A stretch of DNA of 37,227 nucleotides from Blastocatellia bacterium. GTDB lineage: Bacteria; Acidobacteriota; Blastocatellia; UBA7656; JADIYM01. Where the stretch lies: positions 1 through 37,227 of the forward strand of contig JAJTWZ010000042.1 of assembly GCA_021463145.1 (NCBI GenBank), read 5' to 3'. Position numbers and translations under genes: made by a program. How positions within the stretch are numbered: position 1 is the stretch's first letter; each line of letters begins with the position of its first letter. Shown in pieces: positions 1 through 37,227 of the stretch. The notes beneath the pieces are model-generated. The model saw only the letters and a list, made by a program, of their open reading frames with translations. It was not told the DNA's origin and searched no databases.

Positions 1-312
1 ACGTCGTTCACTCCATACGTCGTCGCCGAGACCCAGCCGTTCGGCGCCACGTTCGACGGCGGCGACAGCTTGCTGTCGGTTCCGAGCGCGTACACGAGGG
101 TGCCCGGGGACAGCCTTCCTGCGAGACAAACCTCTGCGGCTCAGTGGCTTACCGAAGCGTACGGAGACAAGCCCGTGCACATCGAGAACGCTTCAATCCC
201 GTCCGAAGCCAACGGCTGGCCACCGGTCAGAAAGTCCGCGATTCCTGGATTGGTGGGTGTCAACCTCGCTGCTAGGGCCACCCTCTACCGAATTTTTTCA
301 TCCAAGCCGTGA
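1..312 (+). other. Ambiguous partial coding signal at window edge
   Basis: Frame 1 is open from base 1 to a TGA at 310-312. Only the first 110 or so bases have the strong G/C wobble bias of real genes here. The opposite strand over the same stretch is also open and reads sensibly (around ALGTDSKLSPP, then NGWVSATTYGVND), and both frames share wobble positions, so strand cannot be decided. After about base 115 codon bias decays and nothing recognisable follows. It is either the tail of a plus-strand gene or a minus-strand gene cut off near base 115. No function is proposed. Confidence 0.2.
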
Positions 313-585
313 ATACGGGGGAGGAAAGGTAGCCTAGGAAGGGAGGGGGGCACGAGGCGTGCTCTGTCTCGCTCGCAACAGTCAAGGCCTGCAAGGAGCG
401 AAAATTCTCTGACTCCTGGTACAAGCCCCAGTCCAGAGTCTTTCGCGGAAAGCACGACTGTCCTTGGGAAAGTTGGGAAAGCGCCAGGGAAAGCCGGGAA
501 AGTCCCACTTGTCCACTGTTTCGTTGAAGTGGCATCTAGTTCTTGACGCTGGACCATTCAAGGACTCTTCGCGCTCGTGGGGGAC

Positions 586-880
586 GACCGCGGAGCGGTC
601 GAAGGAAATAGCCGTGGGTCGAACGGGGGCGAGTGCAACGAGCCAACGTGCGACCCGCGGTACCTCCTCCACCCAGAGCGCGGCGACCGCGGTCGCATCG
701 TCCGTCCCAATGCGCGCCGGTGGCGACGCAATCGACGTTGTGTCCCGGCAAAGAGGCATCTCTCTCTTGGCCGAAGATCGAGATTCGTACGGCTCGAACT
801 GCGAACCCAATGCGACCGCTCCGCGGTCGGCGTGGTTGGGCACGCGGTTCCGCGGGTCGCGCGCTTGCTCGCTGCGCTCG
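586..880. repeat. Palindrome-armed repeat cassette, copy 1 (core orientation A)
   Basis: The left arm starts with the hairpin GACCGC-GGA-GCGGTC (586-600), then a GCCGTGGGTCG block, a GAGTGCAACGAGC block and a GACCCGCGGTACC block. The core (691-817) is bounded by GGTCGCAT (691-698) and ATGCGACC (810-817). The right arm carries GCTCCGCGGTCGG, GGTTCCGCGGGTCG and GACCCACGGCT, an inverted version of the left arm. The same cassette lies at 36870-37186 with its core reversed. Confidence 0.75.
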
Positions 881-1030
881 GCCGCGCGCGACCCACGGCT
901 ATTTCATCGACCGCTCCGCGGTCGCGGGCTCGCCGCGCGCGACCCACGGCTATTGAATCGACCGCTCCGCAGTCGCGGACTCGCCTGCGCGCGACCCACG
1001 GCTATTTCATCGCTCGCTCCGCGGTCGTCC
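881..1030. repeat. 51-bp tandem repeat, about three copies
   Basis: Copies begin at 881, 932 and 983. Each contains GCGCGACCCACGGCTATT followed by a GACCGCTCC-GCGGTC type hairpin; copy 2 has GCAGTC and copy 3 starts CGCTCGC, so the units have diverged. The same unit recurs twice at 26312-26413. It forms the extended right arm of the palindrome cassette. Confidence 0.75.
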
Positions 1031-1061
1031 CGATCCTTGGTCCGGCCGGGCGCTCTTCGAG

Positions 1062-1118
1062 GCCGACTTCTGCTCACGCTGCCGACTTCCGCTCACGCTG
1101 CCGACTTCCGCTCGCACT
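1062..1118. repeat. 19-bp tandem repeat, three copies
   Basis: Copies occupy 1062-1080, 1081-1099 and 1100-1118, with unit GCCGACTTCCGCTCACGCT. The first differs at one base and the third at two. It sits just beyond the 3' end of the minus-strand SulP gene. Confidence 0.8.
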
Positions 1119-1145
1119 GCCGCGGTTGCACATGCTCCCACGGCC

Positions 1146-2852
1146 TCACTGCTCCCGGCCCTGGTCTTCTTCGGACCGACCGGAGGCGCCACGCTGGCTG
1201 TCTTCGACGGCGTCGAAAAGTGTCGTGTGACGGTTTACCGGACCTGCCGACGGCTCGAGTCCCACGGCCCGCAGCATGTCCCGCACCTGCGAGTGCGTCT
1301 CGACCATCCGGAACTCGATGCCCCGGCGCCTCAGATCCTTGCTCATCCTGATCAGCATACGCGCGCCAGCCAGATCGACGACCGGCGTCGACGAGAGATC
1401 GGCGACGACCACCCTCAGCAGTGAAGCTCCGGCCTCGACTCGATCCACTATGGCTTTCGAGACGTTGTCGACGTTGAAGTACAGCAACGCCGCCTCGACG
1501 CGGAACGCGAGCACCCCGGGAATCTCTTCGTTGTCGGGATTCCGCGCGCGGTCGCCGAACCGGTTCGTCCCCGGAATCCTCCCGAGAAACGCCACGTGCG
1601 GCGACGCCGCGCGGCGAATCAGAAGCAGAATCGACGCGACGGCCGCAAGCAGCACGCCTTTGAGGATGCCGAGCAGCAACACGCCGCCGAGCGCAACGAG
1701 CGCAACGTGGAACTCGAGCCGGCTGATTCGCCGAAGCTTGAGGATCTCTGGGATGTTGATGAGCCCCTTCACCGCCACGAGCACGATGGCCGCAAGCACG
1801 GCTTTCGGCAGGTCGCGCACGAGCCCGGTAAGAAACAACAGGCAGGCGGCGAGAGCAATCGACGCGAATACGAGCGATAGTGGCGTCTTGGCTCCCGCCT
1901 TCTCGTTAACTGCCGACTGCGAGAGACCGCCGGCGACCGGATACCCGTGCCCGATCGACGCCGCCAGGTTCGCGACGCCAAGCCCCAGCAATTCCTGACG
2001 CACGTCGACCGCGTATCCATGTTTGGCCGCAAACGCCTTCGCCGCGGAAACGCTTTCGATGTATGCAAGCAGCAGACACGCGAAGGCGAGCGGAATGACG
2101 CCGTCGATGTCGCGAGCCCGAAGCTCGGGGAAGGCGATCTCGGGAAGGCCGCTCGGGATCTCTCCAACAGTCACGACGCCGTAGGTTCCGAGCGACAGGA
2201 ACCCAACGGCTGCAATCGATCCCGCCACGACAAACAGCGCGATCGGCCGCCCAGGCAGCAGACGGTCTCCGACAAGGAGTAGCAGGAGCGCCGTCGCGGC
2301 CACCGCGGTCGTCACGGGGTTCAGCCCGGAGATCTGCGAGACGATCAAACCCACCCGCTCGAAGAAATGGTCGCCGCCTCCAGCCACGCCGAAGAATGCC
2401 GGCAACTGCGTCATCGCTATGCTGATCCCGGCCCCCGCCTTGAAGCCGAGCAGGATCGTCTCGCTGATGAAGCTCGTGAGCGTGCTGAGCCGCAGCATCC
2501 ACGCGATCACGCTCAGCACGGCGAAAGTCAACGCGGCGAGCGCCGCGATCTGCGCATGATGCACCGGGTCGCCGAGAGCCAGCCCCGCGACGGTCGTCCC
2601 CACCAGCATCGAGATGGCTGACGTCGGCCCCACGGCGAGATGCTTCGACGAGCCGAACAACGCATACCCGATACCGCCGAGTATGTAGCCGTAGATGCCG
2701 GTTTCCGGCGGCAACCCGGCGAGTGCGGCATAGGCCAGCGAAACGGGAACGGCGTACGCAGCCAGCGTGATCCCGGCGATGAAGTCCGGACCAAGCCAGC
2801 TCATCCGGTACGCCGCCATCCACTGTCGAGGAGGAAAGAGTGACCAGTTCAC
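1146..2852 (-). CDS. SulP family anion permease with STAS domain
   Basis: Inner-membrane transporter of the SulP/SLC26 family, which moves sulfate, bicarbonate or other anions by proton or sodium symport; the substrate cannot be read from sequence. The N-terminal region has the family opening (GPDFIAGITLAAYAVPVSLAYAALAGLP), followed by about a dozen hydrophobic segments. A cytoplasmic STAS domain fills the last 110 or so residues (from FRVEAALLYFNVD through DLSSTPVVDLAG). The frame is open upstream to an ATG at 2939. I chose GTG at 2852 because GGAG lies six bases before it (2862-2859), the protein then begins just before the family's first helix, and the upstream extension would run through the palindromic operator at 2897-2914. 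That gives 568 residues, normal for the family. The gene stands alone and diverges from the secreted protein at 3007. Family assignment is sure; start is likely. Confidence 0.93.
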   Translation of the reverse strand: MNWSLFPPRQWMAAYRMSWLGPDFIAGITLAAYAVPVSLAYAALAGLPPETGIYGYILGGIGYALFGSSKHLAVGPTSAISMLVGTTVAGLALGDPVHHAQIAALAALTFAVLSVIAWMLRLSTLTSFISETILLGFKAGAGISIAMTQLPAFFGVAGGGDHFFERVGLIVSQISGLNPVTTAVAATALLLLLVGDRLLPGRPIALFVVAGSIAAVGFLSLGTYGVVTVGEIPSGLPEIAFPELRARDIDGVIPLAFACLLLAYIESVSAAKAFAAKHGYAVDVRQELLGLGVANLAASIGHGYPVAGGLSQSAVNEKAGAKTPLSLVFASIALAACLLFLTGLVRDLPKAVLAAIVLVAVKGLINIPEILKLRRISRLEFHVALVALGGVLLLGILKGVLLAAVASILLLIRRAASPHVAFLGRIPGTNRFGDRARNPDNEEIPGVLAFRVEAALLYFNVDNVSKAIVDRVEAGASLLRVVVADLSSTPVVDLAGARMLIRMSKDLRRRGIEFRMVETHSQVRDMLRAVGLEPSAGPVNRHTTLFDAVEDSQRGASGRSEEDQGREQ

Positions 2853-2896
2853 GGCGTTCTCCGGCACCAGAGTCTCTTGCGCGACAGGCGATGTCC

Positions 2897-2914
2897 ATTG
2901 GACCTTGGTCTCAT
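2897..2914. promoter_or_regulatory. Palindromic operator, site 1 (SulP / 3007 divergent region)
   Basis: ATTGGACCTTGGTCTCAT is an imperfect copy of ATTGGACC-NN-GGTCCAAT, matching 6 of 8 bases in the right half. It lies 45 bp upstream of the SulP GTG and 93 bp upstream of the ATG at 3007. Unlike the other four sites it has no TAGNNT box at the shared spacing on either side, so its target gene is uncertain. Confidence 0.6.
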
Positions 2915-3006
2915 CCGAATTGCACCGAACCGGCCGCACGCGGAATCCCGTCTCGTCCAGTGCGTGGTAACGTAACGACCGTCAGAAATCACCTCCGGAG
3001 TCGACC

Positions 3007-3606
3007 ATGCGACGAACACCAATCCTCCTTGCGATCGCCACGATCTTCATTGCGTCGAGCGCGTTCGCGTCCGACACCAAGCTCGTGACCACGTCGAAGA
3101 ATCCTGCGGCGAAACCGGCGGTCTTCAACAAGGTCGTCGTCGTCGTTGCGGCTGCGGACGCCGACCTGCGCCGGCGGGCCGAGGGCGGCCTCGCGCGCCG
3201 GGTTAAGAACGCCGTAGCGGCGACTACGCTCATTCCAGACGTCCCACTCGACGACCGGGAGGGGATCAAGAAGGCGATCCGCGACAGCGGCGCCGACGGC
3301 GTACTTCTCGTGCGGCCACTCGGCATCACGGAAGACGTGAACATGGAGGCCACGGAACAGTACGTCGTCGAATACCCGTCGCTCTGGAGTTACTGGGACT
3401 CGAACTACATGGTCGTGACGCGGCCTGGAGCCGTGACCATCGAGAAGGTCGTCACGCTCGAAATCGCGATTTTCTCAGTCGCGAGCGAGCAGGTCGTCTG
3501 GGCCGGCCGCGCGAAGACGACGAATCCGAAGTCGCTGCGCCTGTTTCTCGACGAGATCGTGAAACTCGGTTCGCGAGAACTCAAGAAGCAGGGACTGGTC
3601 GCGTAA
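3007..3606 (+). CDS. Secreted protein of unknown function
   Basis: 199 residues. The N-terminus is a signal peptide (MRRTPILLAIATIFIASSAFAS, cleavage after AFA), so the mature protein is periplasmic or exported. It has no lipobox cysteine. The mature part starts with a hydrophobic beta strand (KVVVVVAAADADLRRRAEGGLARRV), then a GADGVLLVRPLG strand, a Tyr/Trp-rich segment (VEYPSLWSYWDSNY) and a C-terminal VVWAGRAKT...NPKSLRLFLDEIVKLGSRELKKQGLV. This arrangement resembles small envelope proteins with a CsgG/TolB-N-like alpha/beta fold, but I do not recognise a named family with confidence. GGAG lies seven bases before the ATG. It converges on the gene at 3677, with a nested hairpin between them. 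Confidence 0.8.
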   Translation: MRRTPILLAIATIFIASSAFASDTKLVTTSKNPAAKPAVFNKVVVVVAAADADLRRRAEGGLARRVKNAVAATTLIPDVPLDDREGIKKAIRDSGADGVLLVRPLGITEDVNMEATEQYVVEYPSLWSYWDSNYMVVTRPGAVTIEKVVTLEIAIFSVASEQVVWAGRAKTTNPKSLRLFLDEIVKLGSRELKKQGLVA

Positions 3607-3619
3607 TCTATACCGTCTA

Positions 3620-3670
3620 CGCTCCGCATCTGGGTTCGTGAACGTCCTTCACGCAAGAAGATGCGGAGCG
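3620..3670. terminator. Bidirectional nested-hairpin terminator
   Basis: CGCTCCGCATCT (3620-3631) pairs perfectly with AGATGCGGAGCG (3659-3670). Inside the loop, CGTGAA (3637-3642) pairs with TTCACG (3648-3653). It lies between two convergent genes. There is no clear U-tract, so its function as a terminator is inferred from position. Confidence 0.65.
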
Positions 3671-3676
3671 ACACAC

Positions 3677-4165
3677 CTATCGCGTCCGGTACACGAAGAA
3701 AGACATGGTCACCGGGCTCCGCGAATTGTTGTAGGCAAGGGCCCGATAGCGGGGGAACCCGACGTCGAACCTCTGCTGCGCGCCCATGAAATAGGGTGAG
3801 CCTTTCGACGTCGCGTTGACCGTGATCTCGAGCGAAGCCGGAAGCAATCCCATCCCGCTGAACGCCTGATCGAATGGGGCGACGTCGGGGATGAGGATCA
3901 CGCCTACGGTTCCTCCCGCCTCGTCCACGCCGAGCATCTGACCCGCGATGTTGAGCGTGATCCTCTCGCAGCCGTCGGTATCGATCGTGCCGAGATCGAC
4001 GAGCGACCTTGTTTCGCTGCGACGCACCGGTGGCACCGAAACGCCTTTGACTCCAAAGAACTCGGACGCCCCCTCCATCTGCTGGATAGTCCCCTGTCCG
4101 AATGCAGTCGACGGAATGAACGCCACCGCAAGTGAAACGAGTGCAAGAAGTGTCGTGCGAAGCAT
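3677..4165 (-). CDS. Small secreted protein of unknown function
   Basis: 162 residues with a clear signal peptide (MLRTTLLALVSLAVAFIPSTAFGQ). The mature part is about 138 residues of predicted beta character: a segment reading GTIDTDGCERITLNIAGQM, a strand VGVILIPDV, and a C-terminal strand reading PVTMSFFVYRTR. The alternation looks like a small beta-sandwich, but no family is recognised. GGAGGG lies a few bases before the ATG. A TAGTTT -10-like box (4198-4193) sits 31.5 bp from the centre of the palindrome at 4221-4238, so this gene is probably one of the targets of the palindrome-binding regulator. It shares the intergenic region with the divergent gene at 4325. Confidence 0.82.
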   Translation of the reverse strand: MLRTTLLALVSLAVAFIPSTAFGQGTIQQMEGASEFFGVKGVSVPPVRRSETRSLVDLGTIDTDGCERITLNIAGQMLGVDEAGGTVGVILIPDVAPFDQAFSGMGLLPASLEITVNATSKGSPYFMGAQQRFDVGFPRYRALAYNNSRSPVTMSFFVYRTR

Positions 4166-4220
4166 CTGTGGCCCTCCCTCGGCCTGAGACCGAAACTACG
4201 AGCGGCACTCGACACGGTCA

Positions 4221-4238
4221 ATGGGACCAAGGTCTCAT
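4221..4238. promoter_or_regulatory. Palindromic operator, site 2 (leftward gene 3677-4165)
   Basis: ATGGGACCAAGGTCTCAT keeps the GACC-NN-GGTC core. Its centre (4229.5) is 31.5 bp from the first base of a minus-strand TAGTTT box (4198-4193) and 24 bp from the centre of the neighbouring site 3. If that box is a -10, the site is centred near -43, a typical position for a class II activator. Confidence 0.7.
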
Positions 4239-4244
4239 GTGGTC

Positions 4245-4262
4245 ATTGGCCCATGGTCCAAT
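4245..4262. promoter_or_regulatory. Palindromic operator, site 3 (rightward gene 4325)
   Basis: ATTGGCCCATGGTCCAAT is a near-perfect palindrome. Its centre (4253.5) is 31.5 bp from the first base of a plus-strand TAGCAT box (4285-4290), which would place transcription start near 4297, about 28 bases before the ATG at 4325. The geometry mirrors site 2. Confidence 0.72.
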
Positions 4263-4324
4263 ACCGACGGTCGGCTCGGCCTCATAGCATGTGTGCGCCA
4301 ATTGACAACGGGAGTTCATAGAGA

Positions 4325-5395
4325 ATGCGATTCAGTACAGCCTCCATTATCTCGACGGGAATGCGGTTCGGCCTCGTGGCTCTTCTAGCGGCCGCTTCCC
4401 AATCCGGCAACGCAGCGGGTGCCCAGAAAGCCAAGAAGTCGAAGTCTCCAAAGAAGCCGGTTGCGACCGCAGCCAGTTCTACTGACGGACCGATGGTCGC
4501 AACCGTGCCGTTCCGCGAGCGCAACGGCAAAGACGTGTTCAATGCATCGGGAATCGTGGCGCTCGGCGACTCGCGCTTCGTGTTCGTCGACAACAATACG
4601 AACGACGCGCTGTTCGAGCTCGACCTCGCGCCGGACGGCTCGCAGGCCGCGCCGATCAAGCGCCTGCCGCTTCGCGGCCTAGCACCGGGAAGCGTGGACG
4701 ACATCGAAGACCTCGCACTCGCCGAGATCGGCGGCCGGCGCTACATCTTCGCCACGCCGTCGTTCTCTCTGATGAAAGGCAAAGGGAAGGGAGGGAGTGC
4801 GCCGGCCGTGCGGCCCAGTGCGCTGCTCAGGATCGCCGTAGGCGACGACGGATCGTTGACTACGGAGGCGATGACCGGCTTCCGCGACTGGTTCGTCAAG
4901 AATGTGCCCGCGGTTTCGGCCTCGGCAACGAAGTCGGCCGATGTCGGCGGACTCAACGTCGAAGGCCTGGGCTGGGATGCCGAGCGTTCGACACTTCTGT
5001 TCGGCGTGCGTACACCGCTGGTCGACGGGTTGCCGATCCTCGTTCCGGTTCGACTCAAAGCGACGGACGGCCCCTGGACGACGGCTAACCTCGAGGCCCT
5101 CGCACCAATCAAGTTGCAGATCGATCGCGGCGCCGGTGCTCAGGGGGTACGCGGTGTGACGACGAGATACCAGGGCAAGGGATTTCTCGTCGTCGTCGCG
5201 AACGCTATGAGCGGTGGGAAGGAACCGTTCGTCGTCTACGCCTGGGAAGGTCTCGATTCGGGCGCGGTTTCGAAGTTTCCGCACGCCTTCGCGAGCCAGG
5301 TGAAGGCCGAGGGACTGGCCGTCGGCACCATTGGCGGCAAGCCTGTAGTCGTGGTGGTCGACGATGGTGGCGGTTTCGGCGTCGTGTGGTTGTAG
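4325..5395 (+). CDS. Exported DUF3616-like protein
   Basis: 356 residues. A signal peptide begins either at the first Met or at Met13 (MRFGLVALLAAASQSGNAAGA), followed by a Lys-rich linker and then a beta-propeller-like domain. Strands include NASGIVALGDSRFVFVDNNT, DDIEDLALAEIGGRRYIFATPS, and GLNVEGLGWDAERSTLLFGVRTPL, which is the DUF3616 signature (LNIEGL, then a GxR-P segment). The family is uncharacterised; the fold resembles esterase-like or phytase-like propellers, so a periplasmic hydrolase is possible but unproven. GGGAG precedes the ATG. The gene probably starts an operon with the secreted protein at 5425 (29-base gap). Operator site 3 with a TAGCAT box lies just upstream. Confidence 0.8.
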   Translation: MRFSTASIISTGMRFGLVALLAAASQSGNAAGAQKAKKSKSPKKPVATAASSTDGPMVATVPFRERNGKDVFNASGIVALGDSRFVFVDNNTNDALFELDLAPDGSQAAPIKRLPLRGLAPGSVDDIEDLALAEIGGRRYIFATPSFSLMKGKGKGGSAPAVRPSALLRIAVGDDGSLTTEAMTGFRDWFVKNVPAVSASATKSADVGGLNVEGLGWDAERSTLLFGVRTPLVDGLPILVPVRLKATDGPWTTANLEALAPIKLQIDRGAGAQGVRGVTTRYQGKGFLVVVANAMSGGKEPFVVYAWEGLDSGAVSKFPHAFASQVKAEGLAVGTIGGKPVVVVVDDGGGFGVVWL

Positions 5396-5424
5396 AGTGT
5401 GGGACCATCGAAGGAGGCAGACAT

Positions 5425-6015
5425 ATGCGAACAGTCGTTGGCTTGATTGCAGTCGCCGCGTTTCTTTCAATGACACCGATGGCGGGCGCCAGGCTTCGAG
5501 GCCCGCAAGGGATGCCGCCGCTCAAGCCCATGGCGACGTTCCGGTTCGACCGCTATGCCGTCGACTATCCGAGGGCCTATTCTCCGCAGCCTCTGTTTCC
5601 CGGGGATCCAGGCGGGTTCTTCATCCAGACCCGTCCGTTCGGATTCCTGTTCGTCATCTTGTCGCGTGAGGGCGAAGACACCGTCATTCCGCAGGGACGG
5701 GCGCTCGCCGACGCGCTCGTCGCGCGCCTGGGCCGGGGGGATCGGGTCGTAAGCGCGGTTGCGGACACGATTCCGGCGAATCGCTATCCTCCGAACATCA
5801 CGCTCGGGAAGTCGCTCGACGCCGTCACGTCGAACGGTTTGAACCTGCACGGAGAGTTCTACTTGACCACGATCGGCGGGAGAAAGGTCCTGGCTGGATT
5901 CGCGACCCTTTCGGGCACGAACGTGAAGCCCGAATTCAAGCCGCTGCTCACGCCCTACCCTGCCGACGTCGAGCAGGATTTTCTGTCCATGATCGCAACG
6001 CTTCGAACCGCCTGA
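5425..6015 (+). CDS. Secreted protein of unknown function
   Basis: 196 residues from the ATG at 5425, chosen because GGAGG lies seven bases upstream and the protein then opens with a signal peptide (MRTVVGLIAVAAFLSMTPMAGA). An in-frame ATG at 5386 overlaps the previous gene and would bury the signal peptide. The mature part has ATFRFDRYAVDYPRAY, then PGGFFIQTRPFGFLFVILSREGED, and a C-terminal FLSMIATLRTA helix typical of PsbP-like/DUF1795-like small envelope proteins that end in a helix carrying 'ML.SL'. That resemblance is weak. It follows the DUF3616-like gene by 29 bases and is probably cotranscribed with it. Confidence 0.78.
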   Translation: MRTVVGLIAVAAFLSMTPMAGARLRGPQGMPPLKPMATFRFDRYAVDYPRAYSPQPLFPGDPGGFFIQTRPFGFLFVILSREGEDTVIPQGRALADALVARLGRGDRVVSAVADTIPANRYPPNITLGKSLDAVTSNGLNLHGEFYLTTIGGRKVLAGFATLSGTNVKPEFKPLLTPYPADVEQDFLSMIATLRTA

Positions 6016-6040
6016 AGTCCTGGCCGGAGCTCGACCGTTG

Positions 6041-6748
6041 ATGAAGCTCGCGTCGAGAATCTCGAGGTGGTACTTCCGGCAACGCTACGCGGTTCTTTTC
6101 TATTCTCTGCTGACGACGATCGCGCTCGAGCCCGCGTTCGGAATTGTAGTCGAGCACGCGCCGCTCACCCGGCTGCTACTTGCTGCGAACCTCGTGCTCG
6201 CGGTGCTGTCGTCGATGACGGGTACGATGCGCCGCGGCATGCTCGCCGTGGCGCTTCTCGTCTCGGTGGCGCAAGCGCCGTCCAGGCTTCTGTTTGGGAC
6301 GGACATCTCGACGGGACGGCTGTTGGTCTGGGCCGTCGTCGCAATCATGTCCACGGCGTGCTGCGTCATCTACACGATGCGTGGCCGTCGAGTGGACGGC
6401 CGGCACGTCTACGCGGCATTGAGCGCCTACCTGCTCGCCGGCATCGTGTTCGGCTCGTTTCATCACCTGGTGGAGATTGCCGTTCCAGGGTCGTACTCGA
6501 TCCTCGGTGTCCCGCTTCAAGGCACTTTCGCGATCGAGGAATCCATTTACTTCAGTTTCGTGACTCTTGCGACGCTCGGGTACGGCGACATCATTCCGCT
6601 GACGGGTGCGGCGCGCGGTATTGCCACGGTCGAGGCCCTTACCGGTCAACTCTACCTCGCGGTCATGATCGCCCGAATCGTGAGTCTCTACGCAACGGAG
6701 AGGCCGCAACGCTCCTCCAGGGGTGAAGATCAGAGCCTGGATCGATAA
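6041..6748 (+). CDS. Two-helix-pore potassium channel family protein
   Basis: 235 residues, inner membrane. Four N-terminal hydrophobic segments (about residues 18-36, 44-58, 66-80 and 94-112) precede a typical K+ channel pore module: outer helix (about 124-146), pore helix and selectivity filter TLGYGDIIP (178-186), then inner helix ending near residue 225. The GYGD filter is intact, so potassium selectivity is expected. No RCK/TrkA-N domain follows; the cytoplasmic tail is only about 15 residues and charged. The N-terminal helices lack the regular Arg repeats of a voltage sensor. Start: ATG at 6041, or TTG three bases earlier, with GGAG at 6026-6029. It follows the secreted protein by 25 bases and may belong to the same transcript. 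Confidence 0.88.
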   Translation: MKLASRISRWYFRQRYAVLFYSLLTTIALEPAFGIVVEHAPLTRLLLAANLVLAVLSSMTGTMRRGMLAVALLVSVAQAPSRLLFGTDISTGRLLVWAVVAIMSTACCVIYTMRGRRVDGRHVYAALSAYLLAGIVFGSFHHLVEIAVPGSYSILGVPLQGTFAIEESIYFSFVTLATLGYGDIIPLTGAARGIATVEALTGQLYLAVMIARIVSLYATERPQRSSRGEDQSLDR

Positions 6749-6753
6749 GAACC

Positions 6754-6788
6754 GGGTGCGGTGCTACCCGGGTAGAACAACCGCACCC
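6754..6788. terminator. Bidirectional nested-hairpin terminator
   Basis: GGGTGCGGT (6754-6762) pairs perfectly with ACCGCACCC (6780-6788), and the loop contains the palindrome CTACCC-GGGTAG (6764-6775). It separates the convergent potassium-channel and M16 genes. Confidence 0.7.
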
Positions 6789-6827
6789 AGCCGCTGCCGC
6801 TACCGGCCCTGATCTTTCGCTGCGAAG

Positions 6828-8981
6828 CTACGGCTTTGCGAAGAGCGCCGCGTCGACCTCGACGTTGACCTTCACGTCGGTGAGAGCGATCTCGATGAAC
6901 TTCTGCCCGTTCCGAAACTGCACGGTCGTGAAGGCGTGCTTCATCCCGCTTACGTCGCGCCAGTCCGACACCTGCACTTCGACTGTGCCCTGCGAAGTCG
7001 TGTATGCCACCTTAGCCGGAAGGAAGCTCGATGCATCCACGTGGAACTCCGTGGTGTGGCCGTCGACGTCGGTGATCGCGAAACCCTTCGTCGCGACACC
7101 GTTCACCGTCCCGTCGGCAAGTGGACGCACCGTCAGCTTCTCTCCCTGTCCGAATCGCCGGAGCAGCTTGATGCCGAAATACTTCCCTTCTTTCGACTGC
7201 GCCGAAATATCCTGCGCCCCCATGCCCTGATCCACCCACGCGCCGTCGGCGTTCGACCACTGCGTCACCTTCACGATGCCTAGATCCAGCTCCGCGCGCG
7301 AGCGATCGGGCAATATCTCCCACTGCCGTGCTGAAACGATGTCGAACGTCTGGGGTCCCTGCGACAGCTTTCCGCTGCCCGTTGCCACGAGCGTCCTCTG
7401 CCCAAGCCACGCGTCGCCGCCAAGGGCCGCGATCGTCTTTCGGGCGAGCTCGGCGCCCGCCTTCGCATCGGCGTCGCTGACGGCCGCGACCACTGCCTTC
7501 TGGCGGCGGAGGCCGGCCGACATCACATCGACCTCGTCGAACGGGATCTTCTCTACCGGTCCGAACTTCGCTACGCCGGCTTCGAACTCTTTCGCGTTGC
7601 CGGCAAGGACGATGACCATCTTTTCCGGATCGATCAGCCGTCCTGCGATCGATCGGACTTCAGCGCCCGTCACGGCGTTAACCTTCGAGGTGTACGTCCC
7701 GAGGTAGTCGGCCCCGAGACCGAAAAGCTCCGCCTGCAGCAATCGCCCAGCGACGGCCTCCGGCGTTTCCAGCCCGAGCAGAAAAATACCGGCGAGAAAT
7801 CCCTGCCGCGCCTTCAGCTCTTCGGCCGGCACGTCGGTCGATCGCATTCGATCGATCTCGTCGAATATGACCTGTACCGCTTCGACGGTGGTCGCCGTCT
7901 TGGTGTTCGTATCTACATAGAACGATCCTCCGTTGCGCCGCGCATCGACTCGTGACCTGGCCCCGTACGTCAGCCCTCGCTTAACGCGCAATTCGCTCTC
8001 GACTCGTGACGAGAACGGGGCGCCGCCGAAAATCGAGTTCGCGACACTCGCGCGGTAGAAGTCGGCGTCGGAGCGAGCGATGCCGGGAAGCCCCACTCGT
8101 ATCTCGGTCTGGGCCGCGTCGGGTTTGTCGAGGATAATGACTCGGCGCTTCCCTGGCACCGCGGCGTGCGCGGCTGGAGCAGCCGGAGGCGTGCCCTTCT
8201 CCCAGGCCCCGAAGTGCTTCTGGGCCAACTCGAATGCTTCGCCGGCAGTCAGGGCGCCGACGATCGCGATCGTAGCGTTACTAGCCACGTATTGAGACTT
8301 GTGGAAGGCGACGATGTCGTCACGCTTGATTGCGCCGACCGTTTCGGCCGTGCCTCCGATTGGGCGTGCGTAGGGGGAATCGCCGTACGTGATGTGGTCG
8401 AATACCTCGTTTGCGACTGTCCCGGCGCTGGATCGCGCGAGTTGGAGTCCGCTCAGGGTTTGTGTACGCGCCCGATCGATCTCCTCGTCAGCGAACTTCG
8501 GATTCATCACGACGTCGGCCAGCAGTTCGGCGGCAAGGTCCGCGCGATTCACAAGCACGGTCGTCGACGCCGACGTCGAATCCCATCCCGCGGAGACGCC
8601 CAGGCTGCCCCCCGTGCCGTCGATTGCCTCGGCTATCTGTGTCGCGGTTCTGGTGGACGTGCCCTGGTCGACCAGCCCCGCGGTCATCTGCGCGAGACCG
8701 GCCCGGTTTGCCGGTTCCGCCGACGCGCCCGTCTTCAACATCACCGTGATCGAAACCACGGGCTGGGCCTTGCTGGCGATGAAGATCACCCGAAGGCCGT
8801 TGGTCAGCACCTTCTCCTGCACCGGCGGGAGCTTGAAGTCCTTTGCGGGTCCGACGGGGGGCGGCTGTACCTTCTTCATATCGGCGGTTCCCTGTGCCAG
8901 CGCCGGCGAAGCGAGCGCAAGCAGGCTCGCCACTGTCGACACGGCGGCTCGTGCGCCGAGTGAGCGGATGTCGCGGCTCAT
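6828..8981 (-). CDS. Non-catalytic M16 peptidase subunit with C-terminal extension
   Basis: 717 residues with a signal peptide (ending SPALAQ), so periplasmic. Residues about 50-470 are two M16 (pitrilysin/MPP-like) domains. The zinc motif HxxEH of M16 is replaced by QMTAG (98-102, in RAGLAQMTAGL), so this chain cannot bind zinc in the usual way and is the alpha-like partner. The expected substrate-binding pattern of such subunits is present in the second half (KRGLTYGARSRVD). A further 240 or so residues, mostly beta, look like a LolA/outer-membrane-lipoprotein-sorting-like domain; this is inference. The ATG at 8981 overlaps the TGA of the upstream gene (ATGA) and is preceded by GGAGG. The frame is open further upstream, but that lies inside the neighbour. 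Together they should form an active/inactive M16 pair. Confidence 0.9.
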   Translation of the reverse strand: MSRDIRSLGARAAVSTVASLLALASPALAQGTADMKKVQPPPVGPAKDFKLPPVQEKVLTNGLRVIFIASKAQPVVSITVMLKTGASAEPANRAGLAQMTAGLVDQGTSTRTATQIAEAIDGTGGSLGVSAGWDSTSASTTVLVNRADLAAELLADVVMNPKFADEEIDRARTQTLSGLQLARSSAGTVANEVFDHITYGDSPYARPIGGTAETVGAIKRDDIVAFHKSQYVASNATIAIVGALTAGEAFELAQKHFGAWEKGTPPAAPAAHAAVPGKRRVIILDKPDAAQTEIRVGLPGIARSDADFYRASVANSIFGGAPFSSRVESELRVKRGLTYGARSRVDARRNGGSFYVDTNTKTATTVEAVQVIFDEIDRMRSTDVPAEELKARQGFLAGIFLLGLETPEAVAGRLLQAELFGLGADYLGTYTSKVNAVTGAEVRSIAGRLIDPEKMVIVLAGNAKEFEAGVAKFGPVEKIPFDEVDVMSAGLRRQKAVVAAVSDADAKAGAELARKTIAALGGDAWLGQRTLVATGSGKLSQGPQTFDIVSARQWEILPDRSRAELDLGIVKVTQWSNADGAWVDQGMGAQDISAQSKEGKYFGIKLLRRFGQGEKLTVRPLADGTVNGVATKGFAITDVDGHTTEFHVDASSFLPAKVAYTTSQGTVEVQVSDWRDVSGMKHAFTTVQFRNGQKFIEIALTDVKVNVEVDAALFAKP

Positions 8982-10351
8982 TTGGCACCTCCCTCGGCGG
9001 ACGCGCTGCGCATCGATTCTGGCAGCATGTAGATGACCGACCGGTTCTCTTTCGACAGGTACTTTTTTGCCACGCGCTGAATGTCGGCAGCGGTGACCGC
9101 CTGCATTCGCGTGACCTCCTCGTTGACGAGCTCCGGGTTGCCGAGCACGCAAGACGCAAACCCGAGCGCATCGGCGCGTTGTTGCACCGTCTGCTGGCCG
9201 ACCGTGGATTCGGCGATGATCTGTGTCTTCGCCTTCTCGAGCTCGGCATCGGTCACCAGCTCGTTCTTCAGGCGCTCGATCTCGGCGGCAAGCTCCGCCT
9301 CTCCGTCCTCCGGCTTCTGTCCGCCGTTTAGAATCGCGAAGAAGAAGAACAGCCCCGAGTCCTCGAGGAACGCGCCGCTTCCAGACGCCTGCAGAGCGAT
9401 CTGCTTATCGTAGACGAGCCGCTTGTAGAGACGCGACGACTGGCCGGACGACAGGATGCGCGACGCGGCCTCGATTGCGTAGCTGTCAGGCGTGCCGGCG
9501 CCCGGGATGTGGTACGCAAGGATGACCGCCGGCAGCGGCGTCTTCGAATCGTAATTCGTGACGCGCCGCTCCGCCGCCTGCGGCGGTTCGGCCTTCGCGG
9601 GCCGGGGTATGTCTCCCGTACCCCGCTTCACGCCGCCGAAGTGCCTGGTAACGGCCTTCTTCAGGTCTGCCGCCTTGAAGTCGCCGACGACGACGAGTGT
9701 TGCGTTGTTCGGCTTGTAATAGGTCTCGTGGAATGCCCTCACGTCGGCCAGGGTCGCGGCGTCGAGGTCGGCTTTGGATCCGATCGGCAGCCACTTGTAG
9801 CTGTGCGTCGTGAAAGCCGTGCCGAATACGATCTGCGCGAGCTTGCCGAACGGCGGGTTTTCGACCCTCTGGCGTAACTCTTCGATCACGACGTCGCGCT
9901 CGCTCTTCAGGTTAGCGTCGTCGACGATCAGCGAAGACATCCGTTCGGCTTCGAGCCAGAGCGTCTGGTCGAGCGCGTTCGACGGAATCGTCTGCCAGTA
10001 GAACGTGTAATCGAAGTTGGTGCCGGCGTTGATCACGCCTCCGACGTCGCTGATGCGTTGGGCGTGTTCCTGCGGCCCAAGGTTCTTCGAGCCCTTGAAC
10101 ATCAGGTGTTCGAAGAGGTGGGCGAATCCGGTACGCCCGACCTGTTCTTCCTTCGAGCCGACCTTGTACCAGACCTGTACGTTGACGATCGGCGCCGAAT
10201 TGTCCTCCACCGCGACGACTTTCAGTCCGTTTGGAAGGGCGAACTGGATGATCTCGAGTTTGGGTGGACGGATCGACTGCGCCGAGACTGGCGGAAGCTG
10301 TCCGGCGAAGATCGCGGCCAGCGACAGGCCGGCGAGATATCTGTGCAGCAT
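8978..10351 (-). CDS. Catalytic M16 family zinc metallopeptidase
   Basis: 457 residues with a signal peptide (MLHRYLAGLSLAAIFAGQLPPVSAQ), periplasmic. The zinc motif HLFEH (78-82, in GFAHLFEHLMFKGS) is intact, and the downstream glutamates (SERDVVIEELRQRVENP) match the third zinc ligand region of M16. The C-terminal half is the second M16 domain with KRLVYDKQIALQASGSG. Family members degrade peptides and protein fragments. The start at 10351 was chosen because GGAGG lies nine bases before it and the signal peptide then begins properly; the open frame continues upstream without support. The 4-nt overlap with the non-catalytic M16 gene implies translational coupling and equal amounts of both subunits. 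Confidence 0.93.
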   Translation of the reverse strand: MLHRYLAGLSLAAIFAGQLPPVSAQSIRPPKLEIIQFALPNGLKVVAVEDNSAPIVNVQVWYKVGSKEEQVGRTGFAHLFEHLMFKGSKNLGPQEHAQRISDVGGVINAGTNFDYTFYWQTIPSNALDQTLWLEAERMSSLIVDDANLKSERDVVIEELRQRVENPPFGKLAQIVFGTAFTTHSYKWLPIGSKADLDAATLADVRAFHETYYKPNNATLVVVGDFKAADLKKAVTRHFGGVKRGTGDIPRPAKAEPPQAAERRVTNYDSKTPLPAVILAYHIPGAGTPDSYAIEAASRILSSGQSSRLYKRLVYDKQIALQASGSGAFLEDSGLFFFFAILNGGQKPEDGEAELAAEIERLKNELVTDAELEKAKTQIIAESTVGQQTVQQRADALGFASCVLGNPELVNEEVTRMQAVTAADIQRVAKKYLSKENRSVIYMLPESMRSASAEGGAK

Positions 10352-10373
10352 TGTCGGAATCCTCCGGTGGTAA

Positions 10374-11108
10374 CTAGAACCGTATCTTCGGTCCCTTGCT
10401 GTACGACCGGCGGCCAAACAGCGATCGGGGACGAGCCGAGCTCAGAAGCAGCCGAAGCCCGGATGCGACGAGCGACAGCAGAAGCAACAAGAAGGCTACT
10501 ACGATTCCGATGTTTACGGGTTTCCAAGGCGTGTACTGCATGTAGTGCACGCGATAGGTCCAGTCGATCCAGTCGTTGAGCGCGGACTTGTGCGCGATCT
10601 CCGCCGTCAGGGCATTCACCGTGACCGTCTGGCCGGTGTCGAGAACCAGCTCCCACGCCGGTCCGGATCCTCGAAGCAACCCCGAAGGCGCTTCGACGTG
10701 GCGCGACGCGGTCACAGTACCGTATCGCGCGGCATTCGAGGACTTCTCGAGCGCGCTTCTTAGCGCGGAGGTGGCGGCCGCCGCATCCAGCGGATCCGCC
10801 GGTGCTCCCGTTGACGCGTTTGCCAGCCGATAGACGGGCTCGGATTCTGTGCCGGAAACGAGCAGATACAGGTCGCCCCGGTTGTCGTGAAGCAACTCGA
10901 TGCGGCGGAGATCCGCCGGCCTGATGCCGCACGCGACCGCGGCATCCGCTGGACTGACCCAGGCGCCGTTCGAACTAGCTGCCTGCGGCTTCAGCGGTTC
11001 GTACGCTTCGTCGTAACGGTACTTGTAGTTGAAAAGGAAGCCAGTGAGAGCCCAGAGAACGAATTGCAGGGCAAGGATCGCCCCGGCGATCTTGTGGAAT
11101 GTTCGCAC
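10374..11108 (-). CDS. PepSY-associated transmembrane protein
   Basis: 244 residues. An N-terminal membrane helix (HKIAGAILALQFVLWALTGFLF, about 5-27) is followed by a periplasmic part of about 165 residues and a second helix (NIGIVVAFLLLLLSLVASGLRLLL, about 198-222) ending in a basic tail. The motif DWIDWTYRVHYMQYTPWKPVNI just before the second helix is typical of the PepSY-associated TM family. Such proteins occur with iron uptake and peptidase genes and may help electron or peptide handling in the envelope, but the exact role is unknown. It lies 22 bases upstream of the M16 pair on the same strand and may be cotranscribed. Confidence 0.8.
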   Translation of the reverse strand: MRTFHKIAGAILALQFVLWALTGFLFNYKYRYDEAYEPLKPQAASSNGAWVSPADAAVACGIRPADLRRIELLHDNRGDLYLLVSGTESEPVYRLANASTGAPADPLDAAAATSALRSALEKSSNAARYGTVTASRHVEAPSGLLRGSGPAWELVLDTGQTVTVNALTAEIAHKSALNDWIDWTYRVHYMQYTPWKPVNIGIVVAFLLLLLSLVASGLRLLLSSARPRSLFGRRSYSKGPKIRF

Positions 11109-11120
11109 TCCTCTCCGATC

Positions 11121-11600
11121 CTAACGGGGCTCGTAATCGACGACTGCATCCTCGAACCAGGCACCGTTCTCGTCCGGATAGAAGATCCGGGCGCGATACC
11201 CGTTACCCGTCTGCAGGATCGAGAGGCGGGCGCCAAATTCGTCCGGTTCGCAGAGAATCGAGTCGCCGTTGACTTCCACGTGGTAATGAACGGCGAGTCC
11301 GCCCGGCATATAGACGATGGCGTAGAACTCGGACGGACCGTCTTCCGGAAGCGCTCCGAAGATCGTCAGGTCTTCGTGCTCAAGTTCGCCCGACGGCGTG
11401 TAGATGCGTTCGCGCGATTCGAGGAAGCTGCCGTCGAACAGGAATCGGCATTCGACATGGCAGATGCGAGCCTCTCCTCCGTGGGTCCCGTGGCCAAGCC
11501 AGGAGCCGGCGAGCCAGCCGAACTGAGACATCGCCGTCCTGCAATGCTCGGCGCGCTGTGCGAACGCCTCGGCGTCGAGGGCTTCGTCGTGGTCGCTCAT
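11121..11600 (-). CDS. DUF1579/THAP4-like beta-barrel protein
   Basis: 159 residues, no signal peptide, so cytoplasmic. After a short N-terminal helix (SDHDEALDAEAFAQRAEHC) it shows the pattern of small lipocalin-like barrels: FGWLAGSWLGHGTHGG, then alternating strands (CRFLFDGSFLESRERIYTP, YAIVYMPGGLAVHYHVEV, GYRARIFYPDENGAWFEDAVVDYEP). The family includes heme-binding nitrobindins and DUF1579; the nitrobindin heme-ligand histidine near the C-terminus is not evident here, so ligand binding is open. I chose the ATG at 11600 over an upstream in-frame ATG at 11627 because the extension (RWRARVHA) looks untranslated. It precedes the PepSY-type gene by 12 bases. Confidence 0.75.
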   Translation of the reverse strand: MSDHDEALDAEAFAQRAEHCRTAMSQFGWLAGSWLGHGTHGGEARICHVECRFLFDGSFLESRERIYTPSGELEHEDLTIFGALPEDGPSEFYAIVYMPGGLAVHYHVEVNGDSILCEPDEFGARLSILQTGNGYRARIFYPDENGAWFEDAVVDYEPR

Positions 11601-11674
11601 CGCGTGCACCCTAGCACGCCAGCGCACGCGCGGTAAACGGATCGAAACCTATGTTGCAGATTGGAGCGCCAGGC

Positions 11675-11685
11675 GTGTGGTACAC
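11675..11685. promoter_or_regulatory. Possible GntR operator / -10 region
   Basis: GTGT-GGT-ACAC is a perfect short inverted repeat of the kind bound by GntR/YtrA-type regulators. TACACT (11681-11686) could be a -10, though no well-spaced -35 was found. It lies 35 bp upstream of the GntR gene start, so autoregulation is plausible but the match is short. Confidence 0.35.
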
Positions 11686-11719
11686 TGACGCGTTTCCACG
11701 ACAGTCGAGGTGCACGCGG

Positions 11720-11980
11720 TTGGACATCAAGATTCTGGATACGGCCGGGCACGGGCCTGTGTACGAGCAGATTCGCTCGCAGATCGCGGCGATGATTGAG
11801 GGTGGCGAGCTGACAACGGGCAGCGAACTCCCGAAGCCGCACGTCATCGCCACGCAGTGCGGCGTCGATCGCGGTGAAGTGCAGCGCGCCTACTTCGAAC
11901 TCGAACAGGCTGGACTGCTCGTATCGAAGAAGTCCAAGAACTTCCTCGGTGAGTCGACCGTGACGTTCCGGGTGGTCTGA
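11720..11980 (+). CDS. Minimal GntR-family transcriptional regulator
   Basis: 86 residues: essentially only the GntR winged helix-turn-helix. The signature is intact: PVYEQIRSQIAAMIEGGELTTGSELP (helix 1), a recognition region reading HVIATQCGVDRGEVQRAYFELEQAGLLVSKK, then a short beta tail. There is no ligand-binding domain; YtrA-type GntR proteins are longer by about 30-40 residues. The TTG at 11720 was chosen as start because GAGG lies nine bases before it and the protein then opens directly at the domain (LDIKILD). An ATG at 11651 is in frame but would add a stretch lying over the likely promoter. No effector gene (such as an ABC transporter, usual for YtrA) follows; the next gene is the Fic-like protein. 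Confidence 0.82.
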   Translation: MDIKILDTAGHGPVYEQIRSQIAAMIEGGELTTGSELPKPHVIATQCGVDRGEVQRAYFELEQAGLLVSKKSKNFLGESTVTFRVV

Positions 11981-12115
11981 AACAGCGCGGGTATTCCAAG
12001 TTCGTTACTTCGAGCCCCGGGCAGTTCGCAGTGGAGGCGCACAATTCCCTCCTTCCGATCGGATCGCTCCCTCGCCACTGGTCGCACTACCGGCATTCTC
12101 CGATGACAGCACGAC

Positions 12116-12144
12116 TTGACGTTGTAGCTCGTTTTGGCTACAAG
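12116..12144 (+). promoter_or_regulatory. Promoter with inverted-repeat operator upstream of the Fic-like gene
   Basis: TTGACG (12116-12121) and TACAAG (12139-12144) are separated by exactly 17 bp. The spacer and -10 are occupied by a perfect inverted repeat, TTGTAGC-N8-GCTACAA (12122-12143). A protein bound there would block RNA polymerase. The -10 is so close to the ATG at 12153 that the transcript would be nearly leaderless if this promoter is used. Confidence 0.6.
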
Positions 12145-12152
12145 GAATCGCG

Positions 12153-13202
12153 ATGCTGCTCGAAATGCTTCGAATTCGCGACGACTCCGGCCTGGTCCGG
12201 TTGCTGCAGGCGACGGGCGACGTCGAACGATCGCTATCGCAACTCGAGGCCATCAACCCTAATACTTATGGCTCCATTATAGCTCCCGAGGTGCTTTCGC
12301 AGTCCGTCGCGGGTTCCGCGGTAATGGCGGGCTTCGCGGTCACGGAGTCTCAGGTGGCGCGGGTAATTTCCGGCGAGGACCCGGCATTGGATCAACCGGC
12401 GCTTGCGGCCGTTCGCGGCCTTGTCGATGCCCTTCGCACTGTTCTCGGCCGTCCCGGCGAGCTGCCTCTATCGGAGAGTCAACTCAAGTATTTGCAGAGT
12501 TTACTGCTCAGACACGAACCGGCGGCCGCGCTGTTCCGTCGCCAGTATCGTCGCGAAGGTGAAGACGCCGCTACGATTGCAGGTCGTGTCGCTCATCTCG
12601 TAGCCTGGGCCAGGACCAACGTCGACCAGGCCGCTTCCGTCGAATCCGGCCTGCTCAGGCCACCAGTTCGTCCTGCCCCTTTCCTTGTCGTAGCAGTGTT
12701 TGCGGGCCGACTGCTCGAGATCCGGCCGTTCGCGGTCGGCAATGGACGGTTGGCGAGAATCGTTACCGCACAGCTTCTGGCTCTTTGTGGCTATCACTTT
12801 CTCGCGCACTCTCCAATCGAGCCGGCGCTTGCCGAGCGCGCGGCCGCGATGGCTTCGGCGACCGAGAGCGGGAACACTCTCGCGTGGGTTGAGGCGTTTC
12901 TCGAGGCTCTAGCTTCGTGCGCGCGCGCGGCTGCGAAGGTAGCGGCCGTCGAGCGTCCGGACCGGGATCGTTCGCCGGCACCCGGCCCCTTTCTTCTCAC
13001 TCCCCGCCAGGAGCGGATTGCGGCCGCGATGCGTGAGCGAGGAGCCGCAAAGATCGGCGAGTTGCTGACCGCCCTCGAGATCCCGCGGGCTACGTTGAAG
13101 AAGGACCTGCGCGGGTTGATCGGCGCCGGGGTCCTCTCGGCGACCGGAGTTCGCAAAGGCACGGTCTACCGTGTCTTGCCCGAGGCGCGGGCGGCTGATT
13201 AA
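12153..13202 (+). CDS. Fic-fold protein lacking the catalytic histidine, with C-terminal winged helix
   Basis: 349 residues, cytoplasmic. The central Fic domain is recognisable by EIRPFAVGNGRLARI (189-203). The family motif HPFxxGNGRxxR has Arg191 in place of the essential His, so AMP transfer by the normal mechanism should be impossible. The N-terminal inhibitory motif of class II Fic proteins (S-x-x-E-G) also appears lost: SVAGSAVMAG (51-60) has no Glu. The N-terminus (IAPEVLSQSVAGS) still aligns with Fic/DUF4172-type proteins. A C-terminal winged helix-turn-helix (about 280-345: LTPRQERIAAAMRERG, then KIGELLTALEIPRATLKKDLRGLIGAGVL) suggests DNA binding. AGGA lies upstream of the ATG. The promoter contains a perfect inverted repeat, so this may be a Fic-derived autoregulator. 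Eleven bases separate it from the next gene. Confidence 0.85.
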   Translation: MLLEMLRIRDDSGLVRLLQATGDVERSLSQLEAINPNTYGSIIAPEVLSQSVAGSAVMAGFAVTESQVARVISGEDPALDQPALAAVRGLVDALRTVLGRPGELPLSESQLKYLQSLLLRHEPAAALFRRQYRREGEDAATIAGRVAHLVAWARTNVDQAASVESGLLRPPVRPAPFLVVAVFAGRLLEIRPFAVGNGRLARIVTAQLLALCGYHFLAHSPIEPALAERAAAMASATESGNTLAWVEAFLEALASCARAAAKVAAVERPDRDRSPAPGPFLLTPRQERIAAAMRERGAAKIGELLTALEIPRATLKKDLRGLIGAGVLSATGVRKGTVYRVLPEARAAD

Positions 13203-13213
13203 ATGGCGCCCCG

Positions 13214-13387
13214 ATGAGTCCGTGCACCAAATGCGGCCGCGAAGACGAGACGGTCTTTCGCATACTTCGCTGTCCGGCGTGCCTGTCGTACATCTGCGAG
13301 TCCTGCGCGATCCGCTATAACGGCCGGTACTTCTGTTCTCACGAGTGCTCGGTGACTTTCTACTGGGACTACGGCGACGATGAGTGA
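13214..13387 (+). CDS. Small Cys-rich zinc-ribbon protein
   Basis: 57 residues with eight cysteines and one likely ligand histidine: Cys4-x2-Cys7, Cys20-x2-Cys23, Cys28-x2-Cys31, Cys41-x-His43-x-Cys45. This spacing is typical of a compact double zinc-binding module resembling HIT-type or B-box-like zinc fingers. Codons show the same G/C wobble bias as neighbours. It starts 11 bases after the Fic-like gene and overlaps hemB by eight bases (its TGA is at 13385-13387, the hemB ATG at 13380). Its role is unknown; context suggests cotranscription with hemB, itself a zinc enzyme, so a link to zinc handling is possible but speculative. Confidence 0.75.
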
Positions 13388-14363
13388 TCCGGCAATGGAA
13401 GGGCTCGTGGAGAGACCGCGACGCCTGCGTCGAACTGCAGCTCTTCGCGCGATGGTTCGCGAGACGCGGCTCGACGCAGCGCAGCTCGTGCAGCCGTACT
13501 TCGTCGTGCCCGGCGAAGGCGTTCGCCGCGAGATCGGCTCGATGCCCGGTCAGTTCCAGCTTTCGATCGACGAGCTGGTCGAGGAGGCGCGCCGCGCCGA
13601 ATCGGCCGGCGTGAGGTCGGTGATCCTCTTCGGGCTGCCCGAGTCCAAGAATCCACTCGGCACCGGCGCGCACGAACACGACGGCATCGTTCAGAAGGCG
13701 CTCTCCGCGCTTCGCCGCGAGACGCCCGGCCTCGTCAGGATCGCCGACACCTGCCTTTGCGAGTACACCGATCACGGTCATTGCGGGCCGCTGTTGGACG
13801 ACGAAGTGGACAACGATGCTACGCTCGGCATCCTCGCCCGCACCGCGATCGCCCAGGCCGAGGCGGGCGCCGACATCGTCGCGCCGTCGGGAATGATGGA
13901 CGGCATGGTTGGCGCGATCCGCGGCGCGCTCGACGGCGCGGGGTTCACCGGCGTGCCGATCATGTCGTACGCGGTGAAGTACGCGTCTGGCTTCTACGGT
14001 CCGTTCCGCGAGGCCGCCGACAGCGCGCCTGCGTTCGGCGACCGGCGCGGTTATCAGATGGATCCGGCCAACGTGCGCGAAGGGCTGCGCGAAGCCGAGC
14101 TCGACGTTCGCGAGGGCGCGGACATCCTGATGGTCAAGCCGGCGTTGCCCTATCTCGACGTCCTGCGAGCAGTTCGCGAACGCTTCGACCTGCCCGTTGC
14201 CGCGTACCACGTAAGCGGCGAATACGCGATGATCAAGGCCGCGGCGTCAAACGGCTGGATCGACGAACAGCGCGTCGTCGACGAGTCGCTGACCTCGATC
14301 GCGCGCGCCGGCGCCAGCATCATTCTCACCTACTTCGCCACCGAGGTGGCCGCCCGTCTTTGA
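13380..14363 (+). CDS. hemB: Delta-aminolevulinic acid dehydratase (porphobilinogen synthase)
   Basis: 327 residues, the usual length. It condenses two 5-aminolevulinate molecules to porphobilinogen in the cytoplasm, the second common step of heme and other tetrapyrrole synthesis. The zinc-site cluster [13 protein letters not shown] (about 123-135) retains three cysteines, so it is the zinc-dependent type rather than the Asp-rich magnesium type. The active-site lysines lie in [15 protein letters not shown] and in [26 protein letters not shown] is also a family hallmark. The start at 13380 overlaps the small Cys-rich gene; a second Met (13395) is a possible alternative. trpS follows after 51 bases. 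Confidence 0.97.
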
Positions 14364-14414
14364 GGATCGACGGGCTTCCGGTCCGACTGATCGAACCTGC
14401 TCACTCACCTGGCA

Positions 14415-15404
14415 ATGACCGACACGACGAAACGACTCCGAATTCTCTCTGGCGTTCAGCCTTCCGGCACGCTGCACATCGGCAACTACTTCGGTGCTCT
14501 TCGCCAGCACATCGCGATGCAGGACGCCGGCGACGCCTTCTACTTCCTCGCCAATTACCACGCGTTGACGACCGTCAACGATGCTTCCACGTTGCTCGAG
14601 CTGACTCGCGACGCCGCGCTCGATTATCTGGCGCTGGGGCTCGATCCGCAAAAGGCCACGTTCTTCCGCCAGTCCGACGTGCCCGAAGTCTGCGAGCTGA
14701 CCTGGTTGCTCTCGACCGTCACGGGAATGGGTCTTCTGGAGCGAGCCGTCTCGTACAAGGACAAGCTCGCTCGCGGTATCCAGCCGCGCGTGGGCCTCTT
14801 CACCTACCCGGTGCTCATGGCCGCCGACATCCTGATCTATGACGCCGACGTGGTGCCGGTCGGCGCCGACCAGGTGCAGCACATCGAGATGACTCGCGAC
14901 ATGGCCGGCTACTTCAATACGATTTATGGCGAGACGTTCCACCTTCCCGAGCCCAGGCTGGAGGAATCGACGGCCAGGGTGCCTGGCACCGACGGGCAGA
15001 AGATGTCGAAGTCTTACGGCAACACGATCGGAATCTTCGACGAGGGGAAAGTTCTGAAGACGAAGGTCATGGGGATCGTTACGGACTCGACTCCGGTCGA
15101 ATCGCCGAAGGATCCCGAGTCGAACACCGTCTGGCAGCTCTACCGCCTCGTGGCGCCACCCGATGCCGCGGAGGACATGGCAGCGCAGATGCGCGCCGGC
15201 GGCTACGGATACGGAACCGCGAAAAAGGCGCTCCTCGAGGCGATCGACGAGACATTCGCGCCCTTCCGTGACAGGCGCAAGGAGCTTGCCTCGCGGCCCG
15301 AGGTGGTGGAGGACGTCCTGCGCGACGGCGCCGGCCGCGCTCGCGAACACGCGCGCCGCGTTCTGGACCGCGCACGGTCCGCGTGCGGAATCGCCCCCAG
15401 ATGA
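14415..15404 (+). CDS. trpS: Tryptophanyl-tRNA synthetase
   Basis: 329 residues, typical for the bacterial enzyme. It charges tRNA-Trp with tryptophan using ATP. Class I signature motifs are intact: PSGTLHIGNYFGAL (about 15-28, the HIGH motif as HIGN) and GQKMSKSYGN (about 193-202, KMSKS). The tryptophan-site segment VPVGADQVQHIEMTRDMA is also present. The ribosome-binding site is weak. It ends in a 4-nt ATGA overlap with the DUF362 gene, implying translational coupling, and follows hemB in the same direction. Confidence 0.97.
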   Translation: MTDTTKRLRILSGVQPSGTLHIGNYFGALRQHIAMQDAGDAFYFLANYHALTTVNDASTLLELTRDAALDYLALGLDPQKATFFRQSDVPEVCELTWLLSTVTGMGLLERAVSYKDKLARGIQPRVGLFTYPVLMAADILIYDADVVPVGADQVQHIEMTRDMAGYFNTIYGETFHLPEPRLEESTARVPGTDGQKMSKSYGNTIGIFDEGKVLKTKVMGIVTDSTPVESPKDPESNTVWQLYRLVAPPDAAEDMAAQMRAGGYGYGTAKKALLEAIDETFAPFRDRRKELASRPEVVEDVLRDGAGRAREHARRVLDRARSACGIAPR

Positions 15405-16306
15405 CACCTGGGACCCGACCGCGTGTCGCGCTGTGTGGCCATAACGAGCCACAAGAAGTCGTTCGCCGTGCGTTGGAGATCGAGGGTTCCTTTGTTGGAA
15501 GGGCGCGTGGAGGGGCGCGTGTTTTCGTCAAGCCGAACGTTACCTACCCGATGCCGAGCGGGACTGGCGCAGTAACGGACTCCCGGGTGCTCGCGGCCGT
15601 GCTAGAGGCACTGCGCGATGCGGGAGCCGGGCGGATCGTAGTCGGCGACGGCCCGGGCAAGAGTCTCGCGCACGATGGATTCGAACTGGCCGGCTATCTT
15701 CCCTTCGCGGATCGATACGACGTTGCCTTCGTCGACCTGAATCGGGCCCGTACGCGAACGGTTGCCGTCGAGAAGCCCCGCGCGATGGCCGAGCTCGAGA
15801 TACCGGAAGTCGTCCTCGACGCGGACTTCTTCATTACTGTCAGTCCACTCAAGACGCATTCCGACGGACTGTTGACGCTAAACGCCAAGAACCTGTTCGG
15901 GATTCCGCCGACGCGGTTTTACGGATCTCCCCGCGCACTGCTCCACCTGAAGGGGGTCGACGAAGTCGTCCACGATATCTGCCGCGCGGCGCCGCCGGAC
16001 TACGCGATTGCCGACGCGACGACCGTCATGGAACTCGGTGTCGCTCGCGGGCGGCCGGTCTCGCTTGGAGCGATCGCCGCGGGTGCGTCGCTCGTCGCGA
16101 CGGACGCCGTTTCGGCGCGGCTGATCGGGCGGGATCCGCTCGAAGTACCGCACCTCGTCTACCTGCACGAAGACGGACTCGGGCCGCTCGACCTCGATGA
16201 AATCGACCTGGCCGGGGATCCTCTCGACGGACTGGCTCAACGTCTCGAGTTGACGCGTGACAAGACGCCAAGAGACTGGGCAATCGGAGAAGAAAGCCCC
16301 TGGTGA
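15401..16306 (+). CDS. DUF362 domain protein
   Basis: 301 residues, cytoplasmic. The DUF362 fold is recognised from VFVKPNVTYP, VTDSRVLAAVLEALRDAGAGRIVVGDGPG, a central FFITVSPLKTHSDGLLTLNAKNLFGI, and IAAGASLVATDAVSARLIG near the C-terminus. The family's function is unknown; some members are fused to ferredoxin domains, but no [4Fe-4S] CxxCxxC cluster is present here. The ATG at 15401 was chosen because it overlaps the trpS stop as ATGA; a GTG at 15383 is in frame but lies deeper inside trpS. Confidence 0.87.
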   Translation: MTPGTRPRVALCGHNEPQEVVRRALEIEGSFVGRARGGARVFVKPNVTYPMPSGTGAVTDSRVLAAVLEALRDAGAGRIVVGDGPGKSLAHDGFELAGYLPFADRYDVAFVDLNRARTRTVAVEKPRAMAELEIPEVVLDADFFITVSPLKTHSDGLLTLNAKNLFGIPPTRFYGSPRALLHLKGVDEVVHDICRAAPPDYAIADATTVMELGVARGRPVSLGAIAAGASLVATDAVSARLIGRDPLEVPHLVYLHEDGLGPLDLDEIDLAGDPLDGLAQRLELTRDKTPRDWAIGEESPW

Positions 16307-16542
16307 GCCATATATAGCCACAACTAGATCAAGGAGCGGCTTCGATCGCACGGGATTCACTCGAGCGCCACGGTCCGGAGTTTCCGAATCGATCGACTCA
16401 ATCCGGTTCGACGCGAGGAGCCGATCGATCCACGCCGCACGGGCATTTACCGCTCCTGTATCATCCTCTGGCAGCGTGCCCTCATGAAAATCTGGTTATC
16501 GCCTGCCCCAACAGTTTTCCCGTTTCGCCAAGGAGGTTCCCG

Positions 16543-18141
16543 ATGAGGAATTCCGTCGACGTTCCGCGATCCCTGATGATCTCGGCGGTCGTCGCACTCG
16601 TGGCTGCCCAGTCCGTATTCGCGCAGGCTCCCGCCGCGCCCCGGATCGGTCAGAAGCCCCGCACCGCGACGATGACGGCTGTGACGCCCGGATCGTTCCC
16701 AGCGCCTGCCCCTGCTTCCGATTCGAACAAGCTCTCCGACTACGATCCCGCGCGCCTGCTAGCGGGCCACGTGCTGCGCCGTGCCGGATTCGGACCGAGC
16801 CCGAAGGACATGGACACGGTTCTGCGCCTCGGATTCAACGGTTACGTCGAGCAGCAGCTCAATCCGTCGCAGATCGACGACTCCGCGCTGGACGCCAGGA
16901 TGCCCGCAGAGCCGAAGAACCAGTTCAACACCTACACGCGCTGGCGCCGGTGGTACCTCCGGATGGTCTATTCCAAGCGGCAATTGCAGGAGAAGATGGC
17001 GCTGATCTGGCACGAGCACTTCGCAACGTCGATCAACAAGGTCGGTTATGCGGAGTTCATGTCGGACCAGGAGGACCTCTTCCGCCGCAATGCTCTCGGC
17101 AGCTTCCGGCAGATGCTCGTCGAGATCGCGAAGGACCGCGCGATGGTCATCTGGCTCGACAACAATTACAACGACGGAAATGCGACCGACGACGAGGGAA
17201 ACCCGATCCCGCCGAACGAGAATTTCGCGCGCGAACTGCTGCAGCTCTTCTCGATGGGACCGGAGAAGCTGAATCCAGACGGCTCGATCGTGATGGGCGG
17301 CGACGGACGCCCCGTCGTCAACTACACGGAGACCGACGTCCGGGAAGCGGCCCGTGCGCTCACGGGCTTCTATGTCGATTACAAGAAGAACAAGAAGACG
17401 GAGTTCGATCCCGACGCGCACGACTCCGGCAACAAGACGATCATGGGCCGCACCGTCGTCGGGCGCTCCGGCGCCGATGGAGCTCGCGAGGTCGATGACG
17501 TCGTCGACATCCTGATGACACATCCATCGACCTCACCGTTCATCTCGAAGATGCTCATCATGAAGCTCGCGACCGAGACCCCGACACCGGGTTACGTGCA
17601 GCGCGTCTCTACGGTTTTCTCGAGCACGAACGGCGACCTGAAGGCCACCGTCCGCGCGATTCTCCTCGACCCCGAGTTCGTCAGCGATGCGGTCGTCCGC
17701 TCGCAGTTCAAGACGCCGATCGAGCACTTCGTCGGCCTGTTCCGCGCGTTCGACGTGAAAACGAAGGGCTATTCGCTCATCGATTGGACGTACGAGGCGC
17801 GCCACCTCCTCTACGCTCCGCCTTCGGTCTTCTCGTTCTACAGACCGGGATCGAAGGGAACGCTGGTAAACACGGCGCTGGTGACGATCCGCGATTCGGA
17901 GGCTGACTCCTTCGTGTCCGGATACGACGCGTCGATAAACGTCGCGAAGATCATTCGCAAGAATCGGCTTACGACGCCCGAGCTGACTGTGGACTTTCTC
18001 TCCGACGCCCTGCTGGCTGGACCGCTCCAGCCGGAGGTCCGCACGCAAATCGTCTCCTACATGGACGGCCGCGTGGACGAAGAGAAATTCCGTGGAGCCA
18101 TGTGGCTCGTTATCGTGTCGCCCGATTTCCAGCGCAACTGA
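16543..18141 (+). CDS. DUF1800 domain secreted protein
   Basis: 532 residues. A signal peptide (about 1-28, ending SVFAQ) is followed by a Pro-rich linker and the DUF1800 domain, with the characteristic start LLAGHVLRRAGFGPSPKDM and segments KMALIWHEHFATS, ENFARELLQLFSMG, TETDVREAARALTGFYV and PSTSPFISKMLIMKLATETP. The family is uncharacterised but almost always precedes a DUF1501 gene, and the pair is exported. AAGGAGG lies six bases before the ATG. The next gene begins 16 bases after the stop. Confidence 0.93.
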   Translation: MRNSVDVPRSLMISAVVALVAAQSVFAQAPAAPRIGQKPRTATMTAVTPGSFPAPAPASDSNKLSDYDPARLLAGHVLRRAGFGPSPKDMDTVLRLGFNGYVEQQLNPSQIDDSALDARMPAEPKNQFNTYTRWRRWYLRMVYSKRQLQEKMALIWHEHFATSINKVGYAEFMSDQEDLFRRNALGSFRQMLVEIAKDRAMVIWLDNNYNDGNATDDEGNPIPPNENFARELLQLFSMGPEKLNPDGSIVMGGDGRPVVNYTETDVREAARALTGFYVDYKKNKKTEFDPDAHDSGNKTIMGRTVVGRSGADGAREVDDVVDILMTHPSTSPFISKMLIMKLATETPTPGYVQRVSTVFSSTNGDLKATVRAILLDPEFVSDAVVRSQFKTPIEHFVGLFRAFDVKTKGYSLIDWTYEARHLLYAPPSVFSFYRPGSKGTLVNTALVTIRDSEADSFVSGYDASINVAKIIRKNRLTTPELTVDFLSDALLAGPLQPEVRTQIVSYMDGRVDEEKFRGAMWLVIVSPDFQRN

Positions 18142-18157
18142 GGAGGCTTCGAAGACC

Positions 18158-19447
18158 ATGGCAATTTCAAGACGATTGTTTCTTCGCAAGAGCGCCGTCA
18201 CGGCGGTCGGTCTGAGCTTCGCCAGTCCGCTGCTTCAAACGAGCGCGTTCGGCGCGGTACGGCCGGGCCGGGGCGGTTCGAAGCTCAGGCTCTCGAACAA
18301 AGTCATCGTCGCGGTGAACCTGTATGGCGGGAACGACGGAATGAATACCGTAATCCCGATGAACCAGTACTCGCGATATTACGAACTGCGTCCGACGATC
18401 CACATTCCGACCGATCGCGCGCTCGTTTTGCCAAACGCGCCGGACTACGCGCTGAACCCGGGAATGACGGCAGTTCACAGCCTCTACGGCCAGGGGAAGG
18501 TCGCCGTCATCAACGGCGTCGGCGCTCCGCCCGACGCTTACGGGCTCTTCGACCACGAAGCCAGCCAGTACATGTTTCAGTCGTCGGATATCTCGGGTTC
18601 CGCGTCGGCGACGGTACCGTCGGGCTGGATCGGCCGGTATCTGGATCACGTGCAGGAAGGCATCGTTACACCGGGCATCAACCTCGGTGGCGGCGAGCTT
18701 CTGCTACGCGGCGTTGATCGCGAAGCTCTTTCGATCGGATCGATCGAGCAGTTCCAGGTTCAGCCGGGATTCGACGGCGAGGCCCGGTTGGCGGCTTACA
18801 ACGGCATCATGGCCGTCCCGGCTACCGCCGGAGGAGTTGCCGAGCGCAACCGGATGCTCCGGGAGTCCGCAATCGAGCAATCCCAGATCGTGCGGGAGCG
18901 CACCGCCGGGTACGTTCCGGCCGTCGAGTATCCGCTCGACAATTATCTCGCCGACAACCTGAAGCAGTGCGCGCAATTGCTTTCGGCTGACCTCGGCGTG
19001 CAGGCGCTCGCGGTCGGCTACGACGGCTACGACACACACGCGTCGCAGGAAGACGGGCGCAACGACACGCAACTCGGCTATCACAGTCTGCTGATGCAGC
19101 AGGTAAGCGATGCCATTGGCGCGTTCCAGGCGGACCTCACCGCACACGGGCTCTCGCAGGACGTCATCCTGCTTGTCTTCTCGGAGTTCGGACGGCGGCC
19201 GGAGGAGAACAACGACGCCGGAACCGATCACGGGTATGGCTCGGTGGGTTTCGTGATTGGAGACGCGGTGCACGGCGGCGTGTACGGCGAGTATCCGAAC
19301 CTGAACGAGGACCGGCTTGTCCTGGATGGAAACGTGGACGTGACGACCGATTTCCGGTCGGTTTATGCCGAAGTTCTCGGCGAGTTCATCGGAACCGATC
19401 CAGAGCCGATTCTTGGTGGCGCTTTCCCGCCACTTGGGTTCCTTTAG
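18158..19447 (+). CDS. DUF1501 domain protein with Tat signal
   Basis: 429 residues. The N-terminus MAISRRLFLRKSAVTAVGLSF is a twin-arginine signal (SRRLFLRKS), so the folded protein is exported. The DUF1501 domain, which belongs to the alkaline-phosphatase/sulfatase-like fold, begins with VIVAVNLYGGNDGMNTVIPM. Its metal-site-like histidines appear in YDTHASQEDGR and TDHGYGSVGFVIG, with VFSEFGRRPEEN between them. The ATG at 18158 follows GGAGG. An earlier in-frame ATG (18092) lies inside the DUF1800 gene. The two genes are a classic conserved pair; enzymatic activity is undetermined. Confidence 0.93.
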   Translation: MAISRRLFLRKSAVTAVGLSFASPLLQTSAFGAVRPGRGGSKLRLSNKVIVAVNLYGGNDGMNTVIPMNQYSRYYELRPTIHIPTDRALVLPNAPDYALNPGMTAVHSLYGQGKVAVINGVGAPPDAYGLFDHEASQYMFQSSDISGSASATVPSGWIGRYLDHVQEGIVTPGINLGGGELLLRGVDREALSIGSIEQFQVQPGFDGEARLAAYNGIMAVPATAGGVAERNRMLRESAIEQSQIVRERTAGYVPAVEYPLDNYLADNLKQCAQLLSADLGVQALAVGYDGYDTHASQEDGRNDTQLGYHSLLMQQVSDAIGAFQADLTAHGLSQDVILLVFSEFGRRPEENNDAGTDHGYGSVGFVIGDAVHGGVYGEYPNLNEDRLVLDGNVDVTTDFRSVYAEVLGEFIGTDPEPILGGAFPPLGFL

Positions 19448-19871
19448 CAAACAGGCGTGCCGCCGGCTTTTCCTCCGAGTGAGGAGAAGCCGGCGCAAGT
19501 CACGGCCTTCGCGGTCCTGCCAAGCCAGCGCAGTCCCGCCGAGCTACCGGGGACCCGCCGAGCCAGGCGACTAAGGCTTCAAGAGAGCAACTCGCCGCTG
19601 CTTCAAGAGAGAAATTCTCCGGGGCCTCGAAAGACAGCTCTCCGGCACCTCACGCCGGCCGCGCTGGCTCTGAAGATTTAGACTATTTACAATCCGGATG
19701 TATCAGTCTCACTGACGGCGACTCATTACCTCTGAAAAGGCTTCGGGGGGGAGCCAGATGGTCGCGGGGCCGCCAGAACCGAGTTCGGGTGCTTCCGCGA
19801 TCATTGTCGTTAGGTGGGTTTTAGCCGTGGCGGCCCTCAAGAGACGAACACCATCATCGGGGTACATCATC
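19448..19871. other. Non-coding interval with terminator hairpin
   Basis: After the hairpin at 19461-19495 the stretch holds only imperfect CTTCAAGAGAG repeats (around 19577-19612) and a run of G (19744-19751) before the next gene. An ATG at 19758 lies in frame with the gene at 19872 but would put about 38 unlikely residues before the signal peptide. No RNA gene is recognised. Confidence 0.5.
19461..19495 (+). terminator. Hairpin terminator after DUF1501 gene
   Basis: CGCCGGCTTTTCCTC (19461-19475) pairs with GAGGAGAAGCCGGCG (19481-19495) with one G-U pair and a 5-base loop. It lies 13 bases after the DUF1501 stop. No U-tract follows. Confidence 0.65.
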
Positions 19872-20741
19872 ATGGGAATCCAAGCGCGACCTGTCATCAG
19901 TACACTCAAAATCTTCATTTGCATTGCGGTCATCGGCTCGGTCACTTACGGCTTCTCCGATCGGCCTCCGGCCGGACGAACCGGCGCGCCGAACGAGTCC
20001 AACTGCACGGTCTGTCATATCGGAACTCTCAACGCGGGGCCGGGCAAAGTCGAGATCGAGGGCATTCCGTCAGCGTACACGGCGGGTCAGGAGTTCACCC
20101 TGACCGTTCGGGTCAGCCATCCGGACAGAAGCCGATGGGGATTCCAGATCACGGCTCTCGACTCGCAGAACCGGCCCGCGGGCACGATGTCCGCCATCGA
20201 CACCACCCAGACGGCGGTCGTCAATGGAACCGGTAACCTTCAGGGCCGCACCTATGTCGAGCATCGATCAGCCGGCACCTTCCCGGGGCAGCGCAACGGC
20301 GCGTCCTGGCAGGTACGGTGGACGGCGCCGTCAACCGACGTCGGGCGCGTGACCTTCTACGCCGCCGGTAATGCCGCGAACGCAAACAACGAGTCGAGCG
20401 GCGACAGCATATACACAACGTCGGAAATGATGCCGTCAAATGGCGCGCCGATGATCATCCAGCCGGTCTACAAGAAGGGGAAGATCATCCTGCAGGCCAA
20501 CGGATCCGACATCAGCGACGGCGCGGTGCTCGTCGTCTCTGGCGGTTCACTCTCCGAACCGCAGACCTTTGCAATGGCGATGAATTCGGCCGGCACCAAG
20601 TGGCAGGTCAAGAAGAAGACGAAGTCGACTCCAGGGGATCTCATCGTCGACAACGTGCTTCCGGCTGGCGGAACCGTGACCCTCGTCGTTCGCAACCCGA
20701 GCGGCATGGAGTCTCCGCCCGTCAACCTGTCGAGGCCTTAG
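19872..20741 (+). CDS. 'Choice-of-anchor V' CxxCH secreted protein
   Basis: 289 residues. An N-terminal signal (ISTLKIFICIAVIGSVTYG) leads into FSDRPPAGRTGAPNESNCTVCH, the hallmark of the choice-of-anchor V domain, where CTVCH (45-49) is a CxxCH motif able to attach c-type heme. A Reeler-like beta domain follows (about 60-190: EFTLTVRVSHPDRSRWGFQITALD, VRWTAPSTDVGRVTFYAAGNAANANN), then an Ig-like C-terminal domain with IILQANGSDISDGAVLVVSGG. It is exported and may be a surface or periplasmic protein with one heme. The ATG at 19872 was chosen because the signal peptide starts there, although its ribosome-binding site is poor. A very strong hairpin follows the stop. Confidence 0.82.
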   Translation: MGIQARPVISTLKIFICIAVIGSVTYGFSDRPPAGRTGAPNESNCTVCHIGTLNAGPGKVEIEGIPSAYTAGQEFTLTVRVSHPDRSRWGFQITALDSQNRPAGTMSAIDTTQTAVVNGTGNLQGRTYVEHRSAGTFPGQRNGASWQVRWTAPSTDVGRVTFYAAGNAANANNESSGDSIYTTSEMMPSNGAPMIIQPVYKKGKIILQANGSDISDGAVLVVSGGSLSEPQTFAMAMNSAGTKWQVKKKTKSTPGDLIVDNVLPAGGTVTLVVRNPSGMESPPVNLSRP

Positions 20742-20790
20742 CGAAAGGCGCCAGTGGGCGCTTGCGAAACGATCCGTACCGATAGCGGTG

Positions 20791-20847
20791 GCGAGCGGGC
20801 TGCGCCGGGCATCGAACGCAACTCGATGCCCGGCGCGACCCGCTCGC
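20791..20847 (+). terminator. Very strong terminator hairpin
   Basis: A 25-bp stem (20791-20815 with 20823-20847) contains only two adjacent mismatches and has a 7-base loop (ACGCAAC). It is located 50 bases after the CxxCH gene and 65 before the BNR gene. No U-run follows directly (AAAGG). Confidence 0.7.
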
Positions 20848-20912
20848 AAAGGTTCCCCGTAATGGTCTAGAGTCCTTCCGGCCGGCACAATCCATTTTCG
20901 AGGCAACCCACT

Positions 20913-22049
20913 ATGCCCGAATCCTCCTCCCGCGACGACGTCGTCGTTTTCGTCAGCACGCGCAAGGGTGCGTTCATCCTGTCCAGATCCGGCGGTTCGT
21001 GGTCCATCGGCGGACCCCACCACCTCGGCCAGATCATCCATCATCTCGTCCAGGACCCTCGAAACCGGCTTAACCTGCTGATGGCGGCGAGCACCGGGCA
21101 TCTCGGCCCGACAATGTTCCGTTCCGCCGACATGGGGGCGACGTGGACCGAAGTCTCCCGCCCACCGGCATTTCCGAAAGTGGAGGACGGCACGGGCCGC
21201 TCCGTCGACCACACGTTCTGGCTCACGCCGTCGAACGCGTCCGAACCCGGCACCTGGTACGGCGGCACGTCCCCGCAGGCGCTCTTCCGTACCGAGGACG
21301 GCGGCGAGACGTGGTCAGAAGTGGGCGGCTTCAATGCGACGGCCATCGAAAAAGGCTGGATCATGGGTCCCGGCGACGGCACGCCCGACGGTCCGAAGCT
21401 CCACTCCATCCTCGTCGACCCGCGCGACGCGTCGCACCTCTACGTGAGCATGTCGAGCGGCGGCACGTTCGAGTCGACCGATCGCGGCGCGACGTGGGCC
21501 CCGCTCAACAAGGGCGTGCTTGCGCTCTTCAACCCGGATCCGGATCCCGAGTTCGGCCACGACCCGCACTGCGTCGTGCAGCATCCGCTCAATCCAGACC
21601 GGCTCTACCAGCAGAATCACTGCGGGATCTACCGTATCGACCGGCCCGAGAACCGCTGGGCCCGCATCGGCGAGTCGATGCCGGCCGAGATTGGCGACAT
21701 CGGCTTCCCGATCGTGATGCATCCGCGCGATCCCGACACCGTGTGGGTCTTCCCGATGGACGGCACGGAGGTCTGGCCGCGTGTGAGCATCGGAGGACGG
21801 CCGGCCGTTTACCGATCGACGAACGCCGGGGCAACCTGGGAGCGTCAGGACACGGGCCTGCCATCTGAACAGGCCTGGTTCACGGTAAAGCGGCAGGCGA
21901 TGGCGAGTGACTCCTTTGATCCAGTCGGTCTGTACTTCGGCACCACGAGCGGCGAGGTCTGGACGAGCGAAGACGAGGGTGCGACGTGGAACCAGATTGC
22001 CGCGCACCTGCCGCACATCTACGCGGTCGAGACAGGTGTGAAGCCGTGA
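20913..22049 (+). CDS. BNR/sortilin-like repeat propeller protein
   Basis: 378 residues with no signal peptide. It carries at least four Asp-box (BNR) repeats of the S-x-D-x-G-x-T-W type: SADMGATWTEV, TEDGGETWSEV, STDRGATWAPL, STNAGATWERQ and SEDEGATWNQI, spread through the chain. These mark a beta-propeller like sialidases or Vps10/sortilin; catalytic sialidase residues are not evident. Absence of a signal peptide makes a cytoplasmic role likely, although exported relatives are known. The stop overlaps the next gene as GTGA. Genes of this family are often found beside MoaD/ThiS-like proteins. Confidence 0.85.
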   Translation: MPESSSRDDVVVFVSTRKGAFILSRSGGSWSIGGPHHLGQIIHHLVQDPRNRLNLLMAASTGHLGPTMFRSADMGATWTEVSRPPAFPKVEDGTGRSVDHTFWLTPSNASEPGTWYGGTSPQALFRTEDGGETWSEVGGFNATAIEKGWIMGPGDGTPDGPKLHSILVDPRDASHLYVSMSSGGTFESTDRGATWAPLNKGVLALFNPDPDPEFGHDPHCVVQHPLNPDRLYQQNHCGIYRIDRPENRWARIGESMPAEIGDIGFPIVMHPRDPDTVWVFPMDGTEVWPRVSIGGRPAVYRSTNAGATWERQDTGLPSEQAWFTVKRQAMASDSFDPVGLYFGTTSGEVWTSEDEGATWNQIAAHLPHIYAVETGVKP

Positions 22050-22309
22050 ACCGCGTGCTCATCGCGTCGCCGCTCCGCTCGTATACGGGCGGAGCGGCGG
22101 AGGTCGAGGGGTACGGTGCGACGGTTGGAGACGTCGTGCGGAACCTCGACCTGGAGTATCCGGGGATCCGCTTCCGGATGATCGACGAGCAGGACAGGAT
22201 ACGGCCGCACATCAAGTTCGCGGTGGGGACCACGTTCGTCTGGTCGCTCGACTCGCCGGTTGCCGACGGCGACGACGTGCACATCGTCGCGGCACTGAGC
22301 GGGGGCTGA
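22046..22309 (+). CDS. MoaD/ThiS-like beta-grasp protein
   Basis: 87 residues. GTG at 22046 overlaps the BNR stop (GTGA). The sequence runs VLIASPLRSYTGGAAEVEGYGATVGDVVRNLDLEYPGIRFRMIDEQDRIRPHIKFAVG and ends DGDDVHIVAALSGG. This is the ubiquitin-like MoaD fold with the terminal Gly-Gly that sulfur carriers need for adenylation and thiocarboxylation. No moaE, moeB or thi genes are nearby, so the sulfur may be destined for something other than molybdopterin or thiamin. Two hairpins follow. Confidence 0.85.
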   Translation: MNRVLIASPLRSYTGGAAEVEGYGATVGDVVRNLDLEYPGIRFRMIDEQDRIRPHIKFAVGTTFVWSLDSPVADGDDVHIVAALSGG

Positions 22310-22349
22310 CTCGAGAGCGTGGGCCGCGGTTCGGCCGGGCCCTGCGGAC

Positions 22350-22386
22350 GGCACGGACCTTCGTGCCAATTCGGATCTGTTCCGAA
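22350..22386. terminator. Two small hairpins between convergent genes
   Basis: GGCACG (22350-22355) pairs with CGTGCC (22362-22367), and TTCGGA (22370-22375) pairs with TCCGAA (22381-22386). They lie between the MoaD-like gene and the convergent orphan gene. Confidence 0.4.
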
Positions 22387-22445
22387 CTCGAGAAACAGCT
22401 CTCTCTCCGCTGCAATCGTTAGTTGGGCGCCGTCGTGAAATGCTG

Positions 22446-23201
22446 CTAGCTGACGTTGGAATTCAGAACTTCTGATCGCTGCCGGTAAAGCGTTGTTGCT
22501 GGCGGTCTCGACAAGCGGAGCACAAATGTACTTTGAGTTGAAAGCGAGTAAAACTCCTCCGACCAAGGGGAGGCGCCCAAGCGGGCTAGTAGTTTCATTA
22601 GCTCCGACTCGTTCAGTCGATCCCGCTTCCTCTTTGCGTTGTAGAGAGTGACATTTTCCTCCGGCAACGGATCGCCGGTTTGGAAAAAGAGCCAACGTTT
22701 GTCTTCCTGGCCAGCGTAAACAGACCGCTCAGCAAGAGTGGTACCGTTCATTCGACGATACGTGAATTTCGCTCCGGACTGGAATGTCGTCCACGTGTCA
22801 TTGGCAGACGAGTGTATCGTGGTCAATCCATGATTCGTTGTGAGACACCAGCATAGAGAGTCATAACCGTCACAGCCCCAGCTATTGTTCCAGAGTACTG
22901 ACCACTTTGAGTTGGTTGGAAGCACGAGGAAGAAGGTCGGCCAAGACGCGAAGTTGGGTGCCGCGGTGAACGCTGAGTCGAGGTTTGGGAATGCCTGCCA
23001 ATAAGTCTCTACGGCCCCACCGGAAAAGCGGCCAACCTCCGCGTGAACCGCGGCCGCCGCGACATCGACGGTTCCCTCGACAAGGTCAAGGCATTGGGTC
23101 GCTGGCCACCATCGTTGAAGTATTTCACTTCGAAGCTGCATTGCGGCCATCCGTGTCAAGGCTTGGTGTTTCGGTCGCGACGAGGAGACTCCCAGCGTCA
23201 A
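22446..23201 (-). CDS. Orphan cytoplasmic protein of unknown function
   Basis: Up to 251 residues; the true start is probably Met18 or Met21 (MQLRSEILQRWW), since the first 17 residues look non-coding. The core is distinctive: VEGTVDVAAAAVHAEVGRFSGG, then FFLVLPTNSKWSVLWNNSWGCDGYDSLCWCLTTNHGLTTIH, then RWLFFQTGDPLPEENVTLY and a basic helix KRKRDRLNESELMKLLARLG. No signal peptide or membrane helix. Base composition is clearly lower in G+C than neighbours, and a copy of a ~95-bp dispersed repeat lies 60 bases upstream, which suggests acquisition. It looks like a conserved hypothetical family of the immunity-protein kind, but that is only an impression. Confidence 0.72.
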   Translation of the reverse strand: MTLGVSSSRPKHQALTRMAAMQLRSEILQRWWPATQCLDLVEGTVDVAAAAVHAEVGRFSGGAVETYWQAFPNLDSAFTAAPNFASWPTFFLVLPTNSKWSVLWNNSWGCDGYDSLCWCLTTNHGLTTIHSSANDTWTTFQSGAKFTYRRMNGTTLAERSVYAGQEDKRWLFFQTGDPLPEENVTLYNAKRKRDRLNESELMKLLARLGASPWSEEFYSLSTQSTFVLRLSRPPATTLYRQRSEVLNSNVS

Positions 23202-23260
23202 GCATCAGCGGGCGCGCGCGACGGCGTCAAGGGTAACTGACGAAGCCCCGTTGCGGGCGC

Positions 23261-23359
23261 TCTTAAGCAACTCCCCTGTAAGTAGTTGATTCCAGGTGCA
23301 GGTTTTTCCAAGTTTCAGACTGCCCTGTCAGTGCAAAGCAATGAAATGAACTCCGCTGC
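23261..23359. repeat. ~95-bp dispersed repeat, copy 1
   Basis: Shares TTAAGCAACTCCCC, GTTGATTCCAGG, AAGTTTCAGACTGCCCTGTC and CAGTGCAAAGCA with copies at 25792, 25883 and 26458. It is the most diverged of the four and lies between the orphan gene and ubiX. Confidence 0.7.
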
Positions 23360-23427
23360 ACCGGAGTGATCCGCGGCCCTTCCACATCGGCACCGGTACG
23401 CGGAGCCTCCCTGCTACACTCTCCCCC

Positions 23428-24066
23428 GTGAAGCGAATCACTGTCGCCATCACCGGAGCCTCGGGCGCGGTATACGCGCAGCGGCTGCTTTATCACCTCG
23501 ACCGCAGCGCCGAGGTCTCGCACGTCCACGTCATCGTCTCGGCGCCAGGACGCCGAGTCCTGCTCGAAGAGCTCGACGTGGCGGCTACCGGCGACGGACT
23601 TGCTCGCGAGCTCACCGGCCTGGACACTTCGAAGCTGAGCTTCCTCCCGAACTCCGATATCGGCGCCTCGATCGCGTCGGGCTCCTACCCGTCGGACGGC
23701 ATGGTCATCATCCCGTGCTCGATGTCTACCATCGGCGCGCTCGCCTCTGGCGCCGTCACGAACCTCGTTCACCGCGCTGCCGACGTCACCCTGAAAGAGA
23801 ACCGCCGGCTCGTACTCGTGCCGCGCGAGACTCCGCTTCACTCGATCCACCTCGAGAACCTCCTGCGCCTTCGGAACGCCGGGGCTATGATCGTTCCGGC
23901 GATGCCCGGCTTCTACCATCGGCCGGAGAGCATCGAGCAACTCGTCGATCATTTCGTGTTCCGGTTGTTCGATCACCTCGGACTTGCGCACGATCGCTCG
24001 ACGATGTGGCGCGGCGGCGTTCGAGGCACTGGCGCCGAGGGCTCTCGCGAAGGGGGGTGCGAATGA
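23428..24066 (+). CDS. ubiX: UbiX-family flavin prenyltransferase
   Basis: 212 residues. UbiX-type enzymes prenylate FMN to make the prFMN cofactor of UbiD-type decarboxylases. The family opening [20 protein letters not shown], the segment [25 protein letters not shown] and the closing [29 protein letters not shown] are typical. The start is a GTG at 23428. Its stop overlaps the ATG of the prenyltransferase gene (ATGA). No ubiD-like gene is present in this window, so the client decarboxylase must be elsewhere. Confidence 0.93.
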
Positions 24067-24947
24067 GCCGGACGGCGACCGGCACACGCTGGTGGCACTC
24101 GATTCGTGTCACGCTCGAGATGATCAAGATCGAGCACACGCTCTTCGCGTTGCCGTTCGCCCTGCTCGGCGCAATCGCAGCCGCTCGCGGGGTTCCCGAC
24201 GCGTGGACGCTGCTTTGGATCACGATCGCGATGGTCGGCGCCCGGAGCGCCGCGATGGCGTTCAATCGGCTCGTCGACCGGCGCTTCGACGCGGCGAACC
24301 CCAGAACCGAGAAGCGTGCGCTGCCAGCCGGCGACGTTGGCGTACCGTTCGTCCGTGCCTTCACCATCGTTTCGATCGCGGTGTTCGTGGGAGCTGCGGC
24401 AATGCTGAACTGGTTGACGCTCGCGCTGTCGCCGGTCGCGGTCGTTTCGGTTCTCGGCTACTCGTTCACGAAGCGATTCACGTCGCTCGCGCACATCGCG
24501 CTCGGCTGGGCACTCTCGATCGCGCCGGCCGGGGCGTGGATAGCGGTGCGCGGCGATTTGACGGCCGAGCCACTGCTGCTGTCCGCGTCGGTCATGCTCT
24601 GGACGAGCGGCTTCGACGTGCTTTACGCGTGCCAGGACGTGGACTTCGACCGCAGCGCAGGGCTTTACTCGATCCCGGGCCGCGCCGGGATCGCCAAGGC
24701 GCTGTGGATCGCCCGCGGACTGCACGTCGCGATGTTCGCCGCGCTCGTAGGATTCTGGTCGATGTCCGGCAGCGGCGCCGTCGGGCTTTCAGGGGTCGTC
24801 GTCACGGGGCTGCTCCTCGTCTACCAGCACGCGATCGTGCGGGCCGACGATCTGTCGCGGCTCAACGCGGCGTTCTTCACGACTAATGCGTTCGTCAGCA
24901 TCGTCCTGCTCGCGACGGTCGGCGGCGGGATTCTGCTGGGCGGCTGA
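24063..24947 (+). CDS. ubiA: UbiA-family prenyltransferase (4-hydroxybenzoate/menaquinone type)
   Basis: 294 residues, with about eight or nine membrane segments. The catalytic Asp-rich motif is intact in [23 protein letters not shown], with a second Asp-rich region at [18 protein letters not shown]. It transfers a polyprenyl chain onto an aromatic ring in quinone synthesis. Co-location with ubiX and absence of other ubi genes fit MqnP of the futalosine menaquinone pathway as well as UbiA; the substrate is not decided by sequence. The ATG at 24063 overlaps the ubiX stop (ATGA). larB begins 35 bases after the stop. Confidence 0.92.
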
Positions 24948-24982
24948 CGCGGCGCCGCAACGCTCTGGGGAGGAATCGCGGA

Positions 24983-25759
24983 ATGAACCGTGACCGCTTG
25001 CGAGAGTTACTCGCCTCGGTTGCCGCCGGCGAGACGGATGTAGACGCCGCGCTCGGCCGGTTCGAGGGCTGGCCCTACGAGGACGTTGGATTTGCGCGCG
25101 TCGACCACCATCGTCACTTACGCCTCGGCACTCCGGAGGTCATTTACGGCGAGGGCAAATCTCCGGAACAACTCGTCCAGATCGCCGGCCGGATCGTCGT
25201 ACGCGAAGCAAACGTGCTCATCACGCGAACCGGCCGCACCGCATACGAAGCCGTTCGTCACGCGTATCCTGACTCGGTGTTTCACGAGGCCGCCCGATGC
25301 ATCACGATCTCGCGCCATCCAGTCGAAGCAACTGGCTGCGTCGCGGTCGTCACGGCTGGGACGACGGACATACCCGTTGCCGAGGAAGCTGCGGTTACGG
25401 CCGAGACATGCGGATCCCGGGTGGAGCGCGTCTTCGATGTCGGAGTCGCGGGTCTGCATCGCCTGCTCGGCGCGCGCGACCGGTTCGCCGAAGCGAATGC
25501 GATCGTTGTCGCGGCGGGAATGGAGGGTGCGCTACCGTCTGTGGTTGGCGGGCTCGTGTCGGTGCCGGTCGTGGCCGTGCCGACGAGCGTCGGCTACGGC
25601 GCGAGTTTCGGCGGGCTTGCGGCGCTGCTCGGGATGATCAACTCGTGCTCGTCCAACGTCACGGTCGTGAACATCGACAACGGCTTCGGTGCGGGCTTCG
25701 TCGCGGCGCTGATCAATCGGCGGGTGGTGGAGGCGGAGGAGGCGGCGCGTCGGCCGTAG
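24983..25759 (+). CDS. larB: LarB, nickel-pincer nucleotide cofactor carboxylase/hydrolase
   Basis: 258 residues. LarB carboxylates the pyridinium ring of nicotinic acid adenine dinucleotide and hydrolyses its phosphoanhydride, the first step to the nickel-pincer cofactor of lactate racemase. Sequence support: N-terminal [24 protein letters not shown], then the PurE-like domain [55 protein letters not shown] and [24 protein letters not shown]. No larC or larE homologue follows. GGGGAGG precedes the ATG. Position just behind ubiX-ubiA, 35 bases away, suggests one transcript. Confidence 0.93.
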
Positions 25760-25791
25760 TGCTCGGTGCCCTTGCGCCTCCTCTGCGCCTC

Positions 25792-25880
25792 ATTCAAGAA
25801 ACTCCCCGCTAAGTTGTCGATTCCAGGTTCGACGGATTCAGAGTTTCAGACTGTCCTGTCAGTGCGAAGCACCGAGACCA
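25792..25880. repeat. ~95-bp dispersed repeat, copy 2
   Basis: Contains TTCAAGAAACTCCCCGCTAAG, GTCGATTCCAGGTTCGACGG, GAGTTTCAGACTG and CTGTCAGTGCGAAGCA. It is followed directly by copy 3. Confidence 0.8.
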
Positions 25881-25882
25881 AC

Positions 25883-25980
25883 GTTCAAGAAACCCCTCCG
25901 CTAATTGTCGATTCCGTGTTCGACGGATTCCGAGTTTCAGCCTGCACTGTCAGTGCGAAGCACTGAGATGAGCTCCGCTG
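25883..25980. repeat. ~95-bp dispersed repeat, copy 3
   Basis: Contains TTCAAGAAACCCCTCCGCTAA, GTCGATTCCGTGTTCGACGG, CGAGTTTCAGCCTG and CTGTCAGTGCGAAGCA, ending ATGAGCTCCGCTG as does copy 1. It is in direct tandem with copy 2. Confidence 0.8.
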
Positions 25981-26171
25981 TCTCAACTGATGCCCGCCTC
26001 GTGTTGCCTGCGACCGACGCGCGAAATCGAACCGGAATCAGCGCGCTCAGCGGTCGCGGACGATTGCCGTTGCGCGTTGACCGCGAAGCGGTCACAGACG
26101 ATAGCCGGGGGTCACGGCGGTGAGCGAAGCGATCCGCCGTCACCCCCGGTCCGAACCCCAAGAAGGATTTC

Positions 26172-26413
26172 GACCGCGGAGCGGTCGCACTGATTCTTGA
26201 CGGACGCGACTGCCGCTGTGCTCGTCGCGATGGTGACGGTGCGACCGCTCCGCGGTCGGCGCGTTGGGGCTGGGGTGTCCGCGGGTCGCGCCGCGGAGGC
26301 TCGTTGCACTCGCCTGCGCGCGACCCACGGCTATTGCATCGACCTCTCCGCGGTCGCGGACCCGCCGCGCGCGACCCACGGCTATTGCATCGACCGCCCC
26401 GCGATCGCGGAGG
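26172..26413. repeat. Palindrome-armed repeat cassette, copy 2 (different core)
   Basis: The hairpin GACCGC-GGA-GCGGTC (26172-26186) and GACCGC-TCC-GCGGTC (26243-26257) flank a 64-bp core (26183-26246) bounded by GGTCGCAC and GTGCGACC. The core is unrelated to those at 691 and 36973. The right arm carries GGTCGCG, TCGTTGCACTCG and two copies of the ~51-bp unit (26312-26363, 26364-26413). To the left, 26108-26152 is a separate hairpin-forming segment (GGGGGTCACGGCGG against CCGCCGTCACCCCC). Confidence 0.7.
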
Positions 26414-26457
26414 ATGGCCGAGTGTACGGGGACGGCCCGTGCGGCCGGGAAGGTCGT

Positions 26458-26558
26458 CTCTCAAGAAACTCCCCCTGTTGGCCGTTGGTTCCCGGTTCGA
26501 CGGATTCCGAGTTCAGTCCTGCCCTGTCAGTGCGGAGCAATTGAGTGGACTCTACTGG
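26458..26558. repeat. ~95-bp dispersed repeat, copy 4
   Basis: Contains CTCAAGAAACTCCCCC, GGTTCCCGGTTCGACGGATT, CCGAGTTCAG and CCCTGTCAGTGCGGAGCAA. It sits downstream of the cassette at 26172-26413. Confidence 0.75.
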
Positions 26559-26697
26559 AAGCACGTCCACACGCCGGTGGTTCTCGCAGAGACGCTGAGT
26601 ATGCGCAGAGGGCGCCGACGCCCATGGCGGACAGGAGACGGACGCAGAGCGCGACGACGCGTGAGCCGGACGTATCGCCGTCGCGCGGCCGGCCCGT

Positions 26698-26783
26698 CGC
26701 TCCGGGTACGACTCCGCTCGGTCGTCGTGTCGTCGACGATGGCCGATTGAACCGGCGCGCGCACGCCAGTCGTACCCGGAGCG
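26698..26783 (-). repeat. 16-bp perfect inverted repeat downstream of the phosphotransferase
   Basis: CGCTCCGGGTACGACT (26698-26713) and AGTCGTACCCGGAGCG (26768-26783) are separated by 54 bases. They lie 28 bases past the 3' end of the minus-strand phosphotransferase. It could fold as a terminator or mark the ends of a lost or minimal element. Confidence 0.5.
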
Positions 26784-26811
26784 CGAACGACCGACCGTCC
26801 GCGCCATCGAC

Positions 26812-27801
26812 TTACCGAGGGAGGGACAGATACCTCGATAGCGCCTCGACGTGGATCCGTTCTTTCTCGGCGCGCACGGCTTCGACATGGTGGGGCGCGA
26901 CGTCCGCCTCGATCCAGTCGGCGAGACTGTCGATCACCCAGTCGAAGAGCGCGGCGCGGCGATAGATCTCGAACCGCTCGCGAGCCGCATCCGTCGCGAG
27001 GTACGGCACGGCGGCATCGACGCACGTCGCTCCGTCGAGCTGCGCCGCGGTCGGACCGAGAAACATCGCCAAATCCATCACCGGGTCGCCGATGGCCAGA
27101 TCGTCCCAGTCGAGCAGCGACCACGAGCCGACGTCCGAATCCCCGGCCAGCACGAGCAGGTTGTTCGCCCAAAGGTCTCCGTGCGTCGGAGCCAACGCCG
27201 GTTCGGCGAACGCCGGCGAACGCCGAACGACGGCTTCGAACCGGCCGATCTCGTCCCGCATGAACACCATCGTCGCAGGATCGACGAACGGCGGCCGCGT
27301 GCCGTCGACGGAGCGGAAGTCTTCCGTGAACCGGTCACCGTACGTCGCGACGAACACGTCGGCGCACGTTGCCGGCGCGCTCGCGATCCCGAGGCGCTTC
27401 GCGAGTCCGCGATCCCCGTGCAGCTGCGCGACGACCGGCAGCACCGCTTCGGCGAGTGCCCGCGCCACGCGTTCGGGCGAGCGGCCGTCGATCCACGCCG
27501 TGAGCGGCCCCTCACAATCGAACTCCGGTATCGACGCCCAGTCGACGATTGGTGGAGCGTGATACGGCTCGAGCGCTCCGTCGAGGCTCCGCCACTGTCG
27601 GAGTCCGCGCTTCGCGTCGCCGGTGCTCGCGAGCTTCAAGTGATACCACGTCGATCCGTCGCCGACACGGAAGGAGCAGTTCACGAAGCCGCCCCAGTTG
27701 AGGAGGTACTCCGCGTCGACTCGGTTACGGTCGAGCGCCAGCGCGTCGCTCCGCTCGATTGCCCACGCTTCGACCGCCGATCGGAGATGCCCGAGGTCCA
27801 T
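26812..27801 (-). CDS. APH-type phosphotransferase family protein
   Basis: 329 residues, cytoplasmic. The kinase-like fold is shown by THGDLWANNLLV (catalytic loop, Asp) and LLDWDDLAIGDPVMDLAMFLG (metal-binding Asp), typical of aminoglycoside/homoserine/choline kinase-like enzymes. The N-lobe has the segment NWGGFVNCSFRVGDGSTWYHLKLAS. Substrate unknown; fructosamine kinase-like or APH-family small-molecule kinases are possibilities. The ATG at 27801 was chosen because the frame upstream is unsupported, although open to 28212. It reads toward the repeat-rich region. Confidence 0.83.
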   Translation of the reverse strand: MDLGHLRSAVEAWAIERSDALALDRNRVDAEYLLNWGGFVNCSFRVGDGSTWYHLKLASTGDAKRGLRQWRSLDGALEPYHAPPIVDWASIPEFDCEGPLTAWIDGRSPERVARALAEAVLPVVAQLHGDRGLAKRLGIASAPATCADVFVATYGDRFTEDFRSVDGTRPPFVDPATMVFMRDEIGRFEAVVRRSPAFAEPALAPTHGDLWANNLLVLAGDSDVGSWSLLDWDDLAIGDPVMDLAMFLGPTAAQLDGATCVDAAVPYLATDAARERFEIYRRAALFDWVIDSLADWIEADVAPHHVEAVRAEKERIHVEALSRYLSLPR

Positions 27802-27896
27802 TGGCCGCGATTCTATCGTGAGTTCTCGTGCCGGACATCTGTCCGGTCGTCCGGCTCGCAAGCGCTCGCGGCCCGGCGGACGGGGATACGGAACGC

Positions 27897-28262
27897 CTAC
27901 CCGAAGTACGCCTTCCGGCCCGACGCAAGTGCCGTCTCGGGCGTCAACCGCTCGAAGATGTGCATAGTGCGCGCGACGAGGCTCGTCCAGCCCGACTGGT
28001 GGCTCGCGCCGAGCCCCGCACCGTTGTCGCCGTGGAAGTACTCGTAAAAAAGAAGGTGGTCGCGCCAGTGCGGGTCCTCCTGAAACTTCGTGCTGCCGCC
28101 GAAAACCGGCCGCCGGCCGCTCGCGTTGCGGAGGAAGATATTCGCAAGCCGCCGCGAGATCTCCTCTGCAACTTCGAACAGATTCATGAACCTGCCCGAG
28201 CCCGTCGGGCACTCCACCCTCAGTGTGTCGCCGTAATAGCCGCAGTAAGCACTCGCGTTCAC
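27897..28262 (-). pseudogene. C-terminal relic of a GH63-type (MGH1) glucosidase
   Basis: The 121-residue frame carries only the C-terminal end of a GH63-like glucosidase of about 800-900 residues: YYGDTLRVECPTGSGRFMNL, then LANIFLRNASGRRPVFGGS, then DPHWRDHLLFYEYFHGDNGAGLGASHQSGWTSLVA. These are the family's last conserved blocks, including the YFHGD...GASHQTGW motif. Homology starts within a few residues of the apparent Met, and nothing recognisable of the upstream domains lies in 28263-28528. Most of the gene has therefore been lost. Codon bias is still normal, which suggests a recent deletion. Confidence 0.75.
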
Positions 28263-28528
28263 GCGGTCACCTCGTCTTCGGATCCCGCGCGAGATTCCAC
28301 ACCCTCCGCACCTGACCGAGGCGCCGTCGCTCCCGTGAGCGATCCCACGGTCGTTCGCCCGGAACAGACTCGCAATCGATACTGGCCTGCGCGGTGGAGC
28401 CTTGATGGCCCCAGGGACCGAGTCGTGCCGTAGTCACGCACTGGTGAGCCTCGCGACAAACGAAAATCCATTACCGGAGCGCTAGCTACCGGGCCGGCGA
28501 CGGGGGAGACTCCGGCCTGCACGTCATC
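28263..28528. other. Intergenic stretch without recognised feature
   Basis: No gene or strong hairpin seen between the GH63 relic and the outer-membrane channel gene. It is the expected place of the missing 5' part of the glucosidase, but no homologous block was recognised. Confidence 0.4.
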
Positions 28529-29926
28529 CTACTTCTCGTATCGAACTCCGAGCGCAAGGTACAGGTTAACGCGCTGCATCAGCTGTTCGCTCTGCACGCG
28601 GAGCAGCGTGACGCGCGCGCCGAAGAGCGCGAGTTGCTGCTGTTGAACCGTTCGCAGGTCGACCGTACCGATTCGAAAGGCCACCTGCTCGATCTCGAGC
28701 GTCCGGCGGCTGTCGACGACGAGTGCCGCGAGAATCTCGCGCCGCCGCTCGAGAGTATGCGTCGCGTGAATAGCACCCTCGACGTCACCGATCGCGCGAA
28801 GCGCGAGCCTCGCATAGTCGGCCACCGCCTGCTTCTGCTGGATCTCGCGGACCTTCACCTGCGCCTTGAGCTGTCCACCCTGGTAGATCGGCGCCAGAAT
28901 CGACGCGACGATGCCGCCAACCGGATTCGTGAAGTCGGGTTTCAGCTGGAGGGACGAACTCGTGATGTACCCGCCGGTTCCGGTCAATGAAATAGATGGA
29001 AGCCGGGCGGCGCGCGCCTCGCCGACGCGGTTGAACGCGGCCGCAACACGGCGCTCGGCGGCAAACATGTCGGGCCTGCGTTCCAGAATCTCCAGCGGAA
29101 TACCGGCGGGAACCGGGCCGGGCATTTGAGGCAGATCGGTTCGCGCCTGAATCTCGGCGCCGGGATAACGGCCGAGCAGGCTCTCGAGGGCCCGTAGCGC
29201 GTCGGCGAGCGCCAGCTCGAGTTGCTCTACGACGTCGCGGTAGTTGTTCAGGCTGGTGCGCGCGAGCAGCACGTCGCGTTCCGTGCCGACGCCCACCGTA
29301 AGTCGCTTGTCGGACAGAAGGACAAGTTGCTCCGAGGTCGCTACCATCTCTTTCGCAATCTCGAGGTGCACCTTGGTTTCGGCCGCCGTGAACCACGCGT
29401 TGGCGGTCGCGGCCGCGATGGACTGTCGCGCGAACTCTTCCTCGGCCACCGTCGCGACGTAGGTTTCCTGCGTTGCGTTGCGGGCGTAGCGAAGCTTGCC
29501 CCAGAGGTCGATCTCCCAGGAGATCGCGAATATTCCGCCGCTAAGACCCGTACCAAGGTCCTGGCCGAGTTTGGTGCTGTGACGGCCAGCGGCGCCGATG
29601 ACCGGCAACAGCTTTCCCTTCGCCGCCTTCACGTACTGCTCGGCCTCGTCCACGCGAAGCGAAGCGAGCCGGAGATCCGGGTTGTTCGCCACGGCTTCCT
29701 TGACCAGAGCCGTGAGTTGCGGATCGTTGAACTGCGCGAGCCAGTCGTCCTGCACCGGGCCCATTATCGCGCCAGGCGCCTTCCAGGGCTCGGTGAGGGC
29801 GTAATTCGGAAGCGCGTCCTTATGGATTTTGTCGCGTGCCGGTGGCTTCTTGACGCGGCACGCCGATCCGGAAATCAGGCATACGACGACGAGCACTGCA
29901 GCGAACAGGGGTTTTGCGTTTCGCAT
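28529..29926 (-). CDS. Outer-membrane efflux channel (TolC/NodT family) lipoprotein
   Basis: 465 residues. An N-terminal lipobox (ISGSAC, Cys about 23) shows a lipid-anchored signal. Two OEP repeats follow, with typical segments: DDWLAQFNDPQLTALVKEAVANNPDLRLASLRVDEA, then LEILERRPDMFAAERRVAAAFNRVGEARAARLPSISLTGTGGY and the second GTVDLRTVQQQQLALFGARVTLLRVQSEQLMQRVNLYLALG. Such trimers form the outer-membrane duct of tripartite export systems. It is the last gene of a DUF3302-HlyD-OMF operon, seven bases after the adaptor gene. No inner-membrane pump is encoded beside it. Confidence 0.93.
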   Translation of the reverse strand: MRNAKPLFAAVLVVVCLISGSACRVKKPPARDKIHKDALPNYALTEPWKAPGAIMGPVQDDWLAQFNDPQLTALVKEAVANNPDLRLASLRVDEAEQYVKAAKGKLLPVIGAAGRHSTKLGQDLGTGLSGGIFAISWEIDLWGKLRYARNATQETYVATVAEEEFARQSIAAATANAWFTAAETKVHLEIAKEMVATSEQLVLLSDKRLTVGVGTERDVLLARTSLNNYRDVVEQLELALADALRALESLLGRYPGAEIQARTDLPQMPGPVPAGIPLEILERRPDMFAAERRVAAAFNRVGEARAARLPSISLTGTGGYITSSSLQLKPDFTNPVGGIVASILAPIYQGGQLKAQVKVREIQQKQAVADYARLALRAIGDVEGAIHATHTLERRREILAALVVDSRRTLEIEQVAFRIGTVDLRTVQQQQLALFGARVTLLRVQSEQLMQRVNLYLALGVRYEK

Positions 29927-29933
29927 AGTTCGA

Positions 29934-31298
29934 TCAGTGCAGCTTGAGAATGAACCAGTCGAGCTTGGTCGATACCCGCAGGATCACCTTGCGAAGGATG
30001 TGGATGATATGACCCGATTGCGTATACACGGCTCCGTGCCCGCGCGCTCCCGCAGCAAAAAACTCGTTGGCGCTGTCGCCGTCGGGGAGAATTCTGACGG
30101 CGAATCGGCCTTCTGGAATCGGGTTCGCTCCGGTCTCGGGAATCCGGCCGGAAATCGGCGACTGCCCCTGGCCCGATGCCCAGACAATGGAGTCAACCTT
30201 GCACTTGATGATCTGATTCGGATGGGTCTCGAGCGTGATCTCGGCGTCGTCGCCGGGCTGGATCAGGCGCAGCTCGTTCTGATGGTAGAGCGCTATGATC
30301 CACTGTTCGTTTTCCACGAAGCTCATAACGGGAGCCAGCGGCAGCGGAACGGCGTACGATCCCGGCCGAAGCTGCAGGTTCACGACGGTTCCGTCCGCGG
30401 GCGCGTACACGGTCGTCTGTGACAGGTTCCATTTGGCCTCTTCCAATTTGGCGAGCACTTCGTCGAGTTCCGCCTTGACCTCGGCGATGTCCGCGAATTC
30501 TCCACTGGACGTGCGGGCCGACAACTTCTGCCCGGCTTGCGCCTCGCTGGCAGTGGCAGCCGCGTAGGCGGCCTTTGCTTTCTCGATCTCGGGAAGATCC
30601 TCGCCCTCGCCCGCAACCGTCAGTTTCTGACGAACCTGAGCTTCGTTGGCAGCAGCAGCCGCGAGTTCGGCCTCGAGGTTCTTGACCTCGGCCGCCGCGT
30701 ACTCGAAATCGAACCTTGGACCGGCTCCAGCCTCCGCAAGCTCCTTCGTCTGGTTGTAACGCATTCGCGCAAGTTCCAGCTTTGCGGCGATTGACTGCTT
30801 CTTGTTCACCGCCGCATCGAGCTCGTCGCCGAGCTGATCCTTGTACGATCGGGCGCTGGCGACTACGGCGGAGGCCTCCGACCTCTTCGCGGTAGCGACG
30901 CGCTTGGTGTCGCCTAGTTCGCGCTGGTAGGCCTGTGCGCTGGCAAGCTTGGCGTTCAACTGAGGAATCCGTGCCTCGAGAGTGGCGATCTGCTGCTCGA
31001 ACGGCACCGGATCGATCTTGAAGAGCACGTCGCCCTTCTTCACCGGCTTGTTCGGCTCGACTGGCACCTCGATAACGCGGCCAGAGACGCGCGGCACTAT
31101 CTGGACGACGTAGTTGATGACCCGGACATCCGAGGACGACGGCGCCACTATGTTCAGCAACAGAATGAGAACGGTCAGGGCGATGATCGGCAGCGTGATG
31201 ACGATGACCTGGCTGACGATGTTCCAGGGCAGCAGCTTGAACTTGAAGAAGATCAGCCAGACGAAGAAGGCGTAGATTAGAAGTAGGATGATCTCCAT
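29934..31298 (-). CDS. HlyD-family membrane-fusion (adaptor) protein, YibH-like
   Basis: 454 residues. Two hydrophobic N-terminal segments (about 2-20 and 26-52) precede the lipoyl half-motif VVQIVPRVSGRVIEVPVEPNKPVKKGDVLFKIDP, a long alpha-helical coiled coil (about 100-270, Ala/Glu/Lys-rich), the second lipoyl half VYAPADGTVVNLQLRPGSYA and a C-terminal beta domain. Two N-terminal helices and the partner DUF3302 match the YibH-YibI arrangement of Enterobacteria. Its ATG overlaps the DUF3302 stop by one base (TGATG), so expression is coupled. It probably links the outer-membrane channel to the inner membrane. Confidence 0.92.
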   Translation of the reverse strand: MEIILLLIYAFFVWLIFFKFKLLPWNIVSQVIVITLPIIALTVLILLLNIVAPSSSDVRVINYVVQIVPRVSGRVIEVPVEPNKPVKKGDVLFKIDPVPFEQQIATLEARIPQLNAKLASAQAYQRELGDTKRVATAKRSEASAVVASARSYKDQLGDELDAAVNKKQSIAAKLELARMRYNQTKELAEAGAGPRFDFEYAAAEVKNLEAELAAAAANEAQVRQKLTVAGEGEDLPEIEKAKAAYAAATASEAQAGQKLSARTSSGEFADIAEVKAELDEVLAKLEEAKWNLSQTTVYAPADGTVVNLQLRPGSYAVPLPLAPVMSFVENEQWIIALYHQNELRLIQPGDDAEITLETHPNQIIKCKVDSIVWASGQGQSPISGRIPETGANPIPEGRFAVRILPDGDSANEFFAAGARGHGAVYTQSGHIIHILRKVILRVSTKLDWFILKLH

Positions 31299-31798
31299 CA
31301 GTGTGATCCTCCGCCGGAGCCAAGCTGTGACTCGAGGGCGTTGACGTCGGCAATCGCCTGACGCAAGTCCGAGTTCTCCGGCGACTTGTTCGAGAGGTCG
31401 TTCAATCGCTCGCGCAACCGCCGCAATTCATCGGGCACGGCGGCGCTGACGGCCGATTCCGGTTCGTGGCCGTGCGGCACCTTGTCGACTCCGTACGCCG
31501 CCTTGTAGAAAACGGGTTTCGAGTAGGCCCACAGCCACGCCAGCGGCCACAGCAGGCCGCCGAAAAAGAGCGACAGGAGGCAGAGTGTCTGGATCGCTGA
31601 CGTCTGCGGATGCTCCTTCTTCTCGGCGATCTTTTCCGGAAGGATGTGCAAAAGCCAGAAGACGGCGATTCCGACGATCGGAACGACGATCAGCGCAAGC
31701 CAGGCGATGGCGTTCGCGAGCGAGTCGAGGGCGTCGCCTTCGAGCACGGACCTGGCGGCGCTGATGCCATGCGCTGCCGAGAGAACTATCGAGTTCAT
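31298..31798 (-). CDS. DUF3302 inner-membrane protein (YibI-like)
   Basis: 166 residues. A hydrophobic segment LANAIAWLALIVVPIVGIAVFWLL and the DUF3302 block HILPEKIAEKKEHPQTSAIQTLCLLSLFFGGLLWPLAWLWAYSKPV give two or three membrane helices. The C-terminal 55 residues form a charged coiled coil (PDELRRLRERLNDLSNKSPENSDLRQAIADVNALESQ). The family has no known function but sits beside HlyD-like genes. I chose the ATG at 31798 because GGAGG lies ten bases before it; an in-frame ATG at 31819 would place the first codons over that site. It is the first gene of the leftward operon. A TAGTAT box (31876-31871) and operator site 4 lie upstream. Confidence 0.88.
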   Translation of the reverse strand: MNSIVLSAAHGISAARSVLEGDALDSLANAIAWLALIVVPIVGIAVFWLLHILPEKIAEKKEHPQTSAIQTLCLLSLFFGGLLWPLAWLWAYSKPVFYKAAYGVDKVPHGHEPESAVSAAVPDELRRLRERLNDLSNKSPENSDLRQAIADVNALESQLGSGGGSH

Positions 31799-31898
31799 AA
31801 AGCTGGTGCCTCCCCGCATTGGGGTCGTTGCGTTCTCAGTCTGTCGACGATGGAGTGTGGCGTGCCAAGCATACTAGAAGTGACCGCAAACGGCGCAT

Positions 31899-31916
31899 AT
31901 TGGACCTTGGTCCAAT
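31899..31916. promoter_or_regulatory. Palindromic operator, site 4 (leftward DUF3302-HlyD-OMF operon)
   Basis: ATTGGACCTTGGTCCAAT is the best copy: all eight bases of each half match. Its centre (31907.5) is 31.5 bp from the first base of a minus-strand TAGTAT (31876-31871), giving a start near 31864 and a leader of about 66 bases before the DUF3302 ATG. Confidence 0.75.
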
Positions 31917-31982
31917 TCACGGCCTTTCCGTAGACGGAACCTGCGCGCGGATCGATCCAATACGATCAGGTACGCCGGGGAC

Positions 31983-32000
31983 GTTGGACCATGGTCCCAT
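31983..32000. promoter_or_regulatory. Palindromic operator, site 5 (rightward DUF3300-DUF2950 operon)
   Basis: GTTGGACCATGGTCCCAT. Its centre (31991.5) is 32.5 bp from the first base of a plus-strand TAGTAT (32024-32029), giving a start near 32036 and a leader of about 70 bases. It faces the opposite way to site 4, so each divergent operon has its own copy. Confidence 0.72.
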
Positions 32001-32106
32001 ACTCACGCCGGTCCGGCAGGGCGTAGTATGGGGCGCTAGACAAGGCGCCAGTGCGCGCCTGCTCGTCCTTTCCCGCTAACGCTGCGATCCCATCGGAGGT
32101 GCATTG

Positions 32107-33621
32107 ATGAGAGTGAAGCGAATTCATCGCTCGGGGGCGAGTCGGCTCGCCGTTTGCGGAGCGGCACTTGTATTGGCGGCCGCTGGGCTGGCGCCGACGC
32201 CCGCGCGGGCGCAGGCTGCCTACCTTTCCGTGACCGAGATCGAGCGACTTGTCGCGCCGATAGCGCTCTATCCGGATCCGCTGATCGCCGAAGTTCTGCC
32301 GGCATCGACGTACCCGGACGAGGTCGCGGCCGCCGCGGACTACGTTGCGCAGTACGGCTCGACGGACAAAAACATCGATCGTCAGGGATGGGACAAGAGC
32401 ATCGCCACGCTGGCTCGCTATCCGGAAGTACTCAACAAGATGGCGGACGACATGGACTGGACCGCCGACCTGGGCGACGCGTTCCTGTCGCAACCGGCCG
32501 ACGTCATGGATGCGATCCAAACCTGCCGCGGAGTTGCCAAGGAACGCGGCGCCCTCGAGTCGAACGCGCAGCAGACGATCGTCTACGAGGAAGAGAACAT
32601 CCGCGTTGTGCCTGCGCAGGACGATGTGGTCTACGTTCCGCAGTATCAGCCCCAGGTGGTCTACGTGGAGGAGGATGACGACGACGTGGACTGGGGCGGT
32701 GTCGTCGCGGCCGGGGCCGTCAGCTTCGGCGTAGGCATGGCCGTCGGATCCTGGCTCGACTCAGATTGCGACTGGTACGGCGGCGGGGTGTATTACCCGC
32801 ATTACGGAGGCCACCCGTCCTGGAATTCCTACCGGCACGGCGGGAACGTCAACGTGAACGGCGACGTGATCGTCAACCGTCCGATCAACAACTACAACAG
32901 CACCAGGAACTGGAACCACGACTCGAATCGATATCAGAACAACATCAACAGGTACGGCGACAAGTACAACAACCGGTATCGGGACCAGAACAGAGCCCAG
33001 AACCGCAATTCCGTACGGCAGAACAAGGTCGCGAACGCGGGCCGAAATCCGCAGAACCGGAACCGCAACAACGCCGCCGGCAGGAACAACGCCGCCGGGC
33101 GGAACGACAGGACGGCACGTGACACGGCGGCGTCCCGTGACCTGACGAAGCCGGCGACCCGTGACGCGGGCCGCAACGCTGGACGAACCGCGGATCCGTC
33201 TCGAACGGGTAGTGGCGGACGAAGCACCCGCGACACGACACCGGCTCCGGATCGCGCGAAGAAGGATTCGCTCGACAGGCAGCAGATGCAGCGAGACCGG
33301 CAGCGGCAGGATAGTGCTTCGCGGGGCCGGCAGGATTCCGGAGCGCGGCCCGGTCAGTCGGCGGCGCCTCGCCGCGAGCCGTCCAAGCCGCCAAGCTACG
33401 AACGCGGCAGTTCGGCAAGGCGTGAGAGCGATCGCGGGCTAAGCAGCCGCCAGCAAGCAAATCCGAGATCCAGCGGGGCATTCGGCGGCGGCGGCAGCCG
33501 CGGGCAATCGCAACCGAGGATGAGTGGCGGCGGTGGTGGCGGTAGTCGCGGAGGAGGTGGTGGACGTGGCGGTGGTGGCGGGGGTGGACGCGGCGGAGGC
33601 GGAGGACGCAGGGGTCGTTGA
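32107..33621 (+). CDS. DUF3300 secreted protein with Asn/Arg/Gly-rich tail
   Basis: 504 residues. A signal peptide (about 1-36, ending PARAQA) leads to the DUF3300 domain (about 37-185): SVTEIERLVAPIALYPDPLIAEVLPASTYPDEV, VLNKMADDMDWTADLGDAFLSQPADVMDAIQ and VVYVPQYQPQVVYVEED. A hydrophobic glycine segment (VAAGAVSFGVGMAVGSW) follows, then a Tyr/Gly patch and a long disordered C-terminal half: Asn/Arg-rich (260-340), Arg/Ser/Asp-rich, then an arginine-glycine tail (about 475-504). The ATG at 32107 has GGAGG seven bases before it. DUF2950 follows after 79 bases; the two families occur together in many genomes. The function is unknown; an envelope-located scaffold or matrix protein is a reasonable guess. 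Confidence 0.9.
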   Translation: MRVKRIHRSGASRLAVCGAALVLAAAGLAPTPARAQAAYLSVTEIERLVAPIALYPDPLIAEVLPASTYPDEVAAAADYVAQYGSTDKNIDRQGWDKSIATLARYPEVLNKMADDMDWTADLGDAFLSQPADVMDAIQTCRGVAKERGALESNAQQTIVYEEENIRVVPAQDDVVYVPQYQPQVVYVEEDDDDVDWGGVVAAGAVSFGVGMAVGSWLDSDCDWYGGGVYYPHYGGHPSWNSYRHGGNVNVNGDVIVNRPINNYNSTRNWNHDSNRYQNNINRYGDKYNNRYRDQNRAQNRNSVRQNKVANAGRNPQNRNRNNAAGRNNAAGRNDRTARDTAASRDLTKPATRDAGRNAGRTADPSRTGSGGRSTRDTTPAPDRAKKDSLDRQQMQRDRQRQDSASRGRQDSGARPGQSAAPRREPSKPPSYERGSSARRESDRGLSSRQQANPRSSGAFGGGGSRGQSQPRMSGGGGGGSRGGGGGRGGGGGGGRGGGGGRRGR

Positions 33622-33700
33622 GGCCCGGTCGCCTCGGTGACGCGTCGATGCGCGTTCACGGATCCGCTAATGAGTTCGCCATCCACCAGGAGAGACAGCA

Positions 33701-34660
33701 ATGAAGACTCGCAAGCAAACGGTTTCGATCAATCGGGCGGCGCGCAATTGGACAATCGCGCTCGCCTTCGTCGCCTTGTTGGCTCAGCCATGCTCGACCG
33801 CGCTTGGCCAGAGCACTGGCCAGGACACATACGACTCTCTCGATGCCGCCGTCGAGGCGTTCAAGGGAGCATTCGGCACTCCGGTTTCGAGCGTCCCCGG
33901 ACCGCGCACGCGAATTTTCGGGACCGAGTTCACCAGCTTCTCGTCCGGCGAGGCCGCCCAGGACAACGCCGAACTCGCGAAACTCGACAAGGCCGTGAAA
34001 GAGGTCGTGCGCCCGGTGATGATCAATCCGAAGCACGCGGTTCTGTTCATCGGCGCCCTCAACTGGCCGTTTCCGATTCCGGTCATCCAGAACGCTGCCG
34101 GGAAGTGGTTCTTCGACACCGCGGCCGGCCGCGAGGAGTATCTGAATCGCAGGATCGGAAGGAACGAACTCTCGACCATGGAGACCCTTCGCACGTGCGC
34201 CAGAGCGCAGGTCGAGTATGCCGCCGTGGATCGCGACGGGGACGGCGTGCTCGAATACGCTCAGAAGTACCTGAGCACGGACGGGACGAAGGACGGCCTC
34301 TACTGGCCTTCGGCGGCCGGAGAATCGATGAGCCCGATCGGCGCGTTGATCGCGGGAGCGATGGACGAGGGTTACGTCGCGGGTCAGAAGTCGTATCACG
34401 GATATCGCTATGCGATCCTGACCTCTCAGGGCGCGGCAGCCGCCGGAGGCGCGAAGGACTTCCTGGTCGACGGCAACATGGTTCGCGGCTTCGCCCTTCT
34501 GGCGTATCCGGTGAGCTGGGGATCGTCGGGAGTAATGACGTTCGTCGTAGGGCCGGACGGCCGCGTATTCGAAAGGAACCTGGGGCCGTCGACGCCGGAG
34601 GCCGCTGCTGCGATCACGACTTACAACCCCGATGCTTCGTGGAAACTGTCTGACGACTAG
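33701..34660 (+). CDS. DUF2950 secreted protein
   Basis: 319 residues. A signal peptide (about 1-35, ending STALGQS) precedes the DUF2950 domain: YDSLDAAVEAFKGAFGT, GALNWPFPIPVIQNAAGKWFFDTAAGREEYLNRRIGRNELSTMETLRTCARAQVEYA, then a Ca-binding-like DRDGDGVLEYAQK and a C-terminal half reading DGLYWPSAAGESMSPIGALIAGAMDEGY and WGSSGVMTFVVGPDGRVFERNLG. The family is uncharacterised and exported; the motif-rich core suggests a ligand-binding or processing role. It follows DUF3300 and ends before a good hairpin terminator. Confidence 0.9.
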   Translation: MKTRKQTVSINRAARNWTIALAFVALLAQPCSTALGQSTGQDTYDSLDAAVEAFKGAFGTPVSSVPGPRTRIFGTEFTSFSSGEAAQDNAELAKLDKAVKEVVRPVMINPKHAVLFIGALNWPFPIPVIQNAAGKWFFDTAAGREEYLNRRIGRNELSTMETLRTCARAQVEYAAVDRDGDGVLEYAQKYLSTDGTKDGLYWPSAAGESMSPIGALIAGAMDEGYVAGQKSYHGYRYAILTSQGAAAAGGAKDFLVDGNMVRGFALLAYPVSWGSSGVMTFVVGPDGRVFERNLGPSTPEAAAAITTYNPDASWKLSDD

Positions 34661-34720
34661 CGAGTGTCATGGACGCCGGATTGCCATGTACGTGGCCGCG
34701 AAGCGATAGCAAATGAAAAT

Positions 34721-34763
34721 CGGGTGTCGCTGCGGATCGCTTCACTAACCGCAGCGGCACCCG
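34721..34763 (+). terminator. Hairpin terminator after DUF2950
   Basis: CGGGTGTCGCTGCGG (34721-34735) pairs with CCGCAGCGGCACCCG (34749-34763) with one G-U pair and a 13-base loop. GCTTTGG follows. It lies 60 bases after the DUF2950 stop. Confidence 0.7.
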
Positions 34764-34863
34764 GCTTTGGCAGGCAACCGCTCCGTAGCCCTGGCTACGG
34801 CTTCCGCCATAAGTTGTCGAGTCGGTTCCGGTCGATTCGCGTAAGGTTCGGATCGACAGGTAC

Positions 34864-35039
34864 TCAGTCAGGTTCGCGGTCTACCGGCTGAAGCGTGGCG
34901 ATGGTCCGCATCAGCGTCGATTTTCCGCGCCGTTCGGGCCGAGCAGTCCGAAAAGGCCGCTCCCGATCGTCAGGCTGACGTCGTCGAGCGCGCGAACTCC
35001 GTTCGCGTAGGTCTTCTCGAGTCGCGAGATGGTGAGCAA
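34864..35039 (-). pseudogene. Truncated, frameshifted ABC transporter ATPase
   Basis: From a TTG start at 35039, preceded by GGAGG, the minus strand encodes LLTISRLEKTYANGVRALDD, then a strand leading to GLLGPNGA, the start of a Walker A box. There the frame shifts: GGCGCGGAAAATCG in place of an expected GGCGCGGGAAAATCG loses one G, and the following bases in the next frame continue KSTLMRTIATLQP. It then ends after PVDREPD with a TGA (34866-34864). The remaining ~170 residues of an ABC ATPase, including Walker B and signature, are absent. This is a gene remnant. Confidence 0.8.
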
Positions 35040-35162
35040 GCATCTGCCTCCCTCATGCAGGTCGCGTTTCACGGCCGGGGTTGTGTTCGTCCGGCCGGCT
35101 TACGCCCGAGTCCAGCGAGTTGTTCCAGCCTGCCCGGACCGGTCCTGAAGCCCTGTCCGTCT

Positions 35163-36068
35163 TCACCCCGGCCCTACGAGGCCGTCGTAGATGCCGTCGT
35201 CATCCGGAATGGCGCCGCGAATGCAGCACAGCCGCCGGGCGAATACGCCGGCACGCTCGAGCGTCTCCTGCGGCGCCCAGCCGTCTAGCAGGCCCAGGAT
35301 GCATACGGCCGCGAAGCCGTCGCCCGCCCCGACCGTATCGGCGAGCTCGCCATCGAGCGGGCGTCCTTCGACTCGCGAGAGAGTGCCGCCAGCACTCAGC
35401 GACCACGCGCCGCCGGCACCGCACGTGACAATCACCGACTGAAGCCGGAACTCGTCCACGAGGGCCGCTGCGTGCAACTCGGGATCGCCGCCTGGCAGGC
35501 CGAGACGGTGCGCGACGATTTCCAGCTCCGCATCGTTCAGCTTCAGAAAGTCGGCCGCCTCGATCGACCGGCGGATCGTTTCGGTTGTATCGAACGGCTC
35601 GCGCAGGTTGATGTCGAGCCATCGCGGACACGCCGCTGCCTCAAGGACGGCGTCGAGAGCGGCACGACTGGTTGCACTCCGCTGCGCGAGCGTCCCGAAC
35701 GCCACGACAAGCGGCGACGCCGCGCGAACCGCGGCCGAGGACTCCTCCGCGTCGATCGCGTCATAGGCCTGGCCGTCGACGATCTCGAAGCGATGGCCGC
35801 CATCCCCAAGCGTGATTCGGACGCGCCCCGTGGGCAGATCCCGGTCGCGCTGCACGCCGCGTGTGTCCATTCCGGCGCGCTCGATGGCCTCGAAGATTCG
35901 GTCCCCGTATGCATCGCGGCCGACTCGTGTGACGAGCAGGGGCGCGATGCCAAATCGCTCGAGGTGATACGCCACGTTGAATGGCGCGCCGCCGAGAACG
36001 GCGCGGTCTGGAAACTCGTCGACGAGCGTTTCGCCAAACACCGCAACTCTGCGTACCGTTGCGTTCAT
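35163..36068 (-). CDS. PfkB-family carbohydrate kinase (fructokinase-like)
   Basis: 301 residues, cytoplasmic. The ribokinase/PfkB fold is evident: GETLVDEFPDRAVLGGAPFNVAYHLERFG at the N-terminus, WLDINLREPFDTTE, FLKLNDAELEIV, and the catalytic DTVGAGDGFAAVC near residue 255 with the anion-hole glycines and catalytic Asp. The NAYHL segment and DINLR match fructokinase-type members; the exact sugar is not certain. GGAG lies seven bases before the ATG. It diverges from the HD-domain gene, with 71 bases between them. Confidence 0.9.
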   Translation of the reverse strand: MNATVRRVAVFGETLVDEFPDRAVLGGAPFNVAYHLERFGIAPLLVTRVGRDAYGDRIFEAIERAGMDTRGVQRDRDLPTGRVRITLGDGGHRFEIVDGQAYDAIDAEESSAAVRAASPLVVAFGTLAQRSATSRAALDAVLEAAACPRWLDINLREPFDTTETIRRSIEAADFLKLNDAELEIVAHRLGLPGGDPELHAAALVDEFRLQSVIVTCGAGGAWSLSAGGTLSRVEGRPLDGELADTVGAGDGFAAVCILGLLDGWAPQETLERAGVFARRLCCIRGAIPDDDGIYDGLVGPG

Positions 36069-36139
36069 CCCTTCACTCCATTCAATCCCTGGTCAGCGCG
36101 TCGTATCATCGCGCAATCCCGGCGAAAAGGAGCATTGCG

Positions 36140-36733
36140 ATGCAAATCGACGATCCGAAACCGGCGCGCGCCAGCTTCACTTCAATCGAACACAGCACTC
36201 CGGACGACTGGAAGATCATCGTCTCGCAATTCGTACCGTTTGCGCAGGCTCTTCCCGATCGCGTCCTCGCGCACCTCCGGTTGCTCGAAGGCGACTACGG
36301 AGGATTTCCGGTGGATCGGCTGACTCACTGCCTGCAGACGGCAACGCTCGCGCAACGCGACGGCCGGGACGAGGAGTACGTCGTCTGCGCACTCCTCCAC
36401 GACATTGGAGATACGCTCGGGTCCTACAATCATCCCGAAATCGCGGCGGCAATACTGGCCCCGTTCGTATCGGAAGAAAACCGGTGGATGGTCGCGAATC
36501 ACGGGGTTTTCCAGGGGTACTATTTCTTTCACTACCTCGGGATGGATCGCGACATGCGCGACGCGTTTCGCGACCATCCGTGCTACTCGAGGACGGAAGA
36601 GTTCTGCGCGAAGTACGACAGTCCGGCTTTCGACCCGGCTTATGCGACCGAGTCGCTCCCGTTCTTCGAACCCATGCTGCGGCGCGTATTCGCCCAGCCG
36701 AAGAACTCTATCTACAGATTGCCGGAAGGCTAG
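36140..36733 (+). CDS. HD-domain protein resembling PhnZ/TmpB-type diiron oxygenases
   Basis: 197 residues, cytoplasmic. The metal ligands of an HD domain are present: His63, His87-Asp88 (LLHDIGD), and Asp160 or Asp165 late in the chain. Two extra histidines, His98 (YNHPEI) and His121 (ANHGVFQG), extend this to the four-His/two-Asp pattern of mixed-valence diiron HD oxygenases such as PhnZ, TmpB and MIOX. Hydrolysis of a phosphoester is the alternative. No phosphonate or inositol genes are nearby. GGAG precedes the ATG at 36140; the in-frame ATG at 35981 lies inside the divergent PfkB gene. Confidence 0.82.
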   Translation: MQIDDPKPARASFTSIEHSTPDDWKIIVSQFVPFAQALPDRVLAHLRLLEGDYGGFPVDRLTHCLQTATLAQRDGRDEEYVVCALLHDIGDTLGSYNHPEIAAAILAPFVSEENRWMVANHGVFQGYYFFHYLGMDRDMRDAFRDHPCYSRTEEFCAKYDSPAFDPAYATESLPFFEPMLRRVFAQPKNSIYRLPEG

Positions 36734-36869
36734 TCCGCTGATTCACATTGATTGCACCGCCAGAATTCGACGCTGTGGATCGCTGAAGGCTTCGTACCTG
36801 CGAGATGTCGCCGCGATCGACATCGCCATCAACCTTCAGAATTCCGGAACGCCGGCGAAGGCACTATTA

Positions 36870-37186
36870 GACCGTGGAGCGGTCGAAGGAAACAGCCGTG
36901 GGTCGCGGGAGCGAGTGCAACGAGCGCACACGACCCGCGGTACCGCCGCCAACCTCGGTCCGACCACGGAGCGGTCGCATTGGGTTCGCAGCTCGAAGCG
37001 TACGAATCTCGATCTTCGGCCAAAAGTAAAGACGCCTCTTTGCCAGGACACAACGTCGATTGCGTCGCCACCGACGCGCAATGGGACGGACGATGCGACC
37101 GCTCCGCGGTCGGTACGACGCGGCGGGTGGTTCCGCGGGTCGCGCGCTTGCTCGCTGCACTCGCCGCGCGCGACCCACGGCTGCTA
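36870..37186. repeat. Palindrome-armed repeat cassette, copy 3 (core inverted relative to copy 1)
   Basis: The left arm has GACCGT-GGA-GCGGTC (36870-36884), GAAGGAAACAGCCGTGGGTCG and CGACCCGCGGTACC. The core (36973-37100) is bounded by GGTCGCAT (36973-36980) and ATGCGACC (37093-37100); it is the reverse complement of the core at 691-817 with roughly 90% identity. The right arm has GCTCCGCGGTCGG, GGTTCCGCGGGTCGCGCGC, CTCGCTGCACTCG and GACCCACGGCT, in the same orientation as in copy 1. The bases 36734-36869 and 37187-37227 carry no recognised feature. Confidence 0.75.
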
Positions 37187-37227
37187 TGAAACACAGCCGT
37201 GCGCTGACGCCTGCACTCCGCCCGTTT

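Follow-up and report, generated by a model that had tools for sequence, protein, structure and literature searches.

Two arms with one promoter architecture: DUF3302-HlyD-OMF and DUF3300-DUF2950 as separable modules of a putative FixJ-type regulon

The window (the whole 37,227-nucleotide stretch of DNA analyzed here) contains two operons lying back to back, a leftward DUF3302-HlyD-OMF trio and a rightward DUF3300-DUF2950 pair, flanked by an APH-type kinase gene, an unassigned 121-aa ORF and a PfkB kinase gene. Profile matches agree with the gene content and positions that a sequence-only reading had assigned to both arms. The features are as follows.

2898-2913: weaker operator, upstream of a SulP sulfate-permease gene (1146-2819, minus strand); no -10 at the usual spacing
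4222-4237: another operator of this class, with TAGTTT 23 bp off, towards the leftward gene 3677-4165
4246-4261: further operator; TAGCAT (4285-4290) 23 bp off, towards the rightward gene starting at 4325/4361
28529-29926, minus strand: OMF, encoded third in the leftward operon; a NodT/TolC-type outer-membrane channel (OEP, 3e-45; TIGR01845 NodT subfamily, 4e-84)
29934-31298, minus strand: HlyD-like adaptor, YiaV/YibH-type (HlyD_D23, 3.5e-12)
31298-31798, minus strand: DUF3302 protein with two TM helices (PF11742, 4.9e-15; preferred start 31798)
31871-31876, minus strand: TAGTAT, the -10 of the leftward promoter; 23 bp separate it from the operator
31900-31915: operator TTGGACCTTGGTCCAA of the leftward arm, centre at about -44, 0 mismatches
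31984-31999: operator TTGGACCATGGTCCCA of the rightward arm, centre at about -44, 1 mismatch
32024-32029, plus strand: TAGTAT, the -10 of the rightward promoter; 24 bp separate it from the operator
32107-33621, plus strand: DUF3300 exported protein (PF11737, 4.2e-47; preferred start ATG 32107)
33701-34660, plus strand: DUF2950 exported protein (PF11453, 1.2e-87)

The same palindromic operator is present in each arm, as had been noticed from the letters alone. (Its centre is placed by counting from the start that the TAGNNT -10 implies.) In both arms it is positioned as an activator site, with a TAGNNT -10 and no -35, and with the palindrome at activator distance from the -10 both promoters have the sequence features of FixJ/NarL-activated promoters. 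Five copies with three or fewer mismatches occur in the window (mean 0.09 and maximum 1 in 100 shuffles). In the part of the genome's contigs that was scanned, TAGNNT lies at N23/24 from the operator at 9 of 14 sites, against a background of 0.8% (P 4e-16), and at 7/12 when the two discovery sites are excluded. This operator-N23/24-TAGNNT architecture, common to both arms and to other genes of the genome, is new here; the literature searched contained no match to the operator sequence. Seven copies of its perfect core, GGACCWWGGTCC, are present in 5.28 Mb, and all of them lie on three contigs.

Each of the three DUF3300 genes in the genome has an operator upstream, as do PPK2 and other genes; operators also lie near esterase and other unrelated genes. 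On contig C102 the operator lies between the second DUF3300 gene and a leftward operon encoding an exported 779-aa protein, a receiver, a FixJ-type regulator and a histidine kinase. The location of this kinase/regulator operon beside the same operator is likewise a new observation. FixJ/NarL-type two-component regulons look alike in this respect (GerE-domain regulator beside its kinase, palindrome at about -44), a likeness that holds here at the level of sequence, and the linked FixJ regulators have the helix EKT[VI]K[VI]HR in common. From position and helix type we infer that the activator of both arms would be a FixJ/NarL-type response regulator, for which the C102 operon is the best candidate.

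Variant operators, TAGGSCCAAGGGCCAA, also new here, precede the receiver gene that heads the DUF3302 operon in Lysobacteraceae, and the variant also stands before DUF3300 in Stenotrophomonas (L065). Outside this genome the operator is mostly absent upstream of DUF3300 (about 2 convincing cases in 20 regions) and is absent from most of 80 DUF3302 loci; the control circuit is therefore not general. A universal operator was rejected on its absence upstream of most DUF3300 genes in other phyla.

The trio was surveyed in 80 DUF3302 loci fetched from relatives. The gene order DUF3302-HlyD-OMF is kept in 80/80, with the OMF in the same position in all, so that the pumpless trio pointed out in the sequence-only reading is real and conserved. 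That reading would have given way to a dedicated pump in the same operon, but a search for one gave none: the genes on either side of the locus do not encode a pump, the window holds no energy-coupled pump gene in the operon, and none is conserved across the 80 loci. Directons lack any gene of at least 8 predicted TM helices at 62/80 loci, and the other 18 hold differing ones.

Because its DUF3302 gene is immediately followed by the gene of an adaptor that begins with two TM helices, the locus belongs with YiaW-YiaV and YibI-YibH of E. coli (identity 33% for DUF3302, 29% for the adaptor). In E. coli, yiaW-yiaV and yibI-yibH are a two-gene form, in which the DUF3302 gene is immediately followed by the adaptor gene. 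The adaptor's two-helix N-terminal anchor, its RK..LR C-terminus and the absence of a pump alongside are shared; unlike the locus described here, the E. coli operons have no OMF gene, and they are not near the DUF3300 gene yacH.

With the adaptor and the OMF, two parts of an exporter are present, and the trio might be an ordinary tripartite exporter whose pump gene lies elsewhere, with an EmrB- or FUSC-type protein recruited in trans through the adaptor and DUF3302 serving as a small assembly factor, the role proposed for AaeX in AaeAB. Orphan adaptors that share pumps are known. The adaptor fold and the OMF partner are those of EmrAB-TolC, MdtNOP and AaeXAB, the periplasmic part of the adaptor is clearly EmrA/AaeA-like (EmrA, its closest solved relative, 1.4e-20; AaeA 99.4%), and in AaeXAB, too, a small two-helix protein precedes the adaptor. 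However, these systems have an MFS, FUSC, RND or ABC pump that the locus lacks, and the distribution of large membrane proteins in the 80 directons reveals no consistent candidate. The AaeXAB pairing of a DUF1656 AaeX protein with a FUSC pump was not found either: hhalign gives DUF3302 0.2% against AaeX, on which kinship with AaeX was rejected. The adaptor also departs from its counterparts in these exporters by one extra TM helix. Its N-terminus is an additional, highly conserved two-helix membrane anchor, likewise new here; its hairpin is longer by 28 and 33 residues, its first 50 residues have no counterpart in AaeA, and its C-terminus is conserved and membrane-like. Conservation of DUF3302 TM2 (mean 0.95) is far above what a mere helper needs. 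Recruitment of a pump in trans is regarded as rather unlikely.

The best conserved parts of the two proteins are the TM hairpin of the adaptor and TM2 of DUF3302 (LCLLSLFFGGLLWPLAWLWAY; the conserved loop is HILPEKIAEKKEHPQ), which points to a function in the membrane. It is conceivable, though we give it still less credence than the exporter, that DUF3302 itself does the work at the inner membrane in a new type of envelope-spanning conduit, in which a ring of two-helix DUF3302 and two-helix adaptor subunits would gate the OMF with no classical pump and would be switched on by a FixJ-type regulator together with its periplasmic partners DUF3300/DUF2950.

The DUF3302 core also resembles, by profile, the two-helix family Imm_superinfect (PF14373), a likeness that is also new here. 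Weak matches occur in 9/17 DUF3302 members (best 2.8e-4), and profile comparison gives 59.7% (controls 1.1%, 0.5% and 0.2%). Two helices around a P..IA..R.H loop, the second helix reading G..W...LIWA, are common to DUF3302 and Imm_superinfect/T4 Imm; DUF3302 has in addition a signal peptide, a periplasmic tail and its adaptor/OMF partners. DUF3302 might be pictured as a T4 Imm-like block at the inner membrane that docks on the adaptor and OMF and stops the passage of phage DNA or some other substrate. This is very improbable: the likeness spans only about 45 residues, a phage copy of DUF3302 was not found, and the operon and regulon context is one of stress and ion transport rather than defence, a role that was rejected when PADLOC gave no match. 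Matches of DUF3302 to rhodopsin chloride pumps (about 5e-4) are attributed to shared helix composition.

In the rightward arm DUF3300 lies directly upstream of DUF2950, and both products are exported. The pair has been reported before, with DUF3300 upstream, signal peptides and universal co-localization, its neighbourhood giving no further clue (Sci Rep 2015, PMC4653623); in contrast with that account, the present analysis links it both with DUF3302 and with promoters of a FixJ-type class. Among 50 genomes, 48 of 49 DUF2950 genes adjoin a DUF3300 gene. DUF3300 consists of a helical domain followed by the Asn/Arg-rich disordered tail and Gly-Arg C-terminus (about 33481-33618) already remarked on in the sequence-only reading; a Gly-rich stretch and two terminal arginines recur in most DUF3300 relatives beside DUF3302. 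Function could not be read from the folds, because the models of DUF2950 and DUF3300 have mean pLDDT 64-65 (for DUF3300, confidence is limited to the first 150 residues of its domain) and found no PDB match with E <1.

Co-occurrence of the two modules is far above background, so the lack of it elsewhere that was to have told against a link did not appear. In Burkholderiales it amounts to 6/9 DUF3302-positive against 15/240 negative genomes (Fisher 1.2e-5), and it holds even with the genes on different contigs; the Gammaproteobacteria figures (2/7 against 14/266, P 0.057) are by themselves only suggestive. Shared ancestry or shared islands may account for part of this. Several Burkholderiales loci have DUF3300-DUF2950 within the trio's own directon, upstream (L085, L094, L091) or downstream (L022, L055, L060). 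On the other hand, the pair lies within 10 kb of DUF3302 at no more than a dozen or so of the 80 loci, DUF3300 is missing from 17/50 DUF3302-positive genomes, and DUF3302 from 15/21 DUF2950-positive Burkholderiales genomes. Of the earlier proposal of "one system", the common promoter architecture and the co-occurrence stand, and an obligate system does not. Because each also occurs without the other, the arms appear to be modules of one regulon that can exist apart, and not a single obligate machine.

The arms may, alternatively, be nothing else than co-regulated stress genes of one promoter class, with no physical or functional partnership. The frequency with which either module occurs alone fits this, as do the operators before PPK2 and near the esterase and unrelated genes; the shared Burkholderiales directons, and co-occurrence within one order even across contigs, do not. 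It is a possibility to be taken seriously, and in our estimate somewhat less than an even one.

We consider it probable that these are two separate, widely distributed envelope modules under one FixJ-type activator, with a conduit built from the trio. The regulator would bind a putative target, TTGGACCWWGGTCCAA, and activate both arms and, along with them, PPK2, exported proteins and two more DUF3300-DUF2950 pairs, a regulon that would serve an envelope or energy stress response. The OMF would dock on the adaptor ring, the inner-membrane base consisting of adaptor anchors and DUF3302 hairpins, and DUF3302 would gate or adapt the inner end of this envelope-spanning conduit. DUF3300 and DUF2950 would take part in this response from the periplasm or the cell surface, and would not be fixed conduit subunits. 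The conduit, suggested by gene order and conservation, is the less certain element.

YiaV/YiaW and YibH/YibI of E. coli are still uncharacterized; deletion of yibI in a uropathogenic strain led to loss of fitness in urine (competitive index 0.33) and of adhesion (PMC5404293). The links of the DUF3302 family with an OMF, with DUF3300-DUF2950 and with a defined class of promoters provide concrete partners, an inducing pathway to seek and conserved residues to mutate. Since the matching promoters point to a single FixJ-type regulator, each gene set has a testable control circuit and partners. Should the trio prove to function with no pump, the rule by which every adaptor-OMF pair depends on an energized partner would have to be revised.

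Near some of the loci lie ackA, pta, fabI and DUF3141 genes, which may hint at a likeness to the low-oxygen (lxa) locus of B. cenocepacia.

Gene calls and profile matches confirm the five genes of the two arms at the positions and in the families that the sequence-only reading gave them. The window (G000:C111) is one entire contig, 37,227 bases, of a draft genome.

28529-31798, minus strand: leftward arm, DUF3302, HlyD-like adaptor (29934-31298) and outer-membrane channel (OMF)
31900-31915, leftward: operator palindrome of the leftward arm
31984-31999, rightward: operator palindrome of the rightward arm
32107-34660, plus strand: rightward arm, DUF3300 and DUF2950

The DUF3302 and DUF3300 starts are best placed at 31798(-) and 32107(+), where a purine-rich ribosome-binding site closely precedes each of them. 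The leftward operon was described as pump-less, and this holds: within the window no pump-like gene adjoins it on either side. With the window's DUF3302 as query, 84,980 species genomes gave 80 loci (the best 80 of 100 matches, picked for likeness to the query, so that the E. coli branch falls outside the set), spread over Verrucomicrobia, Proteobacteria, Bacteroidetes, Myxococcus, Desulfobacterales and others, and the gene order DUF3302, HlyD-like adaptor, OMF is found in all 80. The family as such is pump-less, since 62 of these 80 directons (same-strand gene runs) are without a gene of at least 8 transmembrane (TM) helices, as surveyed with a home-made gene finder and hydropathy count, and the others differ, having a CaX antiporter, SulP, AI2E-like, AspT-like or, once, a complete separate RND set (names other than CaX were assigned by reading of sequences). 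Unlike the trio, E. coli yiaW-yiaV and yibI-yibH are without an OMF; deleting yibI in a uropathogenic strain reduces both adhesion and fitness in urine (PMC5404293), and a yiaW insertion leaves phagosome maturation unchanged (PMC5495878). Among 118 relatives of the window's genome, DUF3302 occurs in one and DUF3300 in eight; the trio was therefore probably acquired.

DUF3302 relatives often start with a cleavable-looking signal peptide, and the topology predicted from this puts the mature N-terminus and the variable tail in the periplasm and the loop HILPEKIAEKK-HPQ in the cytoplasm. Conservation is nearly complete in this loop and in TM2, with mean majority frequencies of 0.76 and 0.95. Two helices open the adaptor; over residues 1-60 the frequency is 0.78, against 0.38 in the hairpin, and the C-terminus, RKVILRV..KLDW...KLH, is conserved too. 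AaeA lacks a counterpart of the adaptor's first 50 residues. At 454 residues, against about 393 in relatives, the window's adaptor has 28 residues inserted in one hairpin arm and 33 in the other, as if lengthened symmetrically by ~four heptads. Resemblance of the DUF3302 core to Imm_superinfect is seen in weak matches of 9 of 17 members and in profile comparison (59.7%, E 8.9e-5; three controls, 0.2-1.1%), which together suggest homology without proving it.

According to an earlier study, DUF3300 and DUF2950 co-localise universally, are exported and show induction in root-nodule bacteria (PMC4653623); in 50 genomes, 48 of 49 DUF2950 genes adjoin a DUF3300 gene. The last residues of most DUF3300 relatives seen are a Gly-rich stretch and two arginines. 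In E. coli the DUF3300 gene is yacH, which is under CpxR control and linked to the response to protamine (PMC9600279). The two modules do co-occur elsewhere: DUF3300/DUF2950 lies <10 kb from DUF3302 in roughly a dozen of the 80 loci, variously ahead of DUF3302 in its directon, past the OMF or on the opposite strand, and on an annotated Eleftheria terrae plasmid DUF3300 is 8 kb from DUF3302-HlyD-TolC. Among sampled Burkholderiales, with the centre genome excluded, DUF2950 is present in 6/9 DUF3302-positive and 15/240 DUF3302-negative genomes (Fisher 1.2e-5); in all six double-positive genomes the two genes are on different contigs or far apart. The proposal that the two arms form one system thus stands as to a real association but not an obligate one, DUF3300 being found in only 33, and DUF2950 in 31, of 50 DUF3302-positive genomes.

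The operator core GGACCWWGGTCC has only seven copies in the 5.28-Mb genome, all on C102, C111 and C168, contigs that together make up 1.9% of it; because these may be neighbours, the distribution shows clustering, not independence. Operators precede all three DUF3300 genes, PPK2 and several exported proteins, and one adjoins a mechanosensitive channel. TANNNT (mostly TAGNNT) follows in gene orientation at exactly 23 or 24 bp at 9 of 14 sites (background 0.8% of random positions; P 4e-16), or at 7 of 12 without this locus's two sites, where the spacing was first noticed; TAGTAT is present in both arms. This spacing would place the operator centre near -44, as for an activator replacing the -35 element, and no sigma-70 promoter was found otherwise. 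The two operator centres (31900-31999) are separated by 84 bp, or eight helical turns, which would put bound dimers on one face of the DNA. A second divergent operator pair (4222-4261), with a -10 located 23 bp from each operator, is directed at the genes of two exported proteins (3677-4165 and 4361-5395) that match no Pfam family. Upstream of DUF3300 outside this genome, the Lysobacteraceae and the Verrucomicrobium groups, the operator is mostly absent, and its sequence has no match in the open-licence literature searched.

On C102, an operator separates one of the two further DUF3300 copies (DUF3300#2) from a four-gene operon.

C102, leftward: exported protein, receiver, receiver-GerE (FixJ-type) regulator, GAF-type histidine kinase

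In Lysobacteraceae, a PAS-kinase/FixJ pair and a receiver-DUF3302-HlyD-OMF operon flank a variant palindrome, which in Stenotrophomonas L065 also precedes DUF3300; in Verrucomicrobium the palindrome precedes FixJ genes. The 80 loci contain 24 such palindromes and 2 matches to a complementary control pattern. Palindrome-linked regulators have a recognition helix of one type, EKT[VI]K[VI]HR, from which Cupriavidus regulators near operator-free loci differ. We infer that a FixJ-type regulator acts at the operator. The receiver-only gene heading the DUF3302 operon in Lysobacteraceae L024, L027, L029, L062, L063, L065, L069 and L089 (~9450-9950) suggests a built-in phosphate sink or competitor.

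The kinase-FixJ pair would sense stress, ionic or energy stress being what the neighbouring genes (PPK2, SulP, Ion_trans_2 channel, CaX, MscS and, in some loci, acetate kinase) point to, and the phosphorylated regulator, whose identity we infer, would bind at -44 and turn on both arms; this promoter step rests on sequence evidence. The OMF would dock on the adaptor ring, over an inner-membrane base of an unusual four helices per adaptor-DUF3302 pair that may serve as the conduit's gate or engage co-expressed transporters. Such an envelope conduit of OMF, adaptor ring and DUF3302 is a tentative model, more apt to fail than to hold. DUF3300 and DUF2950 may serve the same response from the periplasm or the cell surface.

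At 1146-6748 the window has a SulP permease and an Ion_trans_2-type channel with a weakly DUF4136-like gene between; the two families recur beside DUF3302 elsewhere (11 and 10 locus groups, window included or not). C102 (L102-L104) carries two further DUF3300-DUF2950 pairs, PPK2, MscS, carbonic anhydrase and the kinase/FixJ operon, several of them sharing the operator, which probably make up one stress island. Phosphate acetyltransferase and acetate kinase lie near DUF3302 in L139 (the Eleftheria terrae plasmid, with DUF3141 and FabI also near), L022, L045 and L059, neighbourhoods reminiscent of low-oxygen gene sets.
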